From NCBI GenBank assembly GCA_021769625.1, contig JAETSN010000001.1, positions 1-64,000 of the forward strand: a stretch of DNA of 64,000 nt, given 5' to 3'. A program made the translations under genes and the position numbers. Under the pieces are notes generated by a model. The model had not been told where the DNA came from. It worked only from the letters and a program-made list of their open reading frames with translations, and searched no databases. Numbering within the stretch: the first letter of the stretch is position 1; each line of letters starts with the position of its first letter. The DNA is from [Clostridium] symbiosum (GTDB taxonomy: Bacteria; Bacillota; Clostridia; Lachnospirales; Lachnospiraceae). Shown here piece by piece: positions 1 through 64,000 of this stretch.

Positions 1-276
1 AGATGATATAGAGGACATGATCAAAGACACATGATGACTGGAGGCTCAGGGCTCAGCCATGAGAACCCGCAAGGGACCAGTCCCTTGACCCGTTTACCGG
101 GCGCTGCCCGGACCCGTCCGTGCCGGAAGCGCGGAAAAGGGAATGCCCTATTCCTGAGGATATGGATGTTCTCAGAGCCTTATGTCATGAGACTTTCGCG
201 GCATAACGGGCCCCCTGCCCCATTATTCCACGGTTCTCTTGACAACGGTTTTCGATTTGAACCCAAACGATATTTT

Positions 277-2025
277 TCACACAAAATCAGCGGCCGTATA
301 TCGCCGCTGATAAAAAATAAAAAAACTTACACATTTTACTTGACAAACCCATAAGACGGTTTTTCCCCGGAATGCAAATCCATATTTCCGGATTCGGTTT
401 CCAGTAAATCCTTTTGAAAGCAAGTCAGTTTCATATTTTTTCTGTTCTATCTGTTCCAGAGCCTTGTGGACCGTATCGGACAGAGTATTCTCCTCATCGG
501 GATCAAAGACCTTAAATTCCAGAATAATCGCATCATCATTTCCTTTTGGCTCCAGAATGACATCGTATCGCCCAAATCCGCTTTCGCGGTTTGAGGAAAT
601 TGTATAGCGCGACTCCAGATCTACGATTAATCCAAGTACAAAACCGTGATAAAAGCGTTCCGGTTCATTTTCGGCAGAGGGCTTTTTCCCGCTGTCAAAA
701 AAGCTGAAGGTATTGAGAGCGACCCGATTCATATATATGTTCATCGCTTTGATATCGTTTTGAAGTAAAGCTTTTATAAAATCATTGTAGCCGCTGTCAT
801 AATCGGAAAACCAGCTGTGTATCATGTTTTTAAACATAAGGCGGACTTCCTTATTTGTCAGTGCCAGATAATAAGATAATCCGCCCGTATTTTCACAGAA
901 GTCCGTTTTTACTATTTTCAGATAGCCGCTGGCGAGAAGCAGGCTCCATATGGAACTTTCCTTTTCTGATAGCTGTTCAAAGATGATTTGTTCGTCAATT
1001 GATACTTTGAGGGAATATCCGCTGAGTAATTGTTCGAATTTTTGCTTTGTGTCTGTACTCCCCTGACGCAACAGCTTTCCGATCAGCTGGTTGGAGCTGG
1101 TATTTGCCCAATATGGACGGAACTGTCCCGTATCCAGATAGTTGAGAATGGACCAGGGGTTATAAATGTCGGATTTTTGACCAAAAGTAAAGCCGTTGTA
1201 CCATTCTTTTACCTGTTCTTTTTTATCAGAAAGCTGATATTCGTCCAGTGCGGAAAAAACCTCTTTCTCCGTAAAACCAAAGCAGTCGGCATATTCGTCT
1301 GAGGTGGTTGTCACCAGCTTCAGGTTGTTCAGGTCGGAGAAGATAGATTCCTTGCTGATGCGTGTGATCCCAGTCATAATGGCACGTTCCATGTAGGGAT
1401 TTCCCTTGAAGGTGGCATGAAAAAGATTCCGAATAAAATCAGACAGTTCGTTCCAGTAACCGTTTACATAGGCTTCCTGTAAGGGGGTATCATATTCATC
1501 CAGCAGCAGAATGGCCTTTTTACCATAATAGCGGTAAAGGTACTCCGATAACTGCTGTAAAGATAGAGATACAACGTAGTCTTCCATATCAACGGTAATT
1601 TTTTGAAAATCCTCTTTTTCTTCGTCGGTTAAGGCACTGCCTTCCAGCAGAAAGCTGAATTTCCGGTATAACAACTGAATCGTACGGCATATTTTTTTCC
1701 GGGTTTCACAAAAGGTTGTTTCTTTTATATTGGAAAAACTCAATGAGATTACAGGGTAGCTGCCCTGAAGCTGCCGGTATTTTTCCTTCTCCCAGATAGA
1801 CAAACCCTCGAAAATATTGCCGCAGCCGGGGCAGTTCACGGAGAAAAATTGCTCCACCATGCTCATGGTCAGTGTTTTCCCAAAACGTCTCGGACGGGTT
1901 ATCAGCGTGACATCATCCCGTGATTCCCACCATTCTTCTATGAAGTTTGTTTTATCAATGTAAAAAGTATCCTGTATTCTGATTTTCTGGAAATCCTGAA
2001 TACCGATAGCTACTGTCCGGGGCAT
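277..2025 (-). CDS. AAA-ATPase-like / PD-(D/E)XK nuclease superfamily protein (DUF1703-type)
   Basis: Translation has IGIQDFQKIRIQDTFYIDKTNFI, a P-loop-like TRPRRFGKTLTMSM, LLLDEYDTPL, and the C-terminal FYHGFVLGL...SNRESGFGRYDVILEP...AIILEFKV nuclease motif. Start moved to 2025 because an AAAGGAGG ribosome site precedes that ATG. Confidence 0.88.
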   Translation of the reverse strand: MPRTVAIGIQDFQKIRIQDTFYIDKTNFIEEWWESRDDVTLITRPRRFGKTLTMSMVEQFFSVNCPGCGNIFEGLSIWEKEKYRQLQGSYPVISLSFSNIKETTFCETRKKICRTIQLLYRKFSFLLEGSALTDEEKEDFQKITVDMEDYVVSLSLQQLSEYLYRYYGKKAILLLDEYDTPLQEAYVNGYWNELSDFIRNLFHATFKGNPYMERAIMTGITRISKESIFSDLNNLKLVTTTSDEYADCFGFTEKEVFSALDEYQLSDKKEQVKEWYNGFTFGQKSDIYNPWSILNYLDTGQFRPYWANTSSNQLIGKLLRQGSTDTKQKFEQLLSGYSLKVSIDEQIIFEQLSEKESSIWSLLLASGYLKIVKTDFCENTGGLSYYLALTNKEVRLMFKNMIHSWFSDYDSGYNDFIKALLQNDIKAMNIYMNRVALNTFSFFDSGKKPSAENEPERFYHGFVLGLIVDLESRYTISSNRESGFGRYDVILEPKGNDDAIILEFKVFDPDEENTLSDTVHKALEQIEQKKYETDLLSKGFTGNRIRKYGFAFRGKTVLWVCQVKCVSFFIFYQRRYTAADFV

Positions 2026-2176
2026 AAGTTTTTCCTCCTTTGGGAAAACTGACAGGACCGCGTTGTTGCCGGGCACAATAAATGGTTTTTATAATTGTAA
2101 TATATTATCCTGGATGGTTCAAGCCAAAAATAAGATAAGAATTTCTTGTATTGAACATAAGTCGGATGTTGATTAT

Positions 2177-2377
2177 AATATAGCTTATGAGAAGATGCGG
2201 AGCAGATTCTCATAAAAGGCGCGTATTTTGCGCCGTCAATCTAATGACAGGAAGCGTACTTTGCTTCCTGGAATATAGCTTATGAGAAGATGCGGAGCAG
2301 ATTCTCATAAAAGGCGCGTATTTTGCGCCGTCAATCTAATGACAGGAAGCGTACTTTGCTTCCTGGAATATAGCTTA
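2177..2377. repeat. 95-bp tandem repeat, two copies plus a partial third; three small inverted repeats per unit
   Basis: AATATAGCTTATGAGAAGATGCGGAGCAGATTCTCATAAAAGGCGCGTATTTTGCGCC...CAGGAAGCGTACTTTGCTTCCTG begins at 2177 and 2272; AATATAGCTTA recurs at 2367. Confidence 0.95.
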
Positions 2378-2402
2378 ACAGAAACAATGGAAATAATATG
2401 CT

Positions 2403-3092
2403 ATGGCAGGAAAAGATATACAGGCAAGACTGACTGAACTGAACGAAAATGAAATATTGCTTTATCTCGGCTATCGGGGACAGGAGTATCCGGCGGAAGT
2501 GGAAGCGCAGATAAAGCGCTGCGAGAAAGAGGTGCTTGCGGCGGCGAATCCCCGGCTGATCTGGAGAAGGCTCCCGGTAAACGGAGAGCTTTTTTCTGCG
2601 TTGGCGCTGGAGGGGAAAGATATCAGGGAACTTTTGTCCGGGTGCCGGGAGGCGGTGCTGATGGCGGTTACTTTGGGGCCGGGAGTGGACAGGCTGCTCG
2701 CAAGGAACAGTGTGAGCAATATGGCGGACGCGGTGATCATGGATGCCTGCGCCAGCACGGCGATCGAGAATGTGGCGGATAATTTTGAGATGGATATGCG
2801 GAGGGAAGTGGAGACAGAGGGATTTTATCTGACGGACCGGTTCAGTCCGGGCTATGGGGATCTGCCGTTGGATGCCCAGAAAAAGCTTTGCGTGGCTCTG
2901 GATACGGGACGGAGGATCGGTCTTTCTCTGAGCCCTTCTCTCCTGATGATCCCGGGGAAGTCGGTAACGGCTATTCTGGGCATCTCCGATGCGCCTAAGC
3001 CGCTCCGGAAGAGAGGGTGTGAGAGCTGCAGCCTGTTTCGGGACTGTATGTATCGAAGGGACGGGAAAAATTGCCGGGAAAGGATGGAATAG
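2403..3092 (+). CDS. stand-alone MetH activation-domain-like protein (vitamin B12-dependent methionine synthase activation domain)
   Basis: TLGPGVDRLL, ENVADNFEMDMRREVETEGFYLTDRFSPGYGDLPLDAQKKL and a C-terminal Cys cluster typical of the activation domain; immediately upstream of metH. Confidence 0.85.
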   Translation: MAGKDIQARLTELNENEILLYLGYRGQEYPAEVEAQIKRCEKEVLAAANPRLIWRRLPVNGELFSALALEGKDIRELLSGCREAVLMAVTLGPGVDRLLARNSVSNMADAVIMDACASTAIENVADNFEMDMRREVETEGFYLTDRFSPGYGDLPLDAQKKLCVALDTGRRIGLSLSPSLLMIPGKSVTAILGISDAPKPLRKRGCESCSLFRDCMYRRDGKNCRERME

Positions 3093-3234
3093 TTATTCCA
3101 AATGAAGAGATCCGTCAGAAATTTACTGCTGGGATAAAAAGAAATAAATGGAGTGAACTGATCAGATTTCAGAGAGAATCGGAAAGTCAGAAAGCCATAA
3201 CAGAGAAATATAGAAAATACATGGAGAAACGATT

Positions 3235-5598
3235 ATGAAAAACAGAGTGATCTTAGACGGTGGAATGGGTACGATGCTGCAGGCGGCGGGGCTTGGGCTG
3301 GGGGAGCGCCCGGATGTTTTCGGCATGAAGCATCCGGATGTGGTGGAGCGCATCCAGCACAGCTATGTGGAGGCGGGCTCGCAGGTGCTCTATGCCAATA
3401 CATTCGGCACGAACGCCCATAAACTGGAGGGGACGGGCTATACAGTGGAGGAGGTGATCTCCGCCAATATTGCCGTCGCGAAACGGGCAGCGGCGGGAAA
3501 AGCGAAAGTGGCGCTGGATGTGGGTCCCATCGGGGAAATGCTGGAGCCGCTCGGCATGCTTTCTTTTGAGAAGGCTTATGAGATCTACGCGCAGGTTGTG
3601 CGGGCAGGGGCGGCATGCGGCGTGGACCTGATCATATTTGAGACTATGACGGATCTGTATGAGGTGAAAGCGGCGGTGCTGGCGGCGAAGGAAAACAGTG
3701 ATCTTCCGATCTGGACGACGATGAGTTTTGAGGCTTCGGGGCGTACTTTCACGGGGACTACGGTGGCGGCGATGGCGCTGACGTTGACGGGGCTCGGTGT
3801 AGACGCGCTGGGGATCAACTGTTCTTTAGGACCGGAAGAGCTTGTGCCGCTGGTGGAGGAGTTGCGGAGCTGGACGGATCTGCCGATCATCGTAAAGCCC
3901 AACGCGGGGCTGCCTGACCCGGCTACGGGAGAGTACAGTATGGGGGCGGAGGAGTTCGGAAAGCACATGGCGGTGTTCCCGGCGATGGGAGCTTCCATTT
4001 TCGGCGGCTGCTGCGGAACAAATCCGGATTTTATCAGGGCGCTGGGGACAGCTCTGGCGGAAGAAGCCGGATATAGAGAGACAGGCAGGCTCCGTCGGGG
4101 CGTCTGCTCCGCTTCCCAGGTCGCAAGGTTTGGCGAGATTAAGGATTCGCCCCGAGTCCTTGTGATCGGAGAGCGGATCAATCCGACAGGAAAGAAACGG
4201 TTCCAGCAGGCGCTACGGGAGGGCGACATGAACTATATCATGGAGCGCGCCATCGAGCAGGCGGACGCGGGAGCGGACATTCTGGATATCAATGTGGGGC
4301 TGCCGGGGATAGAGGAAGCGGAGATGATGGCCAGAGTGGTCAAGGCGGTACAGAGCGTGGTATCCTTGCCGCTGCAGATCGATTCTTCGGATCCGGAAGC
4401 CATAGAAGCAGGACTTCGCGCCTGCAACGGAAGGGCCATCGTCAATTCCGTGAATGGCGAGCAGGAAGTGCTGGAAAAGGTACTGCCTATCGTGAAAAAG
4501 TACGGTGCCGCGGTAGTGGGGCTGACAATGGATAAGGGCGGGATCCCGGAAACTGCAAAAGCGAGGATCGCCATTGCGGAGAGGATCGTAAAGGCGGCGG
4601 AGAGCTATGGCATTCCCCGGGAGGATGTGCTGATCGACGCCCTGACCCTGACAATATCCGCCCAGCAGAGACAGGCGGCGGAGACATTGAAGGCGGTGCG
4701 GTATATCCACGAAGAGATGGGTCTGCACTGCGTGCTGGGTGTCAGCAATATCTCCTTCGGGCTGCCGGAGAGGATCCATATCACGGCAAGTTTTTTAACG
4801 CAGGCGATGTGCTGCGGGCTGGATTTCCCGATCGTCAACCCGAACCAGAAAGAGATCATGGATATGGTTTTTTCCTACCGCGCCTTATCCGGAGAGGATG
4901 TGGATTCGGCGGCTTATATCGAGAGATTTGCCGGTGATGCTGCGGAAAAAGCGGTGCCTGCCGCATCCGTACCGATGGAGATGAATATAGAGACGGCAGT
5001 GTTAAAGGGGCTGAAACAGGAGGTTGCAAACCTGACGGAAAAGCATTTGGAGACCATGTCCGAACTGGATGTGATCAATCAGAAACTGATCCCTGCGCTT
5101 GATATTGTCGGAGAAAAATATGAAAAACAGCAGATATTCCTGCCCCAGCTGATCAATGCGGCGAACGCCGCCTGCGCCGGGTTCGACCTGATCAAGACAA
5201 GGATCGCCGGAAGGGGCGGTGAGAGCCTCTCCAAAGGAAAGATCGTGATGGCGACAGTGGAAGGCGATATCCACGATATCGGGAAGAATATTGTCCGGGT
5301 GGTGCTGGAAAATTATGGTTATCAGGTGATCGACTTAGGGAGGGATGTGCCTGTGGAAGCCGTGGTGGAGGCGGTTCTCAAGGAGAATGTGTCTCTGGTG
5401 GGGCTTTCCGCGCTGATGACGACCACTGTCTCTTCCATGCAGAAGACGATCGCCGCCTTAAGAGAGAGCGGACATCCCTGCAAGATCTTTGTGGGCGGTG
5501 CTGTATTGACAGAAAGCTATGCGATGGAGATCGGCGCGGATTATTACGCGAAGGACGCCAAGGCGTCCGTGGATATTGCGAAGGAAGTGCTGGGGTAG
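3235..5598 (+). CDS. metH: methionine synthase (homocysteine, pterin-binding and B12-binding domains; no activation domain)
   Basis: ILDGGMGTMLQ, GGCCGTNPDFI, RINPTGKKRFQQAL and the cobalamin motif DIHDIGKNIV. Confidence 0.95.
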   Translation: MKNRVILDGGMGTMLQAAGLGLGERPDVFGMKHPDVVERIQHSYVEAGSQVLYANTFGTNAHKLEGTGYTVEEVISANIAVAKRAAAGKAKVALDVGPIGEMLEPLGMLSFEKAYEIYAQVVRAGAACGVDLIIFETMTDLYEVKAAVLAAKENSDLPIWTTMSFEASGRTFTGTTVAAMALTLTGLGVDALGINCSLGPEELVPLVEELRSWTDLPIIVKPNAGLPDPATGEYSMGAEEFGKHMAVFPAMGASIFGGCCGTNPDFIRALGTALAEEAGYRETGRLRRGVCSASQVARFGEIKDSPRVLVIGERINPTGKKRFQQALREGDMNYIMERAIEQADAGADILDINVGLPGIEEAEMMARVVKAVQSVVSLPLQIDSSDPEAIEAGLRACNGRAIVNSVNGEQEVLEKVLPIVKKYGAAVVGLTMDKGGIPETAKARIAIAERIVKAAESYGIPREDVLIDALTLTISAQQRQAAETLKAVRYIHEEMGLHCVLGVSNISFGLPERIHITASFLTQAMCCGLDFPIVNPNQKEIMDMVFSYRALSGEDVDSAAYIERFAGDAAEKAVPAASVPMEMNIETAVLKGLKQEVANLTEKHLETMSELDVINQKLIPALDIVGEKYEKQQIFLPQLINAANAACAGFDLIKTRIAGRGGESLSKGKIVMATVEGDIHDIGKNIVRVVLENYGYQVIDLGRDVPVEAVVEAVLKENVSLVGLSALMTTTVSSMQKTIAALRESGHPCKIFVGGAVLTESYAMEIGADYYAKDAKASVDIAKEVLG

Positions 5599-5655
5599 GC
5601 GTCCACGGATTTTTCAACTATAATATTTAAGAATAAAAAACGGAGGTTACAGGCT

Positions 5656-8181
5656 ATGAGAGTTATGAAAGAAAGATATTTCACGGGGACAAGATCACCG
5701 GAGATCACGGAGCGCGAGATAAGAAACCGTGCGTTGGCAAGAAAGGCGGCGTCAGAGGGGATCGTGCTATTAGAAAATATGAACCACCTGCTTCCGCTTC
5801 AAAAGGGGGAGAAAGTAGCTCTCTATGGTGTGGGGGCATCGAGGACCATCAAAGGCGGCACGGGTTCCGGGGATGTCAATGAGAGGGAAAGCGTCAGCAT
5901 TTATCAGGGAATGAAAAACGCGGGTTTTCAGATCACGAATGAAAGCTGGATCGCTGATTTTGAGAAACGCTATGAGGCGGCAAGAAATACATGGCGGGAC
6001 GGCATTCTGGAGAAAGCGGCAGGAAAAGAAAAGGGGACAGCCTTTTTTGATATATACAGTGAAACGCCGTTTATGATGCCGACGGGGGGACCGATCGAGA
6101 AAACGGAGGCGGATGTTGCTTTTTACATATTGAGCCGTGTGGCGGGAGAAGGGAAGGACCGCAGCAAAGGCGCCGGAGATTATACGCTGACGGAAGATGA
6201 AAAACAGCAGTTGTCCGATATCTGCGAAAAGTACGCGCATGTGGCGGTGGCAGTTAATACCGGTGGGTTGGTGGACCTGTCATTTATGGATGAATTTTCC
6301 AATATCGAGGCGCTGCTCTATATTGTGCAACCCGGTATGGAAGGCGGGAACGCTTTTGCGGATGTTGTCAGCGGAGATGTGGCGCCCTCCGGCAAACTTA
6401 CCGACAGTTGGGCATATCGGTACGAGGATTACCCGAACAGCGGGACATTTTCAGGCAACAACGGAAATGTGGAGGAGGAGTTCTACACGGAAGGAATCTA
6501 TGTTGGCTACCGCTATTTTGATTCATTTGACATTCCTGTCAGATACGGATTTGGCTTTGGATTGTCCTATACGGATTTTGAGGCGGAGTTTGTCTCCGCA
6601 AAATGGGACGAGACAAAGAAAAAGTTTTTACTGGCGGCAAAAGTGAAAAACACCGGTTCCGTTTACAGCGGGAAGGAAATTGTACAGTTCTATGTGACCG
6701 CGCCGGCGGCGGAGATGGAAAAGGAATACAGAAGGTTGGCGGGCTTTGGAAAGACGGCGCTTCTTGCGCCCGGGGAATGCCAGGAAGTCGTGGCGGAAGT
6801 ATCCTTAAGGGAACTTGCCTCTTACGATGAGAAGCAGGCAGGCTGGATGCTGGAAAAAGGGGATTACATATTCTGGATGGGGAATTCTCTGGAATCGTCG
6901 CGTCCCGTGTCCGTGGCAAAACTGGAAAAAGATGTGATGCTGACGAAGAACAGAAATATTGCCCCGCTGCAGAAAGAATTGACACAGTTGAAGCAGTCCG
7001 TTGAAAAGATGAGGGAGAAGAGAGAAAAACTGGCGCAGATTGTGTTAGACAGGAATCTGCCGGTGGTGGAGGCACCTTCAAACATAGCGTGCAGGGAGAT
7101 CGTTTACCGGGAGAACAGGGATTATGTGCCGAAGGAGGCTGCAGCCTTTGTGGATACGCTCCCCACAGAGCAGCTGATCGCGTTGGCCAGCGGGGACCCG
7201 GGAAAGGCACAAGGCGGAAATTTAGGTGCGGCGGGTATCTCGGTGCCGGGTTCGGCAGGTGAGACAAACGGCTGTGCGGCGGATAAGAATCTGGCTTCGA
7301 TCGTGCTGGCGGACGGTCCGGCGGGACTGCGCCTGATGAAACATTATAATGTGGAGAATGGGAAAATTTTGCCAAAGCCTTTCTCTTACGGTCTGGAGGG
7401 CGGTATTTTTTGTCCTGATCTCGGGGAGGAACCGGGGGACCGGTACTATCAGTACTGCACGGCGATCCCGGTGGGAACGCTGCTGGCACAGACCTGGGAC
7501 TGCGGCCTGATACGGGAGATCGGCCATATGATCGGGGAGGAGATGGAAGAGTTTCGGGTTACGCTGTGGCTGGCGCCGGGAATGAACATCCACAGAAACC
7601 CGCTGTGCGGCAGAAACTTTGAATATTATGCGGAAGATCCGCTGCTGGCGGGGAAGATCGCGGCAGCCATGACGGACGGCGTACAGTCCGTGCCGGGCTG
7701 CGGTACGACGATCAAGCATCTCACCTGCAATAATCAGGAGGATAACCGGATGGGGTCTGACAGTATCGTCTCGGAGAGGGCGCTCCGCGAGATCTACCTG
7801 AAGGGATTTGAGATCGCGGTGGAGGAATCCCAGCCCATGTCCATCATGACCAGTTATAATCTGCTAAACGGAGTGCATCTTGCGAATGATCATGATATCT
7901 GCACGGATGTTGTCCGTTCGGAGTGGGGGTTTGCGGGAATGATCATGACAGACTGGACGACGACGGAAAAGGGAGCTGACTGTACGGCTTCCGGCTGCAT
8001 GCGGGCGGGGAATGACCTGGTGATGCCCGGCGCTGTCAGTGATAAGGAAAACCTGGAGAAGGAGCTGGCTGAGGGTACTCTGAAAGAGGAAGACCTGAAA
8101 GCCTGTATCAGCAGGCTCGTGGATATCATATGGCGGTCGAATCAGTATGAGGGGGCTGTGCCGTATAAAGGGGGAGAATAA
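5656..8181 (+). CDS. glycoside hydrolase family 3 beta-glucosidase-like enzyme with permuted domain order
   Basis: N-terminus is GH3 C-domain-like (EGIVLLENMNHLLPLQ...); C-terminal half is the GH3 N-domain (APGMNIHRNPLCGRNFEYYAEDPLL...KHLTCNNQEDNR...GMIMTDW). Confidence 0.92.
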   Translation: MRVMKERYFTGTRSPEITEREIRNRALARKAASEGIVLLENMNHLLPLQKGEKVALYGVGASRTIKGGTGSGDVNERESVSIYQGMKNAGFQITNESWIADFEKRYEAARNTWRDGILEKAAGKEKGTAFFDIYSETPFMMPTGGPIEKTEADVAFYILSRVAGEGKDRSKGAGDYTLTEDEKQQLSDICEKYAHVAVAVNTGGLVDLSFMDEFSNIEALLYIVQPGMEGGNAFADVVSGDVAPSGKLTDSWAYRYEDYPNSGTFSGNNGNVEEEFYTEGIYVGYRYFDSFDIPVRYGFGFGLSYTDFEAEFVSAKWDETKKKFLLAAKVKNTGSVYSGKEIVQFYVTAPAAEMEKEYRRLAGFGKTALLAPGECQEVVAEVSLRELASYDEKQAGWMLEKGDYIFWMGNSLESSRPVSVAKLEKDVMLTKNRNIAPLQKELTQLKQSVEKMREKREKLAQIVLDRNLPVVEAPSNIACREIVYRENRDYVPKEAAAFVDTLPTEQLIALASGDPGKAQGGNLGAAGISVPGSAGETNGCAADKNLASIVLADGPAGLRLMKHYNVENGKILPKPFSYGLEGGIFCPDLGEEPGDRYYQYCTAIPVGTLLAQTWDCGLIREIGHMIGEEMEEFRVTLWLAPGMNIHRNPLCGRNFEYYAEDPLLAGKIAAAMTDGVQSVPGCGTTIKHLTCNNQEDNRMGSDSIVSERALREIYLKGFEIAVEESQPMSIMTSYNLLNGVHLANDHDICTDVVRSEWGFAGMIMTDWTTTEKGADCTASGCMRAGNDLVMPGAVSDKENLEKELAEGTLKEEDLKACISRLVDIIWRSNQYEGAVPYKGGE

Positions 8182-8222
8182 AGCGAAATCTGCGGGTAAC
8201 CGGATATATCCGAATGAAGACA

Positions 8223-8247
8223 CAGGGATAAGGCAGCTTATCCCTGT
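8223..8247. terminator. stem-loop between convergent genes
   Basis: CAGGGATAAG-GCAG-CTTATCCCTG, 10-bp perfect stem; T-tract weak. Confidence 0.5.
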
Positions 8248-8284
8248 GCGATCTTTGGGAGGAAAACCGGGGATCTGGTGGTTT

Positions 8285-8470
8285 TCAGATATGGTGAACC
8301 TCCACATGCCCGAAGACCACATTTCCCTCCAGAAACAGTGTGGCAGCTCCGCTTGGGTTTCCGTATCCGGATTCCTCCAGGCTGCCGAAAGAACGTTTTA
8401 CGTTCATCACGACATTCCAGCCGGCGGGAACATAGATCTCCGGTTTTTGCAGAATTTGTTCACAGGTCAT
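8285..8470 (-). CDS. small hypothetical protein (61 aa)
   Basis: Open frame VPAGWNVVMNVKRSFGSLEESGYGNPSGAATLFLEGNVVFGHVEVHHI; promoter-like TTTACA-16-TATACT close upstream on the minus strand; ribosome site weak. Confidence 0.45.
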   Translation of the reverse strand: MTCEQILQKPEIYVPAGWNVVMNVKRSFGSLEESGYGNPSGAATLFLEGNVVFGHVEVHHI

Positions 8471-8692
8471 CTTACAGTTTCAGTATAACGGAAAAAAGAA
8501 ATTTGTAAACAGTTTTTGCGCAAGTGGTTAAAATGATGGTTTAACAGGTAAAAACGGCATTGCCTTTTCCTGTCAGTGCGTATAAAATAGAGAGGATGCA
8601 GCATGGAAAAAGGCATATACTGATAGTATATAATATAAGGTATGAACGGAGAAGCCGGCTGCAGTATATACAGGGAAAGGAGGCGCTATGCC

Positions 8693-10126
8693 ATGAAAAA
8701 AGAATATCTGATCACGGAAAAACCCTGGAAAGCGCTTCTTCTGTTTGCGATGCCGATGATCATCGGCAATTTATTCCAGCAGTTTTATACGATGGTGGAT
8801 TCCATTGTGGTGGGGCGGTTTGTCAGCGAGAATGCGCTGGCGGCGGTGGGGGCTTCCTATGCGCTTACCACTGTGTTTATTTCCATCGCCATCGGCGGCG
8901 GCGTGGGGGCTTCTGTGATCACAAGCCGTTATTTTGGCGCCCGGGATTATCGGAAGATGATGCTGTCCATCCGCACGGCGCTGACGGTTTTTCTGGTGAC
9001 GAGCATTGTGCTCGGCAGTGTGGGGCTCCTATTGGGAAGACAGATCATGATCGCGTTAAATACCCCCTTTGATGTGCTGGGGGATGCCACGGTTTATCTG
9101 AGGATCTATTTCCTGGGACTGCCGTTTTTGTTTATGTATAATATTTTGTCGGCGATGTTTAATGCGCTGGGGCGTTCGCAGATCCCGCTTTATCTGCTGA
9201 TCTTTTCGTCCCTGTTCAATATTGCGCTGGATGTGTTTTTTGTGAAAGAGCTGGCGATGGGGGTATCGGGCGTGGCGTGGGCAACGCTGATCGCGCAGGG
9301 GATCTCGGCGGTGCTTTCATTTGGAATTCTCATACGGTATCTGAGAAGTTTCGCCTCAGGAGACGGGGAGGAAAGAGAACGGAGCGTGGCAGGAAGGCAG
9401 AACGCGCCGGCGTCAGATAGTGGGGCGGGCAGGGTGTCAGATGGCGGCAGATTGGCGCTGTTTGACAGGACGGAATGTCTGAATATGGCGCGGGTTGCAC
9501 TGCCGTCCATCCTGCAGCAGTCCACGATCTCCATCGGGATGATGCTGGTGCAGTCGGTGGTGAACAGTTTCGGTGCGCAGGTGCTGGCCGGATTTTCCGC
9601 TGCGATGCGGGTGGAGAGTATCTGTATTGTGCCCATGTCTGCGATGGGAAATGTGATGAGTTCTTATACGGCACAGAATATCGGCGCGGGGAAACTGGAT
9701 CGGGTGAAACAGGGATATCACACAGGGTACGGAATCGTGGCGGCTTTTGCCGTGATGCTCTGTCTGGCGGTGGAGCTGAGCTGCCGGCCGCTCATTTGGC
9801 TGTTTTTGGGGGAAGACGCCTCTGCGGCGGCTTATCAGACCGGCGTGGGTTATCTGCAGTTTATCGGCTGGTTTTTCGTGTTTATCGGGATGAAGATGAT
9901 CACGGATGGACTGCTGCGGGGCGCGGGGGATATGGTGCTGTTTACGGTGGCAAATATGGTGAATCTGGGGATCAGGGTGTTTGCCTCCATGCTCTTTGCA
10001 CCGCGCTTCGGGGTGGCGGTGGTCTGGATCGTGGTTCCCATCGGGTGGATCGCGAATTATCTGACCTCGTTCGCGGAGTACCGCACCGGGAAGTGGGCAA
10101 AGATGCATACAGGTGGCAGGGCGTAG
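8693..10126 (+). CDS. MATE family efflux transporter
   Basis: PMIIGNLFQQFYTMVDSIVVGRFVSENALAAVGASY; strong RBS GAAAGGAGG before 8693. Confidence 0.93.
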   Translation: MKKEYLITEKPWKALLLFAMPMIIGNLFQQFYTMVDSIVVGRFVSENALAAVGASYALTTVFISIAIGGGVGASVITSRYFGARDYRKMMLSIRTALTVFLVTSIVLGSVGLLLGRQIMIALNTPFDVLGDATVYLRIYFLGLPFLFMYNILSAMFNALGRSQIPLYLLIFSSLFNIALDVFFVKELAMGVSGVAWATLIAQGISAVLSFGILIRYLRSFASGDGEERERSVAGRQNAPASDSGAGRVSDGGRLALFDRTECLNMARVALPSILQQSTISIGMMLVQSVVNSFGAQVLAGFSAAMRVESICIVPMSAMGNVMSSYTAQNIGAGKLDRVKQGYHTGYGIVAAFAVMLCLAVELSCRPLIWLFLGEDASAAAYQTGVGYLQFIGWFFVFIGMKMITDGLLRGAGDMVLFTVANMVNLGIRVFASMLFAPRFGVAVVWIVVPIGWIANYLTSFAEYRTGKWAKMHTGGRA

Positions 10127-10241
10127 CGGACACTAAGCTCGTGAAATACTATGTGAAATTTTGCTTTTCAAATTTCACATTGGCTAAATGTGCCGACGCT
10201 TTTTTAGGGGTTCCTTGAGGATTTTATTCTTCTCGCGGCTG
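10122..10241. repeat. dispersed palindromic repeat family, copy overlapping the MATE stop codon
   Basis: CGTAGCGG-ACTAAGCTCGTGA...ATGTGAAATTTT...AAATTTCACATT...GTGCCGACG...GGGTTCCTTGAGGATTT; closely matches 42059-42176. Confidence 0.8.
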
Positions 10242-10347
10242 GTTAAGGTATTGGATTAGTGAGATTTTACATTTACGATCAGATTACGAGATGGGAAGAT
10301 TGAAGAAAAATACATTTAAAATATATACAGAAGGATATAACTGAGAA

Positions 10348-11109
10348 ATGAGTAGTACAGGAAACAGTGTGATACAAAAGGGAAACGGATATTGGTATAA
10401 AAAGGGGCTGCGCGACGGGATGCCCATTGCCATGGGATATTTCGCGGTGGCGTTTACGCTGGGGATCACGGCGAAAAATATCGGCATGACGCCGGTTCAG
10501 GCGGCGGTCTCATCGATGCTGCTCCACGCTTCGGCGGGACAGTATGCGGCGATGACCGTGATCGCATCGGGGACGGGTTATCTGGAGATGGTGATGACGA
10601 CGCTGATCGTCAATCTGCGGTATCTTTTGATGTCCTGCGCGTTGTCCCAGAAAGCGGGAAGCGAGATGAAGATGGGGCACAGGATGGCGGTCTCCCATTA
10701 TATCACGGATGAGATCTTCGGCATTGCTTCGGCGGTGGAGGGAAAACTGAATCCGTTTTACAATTACGGAGCGGCATCGGTGGCGGGGCCGGGATGGACG
10801 ATCGGGACTTTTTTGGGCGCGCTTTTGGGGACGGCGCTGCCGGAGAGGCTGGGGCGGGCATTGGGCGTGGCGCTTTACGGGATGTTCATTGCGATCATTA
10901 TCCCGCCGGCAAAAAAAAGCAGGATCATCTGCGGCATCGTGGTTGTTTCCATGTTTGCCAGTTACCTTTTTTCCTGTCTGCCGGGGATCAGAGAGATTTC
11001 GGAAGGGTTTAAGATCATTATTTTGACGGTTGCGATAGCGGGTTTTGCGGCGTGGAAATTTCCGGTACGGGAAGAGAAGAAAGAGCAGGAAGGAGGAGCG
11101 GGAGAATGA
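10348..11109 (+). CDS. azlC: AzlC family branched-chain amino acid exporter subunit
   Basis: RDGMPIAMGYFAVAFTLGITAKNIGMTPVQAAVSSMLLHASAGQYAA; followed by AzlD. Confidence 0.9.
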   Translation: MSSTGNSVIQKGNGYWYKKGLRDGMPIAMGYFAVAFTLGITAKNIGMTPVQAAVSSMLLHASAGQYAAMTVIASGTGYLEMVMTTLIVNLRYLLMSCALSQKAGSEMKMGHRMAVSHYITDEIFGIASAVEGKLNPFYNYGAASVAGPGWTIGTFLGALLGTALPERLGRALGVALYGMFIAIIIPPAKKSRIICGIVVVSMFASYLFSCLPGIREISEGFKIIILTVAIAGFAAWKFPVREEKKEQEGGAGE

Positions 11110-11411
11110 CACAGAATGTATATCTTTATCTGATCGTGGCGGCGCTTACCTTGTATGCGATCCGTGCCCTGCCCATGACACTGATACGAAAGGACATCAA
11201 AAGTCCGTTCATTCGTTCTTTCTTATATTATGTGCCCTATGTGACGCTGGCGGTCATGACTTTTCCCGCAATCTTAAGCGCCACAGGGAGCCAGATCTCC
11301 GCATGGGCGGGCTTTGCGGCGGCGCTGCTGATCGCTTATATCGACGGGAACCTGTTCCGGGTGGCGATCGGGGCGTGTATTGTGGTGTATGTGGTGGAGC
11401 TGTTTTTGTAA
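11106..11411 (+). CDS. azlD: AzlD domain protein
   Basis: YAIRALPMTLIRKDIKSPFIRSFLYYVPYVTLAVMTFPAIL; ATGA overlap with azlC. Confidence 0.88.
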   Translation: MTQNVYLYLIVAALTLYAIRALPMTLIRKDIKSPFIRSFLYYVPYVTLAVMTFPAILSATGSQISAWAGFAAALLIAYIDGNLFRVAIGACIVVYVVELFL

Positions 11412-11428
11412 GGCTGTTAGACAACCAG

Positions 11429-11468
11429 GTGTGGCGACGAAGTATTTTATGTTCTGGCCAGCGTCCGG
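11429..11468. repeat. dispersed repeat core copy
   Basis: GTGTGGCGACGAAGTATTTTATGTTCTGGCCAGCGTCCGG, matches 29511-29549. Confidence 0.65.
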
Positions 11469-11679
11469 CTCCATTAACTAAACGCCCATGTAGGCTGAAC
11501 GGTTGCCCGTTGAATGCAAAAGAAACCTCTTGAACTTCCTGATCGTTTATGCTATCCTTTAGATAGAGAAAGGCATCTGTTGGCAACAGATGCCCCTCAA
11601 TAGAAACTACCGATAGACGGTTAGCCCGTTTAAATGATTATGACAAAAATAGTCGCCTCACTTTAGCGGAGCAGGGCGG

Positions 11680-11787
11680 CTATTTCTGTGTCTTATGATT
11701 ATCCTTGCTTCCGATGGCATATCCGAGACCAAACGCTGTCAGCACAAGGCTGATCACGGAATAAAAAAGGAGAATAAAAATGGACAT
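11680..11787 (-). CDS. candidate 35-aa hydrophobic peptide (holin-like/type I toxin-like), possibly degenerate
   Basis: Manual translation MSIFILLFYSVISLVLTAFGLGYAIGSKDNHKTQK*; no clear Shine-Dalgarno; followed on the same strand by strong inverted repeats. Too short for the supplied ORF track. Confidence 0.4.
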   Translation of the reverse strand: MSIFILLFYSVISLVLTAFGLGYAIGSKDNHKTQK

Positions 11788-12550
11788 AGAACAGATAAAA
11801 TCCATTATTTTAGATGCGGGAACATTTCTGAAAAACCGGGATGCGGCATCGCATATTACGGTTAAAGGCGCGTCGGATTATGTGACGGAAGCAGATAAGG
11901 GTGTGCAGAATTTCATCCAGAAGGCGCTGCAGGAGAAATATCCGGAAATACAGTTCCTGGGGGAGGAGAAGAACAATGACGGGATCGATTTCTCGGGGCT
12001 GGTGTGGGTGCTCGATCCGGTGGACGGGACGACCAATCTGATCCATGATTACAGAAGGAGCAGTATATCTTTGGCGCTTATGGAAAGCGGGCGGACAGTA
12101 TTGGGGATCGTTTATCAGCCTTACACGGACGAACTGTTTTATGCGGAAAAGGGAAAGGGTGCTTTCCTAAACGGACGGCAGATCCATGTCAGCCGGGCGC
12201 AGTCGATGGATGAATGTATGTTTGCTTTTGGGACGTCGCCCTATGAGAAAGAAAAATACGGTGAGGAGTGCTTCCGGAAGATATACGGGGTTTTTATGGA
12301 TTCTCAGGACATCCGCAGGAGCGGTTCTGCGGCGATCGATATGGCGGAGACGGCGGCGGGAAGGATCGACGGTTTTTTTGAACCAAAACTCAGCATCTGG
12401 GATTATGCGGCGGGAAGGCTTTTGGTGGCGGAAGCGGGAGGCAGAGCTACGGATTATGAAGGAAACGAACTCGGCAATGCGATGAAGAGCAGCGTGGTAT
12501 GCGCAAATCCCGCGATCCATGAGTTATTGATCCGGAAATATTTAAAATAA
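11780..12550 (+). CDS. inositol monophosphatase family protein
   Basis: FLGEEKNNDG, WVLDPVDGTTNLIH and IWDYAAGRLLVAEAGG motifs; RBS AAAGGAG. Confidence 0.93.
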   Translation: MDIEQIKSIILDAGTFLKNRDAASHITVKGASDYVTEADKGVQNFIQKALQEKYPEIQFLGEEKNNDGIDFSGLVWVLDPVDGTTNLIHDYRRSSISLALMESGRTVLGIVYQPYTDELFYAEKGKGAFLNGRQIHVSRAQSMDECMFAFGTSPYEKEKYGEECFRKIYGVFMDSQDIRRSGSAAIDMAETAAGRIDGFFEPKLSIWDYAAGRLLVAEAGGRATDYEGNELGNAMKSSVVCANPAIHELLIRKYLK

Positions 12551-12708
12551 GAAGTATTACTTTTCAGAAAATGAGTTATACTGAGTATGTAATGTATGTA
12601 TGGAAGTGAGACGGCACGGTGGGGACGGAAAGAAAACGGATACCTGACAAAAGCCGGACAGGGAATCGTACAATTCAGATTTGAAAATTCGGGGAGGAGG
12701 AAAACGGT

Positions 12709-13683
12709 ATGAAGAACAAAGTACATTATGTGGACAGCCGGAAAGTAGCGGTGATCGGCTGCGGGTTTGTGGGATCAACGATAGCCTTTGCGCTGATGCA
12801 GAGCGGGCTGTTTTCGGAGATGGTATTGATCGATGTGGACATGAAAAAAGCGGAGGGGGAAGCGCTGGATATCGGCCATGGCATCTCTTTTGCCCGTCCG
12901 ATGAAGATATGGGCAGGCGTCTATGAGGATGTCGCGGATGCGGCGATCGTGATCATCACAGCGGGAGCAAACCAGAAGCCCGGGGAGACGAGGCTGGATC
13001 TGGTGCACAAAAATATCGGTATTCTGAAGGGCATTATGCCGGAGGTGACGAAGTATAATAAAACAGGCATCATCATGATCGTGTCCAATCCGGTGGATAT
13101 ACTGACTTACGCGGCTTTAAAGATCAGCGGGCTGCCGGAAAACCGGGTGATCGGTTCGGGAACGGTGCTGGATACGGCAAGGCTGAAATACGAGGTGGGT
13201 GAATTTCTGGAGGTGGACAGCAGAGGCGTCCATGCCTTTATCGTGGGAGAACACGGTGACAGCGAGATAGCGGCGTGGAGCAGCGCCAATGTCTCCGGCG
13301 TGCCGTTAAAAGAGTTCTGCAAGATCAGAAATGATATCGACAGTAATAAGGAACTGAAGACAGCGATGGAAGAGATAGCGGAGCGGGTGAAAAACAGCGC
13401 TTATGAGATCATCGAGCGCAAACATGCGACTTATTACGGCATCGCCATGGCGGTAAAGCGGATCTGCGAGGCGATCATCCGGGATGAGAAGTCGGTGCTG
13501 CCGATCTCGAGTATGATGCACGGGGAGTACGGCCTGACGGATGTGGTACTTTCCATGCCTGCCATTGTCGGAGAAAACGGTGTGGAGCATGTGGTCCCGG
13601 TGTCACTGGATGAGGAAGAACAGAAGAAGCTATGGAATTCAGCGCGGGTGCTGAAGGATATTCAGAAACAGGAAGGGTTCTGA
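12709..13683 (+). CDS. ldh: L-lactate dehydrogenase
   Basis: KVAVIGCGFVGSTIAFALM, TAGANQKPGETRLDLV, GSGTVLDTARLK, VGEHGDSEIAAWS. Confidence 0.93.
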   Translation: MKNKVHYVDSRKVAVIGCGFVGSTIAFALMQSGLFSEMVLIDVDMKKAEGEALDIGHGISFARPMKIWAGVYEDVADAAIVIITAGANQKPGETRLDLVHKNIGILKGIMPEVTKYNKTGIIMIVSNPVDILTYAALKISGLPENRVIGSGTVLDTARLKYEVGEFLEVDSRGVHAFIVGEHGDSEIAAWSSANVSGVPLKEFCKIRNDIDSNKELKTAMEEIAERVKNSAYEIIERKHATYYGIAMAVKRICEAIIRDEKSVLPISSMMHGEYGLTDVVLSMPAIVGENGVEHVVPVSLDEEEQKKLWNSARVLKDIQKQEGF

Positions 13684-13768
13684 AATGAAGGGAACGGGAA
13701 TATAGAGAATGGGCTGCAGTTTGACAAAATGTCGTTATGTCAACTAAGACAAATGTTTTGAGAATGAT

Positions 13769-13823
13769 AAAATCCTCCATCATCACGCTTTTTTGGAAAG
13801 CAGGCGTGGTGACGGAGGATTTT
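13769..13823 (-). terminator. long hairpin terminator-like element with repeat-family core
   Basis: AAAATCCTCCATCATCACGC...GCGTGGTGACGGAGGATTTT; the two mismatches become G-U pairs on the minus transcript. Confidence 0.65.
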
Positions 13824-13884
13824 GTTATGCACATGGTTAGCTGACATATTAATTTTAGCCAGCAATGTCATTTTTTGATCCGTT

Positions 13885-14721
13885 TTAATTTCCGGAAGTG
13901 GAAGACTCCAGAACACCGTTTACATAAGTATCTGTACGCTCTAAAACTTCTACTTTGTTTTCATTGTCATAAGAATAAATATTTTCCGTGTAGGAGTTTG
14001 AGCTGGTGTCCGTATAGGTGATGCTGGAATATTGTTTCAGGTTGTTGTTTTCATCGTAATATTCTACACGCCATTTGGAGCCGTCATCATGAAGGATCGT
14101 GGTTGTGTGGTGAGCCTGCCAGCGGTCGGCGGCGCTGCCGATGGCAGCAGCAGCTGCGTTATTGTAGGCTGCTGCGGAATCGGAAACGGAATTACCTGTC
14201 AAACTACTGCCCGAATTGCCTGCAGTATAGCCGGTTTCTGCGTTTCCTGTATTGCTGCTGTCTGAGTCATGATCCGCATAAGCTGTGGTGCTCTCCCTCG
14301 AGAGATAGTATTGCCCCATGCCTGCGCTTTCTGCCGTCGCGATGTCCGCATAGCCGTGGGAGGTTCCCATGGTGCGGTTCTCGGCAATGCCGCAGGTTAC
14401 ATAATGATTCACGATGGCGGGGATATCGTAGCCGTATGCGCTTTTGATATCGCTGTACGCTTCCGCATAAGTCAGGGGATCAAAAAGAACTCCCTTTGTC
14501 CGACCCTCGTAAACGCCTATTGTCAGATAGTGTGCCACATAGGCGTCCGTATTGTCGCCGAAAGCCTGCGCCAGATCGGGATAAGCGGCTTTGTAAGCCT
14601 CCACGTTGATAATAAGATCATTTGTATTGATTGGTGTTTTTTCTGCTGCAGATACGGTTAAGCCAGAGCTGACAAGTATAGCTGCTGATAAACCGGCTGC
14701 AATTGTTTTTTTAAAGTTCAT
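13885..14721 (-). CDS. secreted protein with two ~40-aa YPDLxxAF-type repeats and Ser/Thr-rich linker
   Basis: Signal peptide MNFKKTIAAGLSAAILVSSGLTVSAA; repeats VEAYKAAYPDLAQAFGDNTDAYVAHYLTIGVYEGR and PLTYAEAYSDIKSAYGYDIPAIVNHYVTCGIAENR. Confidence 0.8.
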   Translation of the reverse strand: MNFKKTIAAGLSAAILVSSGLTVSAAEKTPINTNDLIINVEAYKAAYPDLAQAFGDNTDAYVAHYLTIGVYEGRTKGVLFDPLTYAEAYSDIKSAYGYDIPAIVNHYVTCGIAENRTMGTSHGYADIATAESAGMGQYYLSRESTTAYADHDSDSSNTGNAETGYTAGNSGSSLTGNSVSDSAAAYNNAAAAAIGSAADRWQAHHTTTILHDDGSKWRVEYYDENNNLKQYSSITYTDTSSNSYTENIYSYDNENKVEVLERTDTYVNGVLESSTSGN

Positions 14722-14744
14722 AAGGACTCCTTTTCTTGATTTAT

Positions 14745-14880
14745 TTCCGCGAGCAACGAGCCAAGTGCCGTGCTTAAAGCCAACTTATGGTTGGCTTGAG
14801 TATATTGGCGACTGCCGCGAGGGTGTAATACCCATGTGTCCGACAGGACACATTTAGCTTTGCTGCGGGGTATTTCACTT
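14745..14880. repeat. second dispersed repeat family, long copy
   Basis: TTCCGCGAGCAACGAGCC...TATTGGCGACTGCCGCGAGG...GGGGTATT shared with 46084-46160. Confidence 0.65.
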
Positions 14881-14984
14881 TGGTGCTCTTATTATATAGG
14901 AGGCAGTAGGGCGCTGTCAATCATAATTGGGGGAAACAATTATTTTCCGACAATAGTTCGGTTTCCGGCAAATTGCTGCATTTT

Positions 14985-15746
14985 CTACGGATTGCCGCCG
15001 GTGATCGCGTTCCAGAGTTCTTCACACTGACTGATGTAGTCAACATTCTTGTCGGAGTAAAAACATCTCCTGCCGAGGCGGAGCCCGGAAAGCAGCTCCT
15101 GGCTGTCCCCGATGGTTTCGGTTCCCGCGACGACAAAAGTATAGGAACCGAGATCCATCCCGGAGAGGGCAGGGCAGTCGCTCCAGAGAACGGTCTTGCC
15201 CTCCGCAGAGTAATCCGTTTCGTCCGGGCAGCTTCCGTCAGGTTCGGCGAGGAGCTGAAAGCGCTGCTGAAGGGTTTCGGGATCGTCTGTCAGGAAAAAA
15301 TAGCTCTCGCAGGCAGAGATATCGGCCATCAGCCTGACCTCGGAACTGTAGGAGGAAAGGGCCGCTTCGGGATCGCTCTCCGGATCGCCGGTGATATATT
15401 GATTGATCTGAACAATGGCCTCTTTATCCTGATTGAGATCACCGGCGAGCTGTGCAAAACCCTGCTCCAGGGCGGCGACGGTATCCTCCGGAAGAGGAGT
15501 GCTTCCCACATAGGCGATTTTGAAATCCGGCTCTTTCTCCCACAGGCCGAGGACGCTGCCGGCCACATTGATCAGGATACACAGCAAAATTCCGCCGCAG
15601 ATCACATACCATTTGTGATAGTACCACCAGTTTTTAAATCGGTAGGAAAATGCTGCGGGCTCCGGAGCCTGCGCTGCTGAAGATAGGGAGGGCTCACAGA
15701 GCATATTCTCCGCCGGCTGTTCCTGCGTTGTATCATAAAGTTTCAT
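14985..15746 (-). CDS. hypothetical single-pass membrane protein
   Basis: WWYYHKWYVICGGILLCILINVAGSVLGLW transmembrane segment; ATGA overlap with the upstream LacI gene. Confidence 0.75.
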   Translation of the reverse strand: MKLYDTTQEQPAENMLCEPSLSSAAQAPEPAAFSYRFKNWWYYHKWYVICGGILLCILINVAGSVLGLWEKEPDFKIAYVGSTPLPEDTVAALEQGFAQLAGDLNQDKEAIVQINQYITGDPESDPEAALSSYSSEVRLMADISACESYFFLTDDPETLQQRFQLLAEPDGSCPDETDYSAEGKTVLWSDCPALSGMDLGSYTFVVAGTETIGDSQELLSGLRLGRRCFYSDKNVDYISQCEELWNAITGGNP

Positions 15747-16762
15747 AAGCGTTCCTCCTTTTCTTCGACGTCAGGATCTTTTGTGGTTCCTCCGTAAGCG
15801 TAGCTGACCGGAAGGCATACTAACGGCGGTTTGGCGGAAAGGCTTTCCCTTGTCAAAAGTTCTGCGCACATTTCGGCGATCTCCTGCACCGGCTGTACGA
15901 TGGTGGAACAGACATAATCTTCGTTACCGAAATACCGGATGCCGTCAAAGCCGATGACCTGCACATCCTCCGGCACCCGCTGGTTCAATTTTTTCAGCGT
16001 TTTCATGATCAGCCAGGCAAGCCGGTCGGTCACACAGAAGATTCCGTCAAAGGCCAGTTTCCCGTTTTGAATATGTTCCGCCAGAAATTCCTCAAATAAC
16101 TCATAGGGATCGCCGTCATTCAGAATTTTCGCCTCGCAGGAGAGGCCCCGGGCGAGGCAGCCGTTCTCAAAACCGGAACGCCGCTTGTTGGTTTCGTTGT
16201 TTAAAGAGGAACCGATCCGCAAAAAAGCGACACGCCGACAGCCCAGATCGGCGAACTTTTCGGCGGCGAGCTGCCCGCCTGCGAAATTATCGCTCGCCAC
16301 ACAGGGAAAGCGGGGACCCATGGAACGGTCGATGGCGACAAAGGGGGTCCCCTCTTCCACGACAAGGTTCGGATTGTAGGTCAGTCCGATGATGCCGTCC
16401 ACTTTGCCCCGCTGTGCTATATTGACATATTCCTGCTCCATGTCGGAATCAAAGTCGGTGGAACACAGGAGCATCCGATACTTCCTGCGGGAGAGCGCCA
16501 TATTGATATGATGGGCGAGGGATGCAAAAAACGGATCCTGCGTATTGGGGAGCAGCAGCGCTATGGTATAGGTCCTGCCGGCCTTCATTCCCTGGGCGTA
16601 GGTATTGACCTGATAGTTCAGTTTTTTGATGGCTTCTTCCACGCGTATTTTATAAGCTTCCCCTACGGGCAGGTCGTTGACGACCTTGGACACCGTGCCG
16701 AGAGCGACACCCGCTTCCCGGGCGACATCTTTCATGGTGGGAGCTGGATTTTCTTTTTTCAT
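15743..16762 (-). CDS. LacI family transcriptional regulator
   Basis: TMKDVAREAGVALGTVSKVVNDLPVGEAYKIRVEEAIKKLNYQVN HTH and a periplasmic-binding-like core. Confidence 0.93.
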   Translation of the reverse strand: MKKENPAPTMKDVAREAGVALGTVSKVVNDLPVGEAYKIRVEEAIKKLNYQVNTYAQGMKAGRTYTIALLLPNTQDPFFASLAHHINMALSRRKYRMLLCSTDFDSDMEQEYVNIAQRGKVDGIIGLTYNPNLVVEEGTPFVAIDRSMGPRFPCVASDNFAGGQLAAEKFADLGCRRVAFLRIGSSLNNETNKRRSGFENGCLARGLSCEAKILNDGDPYELFEEFLAEHIQNGKLAFDGIFCVTDRLAWLIMKTLKKLNQRVPEDVQVIGFDGIRYFGNEDYVCSTIVQPVQEIAEMCAELLTRESLSAKPPLVCLPVSYAYGGTTKDPDVEEKEERL

Positions 16763-16823
16763 AAGAACTCCTTTCCATTATATAAGTGCTTGTATGGAAT
16801 GCTTGACTGTATTATAGCAGATG

Positions 16824-16855
16824 TTTCATGAAATGTAAAGTATGATTTCATGAAA
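16824..16855. promoter_or_regulatory. two candidate LacI operators (TTTCATGAAA x2)
   Basis: Perfect palindrome TTTCATGAAA at 16824-16833 and again at 16846-16855, 22 bp apart; a related TTTCACGAAA lies at 17020-17029. Confidence 0.65.
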
Positions 16856-17138
16856 AGCGGTGAAACGTTATAAAATGGGAAACAAGTGAAAAGTGCCAAA
16901 AAATGACAATTAAAATTGTGTAAAATAGCTGAAATTGGTGTGAAAAGAAAATAAAAGAAGAAAAAATATTGACTAAAAGAAGTCTGGATGGTATCTTTAT
17001 GGCAACGGATGAAATAACGTTTCACGAAATTGATGAAACGATGCGGCAGAAGGAAAACTGCTGCGGGATTACGGACTGCGGCATCCCGGAAGGCGGAGAG
17101 GATGCTGCGAAACTTACGATAAGGAAGGAGAGGAAGTT

Positions 17139-18080
17139 ATGAAAGGAAACAACTTAGCTGCCGGAAACCGGACGTCCGGCGGCGGCAAAACACTGAAAAA
17201 GCGGATCCGCGATAACTGGCAGCTTTACGCGATGCTTGTGATCCCGGTGGTGCTGACGATCGTTTATAAGTACATACCCATGTACGGCATCCAGATCGCT
17301 TTCCGCGATTACAAGGCGAGCAGGGGATTTATGGGAAGCGAGTGGGTAGGACTGGAATGGTTTTCCCGCTTCTTCACTGCGCCGACCTTCGGGCGTATGA
17401 TGAAGAATACGATATTGCTGAGCCTGTTCAGCCTGTTATGGAGTTTTCCGATTCCCATCATTCTGGCGCTGATGCTGAACCAGATGAGGTTCCAGAAATT
17501 CAAAAGGGCGACACAGACCGTACTGTACGCACCGCATTTTATCTCTACTATGGTTATTTGCGGTATGATCCGCATCTTTCTAAGTCCGTCGGGGGGATTG
17601 ATCAATCTGATCGCTGGGACTTCCGTGGACTTTCTGACGGAATCCGCTGCCTTCCGCACGATCTACATCGCATCGGGGATCTGGCAGGACGCGGGCTGGG
17701 GCATCATCGTCTATATGGCGACATTGTCCAACATCGATACTTCGCTCTATGAGGCGGCGAAGGTGGACGGCGCTTCCCTGTTTCAGAGGATCCTTCATAT
17801 CGATATACCGGGGCTGCGATCCATCATGGTGCTGAACCTGATCATGAGCGCCGGAGGCCTGATGAATGTGGGATTTGAGAAAGTGTGGCTGCTGCAGACG
17901 GACTTGAACAAATCGGTCAGCGACGTGATCGCGGTCTATGTATATCAGATGGGTATTGAAAATGCCAAGTACAGTTATTCCACGGCGGTGGGACTGTTCA
18001 ATACGGCGATCAATATCATACTGTTAGTCATAGTCAACAAGGTGGCAGGCAGGATATCCGAAGAAACGAGCTTTATTTAG
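17139..18080 (+). CDS. sugar ABC transporter permease (LplB/CUT1 type)
   Basis: YKYIPMYGIQIAFRDYK; EAAKVDGASLFQRILHIDIPGLRSIM EAA loop. Confidence 0.92.
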   Translation: MKGNNLAAGNRTSGGGKTLKKRIRDNWQLYAMLVIPVVLTIVYKYIPMYGIQIAFRDYKASRGFMGSEWVGLEWFSRFFTAPTFGRMMKNTILLSLFSLLWSFPIPIILALMLNQMRFQKFKRATQTVLYAPHFISTMVICGMIRIFLSPSGGLINLIAGTSVDFLTESAAFRTIYIASGIWQDAGWGIIVYMATLSNIDTSLYEAAKVDGASLFQRILHIDIPGLRSIMVLNLIMSAGGLMNVGFEKVWLLQTDLNKSVSDVIAVYVYQMGIENAKYSYSTAVGLFNTAINIILLVIVNKVAGRISEETSFI

Positions 18081-18101
18081 GAAGATGAGTGTAGAAAGGG
18101 C

Positions 18102-19022
18102 ATGGTTATTGAAATGAAAGCAAACACAAAGGAAGGGAAGCTGACAGGACTTTCCGAGAAGAGCAGTGATATCATTCTGGTAGTGATCTGCGCCATTATC
18201 CTGTTTATCGTAGCTTATCCTTTATATTATGTGCTGGTCGCATCCGTATCGAATCCGTATGATGTATATGCGGGCAAGACGTTCCTTTGGCCCAGCCAGT
18301 TTACATTGGACGGCTATAAATCGGTATTTGCCGACGACAGCATATTTACGGGCCTTTTGAACAGCTTTAAATATACGATCATCGGTACGGCGTTCTCCGT
18401 CGTGGTACTTTATCTGACGGCGTATCCGCTGAGTGTGAAGGATCTGCCGGGCAGAAAGTTTTTCAGCATTTTCTTCATTATCACAATGTACTTCGGCGGC
18501 GGTATGGTTCCGACATACCTGATCGTAAAAGAGACCGGCCTGATCAACAACATCTGGTCACTGTTTTTACCCGGCGGCGTTGCGGTGGGCAATATGATCA
18601 TCGTCAGGAACTTCTTTGAGAACAGTATTCCGAAAGAGATGATCGAGGCGGCGGAGATAGACGGCGCTTCCAAATGGACCACGTTTATCAAGATCGTAGT
18701 GCCCCTCTCCCGTTCGATCATGGCGGTCATGGTGGTGTTCAGCATGGTGGCGTACTGGAACGACTGGTTTACGGCGATGATCTATCTGCCTTCCCCGGCG
18801 AAAGCGCCGCTGCCGTTGGTGCTCAGAAATATCCTGATCAAGAGCTCCGCGAGCGCGAGCCAGGCGAGCACCATATCCGGCGGTTTTGCGGAACTGAATA
18901 AGATGACGGAGATGATCAAGTTTTCCTCCATCATCATAGCGGCGCTGCCGATGTTGGTGATCTATCCGTTTGTACAGAAATACTTTGAAAAGGGATTTAT
19001 GGCGGGCGCGGTGAAAGGGTAA
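18102..19022 (+). CDS. carbohydrate ABC transporter permease (YtcP type)
   Basis: EAAEIDGASKWTTFIKIVVPLSRSIMAVM EAA loop; C-terminal YPFVQKYFEKGFMAGAVKG. Confidence 0.92.
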   Translation: MVIEMKANTKEGKLTGLSEKSSDIILVVICAIILFIVAYPLYYVLVASVSNPYDVYAGKTFLWPSQFTLDGYKSVFADDSIFTGLLNSFKYTIIGTAFSVVVLYLTAYPLSVKDLPGRKFFSIFFIITMYFGGGMVPTYLIVKETGLINNIWSLFLPGGVAVGNMIIVRNFFENSIPKEMIEAAEIDGASKWTTFIKIVVPLSRSIMAVMVVFSMVAYWNDWFTAMIYLPSPAKAPLPLVLRNILIKSSASASQASTISGGFAELNKMTEMIKFSSIIIAALPMLVIYPFVQKYFEKGFMAGAVKG

Positions 19023-19080
19023 TGCACAGCGTATGCGGAACCGGAATAAAGGGCTAGTGTGAAGAATGGGAGTTAATGTG

Positions 19081-20754
19081 ATGAGAAAGAAAATAAAACG
19101 AGATATCTTGCGAAAAAAAGTGATATCCTGTATGCTGATAACGGGCCTTGCGCTGTCGCTCACGGCCTGCGGCCGGAAAGAATTCGGGAATCATGAAAAA
19201 GGGGTGGCGAACCCGGACACGAGCCAGACAGAGTTTGCGATCGTGGGAGCGCAGAGCGCGTTAAGCCCCGGTTATAAAGACAATGTGGTGACGAACCGGC
19301 TTCAGGAGGAAGCGGGGATCCATATCGACTGGACTACCATGAGTGAGTCTCTGTCAGAGCAGGTCAATATCCGCATTGCGGGTGAAGAGCTGCCGGATGC
19401 GTTTATGGGAGTGGGCTTCAGCAACTACGATATTTCAAGGTACGGCGATGACGGGACGTTTATCGACCTGACGCCCTATCTGACCGAAGAATATATGCCG
19501 AATCTGGCAAAGATCCTGGAGGAGAATCCGGATATCAAAAGCGCGATCACGATGGATGACGGCTATATCTACGGACTGCCCGCCGGTGAGCGCATGGGGA
19601 CAGCGGGAATCGGAGCGCCGGAGGACTACAGTATCTATACGATACCGCAGTTTTCCATGATCAACAAGGCGTGGCTGGATGAGTTGGGCCTGCCGGTGCC
19701 GACGACGCTGGATGAGCTGCATACCGCCCTGAAAGCGTTCAAGGACAACGACATGAGCGCGACATATTACGGGAACGATCCGGGGAGTACGATCCCGATG
19801 AGCACCGGTTTTGACCAGTGGTGCTGGGGACAGAATATCTTCTATGCTGGTTTCGGATTTACGAACTGGCCCAACGATGTCTGCAACGATCTGGTGCTTC
19901 GGGACGACGGAACGGTGGAGTTTGTCTGTGTGAGCGATGAATATCGGGAGGCGGTGACCTATTTCCATGACTGGTATGCGGAAGGGCTGATGGATGTGGA
20001 GATGTTCAGCCAGTCCGATACCCAGCTGATCTCAAAATGCTCCCAGGGCTATGTGGGTGTCTCCACCTGGTGGTATATCGAGGAGCTGATGGGCGACTAT
20101 GCGGATGACTATGTATTTTTGCCGATACTGGACGGGCCCGACGGCACCCACAATGTGACGGTCAGGACCGGCGGCGGGATCAACAGCGGGCAGCTCAATA
20201 TCACAAAGGCATGCAAGAGTCCGGCAAATCTGCTGAAGTTTTTTGACATGTGGTACGATCCGGAAAATGTCATGCAGCTCCAGTACGGCCCCATCGGCGT
20301 ATATTTTACGGGGCAGGATGAAAACGGCGTATGGCAGAGTATCTCCAATAAGGAGAGCCTTGAGAAATACGGCAAGGGCGCCGGAGAATTAAAGGGCGAG
20401 CAGGAAGTGGCAGGACCGAAGCTGATACTCAGCGATTACTATCTGACGACGTTCAAAATGGAAGACCGTGCGATCGAGAGGCTGACGGATCTGTATGAAT
20501 ACTGGATGCCCTATGTGGACAGCACAGCCGTCTATCCGGTGGACTGCGTGTTTACCGGAAGGGAACTGGACGACATCGACTGGTACAGGACCAGTTTCGA
20601 GAATGCGGTATCCGAACAGGAAGGGCTGTGGATCAAGAACGGCGGGCCCACGGATGAAGAGTGGGAAAGCTACAAGGCGCATTTGAGCGATAAGTGCGGG
20701 ATGGATAAGCTGCTGGCTACTTATCAGGCGGCGTATGATAGGTATTCTTCTTGA
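19081..20754 (+). CDS. extracellular solute-binding lipoprotein
   Basis: Lipobox LALSLTACG; downstream of the permeases. Confidence 0.88.
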   Translation: MRKKIKRDILRKKVISCMLITGLALSLTACGRKEFGNHEKGVANPDTSQTEFAIVGAQSALSPGYKDNVVTNRLQEEAGIHIDWTTMSESLSEQVNIRIAGEELPDAFMGVGFSNYDISRYGDDGTFIDLTPYLTEEYMPNLAKILEENPDIKSAITMDDGYIYGLPAGERMGTAGIGAPEDYSIYTIPQFSMINKAWLDELGLPVPTTLDELHTALKAFKDNDMSATYYGNDPGSTIPMSTGFDQWCWGQNIFYAGFGFTNWPNDVCNDLVLRDDGTVEFVCVSDEYREAVTYFHDWYAEGLMDVEMFSQSDTQLISKCSQGYVGVSTWWYIEELMGDYADDYVFLPILDGPDGTHNVTVRTGGGINSGQLNITKACKSPANLLKFFDMWYDPENVMQLQYGPIGVYFTGQDENGVWQSISNKESLEKYGKGAGELKGEQEVAGPKLILSDYYLTTFKMEDRAIERLTDLYEYWMPYVDSTAVYPVDCVFTGRELDDIDWYRTSFENAVSEQEGLWIKNGGPTDEEWESYKAHLSDKCGMDKLLATYQAAYDRYSS

Positions 20755-20826
20755 TGGTTAAGGGCGGACGCCGGGATAAAAATTTTGATTATATTTGTGT
20801 CTGATGGAAAGGAATAAGGAATTGAT

Positions 20827-22311
20827 ATGACAAGTCAAACACTGCGGGAAGCAAGGAAATATGAGGAGGCTTCGGAAAAACTGATCACTGAGAAAGAGCG
20901 GCCGTCGTTTCATCTGTCGGCGCGCACCGGCTGGATGAATGATCCGAACGGGTTTTCCTATTATAAAGGGCAGTATCATATGTTTTACCAGTATTATCCC
21001 TATGACGCGCACTGGGGGCCCATGCACTGGGGGCATGCGGTGAGCAGTGATCTGCTGCACTGGGAGTATCTGCCGGCGGCCCTGGCGCCGGATGAGTTCT
21101 ATGATATGGACGGATGTTTTTCCGGCAGCGCGATAGGACTGCCGGACGGAAGGCATCTTCTGATGTATACCGGTGTGGTCAGGGAGAGGCAGAGAAACGG
21201 CGGCACCTGCGAAGTGCAGACACAGTGCCTTGCGGTGGGGGACGGCGTGGATTATGAGAAATACGAAAAGAATCCGGTGCTGGATGAAAAAGACCTGCCG
21301 GAAGGCGGCAGCAGATTTGACTTTCGGGATCCCAAGATGTGGAGAAAAAAAGACGGAACTTATCTGTGCGCGGTCGGAAACCGCCCGGCGGACGGCAGCG
21401 GGCAGATCCTGCTCTATGCCAGCGAAGACGGTTTTCACTGGCAATATAAGAAGGTGCTGGCAGCCAACAACAACCGGTTCGGGAAAATGTGGGAATGCCC
21501 GGATTTCTTTGAACTGGATGGGATGGGCGTGCTGATCACCTCCCCGCAGGACATGCTGCCGCAGGGGTTTGAATATCATAACGGAAACGGAACGCTGTGC
21601 CTGATCGGGGCGTATGACGAAGAGACGGATACCTTTACGGAACAGTATAATCAGTCCGTGGATTACGGCATAGATTTTTATGCGCCCCAGACGATACTGA
21701 CGCCGGACGGACGCCGGGTGATGATCGGTTGGATGCAGAACTGGGATACCTGTGCGGTACGGATGCAGGAGGATCAGTGGTTCGGTCAGATGAGCCTGCC
21801 GAGGGAATTGTCCGTGAGAAACGGAAGGCTGTACCAGACGCCGCTTCGGGAGTTGGAAGAGCACAGGTGCGGTAAAGTCGAATACAGAGAAGTTTTTGTG
21901 ACGGATACGATCAGCCTGGAAGGCATCAAAGGAAGAAAGCTGGATATGGAGATCACGATACGCCCGGCGGATGAACAGAAGCTTTATCATAAATTTGCCG
22001 TCCGGTTTGCCCAGAATGCCCAGTATCAGACCTCCGTCAGCTTCAGGCCGAAGGAGAATGTTCTGAAGATAGACCGGAAGTTTTCCGGTTCCAGAAAAGC
22101 GGTGATCCATCAGCGCAGAAGCAGGGTGCGGAGCGAAAACGGGCACTTGAAACTTCGGATGATCCTGGACAGGTTCAGCGCGGAGATCTTTGTAAACGAC
22201 GGAGAGCAGGTGATGACAGCCGTGATCCGGACCGTGCAGGAGGCGGACGGGATTTCGTTCTTCGCGGACGGGGAAGTGAAGATGGATATCGTGAAATATG
22301 CGCTGGAGTAA
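20827..22311 (+). CDS. glycoside hydrolase family 32 (sucrose/fructan hydrolase)
   Basis: GWMNDPNGFSYYKGQYHMFYQYYP, RDPKMW, and WECPDFFELDG motifs. Confidence 0.95.
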   Translation: MTSQTLREARKYEEASEKLITEKERPSFHLSARTGWMNDPNGFSYYKGQYHMFYQYYPYDAHWGPMHWGHAVSSDLLHWEYLPAALAPDEFYDMDGCFSGSAIGLPDGRHLLMYTGVVRERQRNGGTCEVQTQCLAVGDGVDYEKYEKNPVLDEKDLPEGGSRFDFRDPKMWRKKDGTYLCAVGNRPADGSGQILLYASEDGFHWQYKKVLAANNNRFGKMWECPDFFELDGMGVLITSPQDMLPQGFEYHNGNGTLCLIGAYDEETDTFTEQYNQSVDYGIDFYAPQTILTPDGRRVMIGWMQNWDTCAVRMQEDQWFGQMSLPRELSVRNGRLYQTPLRELEEHRCGKVEYREVFVTDTISLEGIKGRKLDMEITIRPADEQKLYHKFAVRFAQNAQYQTSVSFRPKENVLKIDRKFSGSRKAVIHQRRSRVRSENGHLKLRMILDRFSAEIFVNDGEQVMTAVIRTVQEADGISFFADGEVKMDIVKYALE

Positions 22312-22393
22312 CATCCGGCGCTTTTTCTTTGTGCGTTTTCGGGGGCGGTAACCCGTTCGCATTTTTCGTTGGCATATTATATGGTTTCATGCT

Positions 22394-22558
22394 ATGATAA
22401 AAAACAGAAAAGGCGGCAGCAAAATATATGGTAAAACTGTTTTATGGAGAGGAAAGCACGCGACGAAGAAACAGTTTAATATTACGGGGCTCTGTGTTCC
22501 CGGGAAACATTGCAATGCACCGGTTGGCGATAAAGTGCTGATAGAGGCAGTCGTATAA
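22394..22558 (+). pseudogene. remnant resembling the N-terminus of AAA-ATPase-like/DUF1703-type proteins
   Basis: Open frame MIKNRKGGSKIYGKTVLWRGKHATKKQFNITGLCVPGKHCNAPVGDKVLIEAVV*; KKQFNITGLCVPGKH resembles the KKxFNxTGxCxPxxHYMVD start of that family. No P-loop follows. Confidence 0.4.
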
Positions 22559-22585
22559 ATTAAAAACGGAAAGGGGCACAAAAAG

Positions 22586-23983
22586 ATGAAAGCATTAGGA
22601 CTTGACATCGGAACAACAACGATCAGCGCGGTGGTCGTTAATATGGAAGGAAGGGAGATCGTAAAAGCGTATACGATTTCAAACGGCAGTTTTATTGAGA
22701 CGGATCTTCCGTGGGAGAAGATTCAGGATCCGGATAAGATCATGGAAAAGGCGTTGGGGCTCCTCGCGAAAATTTTGGAGGAGCATCAGGATATCGGCGT
22801 GATCGGGCTGACGGGCCAGATGCACGGGATCGTCTATCTGGATGAGAACGGAAAGCATATCAGCCCGCTGTACACCTGGCAGGACGGCAGGGGGAACATT
22901 GCGCTGGGGATCGACCGGTCTGGCGTTTCTTTGGCGGATGATCCCGGAGCTCAAAACACCCGGCCGGAGGACGCAAGAAATATCTGTGAAATTCTGACGG
23001 AAGAATTCGGGGTGAAAGCTTATACGGGTTACGGGCTTGTGACGCATCTGTATAACTGCAGAAATCATCTTGTGCCGGAAGGGGCGGCGAAGGTCTGCAC
23101 GATCATGGATTATCTGGGGATGAGGCTGACAGGGAGAAAAACGCCTCTGGTGCACAGCAGCAATGCGGCAAGTCTTGGACTTTATGATGCGAAGAAGGGT
23201 TGCTTTATGGCGGAAGTATTGCAGAGGGCAGGCGCAGATGCGGGAATCTTGCCGGAGGTGACGGACGATTTTGTTGTGATCGGCGATCATCAGGGGATCC
23301 CTGTCAGCGTAGCGATCGGTGATAATCAGGCGAGCTTTTTGGGATCGGTGGAAAATGCCGCGGATTCGATCTTAGTCAATATGGGGACAGGCGGACAGAT
23401 TTCCGTATTGTCGGATTCCTATTTTACCGCAAAGGGGATCGAGGCGAGACCCTTTGTGAGAGGATATTATCTTCTTGCCGGTTCTTCTCTGTGCGGCGGC
23501 AGGGCTTATGCGCTGCTGGAGCATTTCTTCAGGAGCTATACGGAGGCGGCAGGCGTGGGCGGCATCGACCACTACAGCGTGATGGGAAAGATCCTTGACA
23601 AAAAGAGCGGGGGAGAAAGGCTGAAAGTAAATACCGCTTTTTCCGGCACGAGGGAAAAGCCGGAAAAGAGAGGTTCCGTCAAAAATATCGGGACGGAGAA
23701 TTTCACGCCGGAGGCTCTGATCAGGGGCGTGCTGGACGGCATGGCGGAGGAGCTTTACAAGATGTACGGCAGGATAGAAAAAGGACTTTCCGGCGCAAGG
23801 AGCAGGATGATCGCTTCCGGCAACGGCATCCGGAAAAACCGTCATCTGCAGGAGATCATGAGTGAAAGATTCGGCATGAGTCTGGAGCTGGCGACGCGGG
23901 AGGAGGAGGCGGCATACGGCGCCTCGGTTTCCGGGATGATCGCCGCAGGGAGGCTGACGCTGAGAGAGGCGGTCGGCATATAG
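22586..23983 (+). CDS. FGGY family carbohydrate kinase (sedoheptulokinase-like)
   Basis: LGLDIGTTTISAVVV, IGLTGQMHGIVYLD, MGTGGQISVLS, ASGNGIRKN. Confidence 0.85.
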   Translation: MKALGLDIGTTTISAVVVNMEGREIVKAYTISNGSFIETDLPWEKIQDPDKIMEKALGLLAKILEEHQDIGVIGLTGQMHGIVYLDENGKHISPLYTWQDGRGNIALGIDRSGVSLADDPGAQNTRPEDARNICEILTEEFGVKAYTGYGLVTHLYNCRNHLVPEGAAKVCTIMDYLGMRLTGRKTPLVHSSNAASLGLYDAKKGCFMAEVLQRAGADAGILPEVTDDFVVIGDHQGIPVSVAIGDNQASFLGSVENAADSILVNMGTGGQISVLSDSYFTAKGIEARPFVRGYYLLAGSSLCGGRAYALLEHFFRSYTEAAGVGGIDHYSVMGKILDKKSGGERLKVNTAFSGTREKPEKRGSVKNIGTENFTPEALIRGVLDGMAEELYKMYGRIEKGLSGARSRMIASGNGIRKNRHLQEIMSERFGMSLELATREEEAAYGASVSGMIAAGRLTLREAVGI

Positions 23984-24079
23984 GAAAGAGATACCTGATG
24001 TGCTTTTTGGGGAGCGAGGGCATGCCGGCAAAGAATCTGTGTTTTGTCCGGATATGCCCTTGCTTCGGTTATTTTTAAT

Positions 24080-24337
24080 TTACTTCATCCCGCATCCGCA
24101 GAAGAGACTGCGCACATGTTTTACCTCTTCCGCATCCGCTTTTGCGGCGGGAACATAATAAGAACGTTCACGGGCGAGCTGATACAGCTCTTCCTGTGAC
24201 TGTTCACAGGCGTTTCTGAACTGTTTCAGAGTCTGCTTCAGTTCCTTGTTTTCCGTCTGGGGAATCATCTCGCCAAATCTTACAAGTTCGCCGTTGATAC
24301 CTGCGAGGGTATCATTTACCATTGTTTTGTCCTGCAT
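24080..24337 (-). CDS. CotF-like spore coat family protein
   Basis: Helical QDKTMVNDTLAGINGELVRFGEMIPQTENKELKQTLKQFRNACEQSQEELYQLARERSYYVPA. Confidence 0.65.
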   Translation of the reverse strand: MQDKTMVNDTLAGINGELVRFGEMIPQTENKELKQTLKQFRNACEQSQEELYQLARERSYYVPAAKADAEEVKHVRSLFCGCGMK

Positions 24338-24361
24338 ATTGCACCTCCTTTTTACTGATAC

Positions 24362-24553
24362 TTAACTTAAAAACTGCATGAGCTGTTCTTTGTTCTTCTC
24401 GGCGCCTTTTGCACCCTGTTCAAAGAACTGGCGAAGCTGGGGATCCTGTGTGCTGGAAGCATAGTCCTGCATCTTACACTTTGTTGTATCGTAGCCGCCG
24501 ATCAGGTGCCTCAGATTCTGAAGCTCCAATTCCGATAAATTAGCCATTTTCAC
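24362..24553 (-). CDS. small CotF-like/spore-coat-associated protein
   Basis: LSELELQNLRHLIGGYDTTKCKMQDYASSTQDPQLRQFFEQGAKGAEKNKEQLMQFL. Confidence 0.6.
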   Translation of the reverse strand: MKMANLSELELQNLRHLIGGYDTTKCKMQDYASSTQDPQLRQFFEQGAKGAEKNKEQLMQFLS

Positions 24554-24805
24554 ACCTCCTGTTTTTCCGCTGTTGCAGATATTTCCGTATCCGTTGTCAC
24601 AGGTATTTTTCTATCTGCTGTTTTCAGTATGCGATTTTTAAAAAGAAAATATGTCTGAGAAAAATTACTATTTTTATGATATTTCCCGGAACGGTTTTGG
24701 GAGGCGGGAGCGCATTTTCACTTGAGGCTTGATGCAAAGTATGTTATGATGACTAAATAAGAAAAAGATTACAGGAAAACTGCTTTGATAAAGGAGAAAG
24801 ATAGC

Positions 24806-25168
24806 ATGACAGAGGAAGCAAAGAAAAAGCTGGAAGAGGGCGGCGTCAACGTGGAAGAAGCGATGCAGCGTTTTATGAATAATGATAAGCTGCTGGAGCG
24901 GTTTTTAAAAAAATTTGTGTCTGATGAAAGTTATGGGAATCTGGTAAAAGCGATGGAAGAAAAGGACTGTGATAAGGCTTTTACGGAAGCGCATACATTA
25001 AAAGGGGTTACCGGGAATCTTGCGCTGTTCAGGCTGCATAACGCGATCAGCGAGCAGACCGATCACCTGCGTGGAAAAGATTTTGATGCGGCGGCGGAAA
25101 TGATGCCGAAAGTGGCGGCATTATATGAAGAAGTACTTGGTACGATCAAAGGGGTATACGGGATATGA
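24806..25168 (+). CDS. Hpt (histidine phosphotransfer) domain protein
   Basis: FTEAHTLKGVTGNLALFRL phospho-His motif; RBS AAAGGAG before 24806. Confidence 0.85.
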   Translation: MTEEAKKKLEEGGVNVEEAMQRFMNNDKLLERFLKKFVSDESYGNLVKAMEEKDCDKAFTEAHTLKGVTGNLALFRLHNAISEQTDHLRGKDFDAAAEMMPKVAALYEEVLGTIKGVYGI

Positions 25169-26391
25169 CATATCAGGATGCGTATAAAAAACTGGAAGCG
25201 GCAGGCCAGCTTCATGTTTTAAAGCATTATGACCAGTTGTCCGAGGTACAGAAAAAGAGTCTGTTGGAGGAGATCGCGCTGACGGATTTTTCGGTGCTCG
25301 CTTATCTGGAAAAAAGAGAAGAACTGATGAAAAAGGGCAGGATCACGCCTCTTGCGGCGATGGAGATCCCGGAGATAGAAAGAAGCCGTGACTGGTTTGA
25401 GGAGCTCGGATACCGCGCGATCCGTCAGGGAAAGGTAGGTACGGTTCTTCTGGCGGGCGGTATGGGGACAAGGCTTGGTTCGGATGAACCCAAAGGTATG
25501 TATGACATCGGGCTGACAAGGACCGTCTATATATTTGAGCGGATCATTTCCAATCTGCTGGAGGTTGTAAAGAGTGCCAACGCATGGATCCATCTGTTTA
25601 TCATGACCAGTGATAAAAATCATGAAAGAACGGTGGCGTTTCTGGACGAACATGATTATTTCGGCTATAAGCCGGGCTATATTCACTTTTTCCGTCAGGA
25701 GATGGCACCGGCATCTGATTTTAACGGAAAGGTTTATATGGAACGGCCGGACAAGATCGCCAATTCCCCCAACGGGAATGGGGGATGGTTTTCTTCCATG
25801 TCCAACGGAAAGATTCTGGAGATCGTGAAAAACAGAGGGATTGAGTGGCTGAACGTATTTGCGGTGGATAATGTGCTACAGAGGATGGCGGATCCCTGCT
25901 TTATCGGTGCGGTGATCGCTAAGGGCTGCAGTTCGGGGGCGAAGGTGGTAAAAAAGAATGCGCCGGATGAAAAAGTGGGAGTCATGTGTCTGGAGGACGG
26001 CAGGCCCTCTATCGTGGAGTATTATGACCTGACGGACGAGCTGATGAACGCAAAGGATGAAAAGGGCGAACCGGCATATAACTTCGGCGCGATTTTGAAT
26101 TACCTGTTTCAGGTGAAGGCGCTGGAGAAGACGATTGCGGAAAAACTGCCGCTTCACATCGTGGAGAAGAAGATTCCGTATATGGATGATGACGGGAATT
26201 TTGTGAGACCGGAGAAGCCTAACGGGTACAAGTACGAGACACTGGTGCTTGATATGGTGCATATGATGGACAGCTGTCTGCCTTACGAGGTGGTGCGGGA
26301 GCATGAGTTTGCACCCATTAAAAACATGACGGGGATAGATTCCGTGGATACGGCGAGGGAGCTTTGCAGAAAGAACGGCATTGAACTGTAA
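25165..26391 (+). CDS. UDPGP family nucleotidyltransferase (UDP-sugar pyrophosphorylase)
   Basis: VGTVLLAGGMGTRLGSDEPKGMYDIGL; GNGGWFSSM; overlaps the Hpt stop by ATGA. Confidence 0.92.
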   Translation: MTYQDAYKKLEAAGQLHVLKHYDQLSEVQKKSLLEEIALTDFSVLAYLEKREELMKKGRITPLAAMEIPEIERSRDWFEELGYRAIRQGKVGTVLLAGGMGTRLGSDEPKGMYDIGLTRTVYIFERIISNLLEVVKSANAWIHLFIMTSDKNHERTVAFLDEHDYFGYKPGYIHFFRQEMAPASDFNGKVYMERPDKIANSPNGNGGWFSSMSNGKILEIVKNRGIEWLNVFAVDNVLQRMADPCFIGAVIAKGCSSGAKVVKKNAPDEKVGVMCLEDGRPSIVEYYDLTDELMNAKDEKGEPAYNFGAILNYLFQVKALEKTIAEKLPLHIVEKKIPYMDDDGNFVRPEKPNGYKYETLVLDMVHMMDSCLPYEVVREHEFAPIKNMTGIDSVDTARELCRKNGIEL

Positions 26392-26481
26392 GTTAACCGG
26401 CGGCAGAGGAGAAAACCGGGAATCTGGCCGATATTATTTAAACCTATATAATTTCAATTTCCATGACAGGAGGGTGAAAAC

Positions 26482-27498
26482 ATGGCAATTTTAGTGACAG
26501 GCGGCGCCGGCTATATCGGCAGCCATACGGTGGTGGAACTGCAGAACGCCGGCTATGATGTGGTGGTAGTGGATAATCTGGCAAATTCCAGTGAAAAGTC
26601 TTTGAAGAGGGTGGAAGCCATCACGGGAAAACCGGTGAAGTTTTATAAGGCGGATATTCTGGACCGGGCGGCTCTGGAGGAGATCTTTGAGAAGGAGGAT
26701 CTGGATTCCTGTATCCATTTTGCGGGCCTGAAGGCTGTGGGCGAGTCTGTGCAGAAGCCCTGGGAGTACTATCAGAACAACATTGCGGGAACTCTGACGC
26801 TGGTGGATGTGATGAGAAAGCATAACTGTAAGAATATCATCTTTTCCTCCTCCGCGACGGTTTACGGCGATCCGGCATTCATACCGATCACGGAAGAATG
26901 TCCGAAGGGACAGTGCACCAACCCCTACGGCTGGACAAAATCCATGCTGGAACAGATCCTGACGGATATGCAGAAGGCGGATCCCGGGTGGAACGTGATC
27001 CTGCTCCGCTATTTTAACCCGATCGGCGCCCACAAGAGCGGGACTATCGGTGAGAATCCCAACGGTATTCCGAATAATCTGATGCCCTATGTGACGCAGG
27101 TGGCAGTCGGCAAGCTGAAAGAACTGGGTGTATTCGGCGACGATTATGACACGCCGGACGGCACGGGCGTCAGGGATTACATCCATGTGGTGGATCTGGC
27201 GATCGGCCATGTGAAGGCACTGAAGAAGATAGAGGAGAAGGCCGGACTGTGCATTTACAATCTGGGAACCGGGCAGGGATATTCCGTGCTGGATATCGTG
27301 AAAAACTTTGAGGCGGCCAACGGCGTAAAGATCCCTTACCAGATCAAACCGAGGCGTGCCGGGGACATTGCAACCTGCTATGCGGATGCGGCGAAAGCAA
27401 AAAATGAGTTGGGCTGGGTGGCCGAGAGAGGTATCCGGGAGATGTGTGAGGATTCCTGGAGATGGCAGAGCAATAATCCGAACGGGTATGATGACTGA
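26482..27498 (+). CDS. galE: UDP-glucose 4-epimerase
   Basis: [52 protein letters not shown]. Confidence 0.96.
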
Positions 27499-27545
27499 TG
27501 GGCAGTATATAAAATACACAGATATATTAAAAATAAGAAGCAGAT

Positions 27546-27590
27546 AAAAAGGAAGATGTCATTTGACAGGACGCTTCCTTTTTGCTTTTT
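27546..27590 (+). terminator. Rho-independent terminator after galE
   Basis: AAAAAGGAAG...CTTCCTTTTTGCTTTTT. Confidence 0.7.
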
Positions 27591-27629
27591 ATGGAACATG
27601 AGACAGTCAGCAGAACGTTTTCCCGTTGT

Positions 27630-27896
27630 TTAATCTTCCTCGATGATATGGATCTCCAGATAATCAAAATCAATGCTTTCCACGAAATTGTCCCGGGTAA
27701 ACCGGGTTTTTTTATGGCGTCTGAATTCGGTCACGTTGGAATCCAGCCAGATCGGTTTTCCGAGATCAAACTGATAACAGATCTCTTCCAGCGCGGAAAA
27801 AATCTTGTGCGTTCTGCTGTCCCGGGCTTCGTTTTCGACGACGGTATCCCGGAGCATATGATTATCCTGAAAAATTTTTCCCCAGAGCCTGAACAT
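27630..27896 (-). CDS. conserved-looking hypothetical protein (88 aa)
   Basis: MFRLWGKIFQDNHMLRDTVVENEARDSRTHKIFSALEEICYQFDLGKPIWLDSNVTEF...; GAAAGGAG RBS before 27896. Confidence 0.65.
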   Translation of the reverse strand: MFRLWGKIFQDNHMLRDTVVENEARDSRTHKIFSALEEICYQFDLGKPIWLDSNVTEFRRHKKTRFTRDNFVESIDFDYLEIHIIEED

Positions 27897-28457
27897 AACG
27901 GGCGCTCCTTTCCTGTGCGGTGTTCCATACTTCCCGTCATGCCGCCATCGGCGGCACAAACAATCCGTGAAACTTGTGGAAGGATCGCTTCAGCGATTCT
28001 TCGAGGAATGACTTGGATTTTCTTAGGCAGCGTCCTTTGCGGCCTTAGAAAATCTTCATTCCTTTCACAATTACTATACAGGAAATGCGGAGAGGGTGCA
28101 AGGGGAACATAAAAAACAGAGTATAAGTCAAATTTCAACATAAAATGGTTGCTTTTAGAATGCGATGCTTTATGTTGTGGGAGCCTGCGGTTGCTGCGGG
28201 CGGTGAAAATATCATATCGCGCCGCAGGATTGGGCGGTGTGTCTGGGTATTTCGATTTATGATACGATATTGTTCTAAAATGAGAAATGCGGGCATAAAA
28301 TATGGTATGTGCGCTGAAAAGGAGGTGTTGTAAAAATCGACGAAAAATATTAAAATAATCATAAAACTTTATAAAATATGCACACGGCACGAAAAGTGTG
28401 GTATAATGAATATGGAATTTTATCTAAAGCAGTGGAGGCAGCAAGGCAGGTAGTAAA

Positions 28458-29093
28458 ATGGATATAGAGCTTGACAGACCGGATGACGTGGATAACTGGA
28501 CAGAGTTAATGCTGATCTATACATCGGCGCTGAAACAGATTGAAACAAAACTGGAAATATTAAACGAAGAATTTCAGCATGTACATTGCTATAACCCGAT
28601 AGAGCATATAAAATCCCGGCTCAAGACGTCGGAGAGCATCGTAAAAAAACTGAAGAAACATGGATATGAATCGACACTGGACAATATGGTAAAATATGTC
28701 AACGATATTGCAGGGATCAGGATCATCTGTTCTTTTACTTCGGATATTTACAGACTGGCGGATATTATCCGCGGCCAGCAGGATATCCGGGTGATCTCGG
28801 TAAAGGATTACATAACAAAACCGAAACAAAGCGGCTATAAGAGTTACCATATGATCGTTACTGTGCCTGTGTATCTCTCTGACAGGATCATAGATACAAA
28901 GGTGGAGATCCAGATACGGACGGTGGCCATGGACTTCTGGGCGAGTCTGGAGCATAAAATGAAATATAAGTTCGAAGGGAACGCGCCGGAGCATCTGAAA
29001 AACGATCTGGTGGAATGTTCCAAGATCGTCTCCATGTTGGATACACGCATGATGATGCTGAATGAAGAAATGCAAAAGTATAACGAACATTAG
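28458..29093 (+). CDS. small alarmone synthetase-like RelA/SpoT domain protein
   Basis: IKSRLKTSESIVKKLKK, NDIAGIRIICSFTSDIYRLADII, KPKQSGYKSYHMIVTVPVY, VEIQIRTVAMDFWASLEHKMKYK. Confidence 0.92.
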   Translation: MDIELDRPDDVDNWTELMLIYTSALKQIETKLEILNEEFQHVHCYNPIEHIKSRLKTSESIVKKLKKHGYESTLDNMVKYVNDIAGIRIICSFTSDIYRLADIIRGQQDIRVISVKDYITKPKQSGYKSYHMIVTVPVYLSDRIIDTKVEIQIRTVAMDFWASLEHKMKYKFEGNAPEHLKNDLVECSKIVSMLDTRMMMLNEEMQKYNEH

Positions 29094-29122
29094 AAAATCC
29101 TGTGCCCGCCACAGGATTTTCT
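29093..29122 (+). terminator. Rho-independent terminator-like hairpin
   Basis: GAAAATCCTGTG-CCCGC-CACAGGATTTTC. Confidence 0.7.
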
Positions 29123-29455
29123 GATGAGAGGAAACCGCATTCTGAACGGGCAGTCGGTGTCTGTTTGGCCTGGAAATGAGGAGTGCCCGGATACCTTTCG
29201 GCACCCGGGCTATTATGAAAAAATTTATCTATGTGTGTAATGAAACTCATTACATATTCACCCTTCTCTAACTGTTTCCAGTATACAACTTAAATATGAA
29301 TAAATTATGAACAAAATGTAAACGATTGGTAAATATTTCTAATAAACAGAATGATGAGAAATATAAAATATACAAAATGCACAATGCTTAAAAATCCGGA
29401 ATTTGCAGACATTTGTGATATTCGCCAATCATATTATTTGTTAGCACCTCAGCCA

Positions 29456-29549
29456 GCAGGTAAGGACATAAAATGCTTAAGGAGTCCTTTGAAAAACAGA
29501 GCCTGCGCGAGCGTGGCGACGAAGCATTTTATGTCCTTACCTGCGTCCG
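29456..29549. repeat. palindromic repeat-family copy with perfect 23-bp arms
   Basis: GCAGGTAAGGACATAAAATGCTT (29456-29478) and its exact reverse complement AAGCATTTTATGTCCTTACCTGC (29522-29544). Confidence 0.9.
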
Positions 29550-29640
29550 CACCGCATCTCCGCATTGTCAAAAAGCCAAAAGGATGCTATACTGTTCGTG
29601 AATCTGTCAACAAAGGAGATACTATCGGAGGGAAATACAT

Positions 29641-30343
29641 GGACGGCTTTATCGATAAATTTGCGCAGCGGAAAAATGCACAGGAGATGATAAGGGCAAA
29701 TGCTATGGCGGAAGCGGAGGAGAAGGAAAGGATGGCATCGCGTCTTTCGGAGTATGAGCAGGCGATACAGGAGATGAGGCAGTGTAATCTGCAGACGATG
29801 GAAAACGCCGAAAAAGTGAAAGAGCTGCTTGCGGCAAGTCTGAATAAAATAGAGGAAGTGCAGAAAAAGGACGCAGGTATGGAACAAAGATCAGAGGAGT
29901 TGATCAGGGAGATAAAGAGTATTTCCGAGGATTTAAAGAGCAGGATGACAGAACTTCTGAAGATGCAGAACGATCAGGGGACGGTCATTTTGGAAGAGCA
30001 GAGAGACAGGATGACGGAACTGCTGGACAGGCAAAACAGCCTGTTTGAAAAGCAGGAGGCCTGGATGCAGGAACTGGTGGAGACGCAGAAAGGAACGCTG
30101 GAAGAGTTGCTCCATGATACGGAAGACTTTACGCATAAAGAGTCCGTGAAAGTATATCGGAACGTCCAGGCGGTCATTGAAGGGGCCCTGCCGAAGCAGA
30201 CGGGGGAGATCACGGAAGCCGTAAAAAATGAGATGAAAAATAAAGGGATTCCCGGCGGCTTTAAAGTGGTCTGGGTTTTGACGTTGATCGCGGCGCTTGC
30301 CAATGTGGCGGTCGAAGTGTTGAGATTTCTGGGATATATGTAG
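29641..30343 (+). CDS. coiled-coil protein with C-terminal transmembrane segment
   Basis: MDGFIDKFAQRKNAQEMIRANAMAEAEEKERMASRLSEYEQ...; C-terminal VVWVLTLIAALANVAVEVLRFLGYM; RBS GGAGGG. The longer upstream ORF start would cross the palindrome. Confidence 0.72.
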
Positions 30344-30430
30344 GGGCAGAATAAAAGGACGTTCCGGGCGGATGGGGAATATCCGCCGCGGAAGACGAAG
30401 GATTTTAAGGGAAAGAAGGTCGATGCGGTC

Positions 30431-31078
30431 ATGGCGAAGATAACATGGAAACCGGGGAATATGCTCTATCCGCTGCCGGCGGTCATGGTGAGTTGTGCGG
30501 ACAGGGAGGGAAGGGATAATATCCTGACGATCGCATGGACGGGCACTACCTGTTCGGATCCGCCGATGCTGTCGATCTCGGTGCGGAAGGAGCGTTACTC
30601 CTACCATATGATAGAGGAGACGGGCGAGTTTGTCGTGAACCTGACGACACAGGCGCTTGTCCGTGCGGTGGATTTCTGCGGTGTGAGAAGCGGAAAGGAC
30701 ACGGATAAGTGGAAAGAGATGCGTCTGACGAGGGAGAAGGCGGACATTGTAAAAGCGCCTATGATAAAGGAGAGCCCTGTCAATATCGAGTGCAGGGTCA
30801 CGGAGAGGAAGGATCTGGGTTCCCATGTGATGTATCAGGCAAACGTGGTGTCGGTGCATGTGGATGAGGCTTATATGGATGAAAAGCAGAAATTTCATCT
30901 GGAGGATGCAAAGCCTATCGTATATTCCCATGGGACTTATTATTCGCTGGGAAAACCGCTGGGGACATTCGGCTGCAGCGTGAAACAGCGGAAAGTACGC
31001 AGAGCGAAGCGTTCTTACGCCGGGCAACGGACCGTCCGCACGGCGGACCGCCTTCATGCGGAGAGAAAACGCCGCTGA
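30431..31078 (+). CDS. flavin reductase family protein
   Basis: WKPGNMLYPLPAVMVSCADREGRDNILTIAWTGTTCSDPPMLSISVRKERYSYHMI. Confidence 0.88.
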   Translation: MAKITWKPGNMLYPLPAVMVSCADREGRDNILTIAWTGTTCSDPPMLSISVRKERYSYHMIEETGEFVVNLTTQALVRAVDFCGVRSGKDTDKWKEMRLTREKADIVKAPMIKESPVNIECRVTERKDLGSHVMYQANVVSVHVDEAYMDEKQKFHLEDAKPIVYSHGTYYSLGKPLGTFGCSVKQRKVRRAKRSYAGQRTVRTADRLHAERKRR

Positions 31079-32275
31079 TCATTTCAGCAGTGTCCCTCTT
31101 ACAATCGAATCTTTTCCGTATTTGGAGCGGATCTTGTCAAGGGCCTCGTTGAGGCTCTTTTGTTTTTCTGAGAGAGGCTTATCCTGCGAAAGGTCGAACA
31201 GGGAAAGCTGTGTGGGCGCATCCATATCCTCCAGCTTGGAAGTGCGGATGCCGAGCAGCCTTACCGGACTGCCGTCCCAGAGTTCGGAGGCGAGTTTACA
31301 GGCGGTCTGATAGATGCAGCCGCTGTCGCTGGTGGCTGTCTGCAAAGTGGCCTGATGGGAGACGGTCCGGAAGGAACTGTATTTGATCTCCACGCTGACC
31401 ATGAATGCCTGCATATGCGCTTTCCGCAGTCTGGAGGCTACAGATTCCGACAGGCCGAGCAGACATTTTCGGATCTCTTCCATCGTCAGGGCGTCCCGGG
31501 AGAGGGTGGTGGAATTGCCGACTCCCTTTGCCTCCGCAGGGATGGGCGCTACCCGGGAGTCATCGATGCCGTTGGCGAATTCCCAGAGCGTTTTGCCGTG
31601 GCTCTTTAGGTGGGAAACGATGATCTGCGGATCGGTCTTCGCCAGATCGCCGATGGTCAGGATGCCCAGATTGTGCAGCGCCTCCACGCTGGAGTGCCCG
31701 CACATAAAAAGGGCGGAGAGGGGAAGAGGCCAGAGCTTTTCCCTGATCTCGGACCGATACAGGGTGTGCACCAGGTCGGGTTTTCTGAAATCCGAAGCCA
31801 TCTTCGCCAGCACCTTTTTGTCGGAGATGCCGACATTGACGGTGAAACCGAAGGTTTCACGGATGCCGTCCTTGATCTTCCGGGCGGCGGTGACAGGGTC
31901 CGGATATCCGGAGGATACGGTCGTAAAATCCATATAGCATTCGTCCACGCTGACCTGTTCGATATCCGGACAGATATCGGAGAGATGCGCCATCAACAGT
32001 CTGCTTTTTTCGGAGTATAATTTGTGGTCAGGGGGACAGGATACGAGAAAAGGACATTTTTTCAGGGCATCGCTGACAGGCTCGCCGGTATGGATGCCGT
32101 AAGCCTTTGCGGGAATGGACTTTGCCAGCACCACGCCGTGGCGCTTGGCGGTATCGCCGCCGATGATCGAGGGGATGGTGCGCAGGTCTGTCTCCTCCCC
32201 GTTTTTCAGTTTTTCAAGCGCGCTCCAGCTCAAAAAAGCGGAGTTGACATCGATATGAAAAATGATCTGTTCCAT
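31079..32275 (-). CDS. dinB: Y-family DNA polymerase IV
   Basis: IIFHIDVNSAFLSWSA, EQVSVDECYMDFT, GISDKKVLAKMASDFRKPD. Confidence 0.95.
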   Translation of the reverse strand: MEQIIFHIDVNSAFLSWSALEKLKNGEETDLRTIPSIIGGDTAKRHGVVLAKSIPAKAYGIHTGEPVSDALKKCPFLVSCPPDHKLYSEKSRLLMAHLSDICPDIEQVSVDECYMDFTTVSSGYPDPVTAARKIKDGIRETFGFTVNVGISDKKVLAKMASDFRKPDLVHTLYRSEIREKLWPLPLSALFMCGHSSVEALHNLGILTIGDLAKTDPQIIVSHLKSHGKTLWEFANGIDDSRVAPIPAEAKGVGNSTTLSRDALTMEEIRKCLLGLSESVASRLRKAHMQAFMVSVEIKYSSFRTVSHQATLQTATSDSGCIYQTACKLASELWDGSPVRLLGIRTSKLEDMDAPTQLSLFDLSQDKPLSEKQKSLNEALDKIRSKYGKDSIVRGTLLK

Positions 32276-32432
32276 AAAGGACAGTGTAGCACAGTTTTTG
32301 CAAAAAATATAGTATCGCCTTTACAATCTGTGGAAATACTGTTAAAATGAAATTTATTACAAAATTGTTACGAACAGGATAAAGTAGAGAGTCTGAAGCG
32401 TTTTCGCAGATGTGTCTGTGGGATGCACGGGG

Positions 32433-34034
32433 ATGAACATGAGAAATAATCTGATCAGAAAAGTAAAATATACCTATTTTAAGACATCGGTCCTGATGCT
32501 GTTTTTCGGAGCCCTCGGGCTGCCAAGCATCAGGTTTTTTGAGCACACCGGAGATAATATGTTCGATGTGTATTTAAACGGAGCTCTGGTGGGACAGGTG
32601 GCGGATGCGAAGGAAGCGGAAAACTGTATGACGCAGGCGAGATATGCCGTATCGGAAAAAAGCGGCGATCTTGTGTTCATGAAGACAGAGCTGGCGTTCG
32701 AAGGAAAGGAAGTGCTGTTCGGTGAGATCAGCAGAAGAGAAGATATCATAGCGCAGATGCAGGGCGTCATGGAAAACAGCCGGGAGGAGACCATGCAGCA
32801 GGCATACACCGTGAAGATCAACAATTTTACGGTAAATCTTTCCAGCATGGATGAGGTGCAGCAGCTTTTGCAGGCGGCGGTCAATAAATATGATTCCACG
32901 GACAGCTACGGCGTGGAGATGGTGCAGGATACGGACAGGGAGCTGAATGTCCTGACAACGAAAGTCTACAGTGAGATAGAGGCGAAGGAGGAGGAGACGC
33001 AGGAGGAAAAGGCGAGGGCGGATGCGTCCAGTCTTTTGAGTTCCGGCATTTTTGCGGTCTTTCAGGAGGCGGCGGATGCGGTGGAGATCGAGGAGGAAAA
33101 AGATCTGTCTGAATACGACCGGGGGCTGATCCATATGAATTTCGGGGATACGGTGGAGGTCGTGGAGTCCTATATGCCGGAAAGCCATCTTTCCGGTCTG
33201 GAAGCTGCCATTGAAGAGGTAACAAAAGACCAGGAGACGAATAAAATATATGAAGTGGTAGCCGGTGATACTTTAGGAGAGATTGCAGAAGAACATAATA
33301 TGACCATCGAGGATGTGGTGGCCATGAATGAGACACTGGAGAATGAAAATTCCGTGATCCGCGTGGGGGATGAGCTGATCATTTCCGTGCCGGAACCGGA
33401 GCTTTCCGTGGAACGGCAGGAAGAGTTGTACTATGAGGAGGATTATGACGCGGATGTCATATATGTGGATAATGACGACTGGTATACAACGGAACAGGTA
33501 ACTCTGCAGCAGCCGTCGGCGGGACACAGAAGGGTTGTGGCGATCGTTTCCTACCGGAATAACAGTGTGACCGATACAGAGATCATCAAGGAAGAAGTGG
33601 ATATGGAAGCCGTGCCCAAGATCGTGGAGAAGGGCACAAAGATTCCGCCCACCTATATCAAACCGATCTCCGGCGGAAGGCTGTCTTCCAGATTCGGCGG
33701 GCGTAAAGCACCGAAGCGGGGCGCCAGCACGAACCACAGGGGCGTGGACTGGGCGACACCCACCGGTACGGCGGTCATGGCTTCCTGCGGCGGCGTGGTC
33801 ACAAAGGCAGGCTGGGGAAGCGGTTACGGTTATGTGGTCTATATCAGACATCCGGACGGCAGGGAAACCAGATACGGCCATTTGAGCAAAGTGCTGGTAT
33901 CTGCCGGGCAGAGTGTCTCGCAGGGACAGAAGATCGCCCTTTCAGGCAATACCGGGAACAGTACGGGTCCCCATCTGCATTTTGAGATCCGCATTAACGG
34001 CAGCGCCGTAGATCCGCTGAAGTATTTGAACTAG
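32433..34034 (+). CDS. M23 family metallopeptidase with LysM and G5-like domains
   Basis: LysM YEVVAGDTLGEIAEEHNMTIEDVVAMNE; M23 NHRGVDWATPTGTAVMASCGGVV...GHLSKVLV...GNTGNSTGPHLHFEI. Confidence 0.9.
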   Translation: MNMRNNLIRKVKYTYFKTSVLMLFFGALGLPSIRFFEHTGDNMFDVYLNGALVGQVADAKEAENCMTQARYAVSEKSGDLVFMKTELAFEGKEVLFGEISRREDIIAQMQGVMENSREETMQQAYTVKINNFTVNLSSMDEVQQLLQAAVNKYDSTDSYGVEMVQDTDRELNVLTTKVYSEIEAKEEETQEEKARADASSLLSSGIFAVFQEAADAVEIEEEKDLSEYDRGLIHMNFGDTVEVVESYMPESHLSGLEAAIEEVTKDQETNKIYEVVAGDTLGEIAEEHNMTIEDVVAMNETLENENSVIRVGDELIISVPEPELSVERQEELYYEEDYDADVIYVDNDDWYTTEQVTLQQPSAGHRRVVAIVSYRNNSVTDTEIIKEEVDMEAVPKIVEKGTKIPPTYIKPISGGRLSSRFGGRKAPKRGASTNHRGVDWATPTGTAVMASCGGVVTKAGWGSGYGYVVYIRHPDGRETRYGHLSKVLVSAGQSVSQGQKIALSGNTGNSTGPHLHFEIRINGSAVDPLKYLN

Positions 34035-34150
34035 AAAGCTGCAGGGCGGCAGCTGCGCCCGGGATCTGCCCGGGGGCAAACTATTATTTACAAATCGGAA
34101 TAAAAGTGGTAAACTAGTCAAAGATGTGAAAATGAATCAGAGGTCGGTTT

Positions 34151-35443
34151 ATGGAACAATATGTGATTAAAGGCGGAAACCCTCTGGTCGGTGAGGTGGA
34201 GATCGGCGGTGCAAAAAATGCCGCGCTTGCGATCCTGGCTGCCGCAACCATGGCGGATGAGACCGTTTTGATAGAGAATATGCCTGATGTGCGGGATACC
34301 AATATTCTGCTGCAGGCGATAGAAAGTATTGGGGCCATAGTAGAGAGAGTTGACAGACATACTGTAAAGATAAATGGTTCCAGAATCTGCAATCTTGTGA
34401 TCGCGGATGATTACGTAAAGAAGATCAGGGCATCTTATTATCTGATAGGTGCACTTTTGGGGAAATATAAAAGCGCCAAAGTGGCGCTTCCGGGCGGCTG
34501 TAATATAGGCAGCAGGCCCATCGACCAGCATATCAAGGGATGGAAAGCGCTGGGCGCGGATGTAAAAATTGCGCATGGACTGATCATCACCGAGGCGCAG
34601 AAGCTCTCCGGCAGCCATATTTATATGGATGTGGTCTCTGTGGGGGCGACCATCAACGTGATGATGTCCGCGGTCATGGCGGAGGGCCAGACGATCATTG
34701 AAAATGCCGCAAAAGAGCCCCATGTGGTGGATGTGGCAAACTTTTTGAACAGCATGGGTGCCAATATCAAGGGCGCCGGCACGGATGTGATCCGCATCAG
34801 GGGCACAGGCAGGCTCCATGGCACGGAATATACGATCATTCCGGATCAGATCGAGGCCGGGACCTTTATGTTTGCAGCGGCGATCACAAAAGGTGACATC
34901 ACTGTCAAGAATGTGATCCCGAAGCATCTGGAGTCTATCAGCGCGAAGCTGGCGGAGATCGGCTGCGAGATCGAGGAGTCTGACGATGCGGTGCGGGTAG
35001 TGGCGAGCAAGCCCCTGACCCATACGCAGGTAAAGACGCTGCCTTACCCGGGGTTTCCCACGGATATGCAGCCCCAGATGGTGGTAACACTGGCACTTGC
35101 CAGAGGCGCCAGCATTGTGACGGAGAGTATTTTTGAAAACCGTTTTAAGTATGTGGATGAGATGACGCGTATGGGCGGCGATATCAAAGTGGAAGGCAAT
35201 ACCGCTTTTATAAACGGCGTGGAAAAATATACCGGGGCCAGTATTACGGCGCCGGATCTGCGGGCGGGAGCGGCGTTGGTGATCGCGGCCCTTGCGGCGG
35301 AAGGTATCACCACTGTGGATGATATCAAATATATCGAGAGAGGATATGAGGATTTTCATATTAAACTGCAGAGCCTCGGCGCGGTGATGGAACGTGTGGA
35401 CTCCGAGAGGGAGCTGCAGAAATTTAAACTGAAAACGGGCTGA
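34151..35443 (+). CDS. murA: UDP-N-acetylglucosamine 1-carboxyvinyltransferase
   Basis: GGNPLVGEVEIGGAKNAALAILAA; LPGGCNIGSRPIDQHIKG; FPTDMQPQ. Confidence 0.96.
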   Translation: MEQYVIKGGNPLVGEVEIGGAKNAALAILAAATMADETVLIENMPDVRDTNILLQAIESIGAIVERVDRHTVKINGSRICNLVIADDYVKKIRASYYLIGALLGKYKSAKVALPGGCNIGSRPIDQHIKGWKALGADVKIAHGLIITEAQKLSGSHIYMDVVSVGATINVMMSAVMAEGQTIIENAAKEPHVVDVANFLNSMGANIKGAGTDVIRIRGTGRLHGTEYTIIPDQIEAGTFMFAAAITKGDITVKNVIPKHLESISAKLAEIGCEIEESDDAVRVVASKPLTHTQVKTLPYPGFPTDMQPQMVVTLALARGASIVTESIFENRFKYVDEMTRMGGDIKVEGNTAFINGVEKYTGASITAPDLRAGAALVIAALAAEGITTVDDIKYIERGYEDFHIKLQSLGAVMERVDSERELQKFKLKTG

Positions 35444-35566
35444 GCGGACAGGATCGTGAATATATGGCATAATAAAAAGGGGTGAACAGCTTTTGTCCAC
35501 CCTCGTTTTATCTGTATTTATCTGTATAAGACTGCACGCGGAGCGTGCAGGCGTCGGTTATGAAAA

Positions 35567-36850
35567 CTATAATATAGATACGATCTGTATATCTTTTTCC
35601 TCATCCAGATCAACAAAGTGATTCTGGCATTTAATGGTAGGGCGGGTAATGTTGCTCTTATTGATAAAGACGATCTCTCCTTTTTCCCCGCTGCTGAGCA
35701 GTACCCGGTTGCCGATAAAGGTATTCATGACATTCTCCAGAAAGATCATGATGAAGCGGACGTCGTATTTCTGAAGCCCTTCCTCCTGCATCACCTCAAT
35801 GGCCTGGATCGGCGACATGGCGCCCCGGTAAGCGCGCTGGGAGGTCATGGCATCATACACATCGGCGATAGCGACCATCTTCGCATAAGGGTCGATCCGG
35901 AAACCGGAAAGACCGAAGGGATAGCCGCTGCCGTCACACCGCTCATGATGGGTCAGGATCGCGTTTTTAATATGGCTGTCGATATCCAGATCTTTAACAA
36001 GCAGATATCCTTCCCGCGTATGCGCTTTGATGGCGGTCTTATCCTCCTCGGTGTATGCCTCTGTTTTTTTGAGGAGTTCCTCGGGAACCCTTAATTTCCC
36101 AACGTCATGCAGAAGACCGCACAGTGTGGCGAGCTTTGTTTCCTCCTCGGAAAGTTTCAGCCAGCCTGCAAAAACATTACAGAACAGCCCGACGTTAATG
36201 CAGTGGGTATAGGTGGTATCATCACTTTCGCGCATGGAGTGGAGCATATCAAAAATACCATAGGCGCTGTGGTGAGCCTGGGAAACCAGATTTAAAGCGT
36301 CATCCAAAAGAACATCCACTTCCAGAGGCGCGTTTTTTAAAACCACTTCATTGATCTTTGATTTGAAATCATCCACTTCTTCATCAAAGGCCTGTTTAAA
36401 ATGCTGAAAATCCTCACTGGATCTCATTTTTTCCTGATGGGAAGCAGTGGGAAAAGAAAAACCGCCTGTTTCTGGGGAAATATCGGATGCCGGTACTACG
36501 GTGATCGGCTCGAACCTCGGGGCAGGCCTTTCCTTTTTAGATGTTTCCGCAGGCTCCGTATTCGGATTTTCAACAGATGCCGATTCCCCTTCTTCGGAGA
36601 TTTCTTCTGATGCCGGTTCGGGTTCCGAAATGTTGTCGAAAGGAAGCGGTTCCAATACCAACGGCTCTTCGGCACTTACGATTGATTCATCCTCTATGCG
36701 GATCTGATAGATCGCATAAAATTGCAGTTTGGAAATGGATTTGTCATTTAGGACAAGTCCTTTTGGGAGGATGAGCTGGTCATTATAATTATAAACATCT
36801 TCGGCTGTGATCATTCCGGGAATCAGCTCATCGATTTTAAGCTTTTTCAT
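35567..36850 (-). CDS. HD-GYP domain protein
   Basis: LLHDVGKLRVPEELLKK, LTHHERCDGSGYPFGLSG, KMVAIADVYDAMTSQRAYR. Confidence 0.92.
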   Translation of the reverse strand: MKKLKIDELIPGMITAEDVYNYNDQLILPKGLVLNDKSISKLQFYAIYQIRIEDESIVSAEEPLVLEPLPFDNISEPEPASEEISEEGESASVENPNTEPAETSKKERPAPRFEPITVVPASDISPETGGFSFPTASHQEKMRSSEDFQHFKQAFDEEVDDFKSKINEVVLKNAPLEVDVLLDDALNLVSQAHHSAYGIFDMLHSMRESDDTTYTHCINVGLFCNVFAGWLKLSEEETKLATLCGLLHDVGKLRVPEELLKKTEAYTEEDKTAIKAHTREGYLLVKDLDIDSHIKNAILTHHERCDGSGYPFGLSGFRIDPYAKMVAIADVYDAMTSQRAYRGAMSPIQAIEVMQEEGLQKYDVRFIMIFLENVMNTFIGNRVLLSSGEKGEIVFINKSNITRPTIKCQNHFVDLDEEKDIQIVSIL

Positions 36851-37019
36851 GGAACATTCCCCTTTCTCCGTACAAAGTAAGCTAGACTAAAGTATAACAC
36901 AAAATTTTGAACGAGAAAAGAGGTGGAAAAAAAGGGATTGTTTATTTTGACGAACAAACCATTGACAATACCGGCTGTTAGTGGTATGTTAGCAATATAG
37001 AAAATTTCACATAGAATCT

Positions 37020-37118
37020 CTCTTATTCAGAGTGGTGGAGGTACATAGGACCTGTGAAGCCACGGCAACCCCGGCAACGGAAGGTGCCAACCTGAGCGAA
37101 ATCATCGAACAATAAGAG
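37020..37118 (+). ncRNA. SAM-I (S-box) riboswitch
   Basis: CTCTTATTCAGAGTGGTGGAGG...TGAAGCCACGGCAACC...AAGGTGCCAACCTGAGCGAA...AATAAGAG with closing P1, upstream of metK. Confidence 0.93.
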
Positions 37119-37139
37119 GATTTGAGGGTAAACCTTAGT

Positions 37140-37165
37140 CCGCTTCTTGTCGAAGCGGTTTTTTT
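37140..37165 (+). terminator. terminator after the SAM-I riboswitch
   Basis: CCGCTTC-TTGTC-GAAGCGG-TTTTTTT. Confidence 0.88.
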
Positions 37166-37301
37166 ATGCGCAGGCTTTCAAAAGCTTTCTGTTCGGTTAC
37201 GCAGAGATACAAAAGGAAATTTTCATAAGACTGTTGTTTCCGAACCTGCAGCGTGATCAGGCGATGCGGGGGAGGACCATTATATTACAGGAGGAAAACA
37301 A

Positions 37302-38489
37302 ATGGAAAAAAGATTATTTACATCGGAATCCGTGACGGAGGGACATCCCGACAAAGTCTGCGATGCGATCTCCGACGCGATCCTGGATGCCTGCATGGAG
37401 CAGGATCCGATGAGCCGTGTGGCCTGTGAGACGGCGGCATGCACGGGATTCGTGCTGGTGACGGGTGAGATCACCACAAAGGCATATGTGGATATGCAGA
37501 AAGTGGTCCGAGAGACGGTGAAGGAGATCGGCTATGATAAGTCCGATTACGGCTTTGACGCCAACACCTGCGCGGTGCTTGTCGCTATCGATGAGCAGTC
37601 TTCCGATATTGCCATGGGTGTGGATAAGGCGCTGGAGGCAAAGGAAAACAAGATGAGCGATGCAGAGCTGGAAGCGATCGGCGCCGGAGACCAGGGTATG
37701 ATGTTCGGCTACGCGACCAACGAGACGGAAGATTATATGCCCTACCCCATCGACCTTGCACACAAGCTGGTGAAACAGCTCACAAAGGTCCGCAAGGACG
37801 GTACTTTGAAATATCTTCGCCCGGACGGCAAGAGCCAGGTTTCCGTGGAATACGACGAGGCGGGAAAACCCGTGAGGCTGGAGGCGGTGGTGCTCTCCAC
37901 GCAGCATGACGCGGACGTGACACAGGAACAGATCCATGCGGATATCAAAAAGTACGTGTTCGATCCGGTGCTTCCGGCGGAGATGATCGATGAGGAGACC
38001 AAGTTCTTCATCAACCCCACAGGACGCTTTGTGATCGGCGGCCCTCACGGGGATGCGGGCCTGACGGGGCGTAAGATCATCGTGGATACCTACGGCGGAT
38101 ACGCACGGCACGGCGGCGGCGCTTTCTCCGGCAAGGACTGCACCAAGGTGGACCGCTCCGCGGCTTATGCGGCGCGGTATGTGGCAAAGAATATCGTGGC
38201 GGCAGGGCTGGCAGACAAGTGTGAGATCCAGCTTTCCTATGCGATCGGTGTGGCGCAGCCCACTTCCGTTATGGTGGATACGGACGGAACAGGAAAGATT
38301 TCCGACGAGAAGCTGGTGGATATCATCCGGGAGAATTTTGATTTAAGGCCGGCAGGGATCATCAAAATGCTGGATTTAAGACGCCCGATCTATAAACAGA
38401 CAGCGGCTTACGGACACTTCGGAAGAAATGATCTGGATCTTCCGTGGGAGAGATTAGATAAGGTTGAAAATCTGAAAAAATACCTGTAA
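37302..38489 (+). CDS. metK: S-adenosylmethionine synthetase
   Basis: [38 protein letters not shown]. Confidence 0.97.
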
Positions 38490-38495
38490 AATAGT

Positions 38496-38521
38496 AGGGG
38501 AGCGGACAGCTCCCCTATTTT
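38496..38521 (+). terminator. terminator between metK and dnaE
   Basis: AGGGGAGC-GGACA-GCTCCCCT-ATTTT. Confidence 0.75.
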
Positions 38522-38542
38522 AGCTTGCGAAGGAGAAAGATC

Positions 38543-41500
38543 ATGGCGTTTACCCACCTGCATGTCCACACAGAGTACAGTTTACTGGACGGTTCCAACA
38601 AAATTAAAGAATATGTGAAGCGGGTGAAGGAGCTCGGCATGGATTCTGCGGCGATCACGGACCATGGTGTGATGTACGGCGTGATCGATTTTTACCGTGC
38701 CTGCAGGGAGGAAGGGATCAACCCGATCCTGGGGTGCGAGGTGTATGTGGCGCCGAATTCCAGATTTGACCGGGAGGTGACGGGGGGAGAGGACAGATAT
38801 TACCATCTGGTGCTTCTGGCGGAAAACAACAAAGGGTATGAGAACCTGATGAAGATCGTGAGCCGCGGCCATACGGAGGGATATTACTACAGGCCCCGGG
38901 TGGATATGGAAGTTCTGTGGGAATTCCATGAGGGGATCATTGCGCTCTCCGCCTGTCTTGCGGGGGAGGTGCCCCGCTATATTGAGAAGGGGATGATGGA
39001 GGAAGCGGAGCAGGCGGCGTTAAAATATCAGGCCTGTTTCGGGAAGGACAATTATTTTCTGGAATTGCAGGACCATGGGATCCCGGCGCAGTCCACGGTG
39101 AACGCGGCGCTGATAGGCATGTCGAAAAAGCTGGGTATTCCGTTAGTGTGTACCAACGATGTACATTATACCTATGCGGATGATGTGGAGCCCCATGATA
39201 TCCTGCTCTGTATCCAGACCGGGAAAAAGCTGTCCGATGAGAACAGGATGCGCTATGAGGGAGGGCAGTATTATGTGAAGAGCGAGGAGGAGATGAAGGG
39301 ACTGTTCCCCTACGTATGGGAAGCCGTGGAAAATACCCAGAGGATCGCGGACAGATGCCATGTGGAGATTGAGTTTGGGGTAACAAAGCTGCCGAAATAC
39401 GAAGTGCCTGAAGGATTTGATTCCTGGACATATTTACAATATCTCTGTGAGAAAGGGCTGAAGGAGCGGTATCCGGAGGGCGGGGAGGGGCTGAATGAGC
39501 GGCTCTCCTACGAGCTTGGCGTGATCCGGGAGATGGGTTATGTGGACTATTTTCTGATCGTATGGGATTATATCAATTACGCCAGAGAACATGATATTCC
39601 CGTTGGTCCGGGCAGAGGCTCGGCGGCGGGCAGCATCGTCTCCTATTGCCTGAGAATCACGGATATCGATCCCATCAAATACGGCCTGCTGTTCGAACGT
39701 TTCTTAAATCCGGAGCGCGTCTCCATGCCGGATATCGATGTGGATTTCGGCGACGAGGGGCGGCAGGACGTCATCGACTATGTGCGGGAAAAATACGGTG
39801 AGGACAGGGTGGTGCAGATCGTCACTTTCGGCACCATGGCGGCAAAGGCCGTGATCCGGGATGTGGGCAGGGTGATGGAGCTGCCCTATGCCTTTGTGGA
39901 TTCCATCGCCAAGATGATTCCCAGAGAATTGAATATTACCATCGACAGGGCTTTGACGATCAATCCGGAGCTGAAACAGCTCTACGAAAGCGACGAGCAG
40001 GTAAAGCGGCTCATCGATATGTGCAAAAGACTGGAGGGGCTGCCCAGAAATATGTCCATGCATGCGGCCGGAGTGGTGATCTGCAAGGAGCCGGCGGAGG
40101 ATTTCGTGCCTCTTGCCAGGGCCCAGGACGGTTCCATTGTGACCCAGTTTACGATGACGACGATAGAGGAACTGGGACTGCTCAAAATGGACTTTCTGGG
40201 GCTTCGCAATCTGGGTGTGATCCAGAACGCCTGCCGGATGATCGGAAAGGAGACCGGCAGCGAGCCGGATATCGACCATCTGAGTTTTGACGATGAGAAA
40301 GTGTTTGCGGCCATCGGAACGGGAAAAACGGAGGGCGTGTTCCAGCTGGAGAGCGGCGGTATGCGGAACTTTATGAAGGAGCTAAAGCCCCGGAATTTTG
40401 AGGATATCATAGCCGGAATCTCTCTGTTTCGTCCCGGTCCCATGGACTTTATCCCCAAGTATATCAAAGGGAAGAACAGCGAGGGCGAAGTGAGCTATTC
40501 CTGCCCGGAACTTGCGCCGATCCTTGCCCCTACCTACGGCTGTATCGTGTATCAGGAGCAGGTGATGCAGATCGTGCGGGATCTCGGCGGTTATACGCTC
40601 GGCAGAAGCGATCTTGTGCGCCGGGCTATGAGTAAGAAAAAGCAGCATGTGATGGAGCAGGAGCGGAAAAACTTTATCTACGGTAATCCGGAGGAAAATG
40701 TGCCGGGCTGCGTGGCCAGAGGAATCCCGGAGGAGACGGCGAAACAGATTTACGAGGATATGACGGATTTTGCCAAGTATGCGTTTAATAAGTCCCATGC
40801 CGCCTGTTATGCGGTGGTTGCCTACCAGACGGCGTGGCTGAAATATTATCATCCCGTAGAGTTTATGGCGGCGCTTCTGACCTCGGTGATCCATAATCCG
40901 GGGAAGGTCGCGGAATATATACTGGTGTGCAGAAATATGGGAATTCAGATCCTGTCGCCGGATATCAACGAGGGGGAGGCCGGTTTTTCCGTCTCAAACG
41001 GGAGTATCCGCTATGCGCTGACAGCGATCCGCGCCATCGGCAGGCCTGTGATCGATGCCCTTGTAAAAGAGAGGGAGGCGAGGGGGCCTTACACCAACAT
41101 CAAGGATTTCATCACGAGGCTGGCGGGGGAAGTCAACAAAAAGGCGATGGAAAACTTTATCAAAGCGGGCGTCTTTGACTCTCTGGGCGGGACGAGAAAA
41201 CAGTTTATGTGCATCTACGTACAGATCATGGACAGCATCCAGCAGGATAAAAAGAATAATATGGCTGGGCAGATGTCGCTCTTTGATCTTGTGGGGGAGG
41301 ACCAGAAGGAAGAGTTTGATGTAAAGCTGCCGGATGTGGGAGAATATCCGAAAGAACTGAAGCTGTCCTTTGAGAAGGAAGTGCTGGGCATTTATATCAG
41401 CGGGCACCCGCTGGAAGAATATCAGGATATCTGGGAAAAGCACATCACGGCGAAAACGGCGGAGTTTGTTCTGGATGAGGAGAGCGGCGAGACTGCCGTG

Positions 41501-41989
41501 GAGGACGGAAGCCGGGCGACGATCGGCGGTATGATCGCGGATAAAACGATAAAATATACAAAAGACAATAAGGTCATGGCATTTCTGAAACTGGAGGATC
41601 TGGTGGGTTCGGTGGAAGTTATCGTCTTTCCGAAGAGCTACGAAAAATACACGGACAAGCTGAAAGAAGAAAACAAGGTATTTATCAGCGGAAGGGTTTC
41701 CGCGGAGGATGAGAAGGATGCCAAACTGATCTGCGAGAAGATAGAGGGGTTTGACGAGATACCGAAGAAGCTGTGGTTAAAATTTGACAATATGGCGCTC
41801 TATCGGGAAAAAGAGGGACAGGTGGCAGAGATCCTGGACGCTTCGGAGGGACCGGATCAGGTCATCTATTATATAGAAGAGACAAAACAGATGAAGAAGC
41901 TGCCGGCGAATAAGAATGTCAGGGCGGATGAGGGAATGCTTTCTGCGCTGGAGGGGGTGCTCTCGAAGGAGAATGTGAAGGTGCGGTGA
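38543..41989 (+). CDS. dnaE: DNA polymerase III subunit alpha (DnaE type)
   Basis: FTHLHVHTEYSLLDGSNKIKEYV; PVGPGRGSAAGSIVSYCL; MPDIDVDFGDEGRQDVIDYV. Confidence 0.96.
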   Translation: MAFTHLHVHTEYSLLDGSNKIKEYVKRVKELGMDSAAITDHGVMYGVIDFYRACREEGINPILGCEVYVAPNSRFDREVTGGEDRYYHLVLLAENNKGYENLMKIVSRGHTEGYYYRPRVDMEVLWEFHEGIIALSACLAGEVPRYIEKGMMEEAEQAALKYQACFGKDNYFLELQDHGIPAQSTVNAALIGMSKKLGIPLVCTNDVHYTYADDVEPHDILLCIQTGKKLSDENRMRYEGGQYYVKSEEEMKGLFPYVWEAVENTQRIADRCHVEIEFGVTKLPKYEVPEGFDSWTYLQYLCEKGLKERYPEGGEGLNERLSYELGVIREMGYVDYFLIVWDYINYAREHDIPVGPGRGSAAGSIVSYCLRITDIDPIKYGLLFERFLNPERVSMPDIDVDFGDEGRQDVIDYVREKYGEDRVVQIVTFGTMAAKAVIRDVGRVMELPYAFVDSIAKMIPRELNITIDRALTINPELKQLYESDEQVKRLIDMCKRLEGLPRNMSMHAAGVVICKEPAEDFVPLARAQDGSIVTQFTMTTIEELGLLKMDFLGLRNLGVIQNACRMIGKETGSEPDIDHLSFDDEKVFAAIGTGKTEGVFQLESGGMRNFMKELKPRNFEDIIAGISLFRPGPMDFIPKYIKGKNSEGEVSYSCPELAPILAPTYGCIVYQEQVMQIVRDLGGYTLGRSDLVRRAMSKKKQHVMEQERKNFIYGNPEENVPGCVARGIPEETAKQIYEDMTDFAKYAFNKSHAACYAVVAYQTAWLKYYHPVEFMAALLTSVIHNPGKVAEYILVCRNMGIQILSPDINEGEAGFSVSNGSIRYALTAIRAIGRPVIDALVKEREARGPYTNIKDFITRLAGEVNKKAMENFIKAGVFDSLGGTRKQFMCIYVQIMDSIQQDKKNNMAGQMSLFDLVGEDQKEEFDVKLPDVGEYPKELKLSFEKEVLGIYISGHPLEEYQDIWEKHITAKTAEFVLDEESGETAVEDGSRATIGGMIADKTIKYTKDNKVMAFLKLEDLVGSVEVIVFPKSYEKYTDKLKEENKVFISGRVSAEDEKDAKLICEKIEGFDEIPKKLWLKFDNMALYREKEGQVAEILDASEGPDQVIYYIEETKQMKKLPANKNVRADEGMLSALEGVLSKENVKVR

Positions 41990-42006
41990 GGACATTGGTA
42001 ACGGAC

Positions 42007-42176
42007 GCCGGGAGGAAAATCAAATCCTCCGTCGCCACGCTCTCGCTCCGGGCTGCAACGTAGCGGTACTAGGCTCGTGAGGGACCATGTGAAATTTTGA
42101 ACTTTAAATTTCACATTTGCCAATCGTGCCGACGTTGCTGCAGGGGCTCCTTGAGGATTTGATTTTTCTCCCGGCT
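42007..42176. repeat. full-length copy of dispersed palindromic repeat element
   Basis: Near-perfect 23-bp terminal arms GCCGGGAGGAAAATCAAATCCTC (42007-42029) and GAGGATTTGATTTTTCTCCCGGC (42153-42175), with nested ATGTGAAATTT/AAATTTCACAT. Confidence 0.88.
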
Positions 42177-42333
42177 GTCTAATGGCATCAACAATATGAG
42201 GGCTGAACGGTTACATAATGGGAAAGTGCTTTAGCTTGCCACTTGAAAAATAAGGGAAATTGCCGTATTATAAGGATGTTACAGAAAAAGATGGCTGCCT
42301 AAAGAGGCAGTCCGGGACGGGAGGATGGCTCGT

Positions 42334-43302
42334 ATGTCAAAGGAGATCAAAACAATAGGTGTGCTGACCAGCGGCGGAGATGCGCCGGGGATGAATGCCG
42401 CGATCCGTGCGGTGGTGAGGAAAGCGATCAGCAACGGCGTAAAGGTAAAGGGAATCAAAAAGGGTTATCAGGGCCTGTTAAATGAAGAGATCATAGATCT
42501 GGAGAGGACCAGCGTGTCCGATACGATCCAGCGCGGCGGTACGATCCTGGGGACGGCGCGCTGCTCGGAGTTCAAGTATGAGGAGGGACAGGCAAAGGGC
42601 GCGGAGATCTGCAGAAAGCACGGCATTGACGGTATCGTGGTGATCGGCGGGGACGGCTCCTACCGGGGCGCTCAGGCGCTGGCGCGGCATGGGATCAATA
42701 CGATCGGCATACCGGGAACCATCGATCTGGATATCGCCTGTACGGAATATACGATCGGCTTCGATACGGCGATCAATACGGCGATGCAGGCGATCGATAA
42801 GGTGAGGGATACTTCCTCCTCCCATGAACGGTGCAGCATCATTGAGGTAATGGGAAGAAATGCCGGATATATCGCACTCTGGTGCGGCATAGCCAACGGT
42901 GCCGAGGACATTTTGATACCGGAAAAGTACGATTATAACGAACAGCGCATCATCAATAATATCATCGATAACAGAAAACACGGCAAAAAGCATCATATCA
43001 TCATCAATGCGGAGGGAATCGGCCATTCCACTTCCATGGCGAGGCGTATTGAAGCAGCGACAGGCATGGAGACGAGGGCGACGATCCTGGGCTACATGCA
43101 GAGGGGCGGATCCCCGACCTGTAAGGACAGGGTGTATGCTTCCGTGATGGGCGCCTATGCGGCGGATATTCTCTGCAACGGAAAGTCCAACAGAGTTGTG
43201 GCTTACCGGCAGGGGGAATATGTGGATTTCGATATCGAGGAGGCGCTGCAGATGCAGAAAGATATCCCGCAGTATATATACGATGTCAGCAGCAAGCTGT
43301 AA
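42334..43302 (+). CDS. pfkA: 6-phosphofructokinase
   Basis: IGVLTSGGDAPGMNAAIRAVVR, VVIGGDGSYRGAQAL, PGTIDLDIACTEYTIGFDTA. Confidence 0.96.
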   Translation: MSKEIKTIGVLTSGGDAPGMNAAIRAVVRKAISNGVKVKGIKKGYQGLLNEEIIDLERTSVSDTIQRGGTILGTARCSEFKYEEGQAKGAEICRKHGIDGIVVIGGDGSYRGAQALARHGINTIGIPGTIDLDIACTEYTIGFDTAINTAMQAIDKVRDTSSSHERCSIIEVMGRNAGYIALWCGIANGAEDILIPEKYDYNEQRIINNIIDNRKHGKKHHIIINAEGIGHSTSMARRIEAATGMETRATILGYMQRGGSPTCKDRVYASVMGAYAADILCNGKSNRVVAYRQGEYVDFDIEEALQMQKDIPQYIYDVSSKL

Positions 43303-43330
43303 ACCATAAGCAAGTTTGGGGAGACAATGC

Positions 43331-44119
43331 ATGATCACGAGCACGTCAAATGAAAAAATAAAACATGTGGCAGCCCTGCAGCAAAAAGCGGGGCTGCGCA
43401 GGGAAGAGAGTCTGTTCGTCATAGAAGGCGGCAGGCTCTTTTGGGAAGCACCGGTATCTCTGGTAAGGGAAGTATATGTATCCGAACGTTTTCTGAAAAA
43501 TGCGGATGGAAAGATGAAAGAAAGGCTTGAAAAGACCGGATATGAACTCGTGTCGGAACAGGCCTTTGCAAAGATGTCGGATACAAAAGCTCCGCAGGGG
43601 GTTCTGGCGGTGCTTGCACAGCAGAAGTATGAAAAAGAGTCCCTGCTGGGGACATCCCCTCTTTTGCTTTTGCTGGAAAATATTCAGGATCCGGGCAATC
43701 TCGGAACGATCCTGCGCACGGCGGAAGGTGCGGGAGTCACCGGCGTAATCATGAGCCGTGACTGCGCGGATATCTATCAGCCCAAAGCGGTTCGCTCCAC
43801 GATGGGAAGCCTTTTCCGCGTGCCTTTTTATCAGGCGGAAGATCTCCTGCAGGAAATCAGATTTCTGCAGGGCAGAAATGTAAAAGTATATGCCGCATAT
43901 CTGGAAGGCTCGAAGGCCTATGACGAGGCGGATTACCGGGGAGGCAGCGCCTTTTTGATCGGAAACGAGGGGAACGGGCTGACGGAGGAGGCCGCCCTTG
44001 CCGCAGATGAGCGCGTCCGCATTCCGATGGCGGGAAAACTGGAAAGCCTGAATGCAGGGGTATCGGCGGCGTTGCTCGTGTATGAGGCGGCAAGGCAGCG
44101 CCGTGGCGTCAATATATAA
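43331..44119 (+). CDS. TrmH/SpoU family RNA methyltransferase
   Basis: ENIQDPGNLGTILRTAEGAGV; AFLIGNEGNGLTEE; MAGKLESLNAGVSAALLVYE. Confidence 0.93.
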   Translation: MITSTSNEKIKHVAALQQKAGLRREESLFVIEGGRLFWEAPVSLVREVYVSERFLKNADGKMKERLEKTGYELVSEQAFAKMSDTKAPQGVLAVLAQQKYEKESLLGTSPLLLLLENIQDPGNLGTILRTAEGAGVTGVIMSRDCADIYQPKAVRSTMGSLFRVPFYQAEDLLQEIRFLQGRNVKVYAAYLEGSKAYDEADYRGGSAFLIGNEGNGLTEEAALAADERVRIPMAGKLESLNAGVSAALLVYEAARQRRGVNI

Positions 44120-44157
44120 GTGGCAGTAATAAATCGGTTACTTTGTAGGTTGAGGAA

Positions 44158-44186
44158 AGACGAGGGCATTGGAGCCCTCGTCTTTT
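44158..44186 (+). terminator. Rho-independent terminator
   Basis: GACGAGGGC-ATTGGA-GCCCTCGTC-TTTT. Confidence 0.8.
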
Positions 44187-44209
44187 GAAAACAGGAAGAG
44201 TATTATCTG

Positions 44210-45220
44210 TTACCCGCAGATATTGTCCAGCACTTCCCGGATCTCTTCCTCACTCATCCCCGTAAACTGCAATATCGTCTCATACTGCCCGTCGGTGAAC
44301 ATGGTGGTGGTCCTCGCATCCCCGGATGTCGTATCATCGCTGAGCTTGAAGGAGATTCCCGCCGCGTTCAGGTATTCCCTTTCGTTGTCGGTCTCATCGG
44401 TCGTTGTGATGACCATGGTGGCGGCTTTGGAAATTTCTCCTGCTTCACCGACCCGGTTTTTGGACTGGTTGACCGAAAAGCTTCCGTTTCCGTAAGAAAA
44501 TTCACCGGAAATATTGTAATCTGTTGCAGAGCCGATCCCTGCGGCTTTATCGGATTCATCGGGCAGATGTTCGTTTTCATAATAGAAGACGTCCCCGGTA
44601 TAGTTTGTCTTAAACAATCTGTTAAAGCCGGCGTCGTCGGCGGCGGCAAAGTAGTCCGCATATTTATATTCCGTGACCCGCGTTGTCCGGTAGCCTTTTG
44701 TCCAGTTTACGGCATCGTCGGAATCCCAGACTGCATAGGTGTCATCCCAGACTTTTTTGCCAAGCCAGGGGGTGGAAGCGGAGCCTGTCTCCTCGGAGAT
44801 GGCAGTGATCGTGTCCTCCTCCCCGGACATTTCCGGCAGGTCGATGGCAGTGGTTTTACCGCTTTCCGATCTGTAGGATGTTTTGATATCTTCTCCGGAG
44901 ACAAAGCCCTTTATGGAGAAATGGATATTGTTGTTGTAGATCACTGCGGCACTGGCTGTTCCGCCGATCAGTAAAACGGCGATCGACGCCGCGGCAGCGA
45001 TGCCTGAGATACGTTTTGTAGTTTTCTTTCTATGCATTGTTTCATGCTCCTTTCGCTTTAACTGGTACAGGAAATCCTCCGGCATGTCTTTTGCCGGTTT
45101 CAGTCCCTGCAGGCGGCAGAGGTCCCTGCAGGCGTCCTCCGCCTCATCATATTGTTCCTGTTCTAAATAATGATCTATTTTCCGGTTCAGTTCCGTAATC
45201 AATGCATTGTTACTGTTCAT
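44210..45220 (-). CDS. putative anti-sigma factor-like membrane protein
   Basis: Cytosolic N-terminus, TM segment ISGIAAAASIAVLLIGGTASAAVIY, large extracytoplasmic part; directly downstream of an ECF sigma gene. Confidence 0.65.
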   Translation of the reverse strand: MNSNNALITELNRKIDHYLEQEQYDEAEDACRDLCRLQGLKPAKDMPEDFLYQLKRKEHETMHRKKTTKRISGIAAAASIAVLLIGGTASAAVIYNNNIHFSIKGFVSGEDIKTSYRSESGKTTAIDLPEMSGEEDTITAISEETGSASTPWLGKKVWDDTYAVWDSDDAVNWTKGYRTTRVTEYKYADYFAAADDAGFNRLFKTNYTGDVFYYENEHLPDESDKAAGIGSATDYNISGEFSYGNGSFSVNQSKNRVGEAGEISKAATMVITTTDETDNEREYLNAAGISFKLSDDTTSGDARTTTMFTDGQYETILQFTGMSEEEIREVLDNICG

Positions 45221-45377
45221 CTTTATTAGTGCCTCCTTTCATGGGGGTGCGCGCTCACCTTATACTTTTATATGGCGTTTTCCGGTGCAGGTAACAATAT
45301 GAAATGTAATTCGGAAAACACGAAGGGCAAGCGGTATGTTTCCTGCTGCCTGCAGATGATGATCTGTAAAATAGCTC

Positions 45378-45899
45378 TCAGAAATCATCGAGTTTCAGAT
45401 CCGCGACGATCTTTCGCAGCTTTTTGCGGATCCGCATATATTTCATGCGGATTGCCGGTTCGCTCATATGAAACTCTCCGGCGATGGTTTTCATAGGTTT
45501 TTTATCGATATAATATTTCCGGTAAAGATCTCTTTCTTTCGGTTTTATTTTTTTCAGGACCTGTTCCCGGTAGGCTTTTTCGTCTATGCGTCCCGATCTC
45601 TGCAGACAGAGCTCCTCGTAAGCATCCTTCTGAAAGGAAACGATGCCGGATTCTTCAAATTCCGTTTCCTTCGCGGCAGCATATTTTCCTTTTTTATAGT
45701 ATTCCAGCACCAGATTTCTGGCGGCCGTATATAGAAAGGCGACCGGCTTTTCATGGTCGAGAAAGGCGTCGCCTTTTTGCAGGGCGATCAGAAAGACATC
45801 CTGCGTGATATCCTCCGCGGCCTCTTTTTCCCCGGTTTTTGCCAGTATGTAGTTGTAGATCCTGGCGTAATTTTCTCTGCATATCTCTTCAAATTGCAT
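45378..45899 (-). CDS. ECF-type RNA polymerase sigma factor
   Basis: YILAKTGEKEAAEDITQDVFLIALQKGDAF; region 4 KPMKTIAGEFHMSEPAIRMKYMRIRKKLRK; GGAGG before 45899. Confidence 0.88.
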   Translation of the reverse strand: MQFEEICRENYARIYNYILAKTGEKEAAEDITQDVFLIALQKGDAFLDHEKPVAFLYTAARNLVLEYYKKGKYAAAKETEFEESGIVSFQKDAYEELCLQRSGRIDEKAYREQVLKKIKPKERDLYRKYYIDKKPMKTIAGEFHMSEPAIRMKYMRIRKKLRKIVADLKLDDF

Positions 45900-46083
45900 G
45901 GTAAGTTCCTCCATTTTATATATGGAAGTTTTTGAGAGATGTAACGGTTATATTACGATATATTGTAAGAAACCGGAGGGGATTTCTCAAGTGCCCGGTC
46001 ATAAAGAAATAGTGACAGGATATGGCTGCATTGTATTGAATATGTGCCCGATGTTGAGTATAATTTGCTTTGGAGTATTGCAC

Positions 46084-46160
46084 TTCCGCGGGCAACGAGC
46101 CGAATAGACATGCTTGCACGTATATTTGGCGACTGCATGCGGCGGGGGTATTGACTTTCG
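46084..46160. repeat. second dispersed repeat family, short copy
   Basis: TTCCGCGGGCAACGAGCCGAA...ATATTTGGCGACTGCATGCGGCGGGGGTATT; shared with 14745-14880. Confidence 0.65.
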
Positions 46161-46192
46161 TAAAGAATGAGGAGATCAGGAGGAAACAGAAT

Positions 46193-47002
46193 ATGAAACT
46201 CGGATTTATCGGACTCGGCAACATGGCATCCGCCATCATCGGCGGTATTTTAAAAGAGGGGATCGCGGCGCCAAAGGACATCACGGGCTCTGCGAAAACC
46301 GAAAAAACAGCGCAGGAAAAAGCGGCAAAATTCGGCATAGAAACCTGCACCGACAACAGGAAAGTGGCGGCGCAGGCGGATGTTCTGGTACTGGCGGTAA
46401 AACCCCAGTTTTTCCCGGAGGTGATCGGGGAGATACGGGATGAGCTGAAGGAAGGGGCGCTGGTGATCAGCGTGGCGGCCGGAAAGAGCATAAAATATAT
46501 TGAGGAGCAGTTTGGGGCTTTAGAAAGCAGAAGGCGGATAAAACTGGTGCGCTGCATGCCCAATACGCCTGCGCTGGTGCTGGCGGGATGCACCGGATAT
46601 TGTGCGAATGAGCAAGTGGGAAAAGAGGAGAAGGATCTGGCAGAGAAACTTTTTTCCAGTTTCGGAAAAGCGATCGAGGTGCCGGAGAGGCTGATGGATA
46701 CAGTGGGCAGCGTCAGCGGCTCCTCCCCGGCTTTTGTGTTTATGTTTATCGAGGCGCTGGCGGACGGGGCCGTGGCGGAGGGCATGCCGAGGGCGCAGGC
46801 GCTGGAGTTTGCGGCACAGGCGGTCTACGGCAGCGCGAAACTGGTGCTGGAGAGCGGAATGCATCCGGAAGAGCTGAAAGATATGGTGTGCTCCCCGGGC
46901 GGCACAACGATACAGGGGGTGAGAACACTGGAAAAAGGCGGCATGCGGGGAGCGGTCATGGATGCGGTGATCGCCTGCGTAGAGAAGACGAGGAAGCTGT
47001 AA
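46193..47002 (+). CDS. proC: pyrroline-5-carboxylate reductase
   Basis: KLGFIGLGNMASAIIGGIL; RCMPNTPALVLAG; CSPGGTTIQGVRTLE. Confidence 0.95.
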   Translation: MKLGFIGLGNMASAIIGGILKEGIAAPKDITGSAKTEKTAQEKAAKFGIETCTDNRKVAAQADVLVLAVKPQFFPEVIGEIRDELKEGALVISVAAGKSIKYIEEQFGALESRRRIKLVRCMPNTPALVLAGCTGYCANEQVGKEEKDLAEKLFSSFGKAIEVPERLMDTVGSVSGSSPAFVFMFIEALADGAVAEGMPRAQALEFAAQAVYGSAKLVLESGMHPEELKDMVCSPGGTTIQGVRTLEKGGMRGAVMDAVIACVEKTRKL

Positions 47003-47261
47003 ATTTTTAGCACAGCGGTGGTTTTGTTACAATATTATTTCATATCAGATCGGGGCGTTTTTTAAATAACACCTGATCTTTTTACTGCCAAAACCTTTAG
47101 AAAAACGCCTGTTATGCATTGGACTTTAAAGATTTGTTAAAATATTCTGCCTAAAAGTTTGACAATCTGTTTATAATTTGTTAATATAGATTCGTAACAA
47201 ATGTAACATATTTGTAACAAGTTAATAAAAAAAGATTAAAAACTAAAGGAAGGTTATCGAG

Positions 47262-47930
47262 ATGTGTAACAGGAAAAAATGGCTGACAGGTCTGCTGGGC
47301 GCGGCAATGTGCCTGACACTGGCAGTTGTAAACAAGCAGGATGTGAAAGCCGGGCAGGATTATCAGATCGGCAGTTACATCGTTTGCACAGAAGATACGA
47401 ATCTCTTTGTACTGTCCGACTGTAATGAAGGAACGGTTGCGCCGATCCCGAAGAACAGTGTGGCGGTAGTAGTGGAAAATGACGAAATATATACGAAAGT
47501 GAATTACAATGGGGCAGAGGGATATCTGTATCAGGAATTTATCGGTTATGATGAGGAGCTGATCGCTGCATACGAGGCGGAACTGCTGGCAAAGAGCGAG
47601 GAAGTCAGGATGATGGCGGCAATGATCCAGTGTGAGGCCGGTAATCAGGAATTTGAAGGGCAGGTAGCGGTCGGAGCGGTTATCATGAACCGGGTAAAAT
47701 CGCCCGGTTATCCGAATACAATCCAGGAAGTGATCATGCAGCCGAGCCAGTTCGGACCGTCAGACAGCCAGTTGTTTGCAGATCTGCTGGCGAACGATAC
47801 GATCAAGGATACCTGCAGGGAGGCTGCAAAACAGGCTTTCTCAGGTGTTGATAATGTGGGAGGCGCACTGCATTTCAGAAGAGCAGGCAGCAAAGAAGGG
47901 CTTGTGATCGGAGACCACGTATTTTATTAA
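47262..47930 (+). CDS. secreted cell-wall hydrolase (SleB-like) with SH3-like region
   Basis: MMAAMIQCEAGNQEFEGQVAVGAVIMNRVKSPGYPNTIQEVI. Confidence 0.88.
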   Translation: MCNRKKWLTGLLGAAMCLTLAVVNKQDVKAGQDYQIGSYIVCTEDTNLFVLSDCNEGTVAPIPKNSVAVVVENDEIYTKVNYNGAEGYLYQEFIGYDEELIAAYEAELLAKSEEVRMMAAMIQCEAGNQEFEGQVAVGAVIMNRVKSPGYPNTIQEVIMQPSQFGPSDSQLFADLLANDTIKDTCREAAKQAFSGVDNVGGALHFRRAGSKEGLVIGDHVFY

Positions 47931-48110
47931 AAAGAATTATGGCGCCGGCGGGCAAAGAGATTAGGTACAGGATGAAAAAGCAGCGGCAGGTATCAGCGCG
48001 AAGTTGATATCTGTCGCTTGTATATTTTACGGAAAAGGTGTAGAATAACAGTTGTATGGATGCTGGTAAGTTGAGTTACTGCAGCTGTCCGGCGGAAAGG
48101 AGAAAAGAAA

Positions 48111-48566
48111 ATGGAGTGGATAACGAATCCCGTTGTCATATGGCTTATCATTTTAGTCGTGCTGGTCGTGATCGAGATATTTACGCTGGGCCTGACGACG
48201 ATCTGGTTTGCCGGCGGAGCGCTGGTGGCGATCGTTGTGGCGGCGCTGGGCGGTCCGATCTGGCTGCAGGTTTTAGCTGCGATCATCGTATCGGCGGTGC
48301 TGTTATTCTTCACGAGGCCGGTGGCGGTGAAATATTTTAACAGGGACAGGGAAAGAACAAACGCGGAGTCTCTGGTGGGCAGACAGGCCATTGTGATCAG
48401 CGAGGTCAATAACCTGCAGGGCATCGGGCAGGTGACGATAAACGGTATGGAGTGGACGGCGAGGACGATCGCGGACGGACAGGTGATAAAGCCCGGGGAA
48501 GTGGTGATCATCAGAGGGATCAACGGCGTAAAGCTGTTGGTGGAGCGCGAGGAAAGTCTTTCGTGA
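48111..48566 (+). CDS. NfeD family protein
   Basis: Three N-terminal TM segments then OB-like LVGRQAIVISEVNNLQGIGQVTINGMEWTA. Confidence 0.88.
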   Translation: MEWITNPVVIWLIILVVLVVIEIFTLGLTTIWFAGGALVAIVVAALGGPIWLQVLAAIIVSAVLLFFTRPVAVKYFNRDRERTNAESLVGRQAIVISEVNNLQGIGQVTINGMEWTARTIADGQVIKPGEVVIIRGINGVKLLVEREESLS

Positions 48567-48624
48567 CCAGAGGGTGTAAAAACGGCGCTCTTCGCAAATA
48601 ATATAAGGAAAAAGGAGAAAGAAA

Positions 48625-49554
48625 ATGGGTGGATTTTTTGTAGTGGTATTTTTGATTCTTTTGATCTTAGTGGTGCTTCTTCTGGCATCCTGCATTAAGA
48701 TCGTGCCTCAGGCGCATGCTTACGTGGTGGAGAGGCTCGGCGCTTATCAGGGGACCTGGTCGGTAGGCATTCATTTTAAGATGCCGATCTTCGACAGGGT
48801 GGCAAGGCGTGTTATTTTAAAGGAGCAGGTGGTGGATTTCGCCCCCCAGCCTGTTATCACAAAAGATAACGTGACAATGCGGATCGATACGGTGGTATTT
48901 TTCCAGATCACGGATCCGAAGCTGTTCACTTACGGGGTGGAAAATCCGATCATGGCGATCGAAAACCTGACGGCGACCACACTGCGTAATATCATCGGTG
49001 AACTGGAGCTGGATCAGACACTGACCTCCAGAGAGACCATCAATACCAAGATGCGCGCATCTTTAGATGAGGCGACAGATCCCTGGGGGATCAAGGTAAA
49101 CCGTGTGGAGCTGAAGAACATCATCCCGCCTGCGGAAATCCAGAATTCCATGGAACGTCAGATGAAGGCGGAGCGTGAGCGCCGTGAAGCCGTGACAAGG
49201 GCAGAAGGTGAAAAGAAAGCCAGCGTGACCGTGGCGGAAGGTAAGAAAGCGGCGGCGATCCTGGAGGCGGAGGCAGAGAAGCAGTCTGCGATCCTGCGTG
49301 CGGAAGCACAGAAAGAAAAGATGATCCGCGAGGCGGAAGGCCAGGCGGAAGCCATCATGAAGGTGCAGCAGGCGACTGCGGACGGTATCCGGATGCTCAG
49401 GGAAGCGGGCGCGGATGAGGCGGTGCTGAAGTTAAAGAGTCTGGAGGCGTTTGCGAAAGCGGCGGACGGACATGCGACGAAGATCATCATTCCGTCTGAA
49501 ATTCAGGGGATCGCGGGACTGGCAAGTTCCGTGAAGGAGATCATGGTAAAATAG
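48625..49554 (+). CDS. SPFH/Band 7 (stomatin-like) protein
   Basis: IVPQAHAYVVERLGAYQGTWSVGIHFKMP; AEAEKQSAILRAEAQKE. Confidence 0.94.
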   Translation: MGGFFVVVFLILLILVVLLLASCIKIVPQAHAYVVERLGAYQGTWSVGIHFKMPIFDRVARRVILKEQVVDFAPQPVITKDNVTMRIDTVVFFQITDPKLFTYGVENPIMAIENLTATTLRNIIGELELDQTLTSRETINTKMRASLDEATDPWGIKVNRVELKNIIPPAEIQNSMERQMKAERERREAVTRAEGEKKASVTVAEGKKAAAILEAEAEKQSAILRAEAQKEKMIREAEGQAEAIMKVQQATADGIRMLREAGADEAVLKLKSLEAFAKAADGHATKIIIPSEIQGIAGLASSVKEIMVK

Positions 49555-49571
49555 ATAGAAGGAAATGATTG

Positions 49572-49608
49572 CCCCCGCAGGATAAAATGATTACCCTGCG
49601 GGGGAATT
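49572..49608 (+). terminator. Rho-independent terminator-like hairpin
   Basis: CCCCCGCAGG...CCCTGCGGGGGAATTT. Confidence 0.65.
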
Positions 49609-49633
49609 TGCGTAGAGAAAGAAGGGAAAAGAA

Positions 49634-50626
49634 TTGAATTTAAAAGGGAGACATTTTCTAAAATTGCTGGATTACACGCCGGAGGAGATTACATATCTGC
49701 TGGATCTGGCGGCATCGTTTAAAGAGAAGAAGAAAAAAGGGGAACTGACGGAATACCTGCGCGGTAAAAATGTTGCCCTGATCTTCGAGAAGACATCCAC
49801 AAGGACAAGGTGTTCTTTTGAGGTGGCGGCGCATGATCTGGGGATGGGGACGACTTATCTTGATCCGGCAGGTTCCCAGATCGGGAAAAAAGAGAGTATT
49901 GCGGACACGGCGCGGGTGCTCGGGCGGATGTACGACGGGATCGAATACCGGGGATTTGGACAGGAGATCGTGGAGGAACTGGCGGAGTACGCGGGCGTAC
50001 CGGTATGGAACGGGCTGACCAATGAATTTCATCCGACGCAGATGCTGGCGGATCTTTTGACGATCAGGGAACATTTCGGGTATCTGAAAGGAATCAGGCT
50101 GACTTATATGGGGGACGCCCGGTATAATATGGGCAATTCCCTGATGGTTGCCTGCGCGAAGATGGGCATGCATTTTACCGCCTGCACCACAAAAGAATTT
50201 TTCCCGGCAGAGGAACTGGTGGAGGAGTGCAGGAAGCTGGCGGAAGCTGGCGGCGGCAGTGTGACGCTGGAGGAGGATGCGATGAAAGGCACGAAGGATG
50301 CGGATGTGGTCTACACCGATGTATGGGTTTCCATGGGTGAGCCGGATGAGGCGTGGAGTTCCCGGATCGAGGCGCTTTCTCCCTATCAGGTCAACCGGAA
50401 GATCATGGAGAACGCAGGGGAGAAGGCGGTGTTTATGCATTGTCTGCCGGCTTTCCATGATCTGAAAACAAAGATCGGAAAGGAAAAGGGGGAGAAATTC
50501 GGCTTTACGGAGCTGGAAGTGACCGACGAAGTGTTTGAGTCCCCTGCGTCGATCGTGTTTGACGAGGCGGAAAACCGGATGCACACGATCAAGGCTGTCA
50601 TGGCGGCAACGCTGGGGATGGAATAA
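49634..50626 (+). CDS. argF: ornithine carbamoyltransferase
   Basis: [42 protein letters not shown]. Confidence 0.96.
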
Positions 50627-50639
50627 GGGAGTGGATCGG

Positions 50640-51638
50640 ATGAAGGCGGAGATGATAAGGCTTCTGCGGGAAAGTAAAGATTATATATCGGGGCAGGAAC
50701 TGTGCGACCGTTTTCAGGTTTCCCGCACAGCCGTTTGGAAGATCATAAACCAGTTAAAAGAGGAAGGCTATGTGATCGAGGCAAAGCAGAATAAGGGCTA
50801 CCGGCTGATGGAAAGCCCGGACAGCATGGAGGCGCATGAGCTGAAGAGCCGGATCCGCACAAAGTGGGCGGGGCGGGAAGTTTCCTATAAAAAGGAGACG
50901 GGTTCCACGAACATAGACTGCAAACAGCTTGCGGGGCAGGGAGCGCCCCATGGGACGCTGGCGGCGGCGGAGGCGCAGTTGAGCGGCAGAGGCAGAAGAG
51001 GGAGAAACTGGCAGTCGCCGGCGGGAACTTCCATCTATATGTCCCTTCTGTGCCGGCCGGATTTTCCGCCGGACAAGGCGCCGATGCTGACGCTTGTGAT
51101 GGGGCTTTCCGTGGCGCAGGCCGTGGGCAGATACACGGGGCTTCCCGCAAAGATCAAATGGCCAAACGATGTGGTGGTGAACGGGAAAAAGATCTGCGGC
51201 ATACTGACGGAGATGGAGATGGGCCTGGAGACAAAGGAGATACAGTATCTGGTGATCGGCGTGGGCATCAATGTCGGCAACCGGGAGTTCCCTGAAGAAC
51301 TGAGAGAGATCGCCACCAGTCTCTATCTGGAGTCGGAGGAGAAAGACCGGATGATACGCCGGGCGGTGCTGGTACAGTACGTGATGGGGGCTTTTGAGGA
51401 AAATTATGAGCTGTTTCTGAAAACGCTGGATCTGTCCCTGCTGCAGGAGAGCTACAACGGGCTTTTGGTGAACCGGGACGCGGCGGTAAAAGTGCTGGAC
51501 CCGAAAGGGGAGTACACCGGCGTGGCGAAAGGGATCGACAGGGACGGTGATCTGCTGGTGGAGACGGAGGATAGAACGGTTAAAAAAGTATATGCCGGGG
51601 AAGTTTCGGTGCGGGGATTGTACGGATATACGGAATAG
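50640..51638 (+). CDS. birA: bifunctional biotin-[acetyl-CoA-carboxylase] ligase/repressor
   Basis: N-terminal HTH SGQELCDRFQVSRTAVWKIINQL; GRGRRGRNWQSPAGTSIYMSLL; KWPNDVVVNGKKICGILTE. Confidence 0.94.
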   Translation: MKAEMIRLLRESKDYISGQELCDRFQVSRTAVWKIINQLKEEGYVIEAKQNKGYRLMESPDSMEAHELKSRIRTKWAGREVSYKKETGSTNIDCKQLAGQGAPHGTLAAAEAQLSGRGRRGRNWQSPAGTSIYMSLLCRPDFPPDKAPMLTLVMGLSVAQAVGRYTGLPAKIKWPNDVVVNGKKICGILTEMEMGLETKEIQYLVIGVGINVGNREFPEELREIATSLYLESEEKDRMIRRAVLVQYVMGAFEENYELFLKTLDLSLLQESYNGLLVNRDAAVKVLDPKGEYTGVAKGIDRDGDLLVETEDRTVKKVYAGEVSVRGLYGYTE

Positions 51639-51767
51639 GATGTATGGGGACGTCAGATATTTCCTGCGGGAGACGATGCGACACCGGGCGGATTCCGGAT
51701 GAAAGATCCGGGAGCCGGGCGGATGACACGGATCGACGGTTTTGCGGGGATAAAAGAAAGGAAAACT

Positions 51768-52142
51768 ATGGAGGAGCAAAGCGGAAGGGTCGTGCTCTGC
51801 GGCGCGAGCAGCTACGAGCAGAAATATTATTTTAATAAGGTATTTGAAAAGATACCGCAGTCCATTCAGGACGAACTGCATATCATGTGTGTGCTGTTTA
51901 CGGAGGAAGTGGGCGGCGTGATCACTTTTGTGTTTGAAGCGGACGGAAGCCTTTCCATTGAGACGGAAGCGGCGGAGGACGACTATATGTACGACGAGAT
52001 ATCCAGCGGGCTTTTGGTGAGCAAGATCCGCAACACGCGGCAGGAACTCCTGGAATCGCTGGACCTGTACTACAGGGTGTTTGTGAAGCATGAGGATATT
52101 TCGGCGCTTTTGTCGGGGGATGGGTTTGCACAAAATGAATGA
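51768..52142 (+). CDS. hypothetical protein (DUF6145-like)
   Basis: [58 protein letters not shown]. Confidence 0.7.
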
Positions 52143-52174
52143 TAGCGGAATTGGAACCGGAAAGGAGAGAAGCT

Positions 52175-52948
52175 ATGATCTTGGTTGTGGATGTAGGGAA
52201 TACAAATATTACGTTTGGGGTTTATAAGGGGGAGAGGCTTTGCGCGACGTTCCGGATGATGTCGAAGACGCCCCACACTTCGGATGAATACGGCGTGCAG
52301 ATCGTGGATCTGCTGGAGCGGAATGAGATCGGGCGGGAGCAGCTCGCCGGGGCTATCGTTGCCAGCGTTGTACCGAATGTGATGCATGCGCTGGTGGGCG
52401 CGGTGGTGAAATACGTGAAACTGACGCCGCTGATCGTGGGCCCCGGTGTGAAGACTGGTATCAGGGTGATCACGGCGAATCCCTATGAGGTGGGGAGCGA
52501 CCGGATCGTGGACGCGGTGGCGGCTTATGAAAAATACGGCGGGCCGGTGCTGGTGCTGGATTTCGGGACCGCGACGACCTACGACTATGTAACCGCCGAC
52601 GGGTGTTTTGCGGCGGGCATCACGGCGCCGGGGATCCGCACCGCCGCGAGGGCGCTCTGGCAGGAGGCGGCAAAACTGCCGGAGATCGAGATCATCAAGC
52701 CGAAGACCATTCTGGCACAGGAGACCATCAGCAGCATGCAGGCGGGGCTTGTGTACGGGCAGATCGGCCAGACGGAGTACATCGTCAGGCAGGTGAAGAA
52801 GGAGACCGGGCTGGAAAACATGAAGGTGGTTGCCACCGGCGGACTGGGGCGGATCATATCCGAGGAGACGGATGCCATTGATATTTATGACAGCACGCTG
52901 ACGCTGGACGGGCTGCGTATTATTTATCAGAAAAACAAAAAGGACTGA
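52175..52948 (+). CDS. coaX: type III pantothenate kinase
   Basis: [46 protein letters not shown]. Confidence 0.95.
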
Positions 52949-52997
52949 GGAGGCGGGCATTCTCATGTGCCCGCGGCACAGAGACAGAGCGATCGAT

Positions 52998-53963
52998 ATG
53001 AGCAAACTTACAATAGGAAATGTGACACTGGAAAATAACGTGATCCTTGCGCCCATGGCAGGTGTGACAGACCTGCCTTTTCGTTTGCTGTGCAAAAAAC
53101 AGGGGACGGGGATGGTCTGTATGGAGATGATCAGCGCCAAGGCGATCTTGTACAAAAACAGAAATACGGAGGAGCTGATGCAGACCCTGCCGGGAGAGCG
53201 CCCGGTGAGCCTGCAGCTGTTCGGTTCGGATCCGAAGATCATGGGGGAGATCGCGGCGCAGATACAGGGAAGGGATTTCGATGTGCTGGATATCAATATG
53301 GGCTGTCCTGTGCCGAAGATCGTGAATAACGGGGAGGGCTCCGCCCTGATGAGAGACCCGAAACTGGCGGAGGAGATCGTCCGCCATGTGGTGCGGGCGT
53401 CAAAAAAGCCGGTGACGGTGAAGATCCGGAAAGGCTTTGACGCGGAGCATGTGAACGCGGTGGAGATGGCAAAGCGGATACAGGAGGCAGGGGCGGCGGC
53501 GGTCATCGTCCACGGCAGGACCAGAGAGCAGTTTTATGCGGGGAAGGCGGACTGGGAGATCATTGCCAAAGTGAAGGAGGCGGTGGAGATCCCGGTGGTC
53601 GGAAACGGGGATGTGGACGGGCCGGTGAGCGCGGAACGGATGCTTCAGGAAACCGGATGTGACGGCGTGATGGTGGGCCGGGCGGCGCGGGGAAACCCCT
53701 GGATCTTCCGGGAGATCACCTCTTATCTTGAGACCGGAAGGATCCCGGAGAGGCCGGGCGCAGGGGAAAAGTGCGAATGCATTCTGGAGCATGCGGCGCT
53801 GATGCTGAAGTACAAGGGGGAATATACGGCGGTCCGGGAGATGCGCAAGCATGTCTCATGGTATACGGCGGGAACGCCCCATTCGGCAAAGCTGCGGGGA
53901 AAGATCAATACGGTGGAGAGCATGGAGGAGCTGGAAGCATGTGTCCGCGAAATATTTCAGTAA
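52998..53963 (+). CDS. dusB: tRNA-dihydrouridine synthase
   Basis: LAPMAGVTDLPFRLLCKKQGTGMVCMEMISAKAI; DINMGCPVPKIV; HGRTREQFY. Confidence 0.94.
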   Translation: MSKLTIGNVTLENNVILAPMAGVTDLPFRLLCKKQGTGMVCMEMISAKAILYKNRNTEELMQTLPGERPVSLQLFGSDPKIMGEIAAQIQGRDFDVLDINMGCPVPKIVNNGEGSALMRDPKLAEEIVRHVVRASKKPVTVKIRKGFDAEHVNAVEMAKRIQEAGAAAVIVHGRTREQFYAGKADWEIIAKVKEAVEIPVVGNGDVDGPVSAERMLQETGCDGVMVGRAARGNPWIFREITSYLETGRIPERPGAGEKCECILEHAALMLKYKGEYTAVREMRKHVSWYTAGTPHSAKLRGKINTVESMEELEACVREIFQ

Positions 53964-54021
53964 AACTTTCCCGGGATCCTGCATATATTATGTTGACAAG
54001 CTTATAAACCGAGAGGCGTCT

Positions 54022-54885
54022 GTGGGATATCGGATACTTTATTTTTATAAAAGGGAGAATGCTTATTACAGGGAGAGAAGTACGGGCAGAAGGGGAAGAG
54101 GCGGACGGAACCGTCAGGCGGGCAATATTTTTTTCAGTGAAAAAGGGTTGGATGAACCGGGAGGGGAAGAGGCGGTCAAAGTGTTTTTCTGCGGTCTGCC
54201 AGAGTATTACGCAAAAGCGGCAGGATTGGGCAGGTGGAAGGGAAGCTTTCCGGTTCACTGGAATTTCGGCCAGCTCCTTCGGCTGATGCAGAACTGCTGC
54301 GAGTATGTCTCGGCAGATGCCTACTATCTGGAGGAAGGGTTTGAGAAGGAACTTGCGGAGGGTGGTCTGGGATTTACGCCCGGCAGGCAGCGGATGTGTC
54401 CGGAGCTGATCCGCAGGTTTTCCGGGCAGTTCCGGGGGATCGACAGCATTTTGTATCTGGCAGGGGGGCTTCGGGAAAGATCCGGGGAGATGCCTCTGAA
54501 GGAAGAACTTCTGCGGAAGCTTCACTACTTTTTTTATATGGGGGAGAAAACGGAGCAGTATGCCGTGTTGGAGGAGAATCTCTGGAATGAGTACGGTATG
54601 CCGCTGATGCAGGTGAGAGAGGCCGGGGAACTTGCAGCCTGCCGGATCAGGCGGCTTATGGTGCTGGATGACAGGCAGGAGGGGGAGGCGGACTGGAGGG
54701 CGCTGCCGGGGGGATGCGTCTACATGGATCTCTGGTCGGCCCCCGAACGGAAGGCGCAGATAGCCGGAAACAGAGCGAATATAAAATATATTTCGGAGTA
54801 CCAGTATCTGGCTCAAAATCTTGACACAACAGGGGAAAATGGGTATAATGTGCGCGAAGGCAATGAGCAATGCCAACGAAAGTAA
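54022..54885 (+). CDS. hypothetical protein
   Basis: Long open frame VKVFFCGLPEYYAKAAGLGRWKGSFPVHWNFGQLLRLMQNCCEYVSADAYYLEEGF; likely GTG start with GAGAGG upstream (start uncertain). Confidence 0.65.
   Translation: MGYRILYFYKRENAYYRERSTGRRGRGGRNRQAGNIFFSEKGLDEPGGEEAVKVFFCGLPEYYAKAAGLGRWKGSFPVHWNFGQLLRLMQNCCEYVSADAYYLEEGFEKELAEGGLGFTPGRQRMCPELIRRFSGQFRGIDSILYLAGGLRERSGEMPLKEELLRKLHYFFYMGEKTEQYAVLEENLWNEYGMPLMQVREAGELAACRIRRLMVLDDRQEGEADWRALPGGCVYMDLWSAPERKAQIAGNRANIKYISEYQYLAQNLDTTGENGYNVREGNEQCQRK
54821..54849 (+). promoter_or_regulatory. consensus sigma-A promoter for greA-lysS
   Basis: TTGACA-17 nt-TATAAT, inside the 3' end of the upstream ORF. Confidence 0.85.
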
Positions 54886-54980
54886 ATAAAAGGATGCGTT
54901 GTGCCCGCACATAAGCAGCGTTTTGTTTATTTTCGTTGACAGGGCGAAGCCCGCAATCCGGGGAATCGCAGATTCCCCGG
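54874..54980 (+). promoter_or_regulatory. structured 5' leader of greA
   Basis: 18-bp stem CAACGAAAGTAAATAAAA/TTTTGTTTATTTTCGTTG (two G-U wobbles) and perfect CCGGGGAATC-GCA-GATTCCCCGG. Confidence 0.7.
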
Positions 54981-55026
54981 ATCAGCACTGCGTGTAAAAT
55001 GAATAAAGAAAGGAAGATGTTGGATA

Positions 55027-55512
55027 ATGGAAGAAAAAAGACACATTCTGACTGCGGAAGGTTTAAAAAGATACGAGGATGAGTTATATTATCTGAAAAA
55101 TGAGAGATATAAAGAGATCACCCAGGCGATCAAGGAAGCAAGAGCGCAGGGAGACTTGTCCGAGAATGCCGAATATCAGGCGGCCAAAGAGGCCCAGAGA
55201 CAGGCTGATGCCCGTATCGAGGAACTGGAGAATATGCTGAGCAATGTGGAAGTTGTGGATGAGAGCGAGGATAGTTCCGTTGTCCGCATCGGCAGCACGA
55301 TTCGCATCAGGGATCTGGAATTGGACGAGGAGATGGAGTATCAGATCGTCGGCTCCAGTGAGGCGGACACCGATAAAAATATGATCTCCAACGAGTCCCC
55401 GCTGGGGTTGGCGCTGATCGGCTCGGCGGAAGGAGAGACTGTCAGCGTGCAGGCTCCCATCGGCGAGATCCGCTATCAGGTTTTGGAGATCGGGAAAAAG
55501 GGAAGGGAATAA
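55027..55512 (+). CDS. greA: transcription elongation factor GreA
   Basis: LTAEGLKRYEDELYYLKNERYKEITQAIKEARAQGDLSENAEYQAAKEAQ. Confidence 0.96.
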   Translation: MEEKRHILTAEGLKRYEDELYYLKNERYKEITQAIKEARAQGDLSENAEYQAAKEAQRQADARIEELENMLSNVEVVDESEDSSVVRIGSTIRIRDLELDEEMEYQIVGSSEADTDKNMISNESPLGLALIGSAEGETVSVQAPIGEIRYQVLEIGKKGRE

Positions 55513-55514
55513 AA

Positions 55515-57650
55515 GTGGCAGAGACACAGAATCAGAATAAAGAGAAACAGCAGGATCTAGGCCAGCTGCTGAAGATAAGAAGAGAGAAATTGTCCGCCCT
55601 GCAGGAGGCGGGAAAAGATCCTTTTCAGATCACCAGATACGATGTGACCCATCACAGCGAGGAGATCAGGGAACAGTTTGAGGCGCTGGAGAACGCCCAT
55701 GTGTCCATAGCGGGGCGTCTGATGAGCAAGCGTGTCATGGGAAAGGCCTCGTTCTGCAATGTGCAGGATCTGGAGGGGACGATGCAGTGCTATATCGCCC
55801 GGGACAGCATCGGGGAGGAATCCTACGCGGATTTCAAAAAGTACGACATCGGCGATCTTGTGGGTATCGAAGGGTTTGTCTTTAAGACAAAGACCGGCGA
55901 GATTTCCGTCCACGCGGAAAAGATGACATTGCTGTCAAAATCTCTGCAGATCCTGCCAGAGAAATGGCACGGGCTTACGAACACGGACATCAGATACCGT
56001 CAGAGATATACGGACCTGATCATGAACGAGGATGTGAGAAAGACATTTGTGGCGCGTTCGAAGATCATCAGCTCGATCCGCCGCTATCTGGATGAGAGGG
56101 GATTTCTGGAGGTGGAGACGCCTATGCTGGTGGGAAACGCCGGCGGCGCCGCGGCGAGGCCTTTTGAGACCCACTACAACGCGCTGAATGAAGATGTCAA
56201 GCTGCGTATTTCGCTGGAGTTATATTTGAAGAGGCTGATCGTAGGCGGCATGGAGCGCGTGTACGAGATCGGGCGTGTGTTCCGCAATGAGGGCCTGGAT
56301 ACGCGGCATAATCCGGAGTTTACGCTGATGGAGCTCTATCAGGCGTACACAGATTACAACGGCATGATGGATCTGACGGAGGATATGTTCCGGCATGTGG
56401 CGCAGGAAGTCTGCGGGACGACGACGATTCCCTACGGCGAGGAGATGATCGATCTCGGGAAGCCTTTCGAGCGGATCACGATGGTGGAAGCCGTAAAGAA
56501 ATATACAGGCATTGATTTTGATGAGGTGGCGGATACAAAAGCCGCGAAGAAGCTGGCGGACGAGAAGGGCGTACACTATGAGGACCGCCATACAAAGGGC
56601 GACATCCTGAACCTGTTCTTCGAGGAGTTTGTGGAAGAACATCTGATCCAGCCGACCTTTGTGATGGATCACCCGGTGGAGGTATCCCCGCTGACCAAGA
56701 GAAAACCGGACAAGCCGGACTATGTGGAGCGGTTTGAACTGTTCATTATGGCGCGTGAGATGTGCAACGCCTACTCCGAGCTGAACGATCCGATCGATCA
56801 GAGGGAGCGCTTTAAGGCGCAGGAAGCGGCACTTGCGGCAGGGGACGAGGAAGCCAACACGACGGACGAAGATTTCCTGAATGCGCTGGAGATCGGTATG
56901 CCGCCCACAGGAGGCATCGGTTACGGGATCGACAGACTGGTGATGCTGCTCACAAATCAGCCTGCCATCAGGGATGTATTGCTCTTCCCGACGATGAAAA
57001 CGCTGGATAAAAAATCTTCCGATTCTCCGAAGGGCGGGAAGAAGGAGGCCGGCGCTGCGGGAAAGAAGAGTAGTATCTCCAGAGAGCAGGCGCTGGAGCT
57101 GCTGAAGAAATACAATAAGGAACCGTTCCATATCCAGCATGCGCTGACCGTGGAAGGCGTGATGCGCTGGTACGCGAAGGAACTGGGCTATGGCGCGGAA
57201 GAAGAGTTCTGGGGCATCACCGGGCTGCTTCACGATATTGATTTTGAACTCTATCCGGAGGAACACTGTAAAAAAGCGCCTGAGCTTCTGCGCGAAGCGG
57301 GAGTGGGAGAGGATATGATCTATGCGGTCTGCGCCCACGGCTACGGGATCTGCAGCGAGGAGGAGCCGAAACTGGAGATGGAGAAAGTGCTGTTTGCATC
57401 CGATGAGCTGACGGGGCTGATCTGGTCCTGCGCGCTGATGCGTCCCTCCAGGAGCACGATGGATATGGAAGTAAAGAGCCTGAAAAAGAAATTTAAGGAC
57501 AAGAAGTTCGCAGCGGGATGCTCCAGGGAGATCATTGCCAAAGGGGCGGAGATGCTCGGCTGGGAGCTGGACGATCTTTTTGATAAGACGATTCAGGCGA
57601 TGAGAAGCTGCGAGGAGAGTGTGGCGAAGGCGATGGAGGAGAACGCTTAG
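55515..57650 (+). CDS. lysS: lysyl-tRNA synthetase with C-terminal HD domain
   Basis: Class II LysRS (MVGNAGGAAARPFETHYNAL, YEIGRVFRNEGLDTRHNPEFTLMELYQAY, PPTGGIGYGIDRLVM), then KSSDSPKGGKKEAGAAGKKSS linker and HD domain (HIQHALTVEG...GLLHDIDFE...CAHGYG...ASDELTG). GTG start. Confidence 0.95.
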   Translation: MAETQNQNKEKQQDLGQLLKIRREKLSALQEAGKDPFQITRYDVTHHSEEIREQFEALENAHVSIAGRLMSKRVMGKASFCNVQDLEGTMQCYIARDSIGEESYADFKKYDIGDLVGIEGFVFKTKTGEISVHAEKMTLLSKSLQILPEKWHGLTNTDIRYRQRYTDLIMNEDVRKTFVARSKIISSIRRYLDERGFLEVETPMLVGNAGGAAARPFETHYNALNEDVKLRISLELYLKRLIVGGMERVYEIGRVFRNEGLDTRHNPEFTLMELYQAYTDYNGMMDLTEDMFRHVAQEVCGTTTIPYGEEMIDLGKPFERITMVEAVKKYTGIDFDEVADTKAAKKLADEKGVHYEDRHTKGDILNLFFEEFVEEHLIQPTFVMDHPVEVSPLTKRKPDKPDYVERFELFIMAREMCNAYSELNDPIDQRERFKAQEAALAAGDEEANTTDEDFLNALEIGMPPTGGIGYGIDRLVMLLTNQPAIRDVLLFPTMKTLDKKSSDSPKGGKKEAGAAGKKSSISREQALELLKKYNKEPFHIQHALTVEGVMRWYAKELGYGAEEEFWGITGLLHDIDFELYPEEHCKKAPELLREAGVGEDMIYAVCAHGYGICSEEEPKLEMEKVLFASDELTGLIWSCALMRPSRSTMDMEVKSLKKKFKDKKFAAGCSREIIAKGAEMLGWELDDLFDKTIQAMRSCEESVAKAMEENA

Positions 57651-57871
57651 AGGAGCATTCGCCGGGTGCTCTGCGAGATAAAAAATTGATAGGCTGTATG
57701 ATAAGAGGGGGCTGTCGGGAAACGGGCGGTCCCCTTGCTTGCATTTTCTGAATAGCTAAAAAAATCACCGATATCCTTTGACTGATTATACCGGACAAGT
57801 ATTATAAAGATCATAATCTGGAGGAACCGGAAGAGTGCAGGCGGAAAATACTGATCTGGAGGACAAACAAT

Positions 57872-58603
57872 ATGGGAAACGAATCAGGCGAATGGATCAT
57901 GCACGGCGTGGACTGGGATGATCCGGAGTGCATACATATAGTTGACGAAGCAATGGAATATATCAATGAGACGGGTTTTCTCCCGCTGTTCAGGAATGAG
58001 ATCCTGGGATTTTCGCTGGAAGAGCACACGGTGCCCGGGTATTGGTGGTGTGACGATGTGGAGAGAGATCCGTGGATGTGGAGAGCGGTCATTGCAGGGC
58101 GCAGGGATATCATTTACGGCAAATTTTTCAACAGGAAGGCCGGATTTATCTCAAGGAAGTGGCTGCCGGTGTTTGCCAATTATCGCAGGGACGGCTACGA
58201 TTTTGATGCGCTTTACGAGGACGGCAGGGCGCCCCACAAACATAAGAAGATCATGGATCATTTTATCGAAGAAAAGATGGATTCCGAGATCTATTCAAAC
58301 GAACTGAAACAGCTTGCCGGTTTTGGAAAAGACGGCGAAAAGGGATTTGACGGTGCGGTTACAAATCTGATGATGCAGATGTATCTGTGTAACTGTGATT
58401 TCAGAAAACGCAGGAATAAGAAGGAAAAAGAATACGGCTGGGATGTTGCCGTCTATTCTTCCGTCGAGCATCTTCATGGGTATGATCATGTGACTTCCTG
58501 CTATAAAGAGGATCCGAAGGATTCCTGGCGGAAGATCGCAGATTACATGCATGAAGTGTATCCGACCGCCACAGATAAACAGATCGGGAAAGTATTGGGA
58601 TAG
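57872..58603 (+). CDS. hypothetical protein (possibly AlkZ-related)
   Basis: HGVDWDDPECIHIVDEAMEYINETGFLPLFRNEILGFSLEEHTVPGYWWCDDVERDPWMWRAVIAGRRDIIYGKFFNRKAGFIS; family name from memory. Confidence 0.7.
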   Translation: MGNESGEWIMHGVDWDDPECIHIVDEAMEYINETGFLPLFRNEILGFSLEEHTVPGYWWCDDVERDPWMWRAVIAGRRDIIYGKFFNRKAGFISRKWLPVFANYRRDGYDFDALYEDGRAPHKHKKIMDHFIEEKMDSEIYSNELKQLAGFGKDGEKGFDGAVTNLMMQMYLCNCDFRKRRNKKEKEYGWDVAVYSSVEHLHGYDHVTSCYKEDPKDSWRKIADYMHEVYPTATDKQIGKVLG

Positions 58604-58620
58604 GAGAGAGGAGGCCGATC

Positions 58621-59028
58621 ATGACATACGACTATAATAAAGAACGGCAGGAGGCGATCGACGCCGGCAACAGGGCACTCCAGAGCCTGTACGCCGCGCA
58701 GAGTGACTTAAACAGTGCGAAAAACTGGGGAATCGTGGATCTGTTCGGCGGCGGAATGATAACAGGCCTGATCAAGCATTCCAAGATGAACAATGCGCAG
58801 AGCCACATGGAGCAGGCGAAGTATGACCTGCAGAGATTCAGCAAGGAACTCGGGGACGTAGCAGCTTATATCAGCCTGGACTTTAATACGGGAGATTTTC
58901 TGAGCTTTGCGGACTATTTTTTTGACGGCCTGGTGGCGGACTGGCTGGTGCAGGACCGGATCAACAGCGCCAGAGCGCAGGTGGACGAGGCGATCCGCAG
59001 AGTGCAGAATGTTTTGGGCAGGCTGTGA
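58621..59028 (+). CDS. hypothetical helical protein
   Basis: NRALQSLYAAQSDLNSAKNWGIVDLFGGGMITGLIKHSKMNNAQSHMEQAKYDLQRFSKEL; tight spacing with neighbours. Confidence 0.72.
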   Translation: MTYDYNKERQEAIDAGNRALQSLYAAQSDLNSAKNWGIVDLFGGGMITGLIKHSKMNNAQSHMEQAKYDLQRFSKELGDVAAYISLDFNTGDFLSFADYFFDGLVADWLVQDRINSARAQVDEAIRRVQNVLGRL

Positions 59029-59070
59029 GCAAAATCTGCATTATGAAAACAGGCGGGAGGACTTGAAAAT

Positions 59071-59517
59071 ATGGAACATAAATTCTGGCACAGCGGACAG
59101 GCGGACATACAGGCGATAACCGACGAGTACAGAGGAATACATACCCCTGCTGACTTATACGATGCCCTTTCCGATATCTGGTGCGCAGATACCTGCGCGC
59201 CGAGGATGAGGCAGAACTGGACGCCGGAGAATAAAACTCTGGGGCAATGTTCGATCACGGCGTTTCTGGCGCAGGATATCTTCGGCGGGAAAGTATACGG
59301 CGTGCCGCGCTCCGGCGGAACTTACCACTGTTATAATGTGATCGGAAACTGCAAATTTGACCTGACGAGCGAGCAGTTCGGAGATGAAGTTCTGGTATAT
59401 GAAGGAAATCCGGAACAGTTCCGGGAGGTTCATTTATCAAAGGAAGAGAAGAAGCTGCGGTACGAGTATCTGAAGGAACAGTTGAGAGAATGGACGGCAA
59501 AACAAAGAATATATTGA
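59071..59517 (+). CDS. YunG-like hypothetical protein
   Basis: TLGQCSITAFLAQDIFGGKVYGV...TYHCYNVIGNCKFDLTSEQFG resembles the YunG family. Confidence 0.65.
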   Translation: MEHKFWHSGQADIQAITDEYRGIHTPADLYDALSDIWCADTCAPRMRQNWTPENKTLGQCSITAFLAQDIFGGKVYGVPRSGGTYHCYNVIGNCKFDLTSEQFGDEVLVYEGNPEQFREVHLSKEEKKLRYEYLKEQLREWTAKQRIY

Positions 59518-60161
59518 TAATATGCCGAATGCTGGCGGTTGCAGGGTATCTGAAGACGCCAAAGAAAGAATTGCAGGCAGACGGCACATATCTGTGCGAG
59601 GTTTCTATTCCGAATAAAGAGATAGCCGCAGTCTACAAGAGTGAGATCCTGTCTCATTTGCTGCAGATCGGGGCGATCACACGGATGACGGCAGATAAAA
59701 TAGCGGAGAGCATCTATGCGAATGATCTTAAGAAGCTGCAGCAGGCCATTACGGAATATATGGATAGATCGGTCAGCTTTTATGACGCCGGTGCAGAAGG
59801 CTTTTATCATGGGCTGGTTCTCGGCCTGGTTGCCCTGATAGATGATCAATATAAAATCAGGTCAAACAGAGAATCCGGTGACGGAAGATATGATATCAGT
59901 CTGATTCCCAGAGACAGGATACATCCCGGGATTATCATGGAATTGAAATGTGAGAATGGGTTGACAGCAGAAAAATTGGATACGTTGTTGGCGGAAGCGT
60001 TGGATCAGATCAATGAGAAACGGTATGATGCGGAAATGCGCGGTGACGGCGTGGAGAATATCCTGAAACTTGGGATCGCTTTTTCCGGCAAGAAAGTAAA
60101 GATAAGAACGGAAAAACACAGTGAGACATCTGAAATACAGAAAAATATATATACGAAATAA
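59490..60161 (+). pseudogene. truncated AAA-ATPase-like/PD-(D/E)XK (DUF1703-type) protein, C-terminal portion only
   Basis: GFYHGLVLGLVALIDDQYKIRSNRESGDGRYDISLIPRDRIHPGIIMELKC aligns with the C-terminus of 277-2025; AAA domain absent; 5' end overlaps the YunG-like gene. Confidence 0.75.
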
Positions 60162-60178
60162 AAGGAGGCTCCCGGCAA

Positions 60179-60349
60179 ATGCAAACCTGGTACTATGAAG
60201 TAGTCAGCATCGACGGCGATTACGCGAATTTAAAGAGAACGGATATAGAATCCGAGGATTTAAAGCTGGTGGCAAGGGCGCTGCTCCCGGCGGAGATCGT
60301 GGAAGGCACAAAACTGAAATACGAGATGATGCAGTACGAAATGATCTGA
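60179..60349 (+). CDS. small hypothetical protein (56 aa)
   Basis: MQTWYYEVVSIDGDYANLKRTDIESEDLKLVARALLPAEIVEGTKLKYEMMQYEMI*; strong RBS AAAGGAGG; below the ORF-track size cutoff. Confidence 0.7.
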   Translation: MQTWYYEVVSIDGDYANLKRTDIESEDLKLVARALLPAEIVEGTKLKYEMMQYEMI

Positions 60350-60473
60350 ATGATCCACAGACTGAAAGTCATCCCCGGAAAAAACGGAAAAAAGTCAGAT
60401 AAATGCGAAAAAACGGCATAAAAATTCCTCATTTACCCATAATATATTAAGAAATTATAAAAATTATAAATTG

Positions 60474-60500
60474 TTAGCACTCACTATTGACGAGTGCTAA
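60474..60500 (+). promoter_or_regulatory. CIRCE element (HrcA operator)
   Basis: TTAGCACTC-N9-GAGTGCTAA exact. Confidence 0.97.
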
Positions 60501-60587
60501 CAAAAGTGGTATAACACAGTTATAACAAAAAACAACAACAGCTTATCAAGCTGCTACACATTTATAACAGGTAAGGAGGAAAAGATC

Positions 60588-61046
60588 ATGTTATTACCGA
60601 GAACAAACACATTAAACAGCTTTTTTGGAGAAAATTTATTTGATGATTTCTTTGAGGACTTCGCGCGGCCGGCAAGGAGCGCCGCAAGGTACGGCACCTC
60701 CGCAGGCATTATGAGAACGGACGTCAAGGAAAGTGATGCCGGCTATGAATTGGATATCGACCTGCCGGGCTGCAAGAAAGAAAATGTGAAGGCGGAACTG
60801 AAGGAAGGCTATCTGACCATCAGCGCAGAGACAAACCAGAACAATGACCAGAAGGATGACAACGGAAAATATATTCGCCGTGAAAGATATTACGGAACCT
60901 GCAGCAGAAGCTTCTATGTCGGCGAGGATATCACCCAGGAGGATATCAAAGCGAAATTTGAGGATGGCATCCTGAAGGTGTCCATACCGAAAAAAGAGGC
61001 GAAACCGGTCATTGAGGAGAGCAGATATATCCCGATCGAAGGATAA
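60588..61046 (+). CDS. Hsp20/alpha-crystallin small heat-shock protein
   Basis: MRTDVKESDAGYELDIDLPGCKKENVKAELKEGYLTISAE...FEDGILKVSIPKKE. Confidence 0.95.
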   Translation: MLLPRTNTLNSFFGENLFDDFFEDFARPARSAARYGTSAGIMRTDVKESDAGYELDIDLPGCKKENVKAELKEGYLTISAETNQNNDQKDDNGKYIRRERYYGTCSRSFYVGEDITQEDIKAKFEDGILKVSIPKKEAKPVIEESRYIPIEG

Positions 61047-61074
61047 AGGGTTCGGAACAGGAAAGATGAAAAAA

Positions 61075-61102
61075 GGATGTCAGTTTATCTGGCATCTTTT
61101 TT
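61075..61102 (+). terminator. terminator after Hsp20
   Basis: GGATGTCAG-TTTAT-CTGGCATC-TTTTTT. Confidence 0.8.
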
Positions 61103-61221
61103 CATGGGGAAAAGTATTGTCATAAATGAGATTGCAATAAAAAGAATTAAGGTGTATGATAAAACAGTACAGTGCTTATAAATACGATATATATAAGTAC
61201 GTCTGTAATCGGAGGTTTGAT

Positions 61222-62580
61222 ATGGGGCAGTATTTTGAGTGGAAGAAAGAGTATAATATCGGGGTGGATTCCATTGATAAGGATCATCAGCAGCTTTTTA
61301 GAAGTATTAATAAGCTTTTTACTTTCAGGGAAGAGGAAAAAGACAATCAGTGGCTGTGTGAGGAGGGCATCAAGTTTTTCAAGCAGCATGCGCTGAAGCA
61401 CTTCAAAGATGAAGAAGAGTATATGTCATTGATCCATTATGAAGGGTTGAAGAAACATGTTCAGATACATAGAGGGTTTCAGAATAATACGCTCCCTGCG
61501 CTGGAGCGGGAACTGAGGGAGGCGAATTACAGTCTGGAGGCGGTGGACCACTTTCTGGGTGTCTGCTCCGGCTGGCTGATCGGCCATACAATGACGGAGG
61601 ACATGGCTCTTACCGGGAAAAATATGAGGAAGTGGGAGAAGCTTTTGCCGGAGGAAGAGCTTTCGGCTATGAAGAAAGTGATCGCACAGCTCGTGTTTGA
61701 TATGTTCCATCTGGAGGCGCAGCTGATCAGTGATGTGTACAGCGGGGAGAAGTTCGGAAACGGGGTATATTACCGCCTGATCTACGGAACAGCTGATAAA
61801 AAGCAGAAACTGCAGATTTTCCTTGTTTTTGAGGAGAAGCTGCTCATCAATACGGTCGGAAAAGTTCTGGGGATCCAGACGAACAAGCTGGATATGCTGC
61901 TGATCCATGCGGCGAGATATACGACACGGCAGTTTGTGGGGAGGGTTCTGGAGCAGTTCCCGTCCATGGAAGCGTATGAGCTGAAGGAGGAAAATCTGCT
62001 CTCCTATGAGCAGTTCGAAAAAATACTGAAACAGGAAACGATGCAGGTGAGCCTGCTCTATAATACAGGGGGCGCCGGATATTTTGCATATTGTGTGATC
62101 GCTCCCCATCTTCTGGAAAGCGGCATGGGAGTGCCTATCGAGGCAGATAACGCAATGGCCGAGGTGGAAGAGTACCTGAAAAAGCGGAATGAAGAGGAAG
62201 AGGAACATAAGCCGAAAGTGCTGATAGTGGATGATTCGAAGACAATACGGTATGTGATGCGGGACCTTTTGCTCGAGGATTATGAGGTTACGCTGGCAGA
62301 ATCCGGTGTTGCGGCGATCAGGGCGATCACGTTAAACAGGCCTGATCTGGTTCTGCTGGATTATGAGATGCCTGTCTGTGACGGCGCACAGACACTGGAG
62401 ATGCTTCGGTCGGAAAAATCCTTTGAAGATCTGCCGGTTATTTTCCTGACAGGGAAGGCGGATCCGGCAAGTGTGAAAAAGGTAATGAGTCTGAAACCGG
62501 CGGGCTATCTGCTGAAATATTTGAAACCGGAAGAGATCAAAAAGGAGATCAAAGGATTCTTCGAAAAGAAAAAGGCATGA
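61222..62580 (+). CDS. bacteriohemerythrin-middle domain-response regulator receiver fusion
   Basis: YFEWKKEYNIGVDSIDKDHQQLFRSINKL, HALKHFKDEEEYM, HRGF hemerythrin ligands; C-terminal REC KVLIVDDSKTIRYVMRDLL...VLLDYEMPVCDG. AATCGGAGG RBS before 61222. Confidence 0.9.
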   Translation: MGQYFEWKKEYNIGVDSIDKDHQQLFRSINKLFTFREEEKDNQWLCEEGIKFFKQHALKHFKDEEEYMSLIHYEGLKKHVQIHRGFQNNTLPALERELREANYSLEAVDHFLGVCSGWLIGHTMTEDMALTGKNMRKWEKLLPEEELSAMKKVIAQLVFDMFHLEAQLISDVYSGEKFGNGVYYRLIYGTADKKQKLQIFLVFEEKLLINTVGKVLGIQTNKLDMLLIHAARYTTRQFVGRVLEQFPSMEAYELKEENLLSYEQFEKILKQETMQVSLLYNTGGAGYFAYCVIAPHLLESGMGVPIEADNAMAEVEEYLKKRNEEEEEHKPKVLIVDDSKTIRYVMRDLLLEDYEVTLAESGVAAIRAITLNRPDLVLLDYEMPVCDGAQTLEMLRSEKSFEDLPVIFLTGKADPASVKKVMSLKPAGYLLKYLKPEEIKKEIKGFFEKKKA

Positions 62581-62591
62581 TCTTACAGGGA

Positions 62592-62630
62592 GAGTAGGGG
62601 AAGATGAACCTCCCCTACTCGATTTTTTTA
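62592..62630. terminator. terminator-like hairpin overlapping the 3' end of the yesN-like gene
   Basis: GAGTAGGGG-AAGATGAAC-CTCCCCTACTC-GATTTTTTT. Confidence 0.75.
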
Positions 62631-63373
62631 TCAGATGATTTTTTCCGATACTGGCTCGGGGATATCCCGTAGTAATTGCGGAAAGCCTTGCTGAAATAGT
62701 GATTGTCTTTGTATCCGAGCCTCTCCGCGATATCCAGGATCTTGATATCCGGCTTTTCCAAAAGTTCTTTTGCGCGCTCCATCCGCAGCTTCAGCACATA
62801 TTCATAGATCGTGTAGCCGTATCTGGCATGAAACAGCTTGGTGAGATAAGTGATGGAAAAGAAATACTTTTCCTCGAACATGGTGATCTTAAAATTCTGG
62901 CAGTAGTTGCTGTCGACATACTGCTTGATGATCTCCACCACCTCCTCGGGGGAGATATTTTCCTCCGACGGGGCGATGTCATGCTGAAAGACCGTCGTCG
63001 GATCGATCCTCAAAATAGCTTTCTCAATAGCCTGATTCAGCTCTTCCTCCACGATGGGCTTCAGAAGGTAGTCGCATGCGCCGTAGCGCATCGCGTGCCT
63101 CGCGTAGGAAAAGTCGTCATAGCCGCTGATGATGATGAACTGGCTTTCCGGAAATTCCGCCGCGGCGAGTTCCAGAAAAGAGCAGCCGTCCATGACGGGC
63201 ATGTTCATATCTACAAAGATGATCTCGGGATGCAGTTCGCGCATGGTGCTTAAGCCATCCTTTCCGTTGCTCGCCAGGGCGGGCGGTTCGATGCCATATT
63301 TTTTCCAGTGTCCCAGTTTGCTGACTGCGATCCGCACCGGTTTTTCGTCATCGATGATCAAAGATTTATACAT
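62615..63373 (-). CDS. AraC-type response regulator (YesN-like)
   Basis: SLIIDDEKPVRIAVSKLGHW REC and C-terminal AERLGYKDNHYFSKAFRNYYGISPSQYR. Confidence 0.93.
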   Translation of the reverse strand: MYKSLIIDDEKPVRIAVSKLGHWKKYGIEPPALASNGKDGLSTMRELHPEIIFVDMNMPVMDGCSFLELAAAEFPESQFIIISGYDDFSYARHAMRYGACDYLLKPIVEEELNQAIEKAILRIDPTTVFQHDIAPSEENISPEEVVEIIKQYVDSNYCQNFKITMFEEKYFFSITYLTKLFHARYGYTIYEYVLKLRMERAKELLEKPDIKILDIAERLGYKDNHYFSKAFRNYYGISPSQYRKKSSDKKIE

Positions 63374-64000
63374 GTGTTTCTCCTTTTATGGCAGGCAGCG
63401 TGAGAATGACCTCCGTGTAACTGCCTTCTTTTGAAGTGATCTGCATAATGGCGGGATCGTCGTAGAGGAGCTGCAGACGGATATACAGATTGGCGAGGCC
63501 GATGCTCTTTGCCGCGCTGTTCGGTTTTTGGGCGGCAAGATTTTGTTCCAGATTTTTCAGTTTTGCTTCCGGTATGCCGCAGCCGTCATCCCTGACAAGA
63601 AGGATGAGCTTGTCCTCTTTCAGCTTTGCGCTGATGTAGATCGTGATCTGGCCGGTACTTTTGCCGGTTCCGTGGATGATGGAATTTTCCACCAGGGTGT
63701 GCAGGCTGACTTTGGGAACCAGAAATTCTTCCGTACCGGGCTCGATCTCCTTTTTGAAGCGGAGGACATCGGCCCTGCGCATCTTCTGCAGGAATATATA
63801 ATTCGTGACATATTCCATTTCCCTTTTCAGGGAGACGAGATCACCGTCCTTGATCGTATAGCGCAGGTTGGAGGCGAGCGAAGTGATCATCCTGTGGATC
63901 TGAAGCTGATCGTTCACCAGTGCTTCGGTGGAGATCGCCTGCAGCGTATTGTACAGAAAATGAGGATTGATCTGTGCCTCCAGGGCGGTGATCCGGGCAT
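63366..64000 (-). CDS. sensor histidine kinase (YesM-like), 5' part outside the window
   Basis: Reading past the tracked Met gives ARITALEAQINPHFLYNTLQAISTEALVNDQL; HATPase DDGCGIPEAKL...SIGLANLYIRLQLLY. Confidence 0.92.
   Translation of the reverse strand, partial: ARITALEAQINPHFLYNTLQAISTEALVNDQLQIHRMITSLASNLRYTIKDGDLVSLKREMEYVTNYIFLQKMRRADVLRFKKEIEPGTEEFLVPKVSLHTLVENSIIHGTGKSTGQITIYISAKLKEDKLILLVRDDGCGIPEAKLKNLEQNLAAQKPNSAAKSIGLANLYIRLQLLYDDPAIMQITSKEGSYTEVILTLPAIKGETHV

Follow-up and report, generated by a model that had tools for sequence, protein, structure and literature searches.

The window analysed here, 64,000 nucleotides of [Clostridium] symbiosum contig JAETSN010000001.1, contains a gene in which lysyl-tRNA synthetase (LysRS) is fused with a C-terminal HD domain. 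The reading frame showed no break from the GTG start to the stop codon, and its product has 711 residues. The features of the locus are as follows:

55027-55512, + strand: presumably greA-like gene directly 5' of the fusion, a neighbour kept in fused loci
55515-57650, + strand: lysS-HD fusion gene, 711 codons, GTG start, open frame
55701-55934, + strand: LysRS anticodon-binding OB domain (PF01336, residues 63-140)
55983-56996, + strand: LysRS class II catalytic domain (PF00152, residues 157-494)
56985-56997, + strand: attachment-site core TTCCCGACGATGA, encoding FPTM(K), the final conserved residues of LysRS
56998-57071, + strand: variable linker, Lys/Ser/Gly-rich (LDKKSSDSPKGGKKEAGAAGKKSS)
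57072-57647, + strand: HD domain (residues 520-711), by profile, alignment and structure model

Residues 18-496 matched two curated models of class II LysRS over their full length and above cut-off, NF001756 with 720 bits (cut-off 468) and TIGR00499 with 672 bits (cut-off 428). The first-pass annotation was right in describing one open frame with a complete class II LysRS, and both the Lys/Ser/Gly-rich linker and the HD motifs lie where it had placed them. Compared with bacterial class II LysS, the core is the same over its full length, and the linker and HD domain are a C-terminal addition. LysX (PRK02983), a fusion of lysylphosphatidylglycerol synthetase and LysRS, is likewise a domain fusion of LysRS, but its partner module is N-terminal and unrelated to HD. 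In a different genome (G142:C106, L193), a very long open frame continues in frame past the lysS stop and would give about 2000 residues in total if this stop were read through.

A search of the genome's contigs found no second LysRS among the matches. Because the fusion is the sole LysRS found, it is presumably an active synthetase, whose LysRS part would presumably charge tRNA-Lys. An assembly artefact or frameshift could be excluded, since the same fused frame recurs in three further species of the genus (91-92% identity) and in 21 of the 80 best GTDB loci.

Family and fold of the HD domain

Curated models matched the HD part only weakly: PF01966 gave 20.2 bits, under the Pfam gathering score of 22, and TIGR00277 gave 25.0 bits (cut-off 27.6). 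Despite this, the assignment is secured by 55 aligned homologues with invariant ligands and by a confident HD-like model of the domain (pLDDT 95.1); the AlphaFold model of the full fusion was of low confidence (pLDDT 47.8). The predicted metal ligands, which had been noted as intact from the sequence, are H542, H573, D574, H584, H608 and D630 (H27, H58, D59, H69, H93 and D115 in the numbering of the HD alignment). H542, H573-D574 and D630 correspond to the H...HD...D ligands of the HD superfamily, and H584 and H608, likewise invariant, complete the extended H...HD...H...H...D motif, which is diagnostic of a dinuclear site (PMC8177086). By this motif, the HD part is predicted to be a dinuclear HD enzyme.

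When the HD sequence was searched against the PDB, nothing matched. Fold matches of the model in the PDB included PgpH, the GlyRS beta subunit and YqeK, with TM scores of about 0.45-0.55, none of which had E < 0.001, so that the likeness is at the superfamily level only. PgpH-type HD phosphodiesterases were the best match by E-value (TM about 0.5); however, this value was above 0.04, and nothing points to cyclic-di-AMP as a substrate.

The HD domain is a member of a widespread stand-alone Bacillota family, which occurs as a free protein of about 200 residues in many relatives. A stand-alone paralogue, about 54% identical, was found in the same genome as the fusion (G000:C33:3100-3642; L051, L078). 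The window also encodes another HD-domain protein (35846-36214, minus strand; 439-aa open frame), which matched PF01966 with 69 bits.

Distribution and history of the HD tail

Four of the nine species examined in the genus carry the fusion; G297, G298 and G299 of the same genus had no HD match. The 21 fused GTDB loci all had uninterrupted frames, kept their upstream genes and were nearly all titled Lachnospiraceae or genera of this family. In a family sample of 397 genomes, the HD family was found in 210 and the fusion in five genomes from four genera. HD was also found in 177 of 295 genomes of an order sample, and 319 of 399 genomes of a phylum sample had an HD profile match. Among the matches listed outside the family in these two samples, none had the size of a LysRS fusion except a 434-aa HD frame in G115, which contains no LysRS. 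Viral contigs contained one HD fragment only. The fusion is thus rare, as had been supposed: in the samples searched it was confined to Lachnospiraceae, and we found no LysRS-HD fusion in the literature searched (most subscription journals were outside its reach).

A second, diverged LysRS-HD fusion was observed in G611 (G611:C55; L185, L237), in which the linker is longer and Ala/Lys-rich. Its core and HD domain are each 71-77% identical to the other fusions, and in the HD tree its HD domain pairs with the stand-alone copy L138 (100/93). Because of this pairing and the divergence of both parts, the G611 fusion may represent a second, independent origin. No attachment core or integrase of the lysS-element type was found in the next 19 kb.

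G611 aside, most pairs of fused HD domains had pS values of 0.5-0.8 and pN values of 0.03-0.10. Synonymous sites were about as saturated as those of the LysRS core, and in distant pairs pN was lower than that of the core. With pS near saturation and pN far lower, the LysRS-HD fusion is shown, as judged from these substitution patterns, to be old and its HD part to be under purifying selection; such high conservation could reflect a role linked to LysRS. Phylogenetic analyses placed the HD tails in one clade (99/87; G611 aside). The LysRS cores bearing HD tails did not form one clade (AU p 1.7e-68), and the starred branches of the core tree require that the HD state changed 11 times or more. 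Synonymous sites, which are saturated in HD, gave no recent transfer of the HD tail in any genome pair, and sequence 3' of the HD gene was conserved only between close species. Within the HD tails, tree incongruence was weak (AU p 0.035): the protein tree grouped L040/L041 with L084/L088/L094. This grouping would point to transfer inside the HD clade; since synonymous distances contradict it, the incongruence was not used as evidence. The scattered HD tails could be the result of one old fusion followed by many losses of the tail via mobile elements, or else of movement of the tail itself.

The lysS attachment core and exchange of C-terminal domains

The LysRS/HD junction coincides with TTCCCGACGATGA at the codons of FPTM(K). 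This is the 13-bp TTCCCNACNATGA core of lysS-integrating elements, and because the fusion joins HD beyond it, an essential gene now has this attachment site in its interior. The first-pass annotation recognized the fusion and overlooked the attachment site where the two domains meet, a more revealing feature. This 13-bp repeat has been reported, with single-base variants, for the vanD islands in enterococcal lysS (PMC8301612). Streptococcal ICEs are also known to integrate in lysS and are reported to modify the end of LysRS very little (PMC4701971). The lysS core is the same as that of vanD islands Tn6711-Tn6713 and streptococcal ICEs, and in relatives the distal end of the element likewise carries a tyrosine integrase. 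In contrast to these known systems, the attachment site here is internal to a longer gene, and the element end in relatives encodes a whole C-terminal domain replacing that of the host.

An integrated element with a tyrosine integrase at the lysS site was found in the relatives G306, G307 and G584 and was absent from the window; downstream of the fusion, 57872-60158 contained no integrase of the lysS-element type. The genes in this interval are AlkZ-related, unknown, YunG and a PD-(D/E)XK nuclease.

The clearest cases of exchange involved a tRNA-binding domain (tRNA_bind, PF01588), which occupies the same point of LysRS in 8 of 30 sampled relatives and in G310. LysRS cores of G560 and G344, which represent two genera (L226, L230), were synonymously saturated (pS 0.87), whereas their tRNA-binding tails had a pS of 0.02 and a pN of 0 over 159 codons. 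The final 90 bases of the core were 76% identical and the tail bases past the attachment core were identical, locating the break in identity at this core. From inside the tail, an identity of 99.98% continued through the element over at least 14.7 kb. Judged from sequence, the genes of this element include ParA/ParB-like ones and one that is probably arsenate-reductase-like. In G584, a single contig (G584:C1:307000-350000, L223-L225) contains a 36-kb element between attachment cores at 309641 and 345750. An integrase of the same family lies at its right end, the second core follows just after this integrase, and behind that core is an orphan tRNA-binding tail, which differs very little from the tail now on LysRS. 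On this arrangement, the G584 element is one that brought its own tRNA-binding LysRS tail, with the displaced tail left as the orphan behind the integrase. The identity of the G560 and G344 tails and the structure of the G584 element indicate that an entire domain travels with such elements and is swapped; by these comparisons, exchange of LysRS C-terminal domains by mobile elements is shown in the relatives.

Other elements split or trim the fusion. In G306, LysRS ends with FPTMKTLGKENQ and a stop at the contig end, and another contig contains a tyrosine integrase, whose DNA-binding domain is of the Tn916 type, followed by FPTMKSLEKK...HD. A similar split fusion was found in G307. Since the two halves lie on separate contigs, an element between them was deduced from its two ends. 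G298, G299 and G302, all of the window's genus, have short LysRS tails common to more distant species, which are of the TLGGKDQ or SLGKENQ types or SIPNRD; the SIPNRD tail is identical in G553. G309 (G309:C19; L103, L238) has an intact LysRS and two HD copies (738 bp, 98.8% identical), each beginning at an attachment core and separated by the remnant of an integrase. Both copies are pseudogenes with LLYDID (a His-to-Tyr change in the HD motif) and an internal TAG; as the inactivating changes are common to both, one copy is a duplicate of the other.

No domain exchange of LysRS was found in the literature searched either (again with most subscription journals outside reach), and both the domain architecture and the exchange route are apparently new.

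Function of the HD domain and significance of the fusion

We consider it somewhat more probable than not that the gene encodes a functional LysRS with a linker-tethered HD phospho(di)esterase that has its own substrate, and that fusion and loss occur via attachment-site recombination. The broader proposal, that elements shuttle whole C-terminal domains of LysRS (tRNA-binding, HD or none) and that the HD fusion described here is a product, stands in our judgement at an even chance. LysRS would bear, on a flexible linker, a metal-dependent HD enzyme found as a free protein in many relatives, a putative dinuclear phospho(di)esterase independent of the synthetase reaction and tethered to a constitutive, essential protein. 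In relatives, the comparisons show that lysS-integrating elements recombine at the FPTMK codons, supplying a new lysS 3' end and leaving the old tail behind the integrase of the element. The new end encodes either a tRNA-binding domain or a short tail; in a single decayed case it encodes HD. With a domain-coding lysS 3' end beside the attachment site of each element, one recombination would give the host LysRS a new domain. We infer that lysS acquired its HD tail, and lost it again, by recombination at this core; the C-terminus of LysRS would therefore be an exchangeable module in Lachnospiraceae.

Stand-alone HD genes were located away from lysS and had no conserved neighbours, suggesting that the HD enzyme does not need LysRS. 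A dapA-dapB-aspartokinase context in L100 was considered as a guide to function and rejected as not general. Because the neighbours of stand-alone copies gave no substrate hint, the enzymatic role of the HD part is one that we infer.

Among the alternatives, the stronger functional one, though unlikely, is that HD acts on RNA or tRNA ends (e.g., as a phosphodiesterase for cyclic phosphates or for 3' ends that are damaged), with LysRS keeping it close to tRNA-Lys, and takes the place of the tRNA-binding domain of sister lineages. The PF01588 domain at the same point of sister LysRSs would fit this role, but the attachment site accounts for the shared position, which need not reflect function. 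The archaeal Trm56-HD fusion PRK12703 was among the closest profile matches (E 3e-5, far under its cut-off) and HD domains of GlyRS beta were among the fold matches; however, these matches are weak and stand-alone HD genes lack conserved tRNA-related neighbours.

Control of Ap4A, suggested by the first-pass annotation on a YqeK-like reading of the HD part, appears quite improbable. LysRS, a classic Ap4A source (PMC10148737), would make a dinucleotide, either Ap4A or another, that its HD tail would degrade, so that the fusion sets the alarmone level. YqeK (COG1713) is an HD Ap4A hydrolase sharing the H...HD...H...H...D signature (PMC8177086) and similar in size to the HD part, and YqeK structures were among its fold matches (TM 0.43-0.51). 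However, the spacing from HD to the next His is much shorter in the HD part, which TIGR00488 did not match at a threshold as loose as E ≤ 10. The genome encodes its own canonical YqeK elsewhere (C109; 161 bits, cut-off 70), to which hhalign aligned the HD part with a probability of 2%. Moreover, the arginine that marks HD phosphatases three residues before the first metal histidine (PMC8177086) is replaced by a conserved histidine in this HD family, and most genomes with the HD enzyme have it free and distant from lysS. Membership in YqeK was thus rejected, which weakens the proposed loop and leaves Ap4A a possible but unsupported substrate.

That the tail is a chance-joined, tolerated passenger of no benefit to the cell is also very doubtful: the G309 pseudogenes, the species of the genus that lack an HD match and the ease with which elements cut HD off would agree with it, but pN is far below pS, all ligands are invariant and no fused GTDB locus has a broken frame.

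Integration at the 3' ends of housekeeping genes is thought to leave the product almost unchanged (PMC4701971). With an attachment site between two domains, elements would take away or substitute a whole domain of an essential enzyme and move it between genera, and by such element-driven exchange new protein architectures could arise directly. To find the role of this common HD enzyme, the species that have the tail and those that lack it would serve as natural knock-outs.
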